43,048 nt of DNA from Bathymodiolus brooksi thiotrophic gill symbiont (lineage in GTDB: Bacteria; Pseudomonadota; Gammaproteobacteria; PS1; Pseudothioglobaceae): positions 1 to 43,048 of the forward strand of contig NZ_CAHJWD020000039.1 in assembly GCF_903642095.1 (NCBI RefSeq), given 5' to 3'. A program made the position numbers and the translations under genes. The notes beneath the pieces are model-generated. The model saw only the letters and a program-made list of their open reading frames with translations. It did not search any database and had not been told where the DNA came from. This document shows positions 1 through 43,048 of the stretch, piece by piece (positions within the stretch are counted from its first letter, which is position 1; each line of letters begins with the position of its first letter).

Positions 1-1
1 T

Positions 2-1243
2 GATACCTTAATTGGCACGCTATCAGCAAATGATGTGGACACCGCTACCCTTAGTTTCAGCGTAAGCGATACTACTAGCTTCAAAATTGATGGCGATAAG
101 TTAAAAACCAAAATCAGTATTGACACTGTTGGCGATATGGATATCAATATCACTGCCGATGATGGCACTAACGCCCCCATTACACAAGCCTTCACTATTG
201 CTGTAATAACCAATATCCCCGACATCACTCCAGTGATTAAGCAATTCACCATAACCCAAGGTAACAATCAAGGTCGGGTGATTAGTAAAACAGGCGGAGT
301 TGTTACTGTTCGTGCTACAGTAATCGCCAAGACTTATGAATGGAGCAGTGTTGATGTTACTGATACAAGTGCCAGTGGCGATACAGTATTTGTTTTTGAC
401 CCTGCTAATACAGATGCTGGCATTCTAACAATTACATTAAAGGCTACAACCAATACCCATTCATCAGAAAGAGCATTGAAACTTGAATTGATTACAGAAA
501 GTGTCAGTAATGATGATGATGACGGCGATGGCATTTCCAACAACAAGGACAACAACACCGCAATTAACAAAATCCAAGCAGGTGCAGGCAAAACCATCAC
601 TAGCCCAACAAACACCAGAATATTGTTAGGGGCAATGGGTGAAGATTCTAGTCGTTTAACCCTTGCACAAATGCAACAATATATCACCGACAATAATTTA
701 CCTAATAAGTCCAGTGATACATCAACCACTGGCGATATTTATGATTATGTCGTTGAAGGCTTAAGTGCCACTGGTGCTACCACTGAAGTGATAATTGAAC
801 TCACTACTGCAATCCCTGCAAACGCAGAGTTGCGTAGATATTCATTAGTAACTGGCTGGGCTGATTTTGAAGTTGATACTAATAACGCAATCCACTCCAA
901 AACAAGCGCAACTTGTGCCGATGATAGCGCTTGGAAGGCTGGATTAACCACAGGTGCAACTTGCCTTAGATTAACTATTAAAGATGGCAGTGCAAACGAT
1001 ACCGATGGCGAGCAAGCCGGCAACACTGGTAATGCCAACGGTGTGGTTGCAAGCACTATTTCAATCGCAGTGCCTACTTCCGCTCCCTCAGAATCTGAAG
1101 ATTCTGCAGATTCTAGCGATAGTAGCAGTGGCGGTGGTTGTGTTTACAATCCTAATGCACCGGCTAGGTTTGATATGGGCTTTATTTTGTTAATGGTGTT
1201 AAGTGCTTATTATCTAATCAGAAGGAAACGCCGATTTGTTTAA
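2..1243 (+). CDS. C-terminal part of a large secreted surface protein (choice-of-anchor U-like domain, CTERM sorting tail)
   Basis: The reading frame is open to the left edge, so the protein starts outside the window. The first residues read GTLSANDVDTATLSFSV, the pattern of cadherin-like/VCBS-type repeats of bacterial adhesins. An Asp-rich DDDDGDGISNNKDN stretch resembles a thrombospondin type 3 calcium-binding repeat. After it comes a domain with a Trp-containing RYSLVTGWADF segment and an IKDGSANDTDG segment, typical of choice-of-anchor U domains. The protein ends in a Ser-rich stretch, GGGCVYNP, one hydrophobic helix and RRKRR. This tripartite tail is a CTERM-type sorting signal with a conserved Cys, probably the JDVT-CTERM kind (weaker claim). 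It would place the protein on the outer surface after processing by a rhombosortase- or glutamic-protease-type enzyme. Ligand unknown; adhesion or host contact is an inference. Confidence 0.75.
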   Translation, partial: DTLIGTLSANDVDTATLSFSVSDTTSFKIDGDKLKTKISIDTVGDMDINITADDGTNAPITQAFTIAVITNIPDITPVIKQFTITQGNNQGRVISKTGGVVTVRATVIAKTYEWSSVDVTDTSASGDTVFVFDPANTDAGILTITLKATTNTHSSERALKLELITESVSNDDDDGDGISNNKDNNTAINKIQAGAGKTITSPTNTRILLGAMGEDSSRLTLAQMQQYITDNNLPNKSSDTSTTGDIYDYVVEGLSATGATTEVIIELTTAIPANAELRRYSLVTGWADFEVDTNNAIHSKTSATCADDSAWKAGLTTGATCLRLTIKDGSANDTDGEQAGNTGNANGVVASTISIAVPTSAPSESEDSADSSDSSSGGGCVYNPNAPARFDMGFILLMVLSAYYLIRRKRRFV

Positions 1244-1270
1244 TAAGTAAATAAAGTAAACAAAGAAAAA

Positions 1271-1297
1271 AGCCCCGTGAAAACGGGGCTTTTTTTT
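1271..1297 (+). terminator. Strong rho-independent terminator after the surface protein gene
   Basis: AGCCCCGT and ACGGGGCT form a perfect 8-bp GC-rich stem around a GAAA tetraloop, followed by an unbroken run of eight T. It lies 27 bases after the stop codon and closes the transcription unit ahead of ftsY. It is the clearest intrinsic terminator in the window. Confidence 0.93.
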
Positions 1298-1489
1298 GAT
1301 GATTTTTTGTTTAATTTCAAGTTTAAGGTAAGTCAATTGCTTTTATATGCAACAAACTTTTTTGTGCTTATTTATTTATTTTGAATTGTTGGTGAACTAT
1401 AATGAATAATCTTAAATTATTGAGATAAAACAAGGCAAAGAATAGTAAAATCAACACCTTTATAGATTTACTAATGATAGAGAAAAATA

Positions 1490-2434
1490 GTGTTCAATAT
1501 TTTTAAAAAAAATAAAACCAATTCAGCAAAAACGCCCGCTTCTTTAAAAGAGCGCTTAGTTAAATCTAGGAAAAAACTCGGTTTTGGTTTATCGTCATTA
1601 TTACTAGGTAAAAAATCCATTGATGAAGATTTACTAGAAGAGCTTGAAATATTACTCATCACTGCTGATATTGGTATCAATACCACTGATAAGATTTTAG
1701 AATCTGTGCGTAAAAACGCTTCTCGGAAAACTCTCAAAGACTCTGATGCTTTGTATGATTTTTTAAAAAATGAATTGGCAAAATTACTCCTTGAAGACAA
1801 CCAGCTAAATGTTGATAGGCAAGAAACTTTTGTGATTTTAGTGGTTGGTGTAAACGGTGCGGGTAAGACTACCACCATTGGCAAACTCGCTAAATCCTTT
1901 CAAAATCAAGGAAAATCAGTAATGTTAGCAGCAGGTGATACTTTTCGTGCTGCCGCTGTAGAACAACTCAAAGTTTGGGGGCAACGCAATAAAATACCTG
2001 TCATTGCACAAGATACAGGTGCTGATGCCGCTTCTGTGATTTTTGATGCCTATCAATCTGCCCAAGCCAAAAATATTGATATTCTAATCGCCGATACCGC
2101 AGGACGATTACACACCCAAGACAACCTTATGCAAGAGTTAGCCAAAATAAAACGCGTCATCACCAAACAAAATGACACCGCACCACACGAAACGATGCTG
2201 GTCATTGATGGCAGTTCAGGTCAAAATGCCATTAACCAAGCCAAAGCATTCAACAAAGCCATTACGCTTAACGGCATCAGCATCACCAAACTTGATGGCA
2301 CTGCCAAAGGTGGTGTTTTATTCGCCATTGCCGATGAACTCAATCTCCCTATTCGCTATATTGGAATAGGCGAAGGAATTGATGATTTAAAACCGTTTGA
2401 GCCAAAACAATTCATTGAAGCTTTGTTTGATTAA
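1490..2434 (+). CDS. ftsY: FtsY, signal recognition particle receptor GTPase
   Basis: FtsY is the membrane-associated receptor that docks SRP-ribosome-nascent chain complexes at the SecYEG translocon. The 314-residue protein has the N-domain helices (about 20-105) and the SRP GTPase G domain: G1 GVNGAGKTTT near residue 118, DTFRAAAVEQL near 153, G3 DTAGR near 201, G4 TKLDGTAKGG near 264 and closing GIGEGIDDLKPF. It lacks the long acidic A domain of E. coli FtsY, as many short FtsY proteins do, so targeting would rely on the basic N-terminal helix. The start is GTG; no earlier in-frame start gives a better N terminus. It stands alone between a terminator and the repair genes. Confidence 0.96.
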   Translation: MFNIFKKNKTNSAKTPASLKERLVKSRKKLGFGLSSLLLGKKSIDEDLLEELEILLITADIGINTTDKILESVRKNASRKTLKDSDALYDFLKNELAKLLLEDNQLNVDRQETFVILVVGVNGAGKTTTIGKLAKSFQNQGKSVMLAAGDTFRAAAVEQLKVWGQRNKIPVIAQDTGADAASVIFDAYQSAQAKNIDILIADTAGRLHTQDNLMQELAKIKRVITKQNDTAPHETMLVIDGSSGQNAINQAKAFNKAITLNGISITKLDGTAKGGVLFAIADELNLPIRYIGIGEGIDDLKPFEPKQFIEALFD

Positions 2435-2583
2435 AGGCTGTTGTGTAATTCAATTTTTGCCCACTTAGAGATTTCTTTAAACCTTGTCCCAATAAAAATA
2501 AAATTGGGTTTACCTTTCCTAGGAGACTACAAGGTGTTGCTACAAAAATTATCAAGTGGACTCTTGATGATTATTCAAATTTA

Positions 2584-2904
2584 GTGCAAACACAGATTGG
2601 GGAATACCTTGATGGGAGGTGCAAAAAATTTGACCTTGATTTGCATATGGTGGGCACCGATTTTCAACAACAAGTTTGGCGTATGCTACTTAAAATCCCG
2701 TATGGTAAAATTTGGCGTTACAAATATGAGGCTGAAATTTTAGGTAAACCAAATGCTGTTCGTGCTGTTGCCAATGCCAATGGTTGTAATAAAATTAGTT
2801 TAATTGTGCCTTGTCATCGTGTAATTGCCACAGATGGCTCGCTTAGTGGCTATGGTGGCGGATTAGATAGAAAACGATTTTTATTGGATTTAGAAAAAAA
2901 ATGA
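2584..2904 (+). CDS. ogt: N-terminally short O6-methylguanine-DNA methyltransferase
   Basis: This is the DNA-binding and active-site half of the suicide enzyme that takes methyl groups from O6-methylguanine. GTDFQQQVW, NAVRAVANANG and the active-site PCHRV with the acceptor Cys are all present, as is the closing SGYGGGLDRKRFLL. Ogt proteins usually have about 150-175 residues; this one has only 106. The frame stays open upstream to a stop at 2446, and LDDYSNL just before the GTG still fits the family. However, no ATG, GTG or TTG in that stretch gives a normal N-terminal ribonuclease-H-like domain, and none is seen in the other frames. The gene is therefore truncated or decayed at its 5' end. 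Its stop overlaps the ATG of the next gene (ATGA), so the two are co-translated. Activity is doubtful. Confidence 0.8.
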   Translation: MQTQIGEYLDGRCKKFDLDLHMVGTDFQQQVWRMLLKIPYGKIWRYKYEAEILGKPNAVRAVANANGCNKISLIVPCHRVIATDGSLSGYGGGLDRKRFLLDLEKK

Positions 2905-4028
2905 CTGAAAAATTTTCCCTTAAAGATGAACTTTTTAACCCAAAAAAAGTAACTTATTTGGCTACACTGATTAAAAGTGTTTACGCTGATTTTAAAGACA
3001 CTGAATTTACTCAAAAAATCATTGTGCAATTCCCTAAATTAGCGTTAAAACAACGCATTATTTGCATTCGACAACATTTGGAAATCTATCTGCCTAAGGA
3101 TTATCCAAGCGCTTTAAAAATTATTATAAGTGCCTTGCCCTGTGAACTTGACCCCACTAAAATTGATCAAGATTTTGGTGATTTTATTTTTGCCCCTTTG
3201 TCTGATTTTGTGGCAAAAAATGGCTTGCAAAATCAATTTATAAATTTGTCGTTTAATGCCTTAGCAGAAATCACCAAACGCTTTAGTTGCGAAGATGCAA
3301 TTCGCTACTTTATCAACCACTGCCCTGAGAAAAGTTTTGTTTTTATGCAAACTATGGCACATTCAGATAATTATCATCAACGGCGTTTGGCATCAGAAGG
3401 TTTTCGCCCAAAATTACCTTGGTGCATTGGTATTAATTTTGATTACAAAAAAGCACTGAGCATCTTGGATGACTTGTATTTTGACAACACTCGCTATGTC
3501 GTTCGTTCGGTTGCCAATCATCTAAATGATATTGCTAAAATAGACCCTGAGTTGGTCATTCATACACTCACAAGATGGCAAATGGAAGGCAAGCAGAGCA
3601 ACCCCAAAGAATTGGATTTTTTAATCAAGCATACACTACGAACTTTGGTAAAAAAAGGAAACATTCAAGCGCTTGATTTGCTGGGATTTAACGCCAATCC
3701 TGATATTAAAATTACTGCTTTTCATATTGAAAATAAACAAATAAATTTAGGTGAATACCTAAATTTTTCATTCAAAGTTTCTTCTGTAAAAGAGATGAAA
3801 TTAATGCTTGATTATAAGATTATTTACTCAAATCCAAACGCACGGCACTGTGAAAAAGTATTTAAAATTAAACAATTATCGCTGAAAAGCAATACACCTG
3901 TTTTAATCGAAAAAAAGCATTTATTTAAGCATATGAGCACCAAAAAACTTTATTCAGGCAATCATCAAATACAACTCCAAATTAATGGCAGACTTTATGA
4001 CAAAGGTGATTTCACTCTGATTTTTTAA
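2901..4028 (+). CDS. AlkC-like DNA alkylation repair protein with C-terminal Ig-like domain
   Basis: The 375-residue protein resembles the AlkC branch of the AlkC/AlkD HEAT-like-repeat DNA glycosylases, which excise alkylated bases such as 3-methyladenine without base flipping. Supporting patterns are RRLASEGFRPKLPWC near residue 155, a repeat with VRSVANHLNDIAKIDPELV near 197 and HTLRTLVKKGN near 246. Residues after about 265 form a beta-rich segment (NLGEYLNFSFKV ... GNHQIQLQINGRLYDKGDFTL), matching the Ig-like domain known at the C terminus of AlkC proteins. It overlaps ogt by four bases, so the pair looks like an alkylation-repair operon. AlkC rather than AlkD is inferred from length and the C-terminal domain. 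Confidence 0.75.
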   Translation: MTEKFSLKDELFNPKKVTYLATLIKSVYADFKDTEFTQKIIVQFPKLALKQRIICIRQHLEIYLPKDYPSALKIIISALPCELDPTKIDQDFGDFIFAPLSDFVAKNGLQNQFINLSFNALAEITKRFSCEDAIRYFINHCPEKSFVFMQTMAHSDNYHQRRLASEGFRPKLPWCIGINFDYKKALSILDDLYFDNTRYVVRSVANHLNDIAKIDPELVIHTLTRWQMEGKQSNPKELDFLIKHTLRTLVKKGNIQALDLLGFNANPDIKITAFHIENKQINLGEYLNFSFKVSSVKEMKLMLDYKIIYSNPNARHCEKVFKIKQLSLKSNTPVLIEKKHLFKHMSTKKLYSGNHQIQLQINGRLYDKGDFTLIF

Positions 4029-4654
4029 TTTCTGGTGTTTTTTTCAATGCGTAGCACAGCGAGCATAATTACTAACATTGCAAACATAGCCAACGCTCTC
4101 CAGATGGCAAAATAAGCTGATTTTTCTATTTTTAGCGAGCCTATTTGTAAAAAATTGCGTGCATCTTTTGTTTGCATTTTCTGAAAAAAGGCTTGATCAT
4201 GCCAATTGACAAAATTATCCATATTAATTTTGCCTCCAACATTGGCAATTTGTCTAGTTAATTTTGCCAAAGACTTAACATAAGCCAACTGAAACGCTTG
4301 AGGGTGTTGACTAAGCTTGTCTCTGGTTGAAATTTTAACTTTTTGCCTAAGGTCGGTTTTGCTAATTACACTATCAGGCAAACTACCTAATGAACTGACA
4401 ATGTCATCAATATATGTATCAAATTCTTGATTAAAATACTGATTGCTGTCTAAATTTTTACCAATCTTTATTTCTTGAGTGCGCATTATTTTTTGATAAT
4501 CAGCCAGTTTAATTCTAGGTACCTCGACTTTATCAACTTTAATATTGATTTTATTGTAGCCTATGGTAATTGCTGTGACTAATACAATAATTGCAAATAA
4601 TAAGCCTACGACTTGTGTAATTTTAAGAAAACTTTTTTCGATAAATCTTAACAT
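4025..4654 (-). CDS. Two-TM membrane protein of unknown function
   Basis: I do not recognise a family. The 209-residue protein has an N-terminal TM helix (about residues 13-32, VVGLLFAIIVLVTAITIGY) and a C-terminal one (about 184-203, ALAMFAMLVIMLAVL). The polar domain of about 150 residues between them, rich in Lys, Gln and Asp, would lie in the periplasm if both ends are cytoplasmic. It is convergent with the AlkC-like gene and their 3' ends overlap by four bases. Transcription comes from the direction of hemC, but a MITE-like element separates the two genes. Confidence 0.7.
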   Translation of the reverse strand: MLRFIEKSFLKITQVVGLLFAIIVLVTAITIGYNKINIKVDKVEVPRIKLADYQKIMRTQEIKIGKNLDSNQYFNQEFDTYIDDIVSSLGSLPDSVISKTDLRQKVKISTRDKLSQHPQAFQLAYVKSLAKLTRQIANVGGKINMDNFVNWHDQAFFQKMQTKDARNFLQIGSLKIEKSAYFAIWRALAMFAMLVIMLAVLRIEKNTRN

Positions 4655-4683
4655 AGTGTTACCTTTTTAATAAAAATAATATT

Positions 4684-4759
4684 TGAGACCTTTGTGTAAA
4701 TATGGATGATTAGCAGAATTCAATTTTTGGTGATTATTCATATTTATGCAAAAATCTCA
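4684..4759. repeat. Complete MITE-like palindromic element with terminal inverted repeats
   Basis: The left end TGAGACCTTTGTGTAAATAT and the reverse complement of the right end, TGAGATTTTTGCATAAATAT, match at 16 of 20 positions, and weaker pairing continues inward. The 76-bp element has no coding capacity, and its centre contains AGCAGAATTCAATTTTT. It fills the gap between the two-TM protein and hemC and ends one base from the hemC stop codon. A near-identical left half lies at 8508-8551 and an end-like sequence at 18882-18898. Non-coding size, inverted ends and dispersed copies fit a miniature inverted-repeat transposable element. The parental transposase is not in this window. Confidence 0.75.
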
Positions 4760-4760
4760 T

Positions 4761-5669
4761 TTATTTTAAAATATCTTGAGCACCCATTGTAATTAATTTA
4801 TCTGCTAATTGTGTGCCTAATACCTCAGCATCATCAATATTACCAGATACCTGATGCTTCAATATCACTCCAGAATCCACATTACCCACCAAGCCTGAGA
4901 GTGTAATTTGTTTATTATCAATGGTTGAATAGCCTGCAATTGGCACAGAACAGCCACCTTCTAGGCGTGCATTCATTGCTCGTTCGGCATTGATTCTATA
5001 AGTGGTTTCAATATCAATTAAAGGCTTGATTAGAGTTAAAACCTGAGTATCATTTTTACGAATTTCAATACCAACTGCACCTTGCCCAACAGCAGGCAGG
5101 GATTGTTCGGCGGATATTTGCTGCTTAATTCTACTTTCAAAACCAAGGCGAATAAGCCCTGCACATGCCAAAATAATCGCATCAAAATCACCGTTGTCTA
5201 ATTTTTGCAAGCGGGTATTGACATTGCCACGCAAATCTAAAATTTCTAAATCGGGACGCAAGGCTTTAAGTTGCACGATACGGCGCATTGAACAAGTGCC
5301 TACTTTGGCATTTTGTGGTAAATCTTCAATACTATCAAAATGATTAGAAACAAACGCATCAAATGGGTTTTCTCGTTTTAAAATCGCACCCAGTTCAAAA
5401 GCTTCGGGGATTTCATACGGCACATCTTTCATTGAATGCACGGCAATGTCTGCCTCACCTTCTAACATACCTATTTCTAATTCCTTAATAAACAAGCCTT
5501 TTCCGCCAATTTTAGACAGTGGAGAGTTTAAAATTTGGTCGCCTTTGGTTGTCATCTTTACTAACTCAATCGTTAAATCAGGATAATAATGTGCTAACTT
5601 AGATTTTACATATTCAGCCTGCCATAGTGCGAGTGGGCTTTTGCGTGTAGCGATTTTTAGCGTTTTCAT
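4761..5669 (-). CDS. hemC: Porphobilinogen deaminase (hydroxymethylbilane synthase)
   Basis: HemC polymerises four porphobilinogen molecules into hydroxymethylbilane, the third common step of tetrapyrrole synthesis, in the cytosol. The protein has 302 residues, about normal. The N terminus KIATRKSPLALWQAEYVK, the SMKDVP segment, the GTCSMRR and LRGNVNTRLQKLD substrate-binding segments, and LEGGCSVPIAGY with the dipyrromethane-cofactor Cys near residue 240 are all present. It is divergent from the soxW-like gene, 38 bp away. The stop codon directly abuts the MITE-like element, so its 3' UTR consists of that palindrome. Confidence 0.97.
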   Translation of the reverse strand: MKTLKIATRKSPLALWQAEYVKSKLAHYYPDLTIELVKMTTKGDQILNSPLSKIGGKGLFIKELEIGMLEGEADIAVHSMKDVPYEIPEAFELGAILKRENPFDAFVSNHFDSIEDLPQNAKVGTCSMRRIVQLKALRPDLEILDLRGNVNTRLQKLDNGDFDAIILACAGLIRLGFESRIKQQISAEQSLPAVGQGAVGIEIRKNDTQVLTLIKPLIDIETTYRINAERAMNARLEGGCSVPIAGYSTIDNKQITLSGLVGNVDSGVILKHQVSGNIDDAEVLGTQLADKLITMGAQDILK

Positions 5670-5707
5670 ATAAAATACTGACTTTTAAAGAATAAAGTAT
5701 TTTACTG

Positions 5708-6118
5708 ATGTTAATAGACGCAAAAGATTTTTTTATTGATGGGCAAACGGCAAGAAAGAAAGAAATACCCATTTTAGTAATGTTCTCAGCACCTAATTGC
5801 CCCTATTGCGAATTGGTTAAACGGGAAGTAATTGAGCCAATGAGTGAATTGGAAGAATATGAAAATAAAGTAATCTTGCGACATATTTTTTATTCTTCAT
5901 TAGAAAAAATTACTGATTTTTCAGGTCGACACAGTAACCATTCTCAGTTTAGTTTTAAATACGGCACCAAATTTTACCCCACATTAATGTTGCTTGATGA
6001 TCACGGCAATGTGCTGGAAAAGAAAATTGGTGTTATTTTGATTGAGACCTATTGGACTGAATTAGACACTCTAATCGCACAAGCAACCAAACAACTTAAG
6101 ACAACACTAATATTATGA
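5708..6118 (+). CDS. Thioredoxin-like protein with CPYC motif (SoxW-like)
   Basis: A 136-residue thioredoxin-fold protein: [18 protein letters not shown] carries a CPYC redox motif near residue 31, and [19 protein letters not shown] carries the cis-Pro loop. The spacing matches the thioredoxin-fold proteins annotated SoxW-like in sulfur oxidisers. No signal peptide is visible, unlike classical periplasmic SoxW, so a cytoplasmic location or an alternative export route must be assumed. It overlaps argH by four bases (ATGA) and heads a soxW-like/argH/fmt run. The context of arginine synthesis and initiator tRNA formylation says little about its partner. SoxW is a family guess; a thiol-disulfide oxidoreductase role is safer. 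Confidence 0.75.
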
Positions 6119-7497
6119 CAACAACTAACCAATCTTGGGGCGGACGCTTCAATCAACCAACTGACGAATTCGTAAAGATTTTTGGCGCTTCGGTATTTTT
6201 TGACAAAATTCTTGCCCCTTATGATATTGCTGGTTCAATTGCACACGCCACAATGTTGTGCGAAGTCGGACTATTGACTGATGAGGAAAAAACACAAATT
6301 ATCGATGGTTTGAATGCCATTCTTGCTGAAATCAAAGCCGATAAGTTTAAATGGTCGGTTGATTTAGAAGATGTGCATATGAATATTGAGGCTCGTTTGG
6401 TGGAAAGAATTGGTGATGCAGGCAAAAAATTGCACACTGGGCGTTCTCGCAATGACCAAGTGGCAACAGATATTCGCTTATACTTGCGTGACCAAGTGGA
6501 TGGTATCAATGAGGAAATTAAGCGTTTGCAAATCGCATTGCTTGATTTGGCTGAACAAGAATCTGGCACTATTTTACCCGGATTCACACACTTACAAGCC
6601 GCACAGCCTATGAGTTTTGGTCATCATATGATGGCGTATTTTGAAATGCTATCTCGTGATGCTGAACGCCTAATTGATTGTCGCAAGCGACTCAATTCAA
6701 TGCCTCTTGGTAGTGCCGCATTGGCAGGCACAACTTACCCAATTAATCGCATTCGCACTGCTGAATTACTAGGTTTTGAACGCATTTGTAATAATTCATT
6801 AGACGGTGTTAGTGATCGTGATTTTGCCATTGAATTTTTAAACGCTGCCAGTATTATTATGATGCATCTTTCACGCTTTTCAGAAGAGTTAATTTTATGG
6901 TCAAGTGCACAATTTGATTTTATTGAGTTACCCGATAGTTTTTGCACGGGTTCTTCCATTATGCCGCAAAAGAAAAATCCCGATGTGCCTGAATTGGTTC
7001 GTGGCAAAACAGGTCGTGTATATGGTCATTTAACCTCATTACTCACCATTATGAAATCCCAGCCATTGGCTTACAACAAAGACAATCAAGAGGACAAAGA
7101 GCCACTATTTGATACCGTTAGCACACTTAAAGCATGCTTGCGTGTGTTTGCAGATATGGTACCAACTATTGAAACCAAACGCAATAATATGTATAACGCC
7201 GCCAAAAAAGGCTATACCACTGCCACAGATTTAGCCGATTATTTGGTTAAAAAAGGCTTGCCATTCCGTGATGCACACGAAGTGGTAGGTAAATCAGTGG
7301 CTTACGGCATTCAAAAACAAAAAGACCTAAGTGAATTAAGCCTAGAGGAATTACAAACATTTGATGCCAGCATTGAAAACGATGTATTTGATATTCTTTC
7401 CCTAGAGGGCTCACTTTGTGCACGCAACCACTTAGGCGGTACTGCACCAAATCAAGTTAAACAAGCCATTAAAATGGCACGAAAAACCCTTAAATGA
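6115..7497 (+). CDS. argH: Argininosuccinate lyase
   Basis: ArgH splits argininosuccinate into arginine and fumarate, the last step of arginine synthesis. The 460-residue protein has the normal length. The N terminus WGGRF, the [13 protein letters not shown] segment near residue 104, [10 protein letters not shown] with the catalytic region near 155, and the superfamily signature [12 protein letters not shown] near 279 are all intact. Both ends overlap neighbours by ATGA junctions (soxW-like upstream, fmt downstream), indicating translational coupling. Fumarate released here could feed the class I fumarase at 18.9 kb. Confidence 0.98.
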
Positions 7498-8423
7498 AAA
7501 TAATTTTTGCAGGCACCCCTGAATTTTCAGTCAGTGTTTTAACAGCACTTATCAATGCTGGACATAACATTGTTGGCGTTTACTGCCAGCCTGACCGTCC
7601 CAAAGGTCGTGGTAGAGTATTAACCCCTTGCCCTGTTAAAACGCAAGCATTAGAATACAATCTGCCTGTTCTACAACCAGAAAGCCTCAAAGACGAAGAG
7701 GTGCAAACTGAACTTAAAAACTTAAATGCCGCTGTGATGGTAGTCGTGGCTTACGGTCAAATTCTACCCAAAGAAGTGCTACAAATACCGCAATATGGTT
7801 GTTTAAATATCCATGCCTCCTTATTACCTCGCTGGCGCGGTGCCGCCCCTATTCAACGCGCCATTCTCGCAGGCGACAAAACCACAGGCATCGGCATTAT
7901 GCAAATGAACGAAGGTCTAGACACTGGTGCTATTTTGCTCGAAAAAACCTGTGCAATCACCAACACCGATACCGCACAATCACTACACGATAAACTCGCC
8001 TCATTGGGTGCTGATGCCATTGTTACAGCCTTAAAAAACTTGAAAAATCTATCGCCCACACCACAAAATAAAACAGAGGTAACCTACGCCAAAAAACTCA
8101 AAAAAGATGAAGCATGGATAAACTGGACACAATCCGCTACACAAATCAACCGTCAAATCCGAGCTTTCAACCCCTACCCCATTGCCCAAACCAATGCCAC
8201 AAGTGATAAGTTTAACGAAAAAACATTACGCATCCTATCTGCCACCGCTATAAACAATAATCACAATGGCCAACCTGGTGAAATCATCAAACACGATAAA
8301 AAAGAATGTCTTGTTGCCACAGGCGATGGCATACTCAGCTTAAAAACTGTGCAACTCTCAGGGAAAAAAGCACTCAATATCACAGATTTTAGCAATGCCT
8401 ACACGCTCACAAAACTTAAATAA
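7494..8423 (+). CDS. fmt: Methionyl-tRNA formyltransferase
   Basis: Fmt formylates initiator Met-tRNA with 10-formyltetrahydrofolate before translation starts. The 309-residue protein has the N-terminal GART-like domain: [22 protein letters not shown], then the catalytic [20 protein letters not shown] near residues 104-123 and the Asp of MNEGLDTG near 142. The C-terminal anticodon-binding OB-like domain runs from about 205 ([23 protein letters not shown]). It starts inside the argH stop codon. The usual partner def is not adjacent here. Confidence 0.97.
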
Positions 8424-8507
8424 TTGTGCTTAGCATTCATACATTTTTATAATGAAACAAACACCATAATAAAATTCTATCCAAAAAGAATATGATTTTA
8501 ATTCAGC

Positions 8508-8551
8508 GAGACCTTTGCATAAATATGGATAATTAGCAGAATTCAATTTTT
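8508..8551 (+). repeat. Left half of the MITE-like element (truncated copy)
   Basis: GAGACCTTTGCATAAATATG followed by GATAATTAGCAGAATTCAATTTTT matches the left 44 bases of the element at 4685 at nearly every position. Beyond 8551 the similarity stops and no right terminal repeat is found. It sits between fmt and the cytochrome b561 gene, about 25 bases before that gene's likely -35 box, so the insertion may have shaped the promoter region. Confidence 0.75.
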
Positions 8552-8576
8552 TTAATAAGATTAGTGCATTATTAAA

Positions 8577-8605
8577 TCCACAAAAATAACTACCTCCACT
8601 ATAAT
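8577..8605 (+). promoter_or_regulatory. Sigma-70-type promoter for the cytochrome b561 gene
   Basis: TCCACA (-35, four of six consensus bases) and a perfect TATAAT (-10) are spaced by 17 bases. They lie 28 bases before the start codon and are followed by a Shine-Dalgarno AGGAG. Confidence 0.5.
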
Positions 8606-8633
8606 AGAGTTTCAAAAAAAATAGGAGCAAGGC

Positions 8634-9185
8634 ATGAGAGATACAAAAGAAAAATTATCCACTTTAACGATAACATTACATTGGATAGTCGGCTTAAGTG
8701 TTATTATATTGGCAGTTATTGGGGTTTATATGAGTGAAAATAAAGCCTTTGAACTCTATCCTATCCACAAATCAATTGGTGTTTTGACTTTTGCATTCAT
8801 TGTTGCTAGAATTTATTGGCGTTTCATCAATGGTTGGCTTGAGCCTGTTTCTACTTACAAAGCAATTGAACACAATTTGGCAAGAATAATACATTGGGTA
8901 TTAATCATTGCAATTGTTGTAATGCCAATTTCAGGCTTTATTATGTCTGGTGCAGGTGGTCATGGTGTATCGGTTTTTGGTTTAGAAATTATTGCAGCAC
9001 AATTTGACCCCATTGCCAAAGAAGCCATTCCGCATAATGCAATGCTATCTGGCTTTATGGCAGAAGTTCATGGAATAGCGGGATGGACTATGATTGTTGC
9101 CATTTTTCTACATTTTTTTGGTGCTTTAAAACATCATTTTATTGACAAAGATAATACTTTGAAAAGAATGCTGGGGAAAAATTAA
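8634..9185 (+). CDS. Cytochrome b561, di-heme membrane electron carrier
   Basis: A 183-residue membrane protein with four TM helices of the bacterial cytochrome b561/YodB-YceJ type. Candidate heme-ligand His residues lie in TITLHWIVG (residue 17), PIHKSIGVL (45), IIHWVLII (85) and EVHGIAGW/FLHFFGALKHH in the last helices. Such proteins move electrons from quinol or superoxide in the inner membrane. Start ATG with AGGAG nine bases upstream. It is a single-gene unit with its own promoter, convergent with the deacetylase gene. Confidence 0.9.
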   Translation: MRDTKEKLSTLTITLHWIVGLSVIILAVIGVYMSENKAFELYPIHKSIGVLTFAFIVARIYWRFINGWLEPVSTYKAIEHNLARIIHWVLIIAIVVMPISGFIMSGAGGHGVSVFGLEIIAAQFDPIAKEAIPHNAMLSGFMAEVHGIAGWTMIVAIFLHFFGALKHHFIDKDNTLKRMLGKN

Positions 9186-9233
9186 AAAAATCATTGCAAA
9201 ACTACTTTATAAATATCACTAATTAGTTGGTCT

Positions 9234-10232
9234 TTAACGCTCTTTGATTTCTAGATTAACCCATTGAACGCTGTGCCAATAATATCTGCCTTTTTGTCCA
9301 CTAGGCATAGTGCAGTTGTATTTATTTCGGCGGTGGATTAAGGGTTTTTTAGCGGTAATTGCAACATTTTGATTGTCTTTCCATATCATATTTACACCGC
9401 CATTAGCAAAGCAATTAAAATTGGTTTTTTGATATTTATTAAGAGGCTTGGAAAATTCCAGTGTTAAAGTTGGTGGATTTTGGGTAAATATGGGATTAAT
9501 GGTTTTGGATTTAATCGGCATTGGCAACGCATTAACTTTGGTTTTAAAACTGGACATTTTGGCGTAGTGTGCTGCCATAGGAAAACGCGGTAAATTTTGT
9601 CGGTTACTCACCTCAGATACTACACCAGAATGCTGTCCAAAAGCACTATAACCCATATCTTTAACTTGTTTTAATATCGCTAAACTCGATTCACCATAAG
9701 AATAAGCAAGAATTTTTTCGCGTTTACCTAACACTTGATTTAATCGACTTTGTGCTTGAGTAATTTGTGTTTCAACTTGCTCTTTATTTAAATCTAATAA
9801 ATGTGGATGGGTTGTAGTATGATTATAAAATTGCATAATTTCACCTTGAATATCACGCATTTTTTGCCATGACATCATTGCTGAATATTTCTTGTCCAGC
9901 GGCTCGGTAGCAACAAATACGCTCATTGGCATTTGATATTTTTTTAGCAAAGGATAGGCATTTTCAGCAATAGAATGATACGCATCATCAGCCGTTAGCA
10001 CCACGCACTTATCAGGTAAATTATTACCCTTTAAATGCTCAAGCATGGTTTTCAATTTAAGCACTTTAAAATGATTGTCTTGCAAATACTGTAAATGTTG
10101 CTCAAATAATTTGGGGCTAACACTGGTTGATTTGGGCGTGGTATCAGAAAAATGATGATACAACAAAACCACGCAACTGCCTGCATTCGCTGTTGGGGTA
10201 AATAATAACAATAAAACAATAAATTTAAACAT
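9234..10232 (-). CDS. Secreted polysaccharide deacetylase (NodB-type)
   Basis: The first 17 residues (MFKFIVLLLLFTPTANA) form a signal peptide, so the protein acts in the periplasm or outside. The NodB fold is recognisable: LYHHFSD near residue 25, the metal-binding Asp in LTADDAYHS near 80 (usually TFDDG), and the HTTTHPHL zinc motif near 138. This arrangement resembles the PgaB N-terminal domain and other family 4 carbohydrate esterases that remove N-acetyl groups from GlcNAc polymers. Residues after about 230 form an extra beta-rich domain I do not recognise. It overlaps the end of trmL by eight bases. The substrate (peptidoglycan, chitin-like or PNAG-like) cannot be told from sequence. 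Confidence 0.85.
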   Translation of the reverse strand: MFKFIVLLLLFTPTANAGSCVVLLYHHFSDTTPKSTSVSPKLFEQHLQYLQDNHFKVLKLKTMLEHLKGNNLPDKCVVLTADDAYHSIAENAYPLLKKYQMPMSVFVATEPLDKKYSAMMSWQKMRDIQGEIMQFYNHTTTHPHLLDLNKEQVETQITQAQSRLNQVLGKREKILAYSYGESSLAILKQVKDMGYSAFGQHSGVVSEVSNRQNLPRFPMAAHYAKMSSFKTKVNALPMPIKSKTINPIFTQNPPTLTLEFSKPLNKYQKTNFNCFANGGVNMIWKDNQNVAITAKKPLIHRRNKYNCTMPSGQKGRYYWHSVQWVNLEIKER

Positions 10233-10686
10233 TTCTCGCCCCTATAAATTCAATCTGCCGCCATGCCTCGTAAGCCACAATGGAAGCACAATTTGATAAA
10301 TTCAAACTGCGAGAACCTGCTTGCATAGGCAGAGTAATGCCTTGATATTGACTTAATATATCTTGGGGAAGTCCTCGCGTCTCTGGACCTAAAAGTAATG
10401 AATCATTGGCTTGGTAATTAACCTTTGTATAAAGGGTTTTAACCTTTGAACTGACTGCAAACAATCTTTCAGGTTTTGCTTTGTCTAAATAATCTTCAAA
10501 ATTATCATATTCACGCACACACGCCAGTGCTTTATAATCCAGTCCTGCTCTGCGTAATTTTTTATCTTCCATATCAAAACCATAGGGTTTAATAAGATGT
10601 AAATTTGCGCCCATATTGGCACACAAACGAATAATAGCACCCGTATTATTGGGTATTTCTGGCTCAAATAATACTAAATTCAACAT
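10225..10686 (-). CDS. trmL: tRNA (cytidine(34)-2'-O)-methyltransferase
   Basis: A 153-residue SPOUT-class methyltransferase that modifies the wobble base of tRNA-Leu isoacceptors. The N terminus LVLFEPEIPNNTGAIIRLCANMG, the LLLGPETRGLP segment near residue 96 and the trefoil-knot C-terminal motif MQAGSRSLNLSNCASIVAYEAWRQ match TrmL (YibK). Length is normal. It is divergent from clpB and transcribed into the deacetylase gene, whose start codon lies inside its 3' end. Confidence 0.95.
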   Translation of the reverse strand: MLNLVLFEPEIPNNTGAIIRLCANMGANLHLIKPYGFDMEDKKLRRAGLDYKALACVREYDNFEDYLDKAKPERLFAVSSKVKTLYTKVNYQANDSLLLGPETRGLPQDILSQYQGITLPMQAGSRSLNLSNCASIVAYEAWRQIEFIGARNV

Positions 10687-10702
10687 AATATTTTATTTTT
10701 GA

Positions 10703-10730
10703 CTTGATAAGTTGATAATCATCCCATAAA
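10703..10730 (+). promoter_or_regulatory. Heat-shock (sigma-32-like) promoter for clpB
   Basis: CTTGATA at 10703-10709 resembles the sigma-32 -35 box (CTTGAAA). After 12-13 bases, TCCCATAAA at 10722-10730 resembles the -10 box (CCCCATNT). It lies about 35 bases before the clpB ATG, the gene expected to carry such a promoter. No sigma-70 pair of similar quality is seen in this gap. Confidence 0.6.
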
Positions 10731-10765
10731 TAATCTGAGACCTTTGAACAATTAAAAAAAATGAA

Positions 10766-13324
10766 ATGGATATTAACAAACTAACTTCACAATTTCAACA
10801 AGATTTAAACGCCGCACAATCTATTGCGATTAACAAAAATCATACTGCCATTGAAGGTGTGCATGTGTTAAGTGCGATGCTTAGCGATTATGCCTCTAGT
10901 GTTAGCAATGTGATTAGAACACTCAAAGTAGAAACCAAACAACTTAAAATCAATGTGGATAAAGCCATTGATAATTTAGCAGTGGTAGGCAATCCAAATG
11001 GCGATATAGGCGTTTCACAAAGTTTATTAAGATTGCTAAATACCACTGAAAAACTGGCAACAGATAAAGGTGATAGTTACTTATCTACCGAATTATTTTT
11101 ATTGGCAATTATTAAGGGCAACGACACTACAACAACATTATTAAAAGCGTTAGGCGTTGATAAACAAAATTTATCAACTGCCATAGACAACCTTAGAGGA
11201 GGAGAAACCGTGAATGACCAAAATGCAGAAACCCAAAGAGAGGCGTTAAATAAATATACCCTTGACCTTACCCAGCGTGCACAAGATGGAAAGCTTGACC
11301 CCGTCATTGGGCGAGATGGTGAAATCCGCCGTGCCATTCAAGTCTTACAACGCCGCACCAAAAATAACCCAGTGTTAATTGGTGAACCGGGAGTTGGTAA
11401 AACCGCAATTGCTGAGGGCTTGGCACAGCGTATTATCAACAACGAAGTGCCAGAAGGTATTAAGGGAAAACGCCTATTATCACTTGATATGGCAGCATTA
11501 GTGGCAGGGGCAAAATACCGAGGTGAATTTGAAGAACGCCTCAAAGCCGTGCTTAAAGAATTGGAAGCTGAGCAAGGTCAAGTGATTTTATTTATTGATG
11601 AATTGCACACTATGGTTGGTGCAGGAAAAGCCGATGGGGCAATGGATGCAGGAAATATGCTTAAACCTGCACTGGCTCGTGGCGACTTGCATTGCATGGG
11701 GGCAACCACCTTGGATGAATATCGTCAATACATTGAAAAAGATGCCGCCTTAGAACGCCGCTTCCAAAAAGTATTGGTAGACGAGCCAACCGAGCAAGAC
11801 ACCATTGCCATTTTGCGTGGATTAAAGGAAAAATATGAAGTGCATCATGGCGTAGAAATTACTGACCCTGCAATTATCGCTGCTGTTACCTATTCCATCA
11901 GATACATTACCGACAGGCAACTGCCTGATAAAGCCATTGATTTAATTGATGAAGCGGCATCACAAATTCGCATGGAAATTGATTCAAAACCAGAATCAAT
12001 GGACAAGCTTGATCGTAAATTGGTGCAACTCAAAATCGAACGAATGGCACTTAAAAAAGAGAAAGACAAAGCCTCTAAAGCCCGACTCAAAGAATTGATT
12101 GAGTTGATTAATTCACTGGAAAAAGAATATGCCGATTTAGAAGAAATCTGGAAAAAAGAAAAATCCGTAGTGCAAGGTGCTCAACACCTCAAAGAAGAGC
12201 TTGAACAAGCAAAAACTGACCTTGAATCTGCAACTCGTAACAACGATTTGGCGAAGATGAGCGAACTCCAATACGGAAAAATCCCAACACTTGAGTCCAA
12301 AATATCTGAATCTGAATCTGCTACCATAGAAGAAATGACATTACTTCGCAACAAAGTTACCGAAGATGAAATTGCCCATATTGTCGCCCGTTGGACAGGC
12401 ATTCCTGTGGACAAAATGATGGAAGGTGAACGGGATAAACTTCTACAAATGGAAGAGATTATTCATCAGCGATTAGTCGGTCAAAACAAGGCTGTTAAAG
12501 TCATTTCCGATGCAGTTCGCCGTTCTCGTGCAGGGCTGTCCGACCCTAATCGTCCTGATGGCTCATTTATGTTTATGGGGCCAACAGGTGTAGGTAAAAC
12601 TGAACTTACCAAAGCCTTGGCAGACTTTTTATTTGATACTGAACAAGCTATTATTCGAGTAGATATGAGTGAATTTATGGAAAAACATTCAGTTGCACGA
12701 TTGATTGGTGCACCTCCCGGTTATGTCGGCTATGAGCAAGGTGGAATTTTAACTGAGGCTGTTAGACGCAAACCGTATTCCATTATTTTGCTTGATGAAG
12801 TAGAAAAAGCCCATCCCGATGTGTTTAATATTCTCTTGCAAGTGCTTGATGATGGTCGCTTAACCGATGGACAAGGTCGCACCGTTGATTTTAAAAATAC
12901 CGTCATTATAATGACTTCCAATTTAGGCTCTGAGTTAATTCAAGAACATCAAGGTCAAGACATACACAATGAGCTAATGCGTATTGTTGGCGAACATTTT
13001 CGCCCTGAATTTGTCAATCGTATTGATGAGATTGTGGTATTTAACAATCTTAAAAAAGAACAAATTAAAGACATTGCCGCCTTACAAGTTGAAATCCTGC
13101 AATCTCGTTTAGCAAAAATGGATCTTAAGCTTGAGTTGAGCAATGACGCAATGACGATGATTGTAGATAAAGGTTATGACCCAGTGTTTGGTGCACGCCC
13201 ACTCAAACGCACTATCCAACAATTACTGGAAAATCCATTATCACAAAAAATATTGGCAGGTGAATTTATATCAGGTGCCACCATTCATAGTAGTGTAGTA
13301 AATAACGAAATTATATTTTCTTAA
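10766..13324 (+). CDS. clpB: ClpB protein disaggregase
   Basis: ClpB is the Hsp104-type AAA+ ATPase that extracts polypeptides from aggregates together with DnaK. The 852-residue protein has the N domain (1-145), AAA1 with Walker [10 protein letters not shown] near residue 205, the coiled-coil M domain (about 410-525, Lys/Glu-rich), and AAA2 with Walker [10 protein letters not shown] near 603. ARRR-type sensor regions and [11 protein letters not shown] near the end are present. It lacks the ClpP-binding IGF loop, as expected for ClpB. A sigma-32-like promoter precedes it. A 10-base GAGACCTTTG, identical to the MITE end, lies in its leader at 10737-10746. Confidence 0.98.
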
Positions 13325-13498
13325 TTATCATTAAATAACCTTGATATAATAAAAAAACAATCATTAACTGGGTAAATTATGGGCATAAATATAACCAAAA
13401 GAATAAAAATGCTGATAAACAACTTTTTTATCAAAAATAAAAGAAAGGCTTGAGGTTTACTCTGAAATACAGACTTTACAAAAACCACTTAAATAATT

Positions 13499-14125
13499 TT
13501 GAATGACTATCTAAAAATCACAAAAAATGGGCTGTGGGACAACAACCAAGCCTTAGTGGCACTTTTGGGCTTGTGTCCTTTACTCGCAGTAACCAATAAT
13601 ATCGTCAATGCGATTGGGTTAGGACTAGCAACTACCTTTGTTTTGGTAGCCTCAAACACTACTATTTCAATTTTTCGCCACTATATTCGCAAGGAAATCC
13701 GCATCCCTGTGTTTGTCCTGCTTATTGCTTCGTTTGTAACTATTGTTGAGCTGGCAATGCAAGCCTATTTTTATAATTTGTATTTAATACTGGGTATTTT
13801 CGTGCCATTAATTGTGACTAATTGTGCCATTTTAGGTAGAGCAGAAGCATTTGCCAGTAAAAATACTTGGGGTAAATCTGCATTAGATGGCTTAATGATG
13901 GGTATCGGGTTTTCCATTGTATTGATTATTCTCGGTGCCCTACGCGAATTAATTGGCTCTGGCACTTTATTCGACCAATCTGCTTTGTTGTTAGGCAGTT
14001 TAGGTAATACACTCAGCATTACCGTATTTGAAGATTATCAAGGCACGCTACTTGCCGTTCTACCACCCGGTGCTTTTATCGGTCTAGGTTTGATTGTTGC
14101 ACTTAAAAATTGGATTGATGCATAG
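13499..14125 (+). CDS. rsxE: Electron transport complex subunit RsxE/RnfE
   Basis: RsxE is an integral membrane subunit of the Rnf/Rsx complex that couples electron flow to ion movement. The 208-residue protein matches the family throughout: [44 protein letters not shown] near residue 101 and [11 protein letters not shown] near the C terminus, with about six TM helices. The start is TTG at 13499; an in-frame stop lies at 13490, so the only alternative is ATT one codon earlier. No Shine-Dalgarno is evident. It is isolated: rsxABCDG are not adjacent. The 174 bases upstream hold only a 24-residue basic ORF (from 13379) and short broken frames. Confidence 0.94.
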
Positions 14126-14903
14126 CGTTCATAATTATCTAAATAGTCGTCTCATTGATAGCGTCCCCCTTTTAGAATTGGCATTAAAAAAAGACCATTC
14201 TTGGCTTATTGCAAATAACGATTACACCCTCAACGCCCAAGAAAAGCGCACGCTAGACCACCTTATAAAGCAACGCCAAAAAGGCATACCTTTTGCCTAT
14301 TTAAGTGGCACAAAAGGCTTTTACCACCTAGATTTCAAAGTAACGCCTGACACTCTTATCCCCCGCCCAGAAACTGAACTTTTAATTGACATTGCACTGG
14401 ATTTATTCAAAAAAAAGCCTTGTCGTTTACTGGATTTAGGCACAGGCAGTGGTATTATTGCCATTACCTTAGCGGATAAAAATCCACATTGGCAGGTAAA
14501 TGCCACAGATTTTTGTGAAAAGGCACTTGCGGTAGCAAGACAAAATACCAATAAAAACATCAATTTTCAACAGGGTAATTGGTTTGATGCTGTGCCTAAT
14601 CAAACTTTTGATTTAATCATTTCCAACCCACCTTACATTGAACAAAATAACCCTTATTTAAAGGATTTAACCTATGAGCCACAAAGCGCATTGGTTTCTG
14701 GCAAAGATGGCTTAGACGACATTCGCCTTATCATTAAAAATGCACCAAAACACCTTAACAAACAAGGCTACCTCTTGCTGGAACATGGCTACAATCAACA
14801 ACAACAAATCACCCAACTATTAAAAGATAATTTTCTCAATATTCGTAAATATAACGACTATAATCAACAAAACCGTGCCATTTTGGCGCAACTCAAACTC
14901 TAA
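14118..14903 (+). CDS. prmC: Peptide chain release factor N5-glutamine methyltransferase
   Basis: PrmC methylates the Gln of the GGQ motif in release factors RF1 and RF2. The SAM-binding Rossmann motif [16 protein letters not shown] and the catalytic NPPY (SNPPYIEQN) are both present, with the N-terminal helical RF-binding domain before them. I chose ATG 14118 (261 residues) rather than the upstream TTG because it gives the usual N terminus and overlaps the rsxE stop by eight bases. It is co-transcribed with rsxE. Confidence 0.95.
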
Positions 14904-14912
14904 GGAAACAAA

Positions 14913-16010
14913 ATGAAAAAAACAATTCAAATAATTATTCTTTTAACATTTAGTATATCTGCCACGGCTGGTTGGCTTAATAACGACAAGCAAAAACCAG
15001 TCCAACAACAAGACAAAAAAACTTACACGCTTAAATTAGCCGAAACTTGGCCAAGCAATTTCCCTATTTTTGGTGACACAACCAAAAAATTTAAAAAACT
15101 AGCAGAGGCCATGTCAAATGGCAGATTAAAAATTAGAATTGACTCAAAAAACAAACACAAAGCCCCATTCGGCATCTTTGACTTCGTTAAATCAGGGCAA
15201 TATGACCTAGGGCATTCTGGCTCATACTTTTGGAAAGGCAAAGACATTAACACGCTATTTTTTACCTCTATGCCCTTTGGTATGACCACATTCGAGCAAC
15301 ATGCTTGGTTTGAATACGGTGGTGGTCAAGAATTAATGGACAAAGTTTATGTTAAACATGGACTCAAATCCATCATTGGTGGCAGCACAGGCAACCAAAT
15401 GGGTGGCTGGTTTCAAAAAGAAATTAACTCAGTTGCCGATTTGCAAGGCCTAAAAATGCGCATCCCCGGCTTTGCAGGCGAAATCATGGCAGAAGTTGGT
15501 GCCAAACCCACCAATATCCCACCCGGTGAACTTTACACTGCACTAGACCGTGGCACAATTGACGCATTAGAATGGGTTGGTCCATCACTAGACTTGAGAA
15601 TGGGCTTTCACAAAGTTGCCCCTTATTATTACACTGGCTGGCATGAACCTGGCACTGAATTACAATTCTTAATCAATCTCAAAAAATACAACAGTTTACC
15701 CAAGGATTTACAAACCATTTTAATCTCAGCAATGAAATTATCTGCTTATCAAATGTATAGCCAATCCGAACACGAAAGTGCCAAAAATTGGACAACTATG
15801 AAAAAAGACTATCCTAATATCAAAGTTAAAACCTTTCCTAAACCCGTCTTTGATGCACTCAAAACCGCAAATAACAAACTTCTTAAAAAATTGGCTGCAA
15901 ACAACCCACTTTCTAAAGAAATTATCGAATCCCAATCCAGTTATCTACGGAAAATACGCGCTTGGACAGCCATTTCAGACCAAGCCTACTTGAACTTTCA
16001 ATCCAAATAA
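14913..16010 (+). CDS. TRAP transporter substrate-binding protein (TakP type)
   Basis: A 365-residue periplasmic binding protein with a signal peptide (KKTIQIIILLTFSISATAG). It feeds the two membrane subunits encoded next. Diagnostic segments are MGGWFQKEINSVADLQGLKMRIPGFAGEI, GELYTALDRGTIDALEWVGP and YYYTGWHEPGTELQFLIN. This pattern is that of the TakP/lactate-binding subfamily, whose members bind alpha-keto or alpha-hydroxy acids with the Arg of RIPG and the EW motif, rather than C4-dicarboxylates. The start ATG is preceded by TAAGGAAAC. Substrate assignment is by subfamily resemblance only. Confidence 0.92.
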   Translation: MKKTIQIIILLTFSISATAGWLNNDKQKPVQQQDKKTYTLKLAETWPSNFPIFGDTTKKFKKLAEAMSNGRLKIRIDSKNKHKAPFGIFDFVKSGQYDLGHSGSYFWKGKDINTLFFTSMPFGMTTFEQHAWFEYGGGQELMDKVYVKHGLKSIIGGSTGNQMGGWFQKEINSVADLQGLKMRIPGFAGEIMAEVGAKPTNIPPGELYTALDRGTIDALEWVGPSLDLRMGFHKVAPYYYTGWHEPGTELQFLINLKKYNSLPKDLQTILISAMKLSAYQMYSQSEHESAKNWTTMKKDYPNIKVKTFPKPVFDALKTANNKLLKKLAANNPLSKEIIESQSSYLRKIRAWTAISDQAYLNFQSK

Positions 16011-16016
16011 AAAAAA

Positions 16017-16490
16017 TTGAGCCATTACACTCGATGGCTAGAACGCCTAATCATTGGACTGTTATTGCTTACGATTTTTAATGTCTTTCTTGATGTTTTA
16101 CTTCGTTACGCCTTTAATAACTCCTCCATCGCCCTACAAGAAATGGAATGGCACCTATTTTCAGCTATGTTTTTGCTCGGCATTTCCTACACTCTGCAAA
16201 AAGATGCCCATGTTAGAGTTGATATTTTCTACACCAAATTTTCTCCACAAAAACAAGCCCTCATCAACCTCATTGGTTTCGCTCTATGCATTCTACCAAT
16301 CAGCCTGCTAGTTGCTTATTATGGCATTGATTTCGCCTATTCGGCTTATCTTATCAACGAGCAAAGTGGCGACCCCGGTGGATTAACGCACCGCTTTATT
16401 ATCAAAAGTATAATTCCAATTAGTTTTATTTTAATCATTATTTCTGGCATATTATTTGCCAAAAATAACTATGAGGTGCTAAAACAATGA
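16017..16490 (+). CDS. TRAP transporter small permease (DctQ family)
   Basis: A 157-residue protein with four TM helices. The LRYAFNNSSIALQEMEWHLFSAMFLLGISYTLQKDAHVRVDIFY block with conserved QE, W and HVRVD is the DctQ signature. It pairs with the large DctM subunit in the inner membrane. The start is TTG, six bases after the upstream stop; no Shine-Dalgarno is visible, so it probably depends on translational coupling. Its 3' end overlaps the dctM ATG by four bases. Confidence 0.92.
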   Translation: MSHYTRWLERLIIGLLLLTIFNVFLDVLLRYAFNNSSIALQEMEWHLFSAMFLLGISYTLQKDAHVRVDIFYTKFSPQKQALINLIGFALCILPISLLVAYYGIDFAYSAYLINEQSGDPGGLTHRFIIKSIIPISFILIIISGILFAKNNYEVLKQ

Positions 16491-17782
16491 TTGGCTTAAT
16501 TATGTTTGCCATTACCTTGATATTATTAATGGTTGGCTTTCCCGTGGCATTTACCTTTGCTGGTGTGGCAGTTATTTTTGGTGTTTTAACTCAAGGCGTT
16601 GACTTATTCGCCTTTATGCCGTATCGCATTATGAGCATAATGCAAAATACCATTCTTATGGCTGTACCGTTGTTCGTTTTCATGGGTGTGGTCTTACAAA
16701 AAACCAAACTTGCTGAGCAACTACTGGAAGCCATGGGTGATTTGTTTGGCAATATACGCGGTGGCTTAGCAGTTTCTACTATTTTAGTTGGCTCACTGCT
16801 CGCAGCATCCACAGGCGTAGTGGGTGCAAGTGTTGTTGCTATGGGTGTGATTTCTCTCCCTGTTATGCTTAAGCACAATTACAAAAAAACATTATCTACA
16901 GGGGTTATTTGTGCCTCAGGCACTTTGGGGCAAATCATCCCGCCTTCTATTGTGTTGATTATTTTGGCAGATGTTTTGGGTGTGCCAGCAGGTGATTTAT
17001 TTAAAGGGGCAGTTATGCCATCCCTTATTTTAGTTGGTGGCTATATTACTTATGTGCTAATCATCTCTTACTTAGACCCAAAGGCAGCACCAGCATTTAA
17101 AAGTAAAAATCATGACCTAGAAAAATCAAAAAGATACATAGCTGTCGCCAAAGCCATTGTGCCACCTATTGCGCTCATTATTGCCGTGCTTGGTTCAATT
17201 TTTTCAGGCATTGCCACGCCAACAGAGTCCGCCGCTATCGGTGCAGTTGGCTCTTTGCTTCTGGCGCTTCTTTACCAACGACTGAACTGGAAAATGTTAC
17301 GCCAATCTAGTATTGAAACCGTTAAAGTTACCTCTATGGTATTTGCTATTTTAGTTGGTGCCACCGCCTTTTCAATGGTATTTACTTATAGTGGTGGCGA
17401 TATTATAGTGGAGGATTTTATTCACAGTTTACCAGCCAAAGAAATGAGTTTTATTCTTATCTCAATGTTGATTATTTTCATTCTTGGATTTTTTATTGAT
17501 TTCGTGGAAATTTCACTCATTATCGTGCCAATTTTCTACCCAGCCGCCCTATCGCTTGGCATTGATATGCAATGGTTCGCTATTCTTATCGCTATGAATC
17601 TGCAAACCTCATTCTTAACGCCACCATTCGGCTTTAGTCTATTTTATTTAAAAGGTGTCGCCCCAAAATCCATTCAAACCACTGACATTTACAAAGGCGT
17701 AATGCCTTTTATCGCCATCCAAGTTACGATATTAACCAGCCTAATTCTATTTCCGCAATGGTATGGATTTAATGGGTTTTAG
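16487..17782 (+). CDS. TRAP transporter large permease (DctM family)
   Basis: A 431-residue, roughly 12-TM protein that forms the sodium-coupled transport path of the TRAP system. MAVPLFVFMGVVL, STGVVGASVVAMGVISLPVML, CASGTLGQIIPPSIVLIILADVLGVPAGDLFKGA and FLTPPFGFSLFYLKG are DctM hallmarks. It is the last gene of the three-gene TRAP operon and is convergent with rnpB. No clear intrinsic terminator is seen in the 128 bases after it. Confidence 0.95.
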   Translation: MIGLIMFAITLILLMVGFPVAFTFAGVAVIFGVLTQGVDLFAFMPYRIMSIMQNTILMAVPLFVFMGVVLQKTKLAEQLLEAMGDLFGNIRGGLAVSTILVGSLLAASTGVVGASVVAMGVISLPVMLKHNYKKTLSTGVICASGTLGQIIPPSIVLIILADVLGVPAGDLFKGAVMPSLILVGGYITYVLIISYLDPKAAPAFKSKNHDLEKSKRYIAVAKAIVPPIALIIAVLGSIFSGIATPTESAAIGAVGSLLLALLYQRLNWKMLRQSSIETVKVTSMVFAILVGATAFSMVFTYSGGDIIVEDFIHSLPAKEMSFILISMLIIFILGFFIDFVEISLIIVPIFYPAALSLGIDMQWFAILIAMNLQTSFLTPPFGFSLFYLKGVAPKSIQTTDIYKGVMPFIAIQVTILTSLILFPQWYGFNGF

Positions 17783-17910
17783 CGTTGTTACTTTGTATGT
17801 TATTTTGCCCATATTTTCCTTTTTACAAGGCGATTTTTTTCAATACGATAACAGCACAGGCAATCTATCTATGTAAGCAAATATTGGAAAAATTCAATGG
17901 AATAAAAAGG

Positions 17911-18250
17911 GAAGTTAGTCTATAAGCCGGGTTCTGTAATAAACGGTCATTCATCTACAAATTTTGTTACCAAAATTCTTTAGCACTCTACCCGCTACCT
18001 TGTGCGAGCCGCACCATGGGTAGCCTATTTGAGCTTGCTCCAAGTGGGGTTTACCTTGCCACGGTTGTTACCTTCCGCGCGGTGCGCTCTTACCGCACCT
18101 TCTCACCTTTTCCCAATAATTGGGTAGTTTATTTTCTGCAGCACTTTCCGTTATGTCGCCATACCTAGCCGTTAACTAGCACTTTGCTCTATGGAGCCCG
18201 GACTTTCCTCTGATAGGGAAACCTACCAGCGACCATCCGACCAACTTCGC
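17911..18250 (-). ncRNA. rnpB: RNase P RNA, type A
   Basis: Read on the minus strand, this stretch has the universal RNase P elements: AGGAAAGTCCGGGCTCC in the 5' part, GGTGCGGTAAGAGCGCACCG (P9-P12 region), AACCCGGCTTAT near the 3' end, and flanking GAAGTTGGTC / GACTAACTTC that pair as helix P1. Internal helices correspond to E. coli rnpB segment by segment. A U-rich tail (CCTTTTTATTCC) follows P1. It is the catalytic RNA that matures tRNA 5' ends. The ends are placed from P1 and could be off by a few bases. Confidence 0.96.
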
Positions 18251-18255
18251 CAAAG

Positions 18256-18264
18256 ATTATAACA
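18256..18264 (-). promoter_or_regulatory. Extended -10 promoter of rnpB
   Basis: On the minus strand TGTTATAAT is a perfect extended -10 element. It places the transcription start 6-7 bases downstream, exactly at the predicted 5' end of RNase P RNA. No good -35 box lies 17 bases upstream, which extended -10 promoters tolerate. Confidence 0.7.
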
Positions 18265-18518
18265 TATTCAATAAATAATGACTGTCGCAATCCAAAAAAA
18301 TACAAGAAACTTCTGTGCAATAAGAAAAAGTTTCATCTGCTATATGAAATGCCAAAAACAACCGTTTTTAATAAAAATTTAATCTAAATTAGGATATAAT
18401 AATTTTTCATCTACACAAGCAACAACACCTATTTTTTGTTTAATATACTAACAAAAACAAGTTCTTAATTGGTGTAATTACTACCTAAAAAAATATAACT
18501 TTAAAAAACAGGTTTATT

Positions 18519-18863
18519 ATGAAAAAAAATATTTTATTTTTGCTATTCTTGATGTTTTCTAGCGTTGCTTTCTCAGATTTTAAATTTCCTGACGAAGTGC
18601 ATAATGACACACAACAAGGGACTATTTATCTAAATATTGAAAGATATAAAGACAGTGGCTTAAAGTCTTTTGTTACTACTTGCAAAACCAGACTTGAGTG
18701 TTACAAAAAGATACAGTGGGCCATTAAAACTGGAAAATTTATTTATTGTAAAAAAGTAACTATGGTTATAAATAATCGCATTGTATGGGGTATTGATTTT
18801 GAGAATAACACAGTTTGGAAAGCCAGACAACAAAGAAAAATATGGGGTGATGAAGACACTTAA
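18519..18863 (+). CDS. Small secreted protein of unknown function
   Basis: A 114-residue protein whose first 19 residues (KKNILFLLFLMFSSVAFS) form a clear signal peptide. The mature part has three Cys residues (TTCKTRLECYKK and IYCKK) and a basic, aromatic C-terminal half (RIVWGIDFENNTVWKARQQRKIW). No family is recognised. The preceding 255 bases after the rnpB promoter contain no gene; a TATAAT at 18395 has no matching -35 box. It is convergent with the fumarase gene. Confidence 0.65.
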   Translation: MKKNILFLLFLMFSSVAFSDFKFPDEVHNDTQQGTIYLNIERYKDSGLKSFVTTCKTRLECYKKIQWAIKTGKFIYCKKVTMVINNRIVWGIDFENNTVWKARQQRKIWGDEDT

Positions 18864-18878
18864 AAACTTACTGATTTC

Positions 18879-20369
18879 CTAGAGACTTTTGCATAAATTG
18901 TTAAAAACAGCATGGATATTCTCACCCTGAGAATCAACGGCAACAGCAACAGGCATATCTTTAACTTCAAACTCATAAATAGCCTCCATGCCCATTTCTG
19001 CAAACGCTATTTTTTTGGCTTTTTTAATGGATTTGGAAATCAAGTAAGCGGCACCACCTACCGCAATTAAATAACTGGCTTGGTGTTTTTTAATGCTTTT
19101 AATGGTTGCTTCGCCACGCTCAGCTTTACCAATCATACCCAAAATACCTGTGTTTTCTAACATCATATCAGTGAACTTATCCATTCTTGTTGCTGTCGTT
19201 GGACCTGCAGGACCAATCACCTCACCGTTAACAGCATCTACAGGGCCAACATAATAAATGAATTTATTTTTAAAATTCACACCTTTGGGTAACCCTTCGC
19301 CACTGTCTAGCATTTTTTTGAGGCGTGCATGTGCAGCATCTCTGCCAGTAATAATCGTGCCAGTAAGTAACAAAGTGTCGCCTACTTGCCACGCATTCAT
19401 CTGTGATTTTGTCAGTGTATTTAAATCAATTTTCTTATAATTTGAAGTGTCCATTGCTAAATCAGGATAAACACTTAAATCCACCTCTGGCAATATCGCA
19501 ACACCTGAGCCATCCAGTGAAAAATGCAGGTGACGGGTGGCAGCACAATTGGGAATCATCGCCACGGCTTGTGAGGCGGCATGGGTTGGATAATCCTTAA
19601 TTTTGACATCTAGCACGGTGGTTAAGCCACCTAAACCTTGAGCGCCGATACCAAGATTGTTAATTTTTTCTCTTAATTCTAAACGCATTTTTTCAAGATT
19701 ACTGGGCGTTGTTTTTTGGGCAATGATTTGAATATCAATCGGTTCCATTAAACTTTCTTTTGCCATCAACATAGCTTTTTCAGCAGTGCCACCAACGCCA
19801 ATACCTAGCACCCCAGGGGGGCACCAACCCGCACCCATTGTTGGCACCATTTTTAATATCCATTCAACCACATTATCATCAGGCTGTAAAACGGCAAATT
19901 TTGCTTTATTTTCTGAACCACAACCTTTGGCAGCAACAATAAATTTCAGCTGATTGCCTTTAACTACTTTCATATGAATAACGGCTGGCGTGTTATCTTT
20001 AGTGTTAATTCGACTAAATAACGGGTCTTTGACAATCGAAGCACGAAGCGGGTTTTGTGCCTTAGTATAAGCTTGGCGAACGCCCTCGTTAATCATTTCT
20101 TCTAGGGACAAATCTGTCGCCCATTCAACTGCCATACCTACTTCAACAAAAACATTGACAATACCCGTATCTTGACACAAGGGGCGTTGACCAATAGCGG
20201 ACAATTTGGAATTGATTAAAATTTGTGCCATAGCATTTTTGGCAGTCTGTTGAGTTTCTCTCTCATAAGCACTTACCATCGCTTGAATAAAATCAGGGCT
20301 ATGATAATAGGAGATATATTGCAAAGCATTAGCAATACTTTCAATGATATGATTTTGCTGGATTTTCAT
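18879..20369 (-). CDS. Class I (Fe-S) fumarate hydratase
   Basis: Single-chain class I fumarase, converting fumarate to malate in the TCA cycle with an oxygen-labile [4Fe-4S] cluster. The three expected cluster Cys residues are in PLCQDTG (near residue 64), KGCGSEN (near 150) and IPNCAATRH (near 273). [14 protein letters not shown] in the C-terminal beta domain and GKAERG are also present. The 496 residues fit the family. The last codons (NNLCKSL and the stop) are read through a sequence matching the MITE end, so the C terminus seems to have been replaced by an insertion remnant. It is divergent from mreB. Confidence 0.95.
18881..18900 (-). repeat. MITE end embedded in the fumarase 3' end
   Basis: GAGACTTTTGCATAAAT at 18882-18898 differs by one base from the terminal repeat at 8508 (GAGACCTTTGCATAAAT). 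Read on the minus strand it encodes the last residues of fumarase and its stop codon. Only this end is seen; no partner end was found nearby. Confidence 0.5.
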
Positions 20370-20394
20370 TACTTATTATCTGAATTCTATTAAG

Positions 20395-20416
20395 ATACTA
20401 TTGGATTTTATAGTAT
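20395..20416. promoter_or_regulatory. Inverted repeat in the fumarase-mreB divergent gap
   Basis: ATACTAT and ATAGTAT form a perfect 7-bp inverted repeat around eight bases, midway in the 91-bp gap between two divergent genes. It could be an operator or a small hairpin; the sequence alone does not decide. Confidence 0.3.
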
Positions 20417-20460
20417 TATATCCGCTATTTATTTTATCTAATAATCTAAGCGGAGTTTTT

Positions 20461-21492
20461 ATGTTTAATTTTTTCAAACCTCAAAGTCTTTCTATTGATC
20501 TTGGAACGGCAAATACATTAATTTTTATGAATGATGAAATTGTATTAGATGAACCATCCGTTGTTGCCATTCACCATGAAAAAGGTGCGACAGAAGCAAC
20601 CATTATTGCCGTAGGTCAAGAGGCTAAAAATATGTTAGGGAGAACCCCCGGATCAATTGAGGCAATTCGCCCAATGAAAGACGGCGTTATTGCTGACTTT
20701 AAAATTACCGAAAAAATGTTGCAATACTTTATTAAAAAAGTATTGCACTCTGGATTTTTCTCACCCAGCCCCAAGGTGCTTATTTGCGTACCGTGCGGCG
20801 CAACCCAAGTAGAACGGCGTGCGATTAAAGAAAGTGCAGTTGGTGCTGGTGCACGAGATGTATATTTGATTGAAGAGCCAATGGCGGCAGCACTGGGTGC
20901 AGGCATGGCAATTAGCGAAGCCTCGGGCACTATGGTGGTCGATATTGGTGGTGGCACCACAGAAATTGCGATTATGTCACTCAATGGCATTGTTTACTCC
21001 GATTCACTACGCATAGGTGGTGATGTGTTTGATGATAATATTATTAAATTTGTGCGTAGAGAGCATGGCATTATTATCGGCGAATCCACTTCTGAGAAAA
21101 TCAAAAAAGAGGTAGGCTCAGCATTCAAAACAAGCGTTGTTAAAAAAATTAAATTCAGAGGCAGGGATGTTGCCAAAGGTATTCCAGTGTCTTTTGAAGT
21201 AACCAATACAGAAATCAGATCATCTTTGCAAGAGCCATTAGCGGCCATTGTCGGTGCAGTTAGAATAGCGTTAGAGCAAACGCCACCAGAATTGAGTTCT
21301 GATATTGCAGAAAATGGCTTGGTATTAACAGGTGGTGGTGCGTTGTTAGACGGCTTGGACGAACTCATTAAAAAAGAAACAAGATTGCCAGTGCGTGTTG
21401 CTGATGATCCTTTAACTTGTGTGGCTCGTGGCGGTGGCGTTGCCTTGGATATGATTAGTCTACACAATATAGGGTTTTTATCGGCAGAGTAA
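20461..21492 (+). CDS. mreB: Rod shape-determining actin homologue MreB
   Basis: MreB polymerises beneath the inner membrane and directs lateral wall synthesis. [12 protein letters not shown] (phosphate 1), [11 protein letters not shown] (phosphate 2) and [15 protein letters not shown] (adenosine) motifs are intact. I take ATG 20461 (343 residues), preceded by GCGGAG, rather than the ORF start at 20401, which would add 20 residues not seen in the family. It begins the mreBCD-mrdA run. Short gaps (34, 1 and 9 bases) suggest one operon. Confidence 0.97.
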
Positions 21493-21526
21493 GTTTTCTT
21501 AAAACAACTAGGGTAAATGCTAAATC

Positions 21527-22327
21527 ATGCAATTTTTAAAACTTTTTACCCCTATTTTAATTGCAATTTCTCTAATCTTTTCAGATTATAAATTTTCATT
21601 CTTAGACAGTTTTAAGCAATTACTTACCGAATTAACATCGCCAGTGTATTTACTGGTTAACTTGCCTTCCCAATTCTATATTTGGGTCAATGAACAAGGT
21701 GTAAACAAACAGTTTTTATTAAATCAAAACAAGCGACTTAATGCGGAGTTAATTCGTTTAAAAGTCAACTTACAGCGTCATAACGCCTTATTATCAGACA
21801 ACCAAAAACTCAGTAAATTATTAAAATCACGCTATCAAGTTGACAAGGGTGTGCTTATATTGGCTCGTGTTAACACCATCAGCCAATCACGATTAAAAAA
21901 ACAAATTGTCGTTAATAAAGGCAGTAAAGATGGCATTAAAGTGGGTCAAATTGCACTTGGTGCTGATGGCATACTTGGGCAAGTCAGTCAAGTAACTTCA
22001 TTCCACACAACCATACTGTTGGTTACCGACCCAACCCAACACATACCTGTTAAAAATCAACGCAATGGTATTCGTGGCATTGGCAAAGGTATTGCTTCAA
22101 ATCAAGAGAAATTAATGGTGCGTTTTATTGACTCTGGACTTGATATAAAAGTTGGAGATGTCTTTTTAACCAGTTCTATTGTCTCAAAATTCCCAGCAGG
22201 CTATCCTGTAGGTCGTGTTACTCATGTGGAAAATCGACCAAACGATCCATTTCTATATATTGAATTAGCACCAACCCAAACCACCCAACAATTAGAATTT
22301 GTTTTAATCAATAAAAGAGACAATTAA
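21527..22327 (+). CDS. mreC: Rod shape-determining protein MreC
   Basis: MreC is a bitopic inner-membrane protein whose periplasmic domain organises and activates PBP2-RodA. The 266 residues have an N-terminal TM helix (about 5-22), a coiled coil (about 65-105) and the beta-rich MreC domain with RVNTISQSRLKKQIVVNKGSKDGIKVGQIAL and DGILGQVSQVTSFHTTILLVTDP. It lies between mreB and mreD. Confidence 0.95.
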   Translation: MQFLKLFTPILIAISLIFSDYKFSFLDSFKQLLTELTSPVYLLVNLPSQFYIWVNEQGVNKQFLLNQNKRLNAELIRLKVNLQRHNALLSDNQKLSKLLKSRYQVDKGVLILARVNTISQSRLKKQIVVNKGSKDGIKVGQIALGADGILGQVSQVTSFHTTILLVTDPTQHIPVKNQRNGIRGIGKGIASNQEKLMVRFIDSGLDIKVGDVFLTSSIVSKFPAGYPVGRVTHVENRPNDPFLYIELAPTQTTQQLEFVLINKRDN

Positions 22328-22328
22328 A

Positions 22329-22802
22329 ATGCGCACCCAAAGACCTTATATATTTTTTGCTAAAATCACCCTGCTTACACTGATTATTAGTGTATTTCCT
22401 TTACCTGAAATAGTTTTAAATATCGCCCCTTTTTGGGTGTTATTATTTTTTACTTATTGGTTGACTTGTTTCACCATAACACAAGGGCGATTTTTTATTG
22501 CTCTAGCCTTAGGCGTTTTAATTGATGTATTGCATGGAGATATCTTGGGTCAAAATGCATTGGCACTCATTTTAAGCATTGCTTTTATTGCCAAAATAAG
22601 GCAATCTTTTTCTGTCTCTAATATTACTACACAGCAAATTTATATATTGTCTGCATCTGGCATTTATTTAGGGGTGTTGTTATTGGTACACGGCCTATCC
22701 ACTCAAAGTTTTGATTTTAATTACTATTTGTTATTTGCGCCATTGACAAGTGCACTATTTTGGCCTTTGGTAAAATTGGCACTCTCAAAATGCAAACATT
22801 GA
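22329..22802 (+). CDS. mreD: Rod shape-determining protein MreD
   Basis: A 157-residue polytopic membrane protein with about five TM helices. The P-rich PLPEIVLNIAPFWVLLFFTYW segment and ALGVLIDVLHGDILGQNALAL are typical of MreD. It begins one base after mreC ends. It is part of the elongasome membrane scaffold. Confidence 0.92.
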   Translation: MRTQRPYIFFAKITLLTLIISVFPLPEIVLNIAPFWVLLFFTYWLTCFTITQGRFFIALALGVLIDVLHGDILGQNALALILSIAFIAKIRQSFSVSNITTQQIYILSASGIYLGVLLLVHGLSTQSFDFNYYLLFAPLTSALFWPLVKLALSKCKH

Positions 22803-22811
22803 TGAAAAATT

Positions 22812-24641
22812 ATGGATAAAATTAGCAATACCGCATCAGAAAATAAGATTTTTTCTACTAGATTAATATTGGCGCTCGTCTTCATCGTTATTTTGACTTT
22901 TATCCTAATTTCAAAACTTTACAATCTACAAATTAGCAATTATGACTATTACACCGAAGAATCTTTGGGTAATCAAATGCGTATGTTGCCCATTACTCCA
23001 ATTCGTGGAAAAATCTTTGACCGTAATGGAAAAATGATTGCTGGCAATCAACTCGCTTATAAACTCACACTCACACCTGAAAAAACCAAAAATGTTTCTG
23101 AAACGCTGTTGTTGCTTAAAAAATATAACTTTATTGATGATAAAGATATTGGCATTTTTAATAAAAATAAAAAGCAATATAAAAAATTCCACAGCATACC
23201 ACTTAAATACAAACTAAGCGAAAAACAAGTGGCAAAGTTTTTGGTTAACAACCAGTTTATTGGGGTTGATATTGAGTCTTATTTTCAAAGAATTTATCCT
23301 TACAACGACTCCAGCGTTCATGTAACTGGCTATGTCTCCAGAATGAACAAAAAAGACAAAGCCTTCTATAATAAAAAAGACTATTTAGGCACTTCTTTTG
23401 TAGGCAAGGTAGGTATTGAAAAACAATACGAATCATTATTACACGGGAAAAATGGCAGAAAACAAATCGAACGCAATGTAACGGGCAGAGTTATTAATAC
23501 GAAAATTATTCAAAAAGCGCAAAAAGGTTCAGATTTATATCTTAGCATTGATTTGGATTTACAGAAAAAGGCAGAATCTTTACTCAAAGGCAAGCGTGGT
23601 GCCATTGTGGCAATTGATGTTCAAAATGGCGAAGTGTTGGCAATGGTAAGTATGCCCATTTACAATCCTAATTGGTTTGTCAATGGCATTTCACATAAAA
23701 ATTATAAAAAACTTCAAACCTCAAAAGACATTCCACAACTTAATCGTGCTATTCAAGGCTTGTATCCACCCGGTTCAACAATAAAACCAATGGTAGCACT
23801 AGTAGGTCTTGAACGAGGCACAATCACCTCTCACACCAAGACTTGGTGCCCAGGATATTTTAAATTGAAAAATGTTAAACGCAAATTTAATGACTGGAAA
23901 CGCAATGGGCATGGGCAGGTTGATGTCAAAAGTTCCATTGCTCAATCTTGCGATGTATTCTTTTACAAATTAGCAGACAAGATGGGCATTGACAACTTAC
24001 ACGATGGCTTAGAGCCTTTTAATTTTGGTGAAAAAACAGGCATTGATCTCCCCGGAGAGCGTGGCGGTATTCTCCCTTCAAAAGCTTGGAAAAAAATCAA
24101 CAAGAAAGAACCTTGGTATCGGGGAGAAACTTTAATTGCAGGTATTGGACAAGGGTTTATGACTGCCAGTCCCTTGCAGTTAGCAGTTTCCACAGCGGCT
24201 TTAGCGAACAAAGGCGTGATTATTCAGCCAAAAATACTAAAAAGCATACACACCTATGGCGAAGCCATTAAAGAAGTAAAAAAAGGCACTCGAAAACAAA
24301 TCCCTATCAAAAATATTCGCAATTGGGAAGAGGTGATTAAAGGTATGAAGCAAACCATTTATTCACCACGAGGCACAGCCCGAAAACTAAACAAAGACTT
24401 GAAATACACTTTGGCAGGAAAAACAGGCACAGCACAAGTATTTGGCTTAGATGCAGAAGAGCAATACATTGCAGCAAACTTAGATGAACGATTACGCGAC
24501 CATGCATTATTCACAGGCTTTGCACCAATTAAAAATCCAAAAATCGCTATTGCTGTCATTGTAGAAAATGCAGGTAGTGGCAGTTCAAAAGCAGCGCCAC
24601 TTGCTAAAAAATTGCTGGATGTTTATTTTGAAAAACAATCC

Positions 24642-24662
<21 letters not shown>
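22812..24662 (+). CDS. mrdA: Penicillin-binding protein 2, elongasome transpeptidase
   Basis: PBP2 crosslinks peptidoglycan during cell elongation. The 616-residue protein has an N-terminal TM helix (about 19-38), the dimerisation/pedestal domain with RGKIFDRNGKMIAGN, and a transpeptidase domain with the catalytic Ser of PGSTIKP (residue 322), SCD near 379 and KTGTAQ near 536. Its usual partner rodA does not follow; the next gene is on the other strand and overlaps the mrdA 3' end by 21 bases. Confidence 0.97.
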
Positions 24663-27880
<3,218 letters not shown>

Positions 27881-27883
27881 TTT

Positions 27884-28354
27884 CTAAAACCTTTTATCAT
27901 TTACTGGATAATCATAAGGCAAAATAGCACCTTTTTCTAAAGCGATTTTTACCACATCTCCAGCCCTAAATTGATCAGAGTTTTGCAACAATTCCTGTTG
28001 CCAAAAACTGTGCATTTCACACATTTGTGGATGCGTATGATTACACCCCAATACATGAAAACTACATTTACCCACTCGCCAAGGCCCATCACCTGTTATC
28101 TCACCCTCAATCAAATGAATACTATATTTTGGGTCTTTTTCCCAAAACAATTCAAAATACAAAATGCCTTTTGGATGCTGAAAAATCTCCTCAATCACCC
28201 GAGTTTCGCCATTGGGATATTTGATATACAATGGTGATTTCAGGGTAAATATTTTATTCATTTTATCTGGATTTTCAATAGCCTGTTCAACGGTAGTTTT
28301 AGTCAATTCCAATAATGTCTTACTTTTTATCTGTAGTTTATAACTAATTACCAA
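27884..28354 (-). CDS. Conserved-looking soluble protein of unknown function
   Basis: I do not recognise the family. The 156-residue form starts at TTG; an ATG at 28261 would give 125 residues starting MNKIFTLKSPLYIKYPNGETRVIEE. The core ILYFELFWEKDP ... GPWRVGKCSFHVLGCNHTHPQMCEMHSFWQQEL contains His and Cys residues spaced as in a possible metal site (CNHTHPQMCEMH). It runs into the ABC exporter with a three-base gap, so it is probably co-expressed with it. Confidence 0.65.
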   Translation of the reverse strand: MVISYKLQIKSKTLLELTKTTVEQAIENPDKMNKIFTLKSPLYIKYPNGETRVIEEIFQHPKGILYFELFWEKDPKYSIHLIEGEITGDGPWRVGKCSFHVLGCNHTHPQMCEMHSFWQQELLQNSDQFRAGDVVKIALEKGAILPYDYPVNDKRF

Positions 28355-28439
28355 ACTGGAAAAAAGTGGATTCTTGATAATTACTCATCTTTCTACCACT
28401 CTATTTTTTGCTTAATAAATCATTAGTTTTTTAGTTGTT

Positions 28440-28715
28440 TCATCGGCTTAACAATAAAGCCAATAATATTGCCCCACCAGCGATTACTAAACCAGCTGTT
28501 AAGTCTGTATTTTTTTTATTTTTACTAAAATGTTCTTGTACCTCTTCTATTGAATTAAAACCAATAGTTTGCATATACTTTAACATTTCTAATTTATTGC
28601 CACTTTTCACAATTAAGCCTAAAAATATTGTTATTTCATTAGACTTCACAGTGCCTTTAATAATTTTTTCTTGAATTTCTTCTAATTCTTTATATTCTCG
28701 CTTCAATAAAATCAT
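28440..28715 (-). CDS. Small tail-anchored protein paired with the RelA/SpoT-domain gene
   Basis: 91 residues: a helical, charged part (MILLKREYKELEEIQEKIIKG, then SIEEVQEHFSKNKKN) followed by one C-terminal TM helix (about residues 71-89, TAGLVIAGGAILLALLL) ending SR. It is probably a tail-anchored inner-membrane protein. Its ATG overlaps the stop of the upstream synthetase gene (TAATG), so the two are translationally coupled and likely act together. It could be an antitoxin, effector or membrane anchor. No family recognised. Confidence 0.65.
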   Translation of the reverse strand: MILLKREYKELEEIQEKIIKGTVKSNEITIFLGLIVKSGNKLEMLKYMQTIGFNSIEEVQEHFSKNKKNTDLTAGLVIAGGAILLALLLSR

Positions 28716-29839
28716 TACTTTTTGCTCCTATCAAATAATTTCAACATTTTTTTAGTAATATCTTTAGACATTGTTTTGGCTATTTTTTTTAATTCTTCAT
28801 CTTTTATACTGTCTATTATTTTTTGTTGTTTCTCATTTTCTACAACTAATTTAAATAGTTTATCCATACTCTTAATAAATTCTGTTGTATCCATAAAATA
28901 ATTTGGATAAGATTGTCGTAATTTTTTAATATCTTGTATTGATAACAATACAACTTCAACTGCATTATTATCAAAGTGCTCTAATTCCATTTTTAAATAA
29001 TCTTCATTAGCTTTTTCAAATTTAGCATCCGAATACTTGGATGCACTTATTTCTTTTTTTTCAAAGTTCATTTTTAACAACAAATATTTTCCTTTTGAAT
29101 TGTTCTCAACAAGTTTGCTAGCAATAGTAAAACTTCTCAACTTATCCAATAATTGTGCATTTTCAATATCTTGCTTTACTTCTTTTACAAATTCATCATC
29201 TATCTTTTTTTCTTCTAAACTGATAAATAATTTACTAATTTTTTTAAAAATATTTAAATATTTCTTATTTCCAAGACTTTGCTTTAAAAGCTGGTTTGAA
29301 AATGTCCCAGTTACCTCTACTGCTGTTGCCCAAGCGTGCTGTAGTCGCGTTCTTATTTGTATCTCTACTCTACATTGTTTTCTTAATTCTATGCCTTTAT
29401 CATATTTATATACCATGTGAATACTTCTATAGCCACTATCTGCAGGTGTTTCTATATAATTTTTTTCATTTGCAAAAGTAAATTTGAAATTCCTGTGTTT
29501 TTCTACTTTTTTGATCTCATCTCTAATTAAATTCGCCTCTTGTATTGTATCAACAACAATTCTCAAACCCCCAATATCTTGCATTCTAGATAATTGCATG
29601 TTTTCTTGTATTTCTAGCTTTTTAACAATTGATGGTATTCTTTTTAATCGCTGAGAAACAAGGGCATTAATATTGTGTTTCTTTAATTTTCTATCTATTG
29701 TATGTCTAAATAAAGTCATTGGATGTTGATGGATGAGCCTAAAGCCTTTTAATATGTTGTCAGCATCATTTTTAGAAAGATTATTTGACTTTCCAATAAA
29801 ACAATATCCAGCTTGATTAATTTTCTCTTTAGTTATCAT
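28715..29839 (-). CDS. RelA/SpoT-domain nucleotide pyrophosphokinase in an accessory cassette
   Basis: A 374-residue protein with a RelA/SpoT synthetase domain at about 60-190: RLKRIPSIVKKLE, SRMQDIGGLRIVV (substrate-binding Asp and Arg), NYIETPADSGYRSIHMVYKY (G-loop with the nucleotide-stacking Tyr) and CRVEIQIRTRLQHAWATAVEVTGTF (catalytic EIQIRT). It has no HD hydrolase, TGS or ACT domain, so it is a single-function synthetase. The QHAWATAVE variant differs from housekeeping RelA/SpoT. The C-terminal 180 residues are helical and Lys-rich, without a known family. The start ATG follows TTGGAG by eight bases. Its neighbours are a tiny ORF upstream and a TM protein downstream, an arrangement suggesting toxin-antitoxin or phage defence. 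That role is inferred. Confidence 0.85.
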   Translation of the reverse strand: MITKEKINQAGYCFIGKSNNLSKNDADNILKGFRLIHQHPMTLFRHTIDRKLKKHNINALVSQRLKRIPSIVKKLEIQENMQLSRMQDIGGLRIVVDTIQEANLIRDEIKKVEKHRNFKFTFANEKNYIETPADSGYRSIHMVYKYDKGIELRKQCRVEIQIRTRLQHAWATAVEVTGTFSNQLLKQSLGNKKYLNIFKKISKLFISLEEKKIDDEFVKEVKQDIENAQLLDKLRSFTIASKLVENNSKGKYLLLKMNFEKKEISASKYSDAKFEKANEDYLKMELEHFDNNAVEVVLLSIQDIKKLRQSYPNYFMDTTEFIKSMDKLFKLVVENEKQQKIIDSIKDEELKKIAKTMSKDITKKMLKLFDRSKK

Positions 29840-29870
29840 TAAATTAACTCCAAAAACTCAATTTCTGTTT

Positions 29871-30024
29871 TTACGCCCACTTCTCAAACGCACTTGCAAT
29901 TTTTTTTTAAATCATGCTTTTGGATTAAGTGATTATACTCGCCTAATAATCTTTCACCAGATTCATCAACTTCGTAAATTTCTTTGTCTGAATTATCTTT
30001 ACCTGAGTTTTTACCAATCGCCAT
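29871..30024 (-). CDS. Tiny ORF upstream of the synthetase, frame broken at an A9 run
   Basis: The ATG at 30024 follows a GGAGG-like site (GTGGAGGCG). As written, the frame ends after 46 residues at 29884. Around 29900 there is a run of nine A. Removing one A continues the protein as KKIASAFEKWA to a TAA at 29871 (50 residues), a more protein-like ending. The conserved-looking middle is EIYEVDESGERLLGEYNHL, and the peptide is acidic. It sits 31 bases before the synthetase start. Either the gene is freshly frameshifted, the run is a sequencing error, or polymerase slippage at A9 makes both forms. A small antitoxin is a plausible role. Confidence 0.45.
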
Positions 30025-30184
30025 AAAGATCCTATCGCCTCCACTTCGCAAAATTATAAATAAATACAGCCTATTTTTTTATTGCATTATTCTGAATCAA
30101 TTCAGGGTATCTTTTAAAATATTAACGGTTTCAGGTCTGGTAAATACAGGCAAGTGTAAAAATTACAAAATATGGTGCGTATTG

Positions 30185-30278
30185 GCTATTTACTTCTGCC
30201 CAATGAGAGGTTAATTTATTTAGTTGGCAAACAATCAACACTCTATTGGGCAACAATACCAGACACATTAATTATTAG
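30185..30278 (+). pseudogene. Decayed copy of the dnaE 3' end
   Basis: Read on the plus strand, the fragment encodes INTLLGNNTRHINY and a stop, against INILLGNNTSRINY and stop at the end of the full dnaE at 39.0 kb. Nucleotide similarity continues upstream for some tens of bases (around TGCCCAA), then fades. There is no intact frame. With the adjacent Sel1 fragment it forms an inverted partial duplicate of the sel1-dnaE junction. Confidence 0.75.
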
Positions 30279-30296
30279 ATGACACCTTAAGCTTCT

Positions 30297-30412
30297 TTAT
30301 TTTTTTAACCTAGCGTAATTTTTACAACCAATTGCACCCTTCAAATCACACGCCTTTTGATAAAACTCTACTGCTTTGGGATCATCTTGTTTAACACTTA
30401 CTTGTATAAATT
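30297..30412 (-). pseudogene. Decayed Sel1-repeat gene fragment
   Basis: On the minus strand the fragment reads VKQDDPKAVEFYQKACDLKG, then AIGCKNYARLKK and a stop. It matches the intact Sel1 gene at 38631-38981 closely at both DNA and protein level. Relative to that gene, one repeat unit of 36 residues is missing between the two KAC motifs. A stop lies upstream and there is no start or signal peptide. Its 3' side continues into the dnaE fragment, as at the intact locus. Confidence 0.8.
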
Positions 30413-30434
30413 AATCACCTCTAATGTCGTATTT

Positions 30435-30465
30435 TTGTAAAAATAGATGTTTTTTCTGTTATCAT
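30435..30465 (+). promoter_or_regulatory. Candidate promoter upstream of hicB
   Basis: TTGTAA and an extended -10 TGTTATCAT (TATCAT at 30460-30465) are separated by 19 bases, a long spacer. The same TTCTGTTATCATA string occurs in the promoter region of the RDD gene. The leader to hicB would be about 180 bases. Confidence 0.3.
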
Positions 30466-30651
30466 AATCGTTAATATTGATAAATTAAAGCTATGTGAGA
30501 AATGTTTTATCTCTTAATCGTATATTAAGTAGATGTCTTTTTTCATTTCAAAAAAAAGATAAAAACACACTGACTTTATATAGTTCTTACTTTGATACAG
30601 CATATTGGGGAAATGTTTTCTTATACTAAAATATGGGATGAGGGATAAATT

Positions 30652-30870
30652 ATGAAAACAATTATTAAGAAAGATGGTGATGGTTATTTAGCCAAAGTAA
30701 AAGGGCATCAAAATTTATTTGCATTTGCTTATTCTGAGAAAGAAGCAATTATGGAATTAAAAAATGTCGTTGAGATGATTATGGATTATCATCTTGAACA
30801 AGCAAATGATGAAAGAATTATCAAAAATGAGTTAACTCATGCGGTAGAAGAGTATACCGTTCAAGTATAG
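30652..30870 (+). CDS. hicB: HicB-type antitoxin, now without a working toxin gene
   Basis: A 72-residue protein with the HicB beta-alpha-beta fold: MKTIIKKDGDGYLAKVKGHQNLFAFAYSEKEAIMELKNVVEMIMDYH. The KDGDGY start and the alternating pattern are those of the partial RNase-H-like fold of HicB, which neutralises HicA mRNA interferases. It is preceded by GATGAGGG. The usual order here is hicB then hicA with overlapping ends, but the downstream hicA is broken. A C-terminal DNA-binding domain is not recognisable in this short form. Confidence 0.75.
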   Translation: MKTIIKKDGDGYLAKVKGHQNLFAFAYSEKEAIMELKNVVEMIMDYHLEQANDERIIKNELTHAVEEYTVQV

Positions 30871-31062
30871 AGAATTTGAAAGAAAATTAACAAACTTGGA
30901 TATAGGGTTGTGCGTCAAAAAGGATCGCATGTTATATTTTCAAATGGAAAAAATACATTTCCAGTGCCAAATCACGGATCAAAAGATATTTCTCCTAGCG
31001 TTGAAAGCCAGTTATTGAAAATACTAAACTTAACAATCAATAAATTTAGAAAAATCAAGTAG
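30863..31062 (+). pseudogene. hicA: hicA toxin pseudogene
   Basis: The sequence encodes KYREFERKLTNL, then in a shifted frame YRVVRQKGSHVIF followed by NTFPVPNHGSKDISP, the HicA dsRBD-like fold with the catalytic His of GSHVIF. There is no start codon in the first frame. One G appears to be missing at about 30897 (TTGGAT where TTGGGAT restores the frame). The junction CAAGTATAGAG suggests that a 7-base deletion between AGTAT direct repeats removed the ATG that would normally overlap the hicB stop. The toxin is inactive on two counts. Confidence 0.85.
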
Positions 31063-31065
31063 AGC

Positions 31066-31122
31066 ACCTAACAAATCATTTTAGCCGAGTGCTAATGTAT
31101 TGGCTGAATTCTAACGATAGGC
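31066..31122 (+). repeat. attC-like integron recombination site after hicA
   Basis: ACCTAAC at 31066 fits the attC R'' core RYYYAAC. The site ends 57 bases on with GATAGGC, one base off the R' core GTTRRRY. Inner arms TTTAGCC and GGCTGAA can pair. CTAACAAATCATT is the string commonly found at the start of attC sites. It begins three bases after the toxin stop codon, as in gene cassettes. No integrase gene is in the window. A run of seven T directly after it may also help terminate transcription. Confidence 0.5.
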
Positions 31123-31139
31123 GTTTTTTTGGCTTAAAA

Positions 31140-31520
31140 TTATGGCTCAAAAGAACACTTAATTTCATCAAAGCCAAAGCCTCGAGATTGTAAAAAGCGT
31201 TGTTGTTTGGCTTTTTCTTTGTAGTTACTTGGGGTTGCTTCGCTGTATTTTGATATTCTAACTTCTTTTGCTAGGGTGAAAAAATCATATGCAGATAAAT
31301 CAAAATTTTCAATGCCTCGTTGTTTTAAATCAATGGCTATTTTGATTGGGCCTTTGCCTTGGTTAAAACGCATTTGAATAAATTCATTGGTAAAGCGTTC
31401 ATCAGATTGATGATTTTGATTTTTAAGTTTTTCTAGTGCTTGTTCTATTGTGTCTTCTTCATAGTATTGTGCAAGTTTTCTGGTGAGTTCAAAATAAGAA
31501 TGCTCGCGTTTAGCGAGCAT
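31140..31520 (-). CDS. recX: RecX, RecA modulator
   Basis: RecX limits RecA filament growth. The 126-residue protein has the three-helix repeats of the family: LAKREHSYFELTRKLAQYYEEDTIEQALEKLKNQNHQSDERFTNEFIQMRFNQGKGPIKIAIDLKQRGI, and KAKQQRFLQSRGFGFDEIKCSF at the end. The ATG at 31520 falls just at the conserved ALKMLAKREHS block, so the N terminus is short. Upstream in-frame codons (CTG, ATT) could serve as rare starts. It follows recA by 25 bases. The ATG lies inside a stable hairpin, described separately. Confidence 0.9.
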   Translation of the reverse strand: MLAKREHSYFELTRKLAQYYEEDTIEQALEKLKNQNHQSDERFTNEFIQMRFNQGKGPIKIAIDLKQRGIENFDLSAYDFFTLAKEVRISKYSEATPSNYKEKAKQQRFLQSRGFGFDEIKCSFEP

Positions 31521-31521
31521 T
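31499..31521 (-). promoter_or_regulatory. Hairpin sequestering the recX start codon
   Basis: AATGCTCGC and GCGAGCATT form a perfect 9-bp stem with a five-base loop in the recA-recX transcript. The recX ATG (31520-31518) is within the 5' arm. It may act as an attenuator after recA, as a stem-loop does in E. coli, and also hide the recX start. Confidence 0.6.
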
Positions 31522-31545
31522 TTTAATGCGCTGTTATAGGCTGAG

Positions 31546-32571
31546 TTATTCAGAATCTACTTCCTGATTTAAATCGTCATCTTTTGCCATAAGTTTGTCG
31601 CGAATTTGCCCTTCAATTGTTTGGCTGAGTTCGATGTTTTGTTTGAGATAGTCTCTGGCATTGTCTTTGCCTTGTCCAATTCTCTCACTGCCAACGCTAT
31701 ACCATGCACCTGCTTTTTCCACAAATCCGTATTTTACGCCCAAATCAATAATTTCACTTTCACGAGAGATGCCTTCGTTGTAAAGGATTTGAAATTCTGC
31801 TTGTTTGAATGGGGGTGCTACTTTGTTTTTCAATACTTTAACACGGGTTTCGTTGCCTAAGATTTCATCACCTTTTTTGATTGCACCGATACGGCGGATG
31901 TCTAAACGCACTGAGGCATAAAATTTTAGTGCATTGCCCCCTGTGGTGGTCTCGGGATTGCCAAACATAACGCCAATTTTCATTCGTAATTGGTTAATAA
32001 AAATCACCATAGTATTGGTTTTTTTAATATTAGAAGTAAGTTTTCTCAACGCTTGAGACATTAAACGCGCTTGCAAACCCATATGTGATGCACCCATCTC
32101 GCCTTCAATTTCAGCCTTTGGTGTCAATGCAGCTACCGAATCTACTACCACAATATCAACGCCGCCTGAGCGGACTAACATATCGGTAATTTCTAATGCT
32201 TGTTCGCCTGTGTCGGGTTGGGAAATTAATAATTCATCTGTGTTAACGCCAAGTTTTTTAGCGTATTGGGGATCTAATGCATGCTCTGCGTCAATAAATG
32301 CTGCGGTGCCGCCAAGTTTTTGCATTTCTGCAATAACATGCAAGGTTAAAGTAGTTTTTCCAGATGACTCGGGGCCATAAATCTCAACCACACGCCCACG
32401 AGGTAATCCGCCAATGCCGAGTGCAATATCCAAACTCAAACTACCGGTAGAAACTGCCTCAATATCCGCTTGTGCCCCTTCATCGCCCAAAAACATAACA
32501 GAGCCTTTGCCGAACTGCTTGTCAATTTGCGCTAATGCGGCTTTTAGGGCTTGTTTTTTCTGCTCGTCCAC
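31546..32571 (-). CDS. recA: RecA recombinase
   Basis: RecA forms filaments on single-stranded DNA for homologous recombination. The 341-residue protein is of normal length: Walker [10 protein letters not shown] near residue 66, the L1/L2 region with [35 protein letters not shown], and an acidic C terminus ([13 protein letters not shown]). Start is GTG with AAGGAG seven bases upstream. It is divergent from ribD with 54 bases between, and co-transcribed with recX. No LexA-type operator is seen upstream. Confidence 0.98.
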
Positions 32572-32613
32572 AGTGTTTCTCCTTAGGTAAAATAGGATTT
32601 AATTTTACGAGCA

Positions 32614-32641
32614 ATTATAACTATTGTGGCAACTTTTTCAG
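32614..32641 (-). promoter_or_regulatory. Promoter of recA
   Basis: On the minus strand CTGAAA and a perfect TATAAT are spaced by 16 bases, giving a leader of about 35 bases with the Shine-Dalgarno. The -35 box lies within the first codons of ribD. No CTGT-N8-ACAG palindrome overlaps it. Confidence 0.4.
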
Positions 32642-33672
32642 AAAATGATACATATTATATGTCGCTAGCACTCAAACTGGCACACAAGGGTCAATATGGA
32701 GTGAGATCCAATCCTATGGTGGGTTGCATTATTACTAAAAATAATGACATTATTGCTCAAGGTTATCACCAAAATTTTGGCGAACCCCATGCAGAAATTA
32801 ATGCACTGACGCAAATCAATCATCAGGCAAACGATACTACTTTATATGTAACCTTAGAGCCATGTGCTCATCAAGGTAAAACACCGCCATGTGCACAAGC
32901 TCTTATTAATGCAGGTGTGAAAAAAGTGATTATCGCCTCACTTGACCCCAATCCCTTAGTCGGTGGCAAGGGGGTAACAATGCTGGAAAATGCTGGCATT
33001 GAAGTTGTCATTGGACTGCTTGAAAATGAAGCCAAGCAACTTAATCGTGCTTTTATAAAACGCATGAAAACTGGGCTGCCTTTTGTTACTTGTAAAATTG
33101 CCATGAGTTTAGATGGAAAAACTGCCATGGCATCTGGGGAAAGCAAATGGATTACAGGAGAATCGGCAAGACTTGATGTGCAAAAATTACGCGCTAACAA
33201 TCAAGCAATTATGACGGGTTCTGGCACAATATTGGCAGACAATCCATTAATGACGGTGCGACTTGATAATATTGACAATACGCCACTTCGTGTGGTGGTG
33301 GATGGCAAAAATCAAATAACTAACGCGCGTCTTAATATTTTTTCAGAGGATGCGAACACGCAAGTTTTTAATTCGGAAAATACCAAAATCAATGACACTG
33401 GAAAATTAGATTTAAACGACATTCTTTCACAATTAGCTGCACAAGATATTAACAGTGTTTTGCTTGAAGCAGGGCCCAGTTTAATTGGTGCTATGGTAAC
33501 AGCGAGGTTGATTGATGAATTTATCATCTACACAGCACCTATATTAATGGGCAGTGATGCTAATTCTATGATGAACCTCTCCATTCAAAAAATGAATAAT
33601 AAGTTAGAACTTAACATTCAAGACATTAGAATGGTCGGTGAAGACATTAAAATAACCGCAACGCTAAAATGA
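32626..33672 (+). CDS. ribD: Bifunctional riboflavin deaminase/reductase
   Basis: RibD deaminates and then reduces the pyrimidine intermediate of riboflavin synthesis. The 348-residue protein has the deaminase domain with zinc motifs HAEINAL (near residue 53) and PCAHQGKTPPC (near 78-88). The reductase domain starts near 148 (PFVTCKIAMSLDGKTAMASGESKWI) and contains DNPLMTVR and GPSLIGAMV. The GTG start gives the N terminus ENDTYYMSLALKLA, as in E. coli RibD. No FMN riboswitch fits into the 54-base leader. It overlaps coaBC by four bases. Confidence 0.96.
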   Translation: MATFSENDTYYMSLALKLAHKGQYGVRSNPMVGCIITKNNDIIAQGYHQNFGEPHAEINALTQINHQANDTTLYVTLEPCAHQGKTPPCAQALINAGVKKVIIASLDPNPLVGGKGVTMLENAGIEVVIGLLENEAKQLNRAFIKRMKTGLPFVTCKIAMSLDGKTAMASGESKWITGESARLDVQKLRANNQAIMTGSGTILADNPLMTVRLDNIDNTPLRVVVDGKNQITNARLNIFSEDANTQVFNSENTKINDTGKLDLNDILSQLAAQDINSVLLEAGPSLIGAMVTARLIDEFIIYTAPILMGSDANSMMNLSIQKMNNKLELNIQDIRMVGEDIKITATLK

Positions 33673-34859
33673 CATTAACCAATAAAAACATTATTCTTGG
33701 TATAAGTGGCTCAATTGCCGCTTACAAAGCACCTGATATTGTGCGTCGATTACAAGACCTAGGGGCTGAGGTGCGTGTTGTGTTAACGCAAAATGGTGCA
33801 CAATTTGTAACGGAATTATCACTACAGGTAACTTCTAAAAACAAAGTGTATCGTAATTTATGGGATAAAGAAATGGCGTTGTCTATGGGGCATATTGAAT
33901 TGGCAAAATGGGCAGATGCTATTTTAATCGCCCCTGCTAGTGCTAATACAATAGCCAATTTGACCTCAGGTAAGGCAAGCGATTTACTCGGTAATATTAT
34001 TTTAGCAAGCAATTGCCCAGTCTTAATTGCACCCGCTATGAATCAACAAATGTATGCTACTGATAGCGTGCAAGCAAATTTAAAAACCTTGTTGAAACGC
34101 CAAATAACCATCATTCAACCTGAAAATGGCAAACAAGCCTGTGGCGATATTGGCGAAGGTCGTTTGGCTGATTCCACTGATATCGCCCAACAAGTTGGTG
34201 CACTTTTTCAAAGCACCAAACTGAGTGGCAAAAAAGTATTAATCACTTTAGGGGCAACCATTGAAGCCATTGACCCCATTAGATATTTGTCTAACCATTC
34301 TAGTGGAAAAATGGGGTCGGCACTTGCCGATGCTTGCATTGCAGCGGGTGCAAAAGTAACCCTTGTATATGGCAATATCAGCGTTTCTCTCAACCCAAAA
34401 GCCAATGCAATTTCAGCAACAAGTGCTGAAACAATGCACCAAACAGTAATGGCAAATATTGCCGCACAAGATTTTTTTATTGCCTGTGCCGCAGTGAGTG
34501 ATTATCGTGTCAAAAATATTGAAAAAAATAAAATTAAAAAATCCAATCAAAACCTCATTTTAGAGTTAATACCTACAGCAGATATTTTAAAAGATGTGTG
34601 TCAATTAACACAAAAACCCATTTGCATTGGCTTTGCCGCAGAGACGCAAAATTTAACTGAAAATGCTAAAAATAAGTTAAAAAATAAGGGGTGCGATGCT
34701 ATTATTCTAAACGATGTTTCTAATGCTGATTTTGGCTTTAAAAGTGATGAAAATGAAGTGATATTTTTAACCTTAAAAAGTAGCCTAAAAATCGAAAAAA
34801 ATAGCAAGCAAAAGATTGCTCAAAAGATTGTTGAAATACTGGGTAAAAAATTTTTATGA
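33669..34859 (+). CDS. coaBC: Bifunctional phosphopantothenoylcysteine synthetase/decarboxylase
   Basis: CoaBC carries out two steps of coenzyme A synthesis. The N-terminal CoaC flavoprotein half has GISGSIAAYKAPDIVRRL, a His near residue 75 (MGHIELAKWAD), PAMNQQMY and the active-site Cys in GKQACGDIGEGRL near 158. The C-terminal CoaB half has LITLGATIEAIDPIRYLSNHSSGKMG near 195, IACAAVSDYRV, and GFAAETQNLTENAKNKLKNKGCDAIILNDV. The 396 residues are a full length. It overlaps the ribD stop, so cofactor genes are coupled. Confidence 0.97.
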   Translation: MTLTNKNIILGISGSIAAYKAPDIVRRLQDLGAEVRVVLTQNGAQFVTELSLQVTSKNKVYRNLWDKEMALSMGHIELAKWADAILIAPASANTIANLTSGKASDLLGNIILASNCPVLIAPAMNQQMYATDSVQANLKTLLKRQITIIQPENGKQACGDIGEGRLADSTDIAQQVGALFQSTKLSGKKVLITLGATIEAIDPIRYLSNHSSGKMGSALADACIAAGAKVTLVYGNISVSLNPKANAISATSAETMHQTVMANIAAQDFFIACAAVSDYRVKNIEKNKIKKSNQNLILELIPTADILKDVCQLTQKPICIGFAAETQNLTENAKNKLKNKGCDAIILNDVSNADFGFKSDENEVIFLTLKSSLKIEKNSKQKIAQKIVEILGKKFL

Positions 34860-34893
34860 ACAATCAAAAACCTTGTTAAATCAACACTCAATA

Positions 34894-34921
34894 GAGTTAC
34901 CCACAAAACTGTGGATAACTC
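34894..34921. promoter_or_regulatory. Inverted pair of DnaA boxes in a 345-bp gap (candidate origin-like or DnaA-binding site)
   Basis: TTACCCACA (one mismatch) and TGTGGATAA (perfect reverse complement of TTATCCACA) form an inverted pair within a 12-bp arm palindrome separated by AAAC. The next 150 bases, especially 34985-35075, are almost only A and T. The rest of the gap between coaBC and comEC holds no gene. The palindrome lacks a following T run, so it is a poor terminator. An origin, a DnaA-titration site or chance are all possible. Confidence 0.45.
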
Positions 34922-35179
34922 TGTTAATATCTTCATAAAAACAAGAGAAAGTATTGTTATATTGCACTTTCTTATGGTTTTGAATGAAAAGTAATCATAT
35001 ATTTTTTTTAATTAAAAATCAATAACTTATAAAAAGTTTATAAATATAATTTTATTCAATCATGAGACAATTTAACTTTTATTTTATTATGGGGGAAAAC
35101 TTTTACTGTTTCACGCATTAAAACAAGTGTTTCACAGTATATTAGAAAACAATAAACTCATTTAATTCTAACTTAATTA

Positions 35180-35188
35180 TGCTACAAT
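35180..35188 (+). promoter_or_regulatory. Extended -10 promoter of comEC
   Basis: TGCTACAAT is an extended -10 element. Transcription would start about ten bases before the comEC ATG, leaving almost no leader and no Shine-Dalgarno. The upstream sequence is AT-only, with no good -35. Confidence 0.45.
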
Positions 35189-35204
35189 TTTATTCCCCCT
35201 ATTT

Positions 35205-37508
35205 ATGTTTATTTATGCCTTAAATTTTCTCTTTGGAATTCTGCTGTTTTCGCTGAAAAACACACTGTTAATCACGGTGCTAGAATGGTTGGTATTTTCT
35301 GCCATAATTTTAACGATTTTCATCAGTTTTAAGCGTTACAAAGTCATTGCCTTGAGTTTGGTTTTTTTCTTGCTTGGTTTCGCTTGGATGGGGTTTATAT
35401 CGGCACAAATCCTAAATACACAAATCAAAGAATCTTACCTCGATAAACCAATTTTAGTTACTGGAAAAATTGTCGAATTACCTAAAAAAACCAGTCGAAA
35501 TACTAAATTCATCTTTAAGGCACACGCCCCTTTTAAAGGAAAATTAAAACTGACTTGGTATAATTATTATAGCGATACTTCTACGCCTAATTTACACACA
35601 GGCGATTCTTGGCAATTGCTAATAAAAATTAAACACAATAATGGTTATCAAAATCTAAGTGGTTTTGATTATGAAAAATGGTTGTTTTACAAACGCATTA
35701 ATGCCACTGGATATGTGCGAACTTCACCCTCTAATCAGCGTATTGATAATGCCAATCAAACCCTATCAATAGACCAAATTAGGCAAACTATCCGTTACTC
35801 TTTGTCTACTGTTCTTGAGCAACAAGAATTCGGTGGCGTTATTAATGCACTGATTATCGGCGACCGTTCTTTGATTTCCACCAAGCATTGGGCGTTATTT
35901 CAAGCCACTAACACCACGCATTTAAGTGTTATTTCTGGCTTGCACATTGGGCTTATTTCTGGTCTTGTGTTCTTATTGGTGCAATTTTTATGGCGTTACT
36001 CTTTACGCTTGAGTCTGATTATACCTGCACCGATTGTTGCTGCATTTTTTGGGCTTGGGTCTGCATTTTTATACACATTGATTGCTGGATTCTCTATCCC
36101 AACAGGTCGTGCTTTTATTATGGCAAGCGTGCTTTTTCTTTCCATTATCTTTAAACGACACCACAATATTTGGCAATTATATGGCATAGCATTGTTTTTG
36201 GTGTTGCTCAATAACCCACTGAGTGTTTTAAGTGTTGGGTTTTGGCTGTCCTTTTATGTGGTTGCAGTTATTATTTATGGCAGCAAACAACATCAAGAAA
36301 AATCTTGGCTTTATCGTCTCATCTACCTACAATTACTCATTAATTTTGCCACATTACCCCTTACTATTTGGTTCTTCTCAACAAGTTCTATAGCCTCCCC
36401 CATTGCCAACTTACTTGCCATTCCAGTATTCAGTTTCGCCGTCATCCCACTGTCTCTAATAGGGGCGTTATTACACTTTACTGGGCTAGATTTGGTAGCG
36501 GAAATGGTTTTTTCAATTGCCAATCAAGCCTTAGTTTATTTAGCAATAATATTAGAACAATTGCAACAATTTGAATTTAATCAATGGCATTATTCACAGA
36601 CTTCATTAGTTGATTTAACCTTCTTTATACTGGCAATTTTTATCGCCCTATCGCCTAAAGGGCTAAAATTACGCTGGCTATCCGCCCCCATTTTAGGGCT
36701 ACTATTCTTAACGCCAAACCACCCAATAAAACACAACTCAATGCTAGTAACTACACTTGATGTTGGGCAAGGGTTGGCTCATGTTGTCCAAACCAGTAAC
36801 CATATTTTATTGTTTGACACAGGGGCAAAATACGCTTCTGGTTTCAATCTTGGTGATAGCGTCATCACCCCATATCTTCGTGCAAAGCACATTCAGCGTT
36901 TAGACAAAGTGATTATTTCCCACTCTGATAATGATCACATTGGCGGCTTAAACAATATTTTACAAAATTTCGATATCACTGAGATACTCAGCTCCACACC
37001 TGAAAAAATTCAAGCAAAAGTTACAAAATGCCAAACAGGTCAAAGCTGGATATGGGATGGCGTGCTATTCGAAATCCTCAGCCCCCACAAAAAATATAAA
37101 CTCACAGGCAATAACGCCTCCTGCGTCTTAAAAGTCTCCAATAAAAAACACAGTATCTTACTCACTGGCGACATTGAAAAAGAAACTGAACGCTATCTCG
37201 CACAAAACTTTAAAGAAAAACTCAAAAGCACCGTCCTAATCTCACCACACCACGGTAGCAAAACTTCCTCCTCCCAAGTATTCTTAAAAGCCGTATCCCC
37301 AACCCTAGTTGTCATCTCCAGTGGCTTTAAAAATCGCTTCCACCATCCCAATAAAACAATTATGCAACGCTACAAAACTAACAATATTAAGGTCCTGCAA
37401 ACTCAATGCTCTGGACAAATTGGTATCCTATTTAACCACACCATAAACATAACAGAATATCGTAAAGACTCTGCACGCTATTACCTACGCCAATGTAATC
37501 AAAAATAA
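35205..37508 (+). CDS. comEC: ComEC/Rec2 DNA uptake channel
   Basis: ComEC is the inner-membrane channel for single-stranded DNA in natural transformation. The 767-residue protein has the N-terminal DUF4131/OB region (YLDKPILVTGKIVELPKK to about residue 175), the competence membrane domain with HLSVISGLHIGLISG near 243 and many TM helices, and a C-terminal metallo-beta-lactamase-like domain: TLDVGQGLAHVV, LLFDTGA, ISHSDNDHIGGL near 574, LLTGDIE and SPHHGSKTS. All parts appear intact. The gene stands alone; no other competence gene is nearby. Confidence 0.95.
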   Translation: MFIYALNFLFGILLFSLKNTLLITVLEWLVFSAIILTIFISFKRYKVIALSLVFFLLGFAWMGFISAQILNTQIKESYLDKPILVTGKIVELPKKTSRNTKFIFKAHAPFKGKLKLTWYNYYSDTSTPNLHTGDSWQLLIKIKHNNGYQNLSGFDYEKWLFYKRINATGYVRTSPSNQRIDNANQTLSIDQIRQTIRYSLSTVLEQQEFGGVINALIIGDRSLISTKHWALFQATNTTHLSVISGLHIGLISGLVFLLVQFLWRYSLRLSLIIPAPIVAAFFGLGSAFLYTLIAGFSIPTGRAFIMASVLFLSIIFKRHHNIWQLYGIALFLVLLNNPLSVLSVGFWLSFYVVAVIIYGSKQHQEKSWLYRLIYLQLLINFATLPLTIWFFSTSSIASPIANLLAIPVFSFAVIPLSLIGALLHFTGLDLVAEMVFSIANQALVYLAIILEQLQQFEFNQWHYSQTSLVDLTFFILAIFIALSPKGLKLRWLSAPILGLLFLTPNHPIKHNSMLVTTLDVGQGLAHVVQTSNHILLFDTGAKYASGFNLGDSVITPYLRAKHIQRLDKVIISHSDNDHIGGLNNILQNFDITEILSSTPEKIQAKVTKCQTGQSWIWDGVLFEILSPHKKYKLTGNNASCVLKVSNKKHSILLTGDIEKETERYLAQNFKEKLKSTVLISPHHGSKTSSSQVFLKAVSPTLVVISSGFKNRFHHPNKTIMQRYKTNNIKVLQTQCSGQIGILFNHTINITEYRKDSARYYLRQCNQK

Positions 37509-37586
37509 CATTGCCTAACGCTTTTTTTCTACCTTGTAAGTATTCTCGTTTCCATGCACAACATAAAAATAAAGATAGTGGTATAA

Positions 37587-37646
37587 AGTAGGGATTTGTA
37601 ACTGAGCCAGACTTTAACACTAAGAAGGGTTACAAACCCTTCCCTA
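37587..37646. repeat. Compound palindromic repeat after comEC
   Basis: GTAGGG-ATTTGTAAC at the left pairs with GTTACAAACCCTTCCCTAC at the right (allowing a four-base insert). The right half contains its own perfect hairpin, GAAGGGTT-ACA-AACCCTTC at 37623-37641. A partial echo, GGAAGGGATACAAATGCC, follows at 37668-37685. It resembles REP/BIME-like intergenic palindromes. No T run follows, so it is not a classic terminator. Confidence 0.55.
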
Positions 37647-37712
37647 CTTGTAGAAATGAATGAAAAAAGGAAGGGATACAAATGCCTTTACTTCTTTATC
37701 TAAGTTTATTTT

Positions 37713-37733
37713 TGTTCCCACGCATAGTGGGAA
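37713..37733. repeat. REP-like hairpin GTTCCCAC...GTGGGAAC
   Basis: A perfect 8-bp stem with a GCATA loop. The GTTCCCACGC / GTGGGAAC core recalls a palindromic repeat that is widespread in environmental proteobacteria and often linked to REP-associated transposases (family knowledge, not searched). Only one copy is seen in this window. Confidence 0.5.
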
Positions 37734-37786
37734 CGGGGCGTGCAATTGTAATGGCAAATGATTTATTTAATTATTTCACGCATTTA

Positions 37787-37816
37787 TTGAATAATTAACC
37801 TACCTTCTGTTATCAT
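37787..37816 (+). promoter_or_regulatory. Promoter of the RDD-family gene
   Basis: TTGAAT and the extended -10 TGTTATCAT (TATCAT at 37811-37816) are spaced by 18 bases. The leader would be about 128 bases. The -10 region shares TTCTGTTATCATA with the candidate hicB promoter. Confidence 0.4.
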
Positions 37817-37950
37817 ATTTTGCTAAAATCCAATCAGAATTGCATGCAATTTAGTTTTTAATCCTTATCTTATTAAAAGGCAAGGGTTATTTTTAATATC
37901 ACAATAGGGAAATATGTCCTTATAACAGTTCACTATAAAAAGAAAAAATT

Positions 37951-38433
37951 ATGGAAGAAAAAGATCAGAGTTCTTTAGAAGAAAATATTGAGAATGAATT
38001 AGTTTTGGCAAGTCGCTGGAGTAGATTATGGGCTTCACTACTAGATGCACTAATCATACTAATTATTGCCATGCCCATAATATACTTTACAAATGGTTTT
38101 GATAATATTTTTAAAGGCACCATACCAGCTACTTATGTTTTATTTTTGGTTGTCATTCAGATTGTAGTTTTTATAGCCTTAAATGGAAAATTACTTTTAA
38201 ATAAAGGGCAAACAATTGGAAAAATGGTTTTAAATATAAAAATAGTAACACTAACAGGTGAACTTCCAAGCGTTAAACAGCATCTTATAAAAAGATTTGG
38301 AGTTTACCTCCTAACAAGTCAAATTCCCTTTATTGGACAATTTCTCTCAATGATTAATGTTTTGATGATCTTTGGAAAGAAAAAACGCTGTGCCCATGAT
38401 TATTTTGCAGGCACAATGGTCGTCAATTGCTAA
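37951..38433 (+). CDS. RDD-family membrane protein
   Basis: The 160-residue protein has the RDD pattern: ASRWSRLWASLLDALIILI (R and DA in the first TM helix), a second TM pair near 66-85, and GQTIGKMVLNIKIVTLTGELPSVKQHLIKRFGVYLL, ending KKKRCAHDYFAGTMVV. About three to four TM helices are predicted. RDD proteins are poorly understood; some act as ion antiporters. An Asp/Glu-rich N-terminal tail precedes them. The stop codon overlaps an attC-like half-site, and RDD proteins are common in integron cassettes. Confidence 0.85.
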   Translation: MEEKDQSSLEENIENELVLASRWSRLWASLLDALIILIIAMPIIYFTNGFDNIFKGTIPATYVLFLVVIQIVVFIALNGKLLLNKGQTIGKMVLNIKIVTLTGELPSVKQHLIKRFGVYLLTSQIPFIGQFLSMINVLMIFGKKKRCAHDYFAGTMVVNC

Positions 38434-38465
38434 CAAATCATTCAAGTATTCGTTCGCTAAGTCAT
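38426..38465 (+). repeat. attC-like half-site overlapping the RDD gene stop codon
   Basis: CTAACAAATCATTCAAG, then TATTCGTTCGCTAAG, is the 5' part of many attC sites; the TAA stop of the RDD gene lies within it, a frequent arrangement in integron cassettes. No matching GTTRRRY core was found within about 150 bases downstream, so the right half may have decayed. The 38434-38630 gap contains no convincing gene. Confidence 0.4.
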
Positions 38466-38630
38466 ATAATTTAAACATTAAATCTTACACCATCAAAGCA
38501 GCACACTATCCCAAGATCAATACGACTATTGCCAACCGATTAAAGTCATTGTGCAATAAGAGTTTAACAATAACCAGCACTTAAAGCCTCTGAGTAATTG
38601 GATTTTTTAAGTGAATATCTAAGGAATAAA

Positions 38631-38981
38631 ATGAAAAATTTAATAATAAGTATGTCATTGTTGGTGCTATTAGGTTTGCTACCAGCCTTTGTTAATGCAG
38701 ACTCAGTGGCAAATGAGTGTAATACAGGTTCTGAATGTGCCAATTTTGGGTATAAATACTACATAGGCGAAGGTGTTAAACAAAATGATTTCAAAGCAGT
38801 AGAGTTTTACCAAAAGGCGTGTGGTTTGGATTATGGTGGAGGTTGTTCTAATCTTGGGGTTTCGTATGAATATGGCGAAGGTGTTAGAAAGAGTGGCATT
38901 AAAGCCTTAGAGTATTACGGCAAAGCTTGTGACTTGAAAAGTGTAATTGGCTGTAAAAATTACGCTAGGTTAAAAAAATAA
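38631..38981 (+). CDS. Secreted Sel1-repeat protein
   Basis: A 116-residue protein starting at ATG 38631, preceded by TAAGGA; the upstream ORF start would mask the signal peptide (KNLIISMSLLVLLGLLPAFVNA). The mature part holds Sel1-like repeats of 36 residues: EGVKQNDFKAVEFYQKACGLDYGGGCSNLGVSYEYGEGVRKSGIKALEYYGKAC. Paired Cys residues occur in each repeat as in the HcpA-type cysteine-rich SLR proteins. Such proteins act in the periplasm or outside, often in host contact. The gene is convergent with dnaE (25 bases between stops). A broken copy lies at 30.3 kb. Confidence 0.85.
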   Translation: MKNLIISMSLLVLLGLLPAFVNADSVANECNTGSECANFGYKYYIGEGVKQNDFKAVEFYQKACGLDYGGGCSNLGVSYEYGEGVRKSGIKALEYYGKACDLKSVIGCKNYARLKK

Positions 38982-39006
38982 AGGGGCTTGAGGTGTTATC
39001 TGATAG

Positions 39007-42000
39007 TTAGTAATTAATGCGACTGGTATTATTGCCTAATAAGATGTTGATTGTTTCTACTAATTGTTGATTTGGGGCGATGGAGTATTCGCTATTTAAT
39101 AACATAACGCCTCGGGATTGTTTGACTTGATAATACAATCTTACTGGGCACTGTCCTTGATTTTGTTTCAGTATGGTGGAGAGTTTTTCAAACAATTCTA
39201 TGTGTTGATTGTTGAGTGATATATCAAAACTTTTGGCGTATTTTTCTTTTATTATGTCGATGTTTTCAACTTTATTAACGACCAATTGCCATCCGTCGCG
39301 GTAATCATCTTTTTCAATTGTTCCAGAGACGATGGCAACGGAATCGACATTTAATTGCTCGCTGGTGCCTTCTGTTTCTAGTGTTTTGGAGAAGATAACG
39401 GCGTTTAGTGTAACTTGACCATCTTCAAGGACGATGGATGCCATTTGATTGCCTTTTCTTGTGGTTCGGTAATGCACTTCGGAGATAAGTGCTAGCACTC
39501 GTGCCTCTTTGTTGTTTCTAAAGGTAAGGTTTTTGGGTAGTGTTGCAGAGAGGGATTGCATATCATTTTTATGTTCATCTGTGGGGTGTTGATAAAAATA
39601 ATAGCCCATAACGATTTTTTCAAGTTGCAAGGTTTTTCTGAATGAAAAAGAGGGGGTTGAATCATATTTTTCTTCATATTCCTGACAACCTTGTGCTTCG
39701 GAAAATAAGCCACTTTGTCCACTTAAACGGTCATTTTGTCGTTGCTCTGCTTGTCTCATTGCACTTGGGTAAGTTTGAATTAGAACCGCCCTATCAATGC
39801 CAAATTTATCTAAAGCGCCACTATAAATTAACGCTTCAAGGGCGCGTTTGTTGAGTGTTCTTTTTTCTATACGCATACAGAAATCAAATAAATTTTGATA
39901 CTCGCCATATGCTTCACGCTCGGTAACTAGCACTTCGATTAAGGATTCACCCACCCCTTTAATTGCACCTAAGCCGTAGAGAATAGTTTTGTCATCTTTG
40001 ATGCTAAATTCATATAAGGATTCATTGACATTGGGGCCTTCAATAGTGAGTGTCATTGTTCTAATTTCGTTCACAGTAAAGCTGACTCTGTCTGTGTCAT
40101 CCATCATTCTTGAAAGGACGGATGCCATAAAGGCGGCGGGATAATGTGATTTTAGCCATGCGGTTTGATAGGAGACATAAGCATATGCTACTGAGTGAGA
40201 TTTGTTAAAACCATAGCCTGAAAACTTATCAATTAAATCAAAAATTTTATTGGCTTTTTTCTCATTAATGTCATTTTTTGATGCACCTTCAACAAATACA
40301 CTGCGTTGTGCGTCCATCTCGGAGGCAATTTTTTTGCCCATTGCACGGCGAAGTAAATCTGCACCACCTAGTGAATACCCTGCCATTACTTGGGCGGATT
40401 GCATTACTTGTTCTTGGTATAAAAATACGCCGTTGGTGGGTGCTAAAATCCCTTCTAGCATTGGATGTGGGTATTTCACTTTTTGGGTGCCATGCTTGAC
40501 ATTAATATAATCATCTACCATACCTGCATCTAGTGGACCGGGGCGATACAGGGCGAGCATTGCAACGATATCTTCAAAAGAATCCGCTTGTAATTTTTTT
40601 AAATAACCTCGCATTCCATCTGATTCTAATTGGAAAATACCAGTAGTATCGCAAGCTTGTAATAACTCATACACTGCTTCATCATCAAGTGGCAAGGCAT
40701 TGATATCAATCAATTCTTCGCTCAATCCTTTGGCGTGAATAAGTTTTACGGTTTTATCAATTACCGTTAGATTTGACAAACCTAAGAAATCAAATTTAAC
40801 CAGTCCAACTGCTTCAACATCTTTCATATCGAATTGTGAAACCACGCCATCTTCATCGCTGGCTTTGTAAGTTGGACAGAAGTCGCTAATTTTACTTGGT
40901 GCAATTAGCACGCCACCTGCGTGTGTGCCTACATTTCGCACTAGACCTTCTAGTTTCAAGGACAAATCAAGTAAGGCAGTAACACTTTCCTCGGAATCGT
41001 ATCTTTGTTTCAATTCTTCTGAGAACCATTTGTCTTTATTCTCTTGAGAATCGCTTTCTTCAAAACGCCCTAGTGCGCGTGACAAATTGATTTTTAAATC
41101 ATTGGGTATAGATTTTGAAATACGATCACTAAAACCATAAGGATGCCCCAAAACACGCCCCACATCACGCACCACGCCTTTGGCCGCCATTGTGCCGTAA
41201 GTAATAATTTGAGAAACTTTTTCAGCACCATATTTTTTAGACACATAATCAATAACTTCATCACGCCTATCGGTGCAAAAATCCACATCAAAATCTGGCA
41301 TAGAAACCCGCTCAGGATTTAAAAAACGCTCAAATAACAACTCGTGTTTAATCGGGTCAACATTAGTAATACCCAATACATACGCTACCAATGAGCCTGC
41401 ACCAGAGCCACGACCGGGGCCTACTGGTATGTCGTTGTCTTTAGACCAGCGAATGAAATCAGCAACAATTAAGAAATAGCCGGAAAAATCCATTTTATTA
41501 ATTACCGAAAGTTCAAATGTTAATCGCTCATCATAAACTTTTCTATCAACATCAAGCCCTATTAAGCGCTTCTTTAAACCAGTTTCAGATTCTTGAGAAA
41601 AGAATTCCGCCATACTCAGACCCTCAGGCACGGGGAAATTTGGCAAATAGTTCTTTTTATTCAGCTCAAAATGCACATTGCAACGCTTGGCAATTTCAAC
41701 ACTATTGGCAATAACCTCGGGCAAGTCGGAAAACAATGTGTTCATTTCCTCACCAGACTTTAAATACTGGTCATCACAATAATGTTTTTCACGCCGTGCA
41801 TCATCTAACAAACCACCTTGGGAAATGCAAATACGCGCCTCATGAGCCTCAAATTCATCCTTTTCCAAAAACTCTACATTGTTAGTTGCTACCATGGGGA
41901 TATCAAGTGCCAAACCCAATTCAATACAAAGGTGTAAGTGCTGTTCATCGTGAATACGATTAGTGCGTTGCAAGCCTAGATAAAACCGGTCGCCGAACAT

Positions 42001-42471
42001 CTGTTGCCAAGCAATCGCCTTTTCTTGTGCCTCAGATATTTGATTTCCAATCAATGCCTGAGCCACATTACTATGCACAGGTAAGGCTATCATTATCAAG
42101 CCTTGATTGTATTGCTGTAATTGCTCAAAGCTGATGCTTGCACCCTCCATACCTTGCCCTCCTTGATAAGACAAAGAGATTAATTCAGATAGATTTAAAT
42201 AGCCTTGTTTGTCTTGGCATAAGAGCAATAAAGAGGAATTTTTCTGCTCTTCTTGAAGGGTAATTTCAGCACCAAAAATAGGTTTAATGCCAGAACCTTT
42301 GGCTGCCTTATAAAATTTAATGGCAGCAAATAAATTGTTCTTATCAGTTAATGCAATCGCATTTAAGCCTAAATTTTTCGCCTGAGTAACCAATTTAGGT
42401 ATGCGAATCAAACTGTTTTCAACAGAATATTCGCTATGGCAATGAAGGTGAACAAATTCAGTGGTAGGCAT
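39007..42471 (-). CDS. dnaE: DNA polymerase III alpha subunit
   Basis: DnaE is the replicative polymerase catalytic subunit. The 1154-residue protein is near E. coli length (1160). The N-terminal PHP domain (FVHLHCHSEYSVENSLI), polymerase active-site Asp residues in PDFDVDFC near 396 and VKFDFLGL near 549, the helix-hairpin-helix region (GLGAIKGVGESLIE near 820) and the OB domain (ARVLALISEVHYRTTRKGNQMASIVLEDG near 995) are present. Start ATG without a clear Shine-Dalgarno. A small hairpin AGTTGTA-TTT-TACAACT (42501-42517) lies in the leader. Confidence 0.98.
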   Translation of the reverse strand: MPTTEFVHLHCHSEYSVENSLIRIPKLVTQAKNLGLNAIALTDKNNLFAAIKFYKAAKGSGIKPIFGAEITLQEEQKNSSLLLLCQDKQGYLNLSELISLSYQGGQGMEGASISFEQLQQYNQGLIMIALPVHSNVAQALIGNQISEAQEKAIAWQQMFGDRFYLGLQRTNRIHDEQHLHLCIELGLALDIPMVATNNVEFLEKDEFEAHEARICISQGGLLDDARREKHYCDDQYLKSGEEMNTLFSDLPEVIANSVEIAKRCNVHFELNKKNYLPNFPVPEGLSMAEFFSQESETGLKKRLIGLDVDRKVYDERLTFELSVINKMDFSGYFLIVADFIRWSKDNDIPVGPGRGSGAGSLVAYVLGITNVDPIKHELLFERFLNPERVSMPDFDVDFCTDRRDEVIDYVSKKYGAEKVSQIITYGTMAAKGVVRDVGRVLGHPYGFSDRISKSIPNDLKINLSRALGRFEESDSQENKDKWFSEELKQRYDSEESVTALLDLSLKLEGLVRNVGTHAGGVLIAPSKISDFCPTYKASDEDGVVSQFDMKDVEAVGLVKFDFLGLSNLTVIDKTVKLIHAKGLSEELIDINALPLDDEAVYELLQACDTTGIFQLESDGMRGYLKKLQADSFEDIVAMLALYRPGPLDAGMVDDYINVKHGTQKVKYPHPMLEGILAPTNGVFLYQEQVMQSAQVMAGYSLGGADLLRRAMGKKIASEMDAQRSVFVEGASKNDINEKKANKIFDLIDKFSGYGFNKSHSVAYAYVSYQTAWLKSHYPAAFMASVLSRMMDDTDRVSFTVNEIRTMTLTIEGPNVNESLYEFSIKDDKTILYGLGAIKGVGESLIEVLVTEREAYGEYQNLFDFCMRIEKRTLNKRALEALIYSGALDKFGIDRAVLIQTYPSAMRQAEQRQNDRLSGQSGLFSEAQGCQEYEEKYDSTPSFSFRKTLQLEKIVMGYYFYQHPTDEHKNDMQSLSATLPKNLTFRNNKEARVLALISEVHYRTTRKGNQMASIVLEDGQVTLNAVIFSKTLETEGTSEQLNVDSVAIVSGTIEKDDYRDGWQLVVNKVENIDIIKEKYAKSFDISLNNQHIELFEKLSTILKQNQGQCPVRLYYQVKQSRGVMLLNSEYSIAPNQQLVETINILLGNNTSRINY

Positions 42472-43048
42472 CTGATAATACTAAAATATAAGGTAATTTA
42501 AGTTGTATTTTACAACTAAAAAAATATTAATAGAGAGCAAAACATATTTCAACAAAATTTTAAAACAAAGGATAATCTCTTGTTTTTTCAATATATTACT
42601 GGTAATTAGTTATTAATGTGCCGTTTAGTTTTAGAGAGAATTCTAACCATAAGATTGAGGAGGGAAATATTTAAGCTTTATTGATTGATAATATGTGAGG
42701 CCCAATTAGAATTTTGTTTAAAAAAAATATGAAATCCAGTAGAAAAACTACCTATATTAAATTGATGCTTTTTCGCCAAAACAGATAAACTGTTCCAATA
42801 AAGCAAACCAATATATCCATTTTAAAGTGACAAACTCAAGGCAAGAATGAGGAAAACATAATTGCCGAACCATAATAAATAATGATTTAATAGAAGTTGG
42901 CAAAGTATTTAGTTTATTTACAACACATAAAGGCTTCACAAAGCATTAGAAATACACCTTTACAGAATTGCACGAGTAGCAAAATATTATATATTCAGAG
43001 GATTGATTTTTTGATAATGGTATAATTTTTTTAGATATGTTACCTATG
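42472..43048. other. 577-base gap without a supportable gene
   Basis: The dnaE leader lies at the left. The rest is AT-rich; the only ORF (60 residues, minus strand, 42757-42939) has no start signal and no family resemblance. It reads like decayed DNA. At the right edge an extended -10 promoter points out of the window. Confidence 0.5.
43018..43026 (+). promoter_or_regulatory. Extended -10 promoter reading out of the window
   Basis: TGGTATAAT is a perfect extended -10 element 22 bases before the right edge, followed by a T run and an AT-rich start region. No good -35 box is present. The gene it serves lies outside the window. Confidence 0.45.

What the first reader, a model, noticed from the sequence alone, without database searches (positions are those of the whole stretch)
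28440..30024. Possible three-part alarmone-synthetase cassette: tiny ORF, RelA/SpoT-domain enzyme, tail-anchored protein
Seen: the synthetase has intact motifs (DIGGLR, GYRSIHMVY, EIQIRT) but no hydrolase or regulatory domains. It is followed, with TAATG coupling, by a 91-residue protein ending in a single TM helix, and preceded by an approximately 50-residue acidic ORF. Known: single-domain RelA/SpoT toxins (toxSAS, CapRel) occur with small antitoxins and act in growth arrest or phage defence. Inference: this may be a membrane-linked toxin-antitoxin or defence system whose small partners are undescribed. The surrounding pseudogenes and TA remnants support an accessory island.
Basis: partly seen in the sequence, partly recalled or inferred. 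Interest (0 to 1): 0.75.

Follow-up and report, generated by a model that had tools for sequence, protein, structure and literature searches.

The report
Membrane-tethered CapRel-type defence toxin
A bacterium related to deep-sea mussel symbionts carries a self-inhibited toxin of the CapRel anti-phage family next to a small membrane protein that relatives fuse directly onto it, which suggests a membrane-bound version of a known bacterial immune switch.

Summary
The synthetase (28715-29839, minus) is real and intact. It is not a bare RelA/SpoT domain but a CapRel-type fused toxin-antitoxin: PADLOC PDC-S33 matches it (4.6e-97) and also CapRel-SJ46 (7e-87); CapRel's ATP-site arginines, G-loop Tyr and YXXY auto-inhibition motif are present; CapRel is its nearest solved fold.

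The TAATG-coupled 91-aa protein (28440-28715) is a real partner of an undescribed family. It lies directly downstream in all 4 genomes with a strong synthetase match (2 intact pairs, 2 broken), and two natural proteins (459 and 463 aa) fuse enzyme and partner.

The tiny ORF is not an antitoxin but the 3' relic of a type I restriction hsdM gene. The nearest outside relatives sit inside type I restriction operons (hsdM directly upstream in 5 of 80 loci). In one sister genome the same membrane domain is fused to an unrelated protein, directly after a related hsdM.

Best reading: a CapRel-type translation toxin held at the membrane by an anchor that other effectors may share, an ex-passenger of a restriction island at a defence hotspot. 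Tethering, toxicity and phage defence are inferred. New variant of a known kind.

The parts
28715..29839 (-). CapRel-type fused toxin-antitoxin, 374 aa
   Evidence: Pfam RelA_SpoT; PADLOC PDC-S33 4.6e-97; PDB 7ztb/9erv about 5e-33; top three Foldseek matches are CapRel, E 8.9e-19 to 4.3e-18
29150..29839 (-). toxSYNTH region, residues 1-230 (R64, R93, Y137 = SJ46 R79, R116, G-loop Y155)
   Evidence: residue mapping; each invariant in 56 of 56 rows
28865..29149 (-). pseudo-zinc-finger (in-cis antitoxin) region, residues about 231-325
   Evidence: co-linear with CapRel-SJ46; boundaries approximate; model pLDDT 57-80 per ten residues over 231-320
28898..28909 (-). YPNY = YXXY auto-inhibition motif (Y311, Y314)
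   Evidence: maps to SJ46 Y352/Y355; Tyr in 54 and 56 of 56 rows
28718..28864 (-). C-terminal helical extension, residues 326-374, proposed partner-docking arm
   Evidence: tail after YPNYF is 46-63 aa in 36 of the 42 closest proteins against 15-39 aa in 67 of the 72 measurable others listed, the other 5 having 47-59; modelled as helices 319-344 and 348-367
28440..28715 (-). membrane partner, 91 aa, translationally coupled
   Evidence: 14 database proteins including a 99% one; no Pfam or NCBIfam match up to E 1, PADLOC only 0.0075; fused to the synthetase in P0041 and P0042
28449..28499 (-). C-terminal hydrophobic segment of the partner (residues 73-89)
   Evidence: hydropathy 2.43; matching helix 442-462 in the fusion model
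29854..30030 (-).
   Evidence: tblastn 49%, 4e-11; 77% nt; reading frame broken
28336..28392 (.). relic resembling part of a dispersed repeat, also beside the partner in G011 and in an insert in G007
   Evidence: blastn 79-81%
27884..28354 (-). conserved flanking ORF on the low-coordinate side of the hotspot; not part of the system
   Evidence: 73-93% identical pieces in the stretches of 6 other genus genomes

Best explanation
A two-gene CapRel-type anti-phage toxin unit with a membrane tether. The 374-aa protein is a self-inhibited pyrophosphokinase: its C-terminal pseudo-zinc-finger plugs the ATP site through YPNY until a phage-made trigger pulls it away; the freed enzyme stops translation (by homology, pyrophosphorylation of tRNA CCA ends) and the cell aborts infection. 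The co-translated 91-aa protein is a C-tail-anchored membrane adaptor: a small four-helix cytosolic domain binds the enzyme's clade-specific C-terminal helical arm and holds it at the inner membrane. The unit came with a type I restriction operon (passenger slot after hsdM) and now stands alone in a defence hotspot. Shown by computation: CapRel homology and motifs, the adjacent pair and its fusion, the hsdM relic, the hotspot. Inferred: membrane location, docking on the arm, toxicity, tRNA as target, phage trigger.
For: CapRel identity. Pair: TAATG overlap; partner adjacent in all 4 genomes with a synthetase match over 300 bits, two of these copies broken; 7 of 13 partner clusters other than the 99% one share their longest-contig length with a synthetase cluster (lengths only, contigs not read). 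Natural fusions P0041 (15 member sequences) and P0042 (3); partner part and terminal helix in the model. The C-terminal arm is nearly confined to this clade and absent from its early-branching members P0036, P0037, P0040. The same domain ends a different protein after a related hsdM in G008. Restriction context: hsdM directly upstream in 5 of 80 loci, with hsdS and hsdR in 4 of these.
Against: No experiment. Enzyme-partner docking was not modelled as a complex; in the fusion model residues 369-373 have pLDDT below 50, so relative placement is unknown. Enzyme and partner identities correlate only weakly over 9 pairs (r 0.34, 70 of 2000 permutations as high). G011 keeps an open partner ORF without an enzyme. 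The G008 fusion has an in-frame stop in its hydrophobic segment. A search for other proteins of about 255-810 aa with the domain returned only P0041, though it also missed P0042, so its reach is short.
Confidence: 0.55

Rival explanations
1. Partner as trans antitoxin or co-inhibitor: the membrane protein sequesters the synthetase in the resting cell and a membrane disturbance (for example phage entry or lysis) releases it.
For: Gene order and coupling fit a toxin-antitoxin pair; an open orphan partner persists in G011, as solitary antitoxins can; CapRel enzymes with a separate antitoxin exist (CapRel of Vibrio harveyi with PanA, PMC8832971 passages).
Against: The enzyme has a complete in-cis inhibitory module; I see no YXXY in the partner alignment (by eye); in the wider family only 5 of 67 loci examined (13 of 80 left out) have a same-strand ORF starting within -40 to +60 bases of the enzyme's end with a segment of hydropathy 1.9 or more.
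Confidence: 0.17
2. Partner as second effector: a small membrane-damaging protein (pore or depolariser) set free or oligomerised when the enzyme is triggered.
For: Gly/Ala-rich hydrophobic tail; membrane-damaging toxins occur in toxin-antitoxin pairs (PMC8832971 passages).
Against: Covalent fusion to the enzyme's C-terminus and a folded charged helical domain fit an anchor better than a free pore. Family scans gave only weak matches; one of 16 members touches a holin family at 0.021, which I read as chance.
Confidence: 0.13
3. Restriction guard: like PrrC in EcoprrI, the synthetase monitors a type I restriction complex and fires when a phage protein inhibits it.
For: Nearest outside relatives lie in hsdM-synthetase-hsdS operons, overlapping hsdM by 4 bases in L040, L042 and L043; the hsdM relic ends 14 bases before the window gene. 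PrrC as guard: PMC12707154 passages.
Against: In the window hsdM is dead, and 18-kb stretches around the G002 and G004 copies, which lie between proB and folK, have no hsdM match, yet the window and G002 pairs are intact; so guarding cannot be the present job there.
Confidence: 0.1
4. Housekeeping (p)ppGpp synthetase plus an unrelated small membrane gene.
For: RelA_SpoT domain; match to YjbM far below the cut-off.
Against: YjbM score 58 against a cut-off of 320; CapRel architecture; patchy, decaying distribution.
Confidence: 0.03

Closest known systems
CapRel-SJ46 (Salmonella phage SJ46; PDB 7ztb, 9erv; PADLOC PDC-S33)
   Same: toxSYNTH plus pseudo-zinc-finger in one chain; R79/R116/Y155 and YXXY equivalents; same PADLOC model
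   Different: 30.6% identity over 80% of the query; 59-residue tail after YPNYF where SJ46 has 17 (counted); coupled membrane partner
Bicistronic toxSAS pairs (FaRel2-ATfaRel2; PhRel2 and some CapRel with PanA)
   Same: toxSAS enzyme with a small coupled gene (PMC11782079 and PMC8832971, passages)
   Different: here the inhibitory domain is already in the enzyme; the partner matches no named family convincingly
PrrC in EcoprrI; DarTG2 in a type I restriction locus
   Same: toxic enzyme gene embedded in a type I restriction operon (PMC12707154 and PMC12255303, passages)
   Different: effector is CapRel-like; in the window only an hsdM relic remains

Membership tests
CapRel fused toxSAS | toxSYNTH plus C-terminal pseudo-zinc-finger antitoxin in one chain | tested here: met
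   alignment over residues 21-325; fold match over 350-353 columns, rmsd 7.7-8.9 A, so domain placement differs or is unsure
CapRel fused toxSAS | ATP-site arginines and G-loop Tyr (R79, R116, Y155) | tested here: met
   R64, R93, Y137; 56 of 56 rows each
CapRel fused toxSAS | YXXY neutralisation motif with V338/L339 scaffold | tested here: met
   YPNY 311-314, V297, L298
CapRel fused toxSAS | same family profile as the type member | tested here: met
   PDC-S33: window 4.6e-97, SJ46 7e-87
CapRel fused toxSAS | tRNA CCA pyrophosphorylation, released by a phage protein | not testable with these tools
   needs experiment
Housekeeping small alarmone synthetase (YjbM/RelQ) | NCBIfam YjbM cut-off 320 bits | tested here: not met
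   58 bits
Bicistronic toxSAS TA with separate YXXY antitoxin | YXXY motif in the small partner | tested here: not met
   none seen in the 15-row partner alignment (read by eye)
Bicistronic toxSAS TA | partner neutralises the enzyme | not testable with these tools
   needs co-expression
Type I restriction-embedded toxin | lies inside an intact hsd operon | tested here: not met
   window: hsdM relic only. Relatives L040-L043 lie in hsd operons, the hsdM of L041 apparently split
C-tail-anchored membrane protein | one C-terminal hydrophobic helix with a very short tail | tested here: met
   best 17-residue hydropathy 1.88-2.52 at the C-terminus in all 14 database partners; membrane insertion itself not tested

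The most novel reading that the evidence does not exclude
A lineage-specific membrane-anchor module that is swapped between unrelated suicide effectors (CapRel in some genomes, an RX4H-motif protein in another) in one passenger slot behind type I hsdM, so that the bacterium's abortive toxins are fired at the membrane, where phage DNA entry or early phage proteins are met.
Probability: 0.3. Interest if true: 0.68.

Novelty: new variant of a known kind. Interest (0 to 1): 0.5.

Why it matters
CapRel is a leading example of a bacterial immune protein that senses phage proteins directly. A version physically linked to the membrane, and others living inside restriction operons, would raise a testable question: does location or a restriction complex set what such a sensor sees? 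The natural fusion makes the tether easy to test.

Tried and rejected
Tiny ORF as antitoxin, and the three-part cassette: rejected, the ORF is an hsdM relic.

Partner with phages or plasmids: no confirmed match in viral contigs (97 pattern hits, none confirmed) and none in plasmids. Partner outside the host's family: in a draw of 369 class genomes the only 3 hits were of that family. Other effectors fused to the partner domain: one search returned only P0041 and missed P0042. So the modular-anchor reading rests on one genome, G008, whose fusion carries an in-frame stop.

Label HEPN for the G008 protein: by an RX4H motif recalled from memory only; Pfam, NCBIfam, PADLOC and solved sequences gave no support, and its N-part found no relative in 369 class genomes, a search without a positive control. 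I do not claim it.

G022 as an independent context for the partner: rejected, it also holds a synthetase fragment.

Mirror-tree test: weak. Fold search of the fusion: the 50 rows shown are alarmone-synthetase structures, nothing for the partner. Partner profile against solved sequences: best 0.018, not pursued.

Full report
Setting. The window is one contig of a 2.37-Mb, 548-contig genome. So this is a sulphur-oxidising mussel symbiont or close kin; the family name Thioglobaceae is my reading of these titles and of names.

The enzyme. The 374-aa ORF has the RelA_SpoT domain at residues 63-172. PADLOC places it in PDC-S33 at 4.6e-97, and the CapRel of phage SJ46 hits the same model at 7e-87. 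Its best solved sequence relatives are the two CapRel entries, about 5e-33 over residues 21-325; the AlphaFold2 model (pLDDT 84.4, pTM 0.81) has CapRel as its top three Foldseek matches (E 8.9e-19 to 4.3e-18, TM 0.61 by query, rmsd 7.7-8.9 A, so domain placement differs or is unsure). In a 56-row alignment SJ46 R79, R116, Y155, V338, L339, Y352 and Y355 map to R64, R93, Y137, V297, L298, Y311 and Y314; all are invariant except Y311 (54 of 56). Three other SJ46 interface residues, A77, A341 and A351, are Ser here. PMC9712102 (passages only) reports that the pseudo-zinc-finger docks on the ATP site through YXXY, that changes there make CapRel toxic, and that a phage capsid protein releases it.

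The partner. The 91-aa protein overlaps the synthetase stop by TAATG. Fourteen database proteins match, one of them 99% identical. Pfam and NCBIfam gave nothing up to E 1 and PADLOC only Orf5 at 0.0075; over 16 aligned members the best Pfam match is 0.0061, and PHROGs nothing below 0.035. By profile it occurs in 7 of 83 family genomes; in a separate draw of 369 class genomes only 3 hit, all of the family. The 4 of 95 genomes with a synthetase match over 300 bits all carry it directly downstream: own and G002 intact, G007 disrupted, G004 decayed. The other 65 of 69 genomes that matched gave weak matches, mostly within long open frames that look like the usual long RelA/SpoT proteins; one, G084, has a 34% relative (112 bits) in a 420-aa frame. 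The three partner-bearing genomes without a usable synthetase are G022 (synthetase fragment and partial partner), G011 (orphan) and G008 (fused to something else).

Fusion. P0041 (463 aa, 15 member sequences) and P0042 (459 aa, 3) are synthetase and partner in one chain; P0039, 85% identical to P0041, has no partner attached (375 aa). In the P0041 model (pLDDT 82.3) the partner part is four short helices and a terminal helix 442-462. The synthetase tail after YPNYF measures 46-63 residues in 36 of the 42 closest proteins (3 have 18-22, 2 are the fusions, 1 lacks the motif). Of the other 78 listed, 6 lack the motif, 67 have 15-39 residues and 5 have 47-59 (fragments included). The three short ones branch early in the clade. 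The arm and the partner seem to have been gained together; that the arm docks the partner is inference.

Restriction context. The G008 protein matches N6_Mtase and HSDR_N_2 in Pfam and PADLOC MTase_I at 3e-237. In G008 it is followed after 3 bases by a 293-aa ORF whose end is the partner domain (37% to the window's) and then a RhuM-Fic protein. In a scan of one genome per species (84,980) with two peptide patterns, 520 stretches were confirmed and the best 80 kept. hsdM lies directly upstream in 5 of these 80 (L040-L043, L078), all candidate-phyla (Patescibacteria) genomes and among the six loci with 45-47% best-segment identity outside the symbionts. hsdS and hsdR are present in 4 (L078 ends too soon). 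The sixth, L039, has a dnaK-like gene upstream (by eye). In L043 a 217-aa protein with a strongly hydrophobic N-terminus sits between synthetase and hsdS: another, unrelated membrane neighbour. In the tree of 87 rows (P0002-P0060 of 330 aa or more, 7 further proteins, loci up to L062 that show YPNYF, window, G002, SJ46) the symbiont rows form one clade (39 rows with P0065 inside, 100/99), and 23 rows including L039-L043 another (100/98; not only Patescibacteria: P0043 is named Omnitrophica). The fork joining just these two is weak (92/21); with P0084 they make a 64-row set at 100/99. In most other loci the enzyme shows no hsdM match.

Hotspot. recX and the 156-aa ORF/ABC gene flank the unit. 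In 8 of 12 genus genomes the place could be read: the pair (own), the disrupted pair (G007), AIPR and RhuM genes (G011), an AAA_13-like ATPase piece (below the Pfam cut-off) with what looks by eye like a transposase after it (G002), an NYN protein (G003), a D12 methyltransferase and AAA_15 ATPase with a methyltransferase relic (G004), an outer-membrane-like ORF by eye (G005), and in G008, on two separate contigs, a similar ORF after recX and an HsdR C-terminal part (T1RH-like_C 5.6e-92) right before the 156-aa ORF. In G006 recX and the ABC gene are over 100 kb apart; G001 matched neither, and G009 and G010 lack the ABC match. G002 and G004 carry their synthetase elsewhere, between proB and folK (names by eye). 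So the unit changes place over evolutionary time and decays: two inserts with matching ends in the enzyme and a frameshift in the partner in G007, stops in G004.

Selection. Window against G002: dN/dS 0.20 (enzyme), 0.34 (partner); 0.15 for residues 1-230, 0.32 for 231-325, 0.29 for the arm (synonymous sites near saturation). The faster pseudo-zinc-finger fits the arms-race pattern described for CapRel (PMC9712102 passages).

Literature. Searches of the held open-licence library for CapRel or toxSAS with transmembrane, tail-anchored, type I restriction, hsdM, hsdS, PrrC or restriction-modification listed no paper whose title or abstract start speaks of a membrane-linked CapRel or of CapRel inside restriction operons. 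The lists were capped (15 of 334, 12 of 595, 10 of 36 and 15 of 69 shown; all 9 and all 5), so this is weak evidence of absence. PMC13423816 (abstract) shows another CapRel sensing FtsZ with a phage protein. Toxins embedded in type I restriction loci are known: PrrC (PMC12707154) and DarTG2 (PMC12255303), passages read.

Verdict. A pair that proves to be CapRel with an undescribed membrane adaptor and a restriction past. The enzyme's identity is well supported (about 0.9); the adaptor function is a reasoned inference (about 0.55).

Noticed in passing
window 27880-31143; L128-L134: Interval between recX and the 156-aa ORF/ABC gene is a defence hotspot whose cargo differs from genome to genome (AIPR, RhuM, NYN, ATPases, methyltransferases, HsdR part).
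   Followed up: partly
L043:7016-7669: 217-aa protein with a strongly hydrophobic N-terminus between a CapRel-type gene and hsdS in a Patescibacterial type I restriction operon; Fic-domain proteins lie between hsdS and hsdR in L041 and L043.
   Followed up: partly
L031:6894-7053 and 7873-8033: Two inserts with matching ends (like miniature transposons) interrupt the G007 synthetase; similar sequence lies near the G011 orphan partner.
   Followed up: partly
L034:2405-3286: 293-aa ORF with an RX4H motif (recalled label) fused to the membrane-partner domain after hsdM; an in-frame stop lies in the hydrophobic segment.
   Followed up: partly
window 30652-30870 (+): 72-aa ORF with a below-cut-off match to UPF0150-like (0.0053); perhaps a lone HicB-like relic.
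   Followed up: no
L032:8268-9676; L033:8300-9690: A second chromosomal site for the unit, between proB and folK, intact in G002 and decayed in G004.
   Followed up: partly
G000:C367:10602-11498; G000:C141:941-1845: Other N6 methyltransferase genes in the window's own genome, one of them matched in two adjacent pieces.
   Followed up: no
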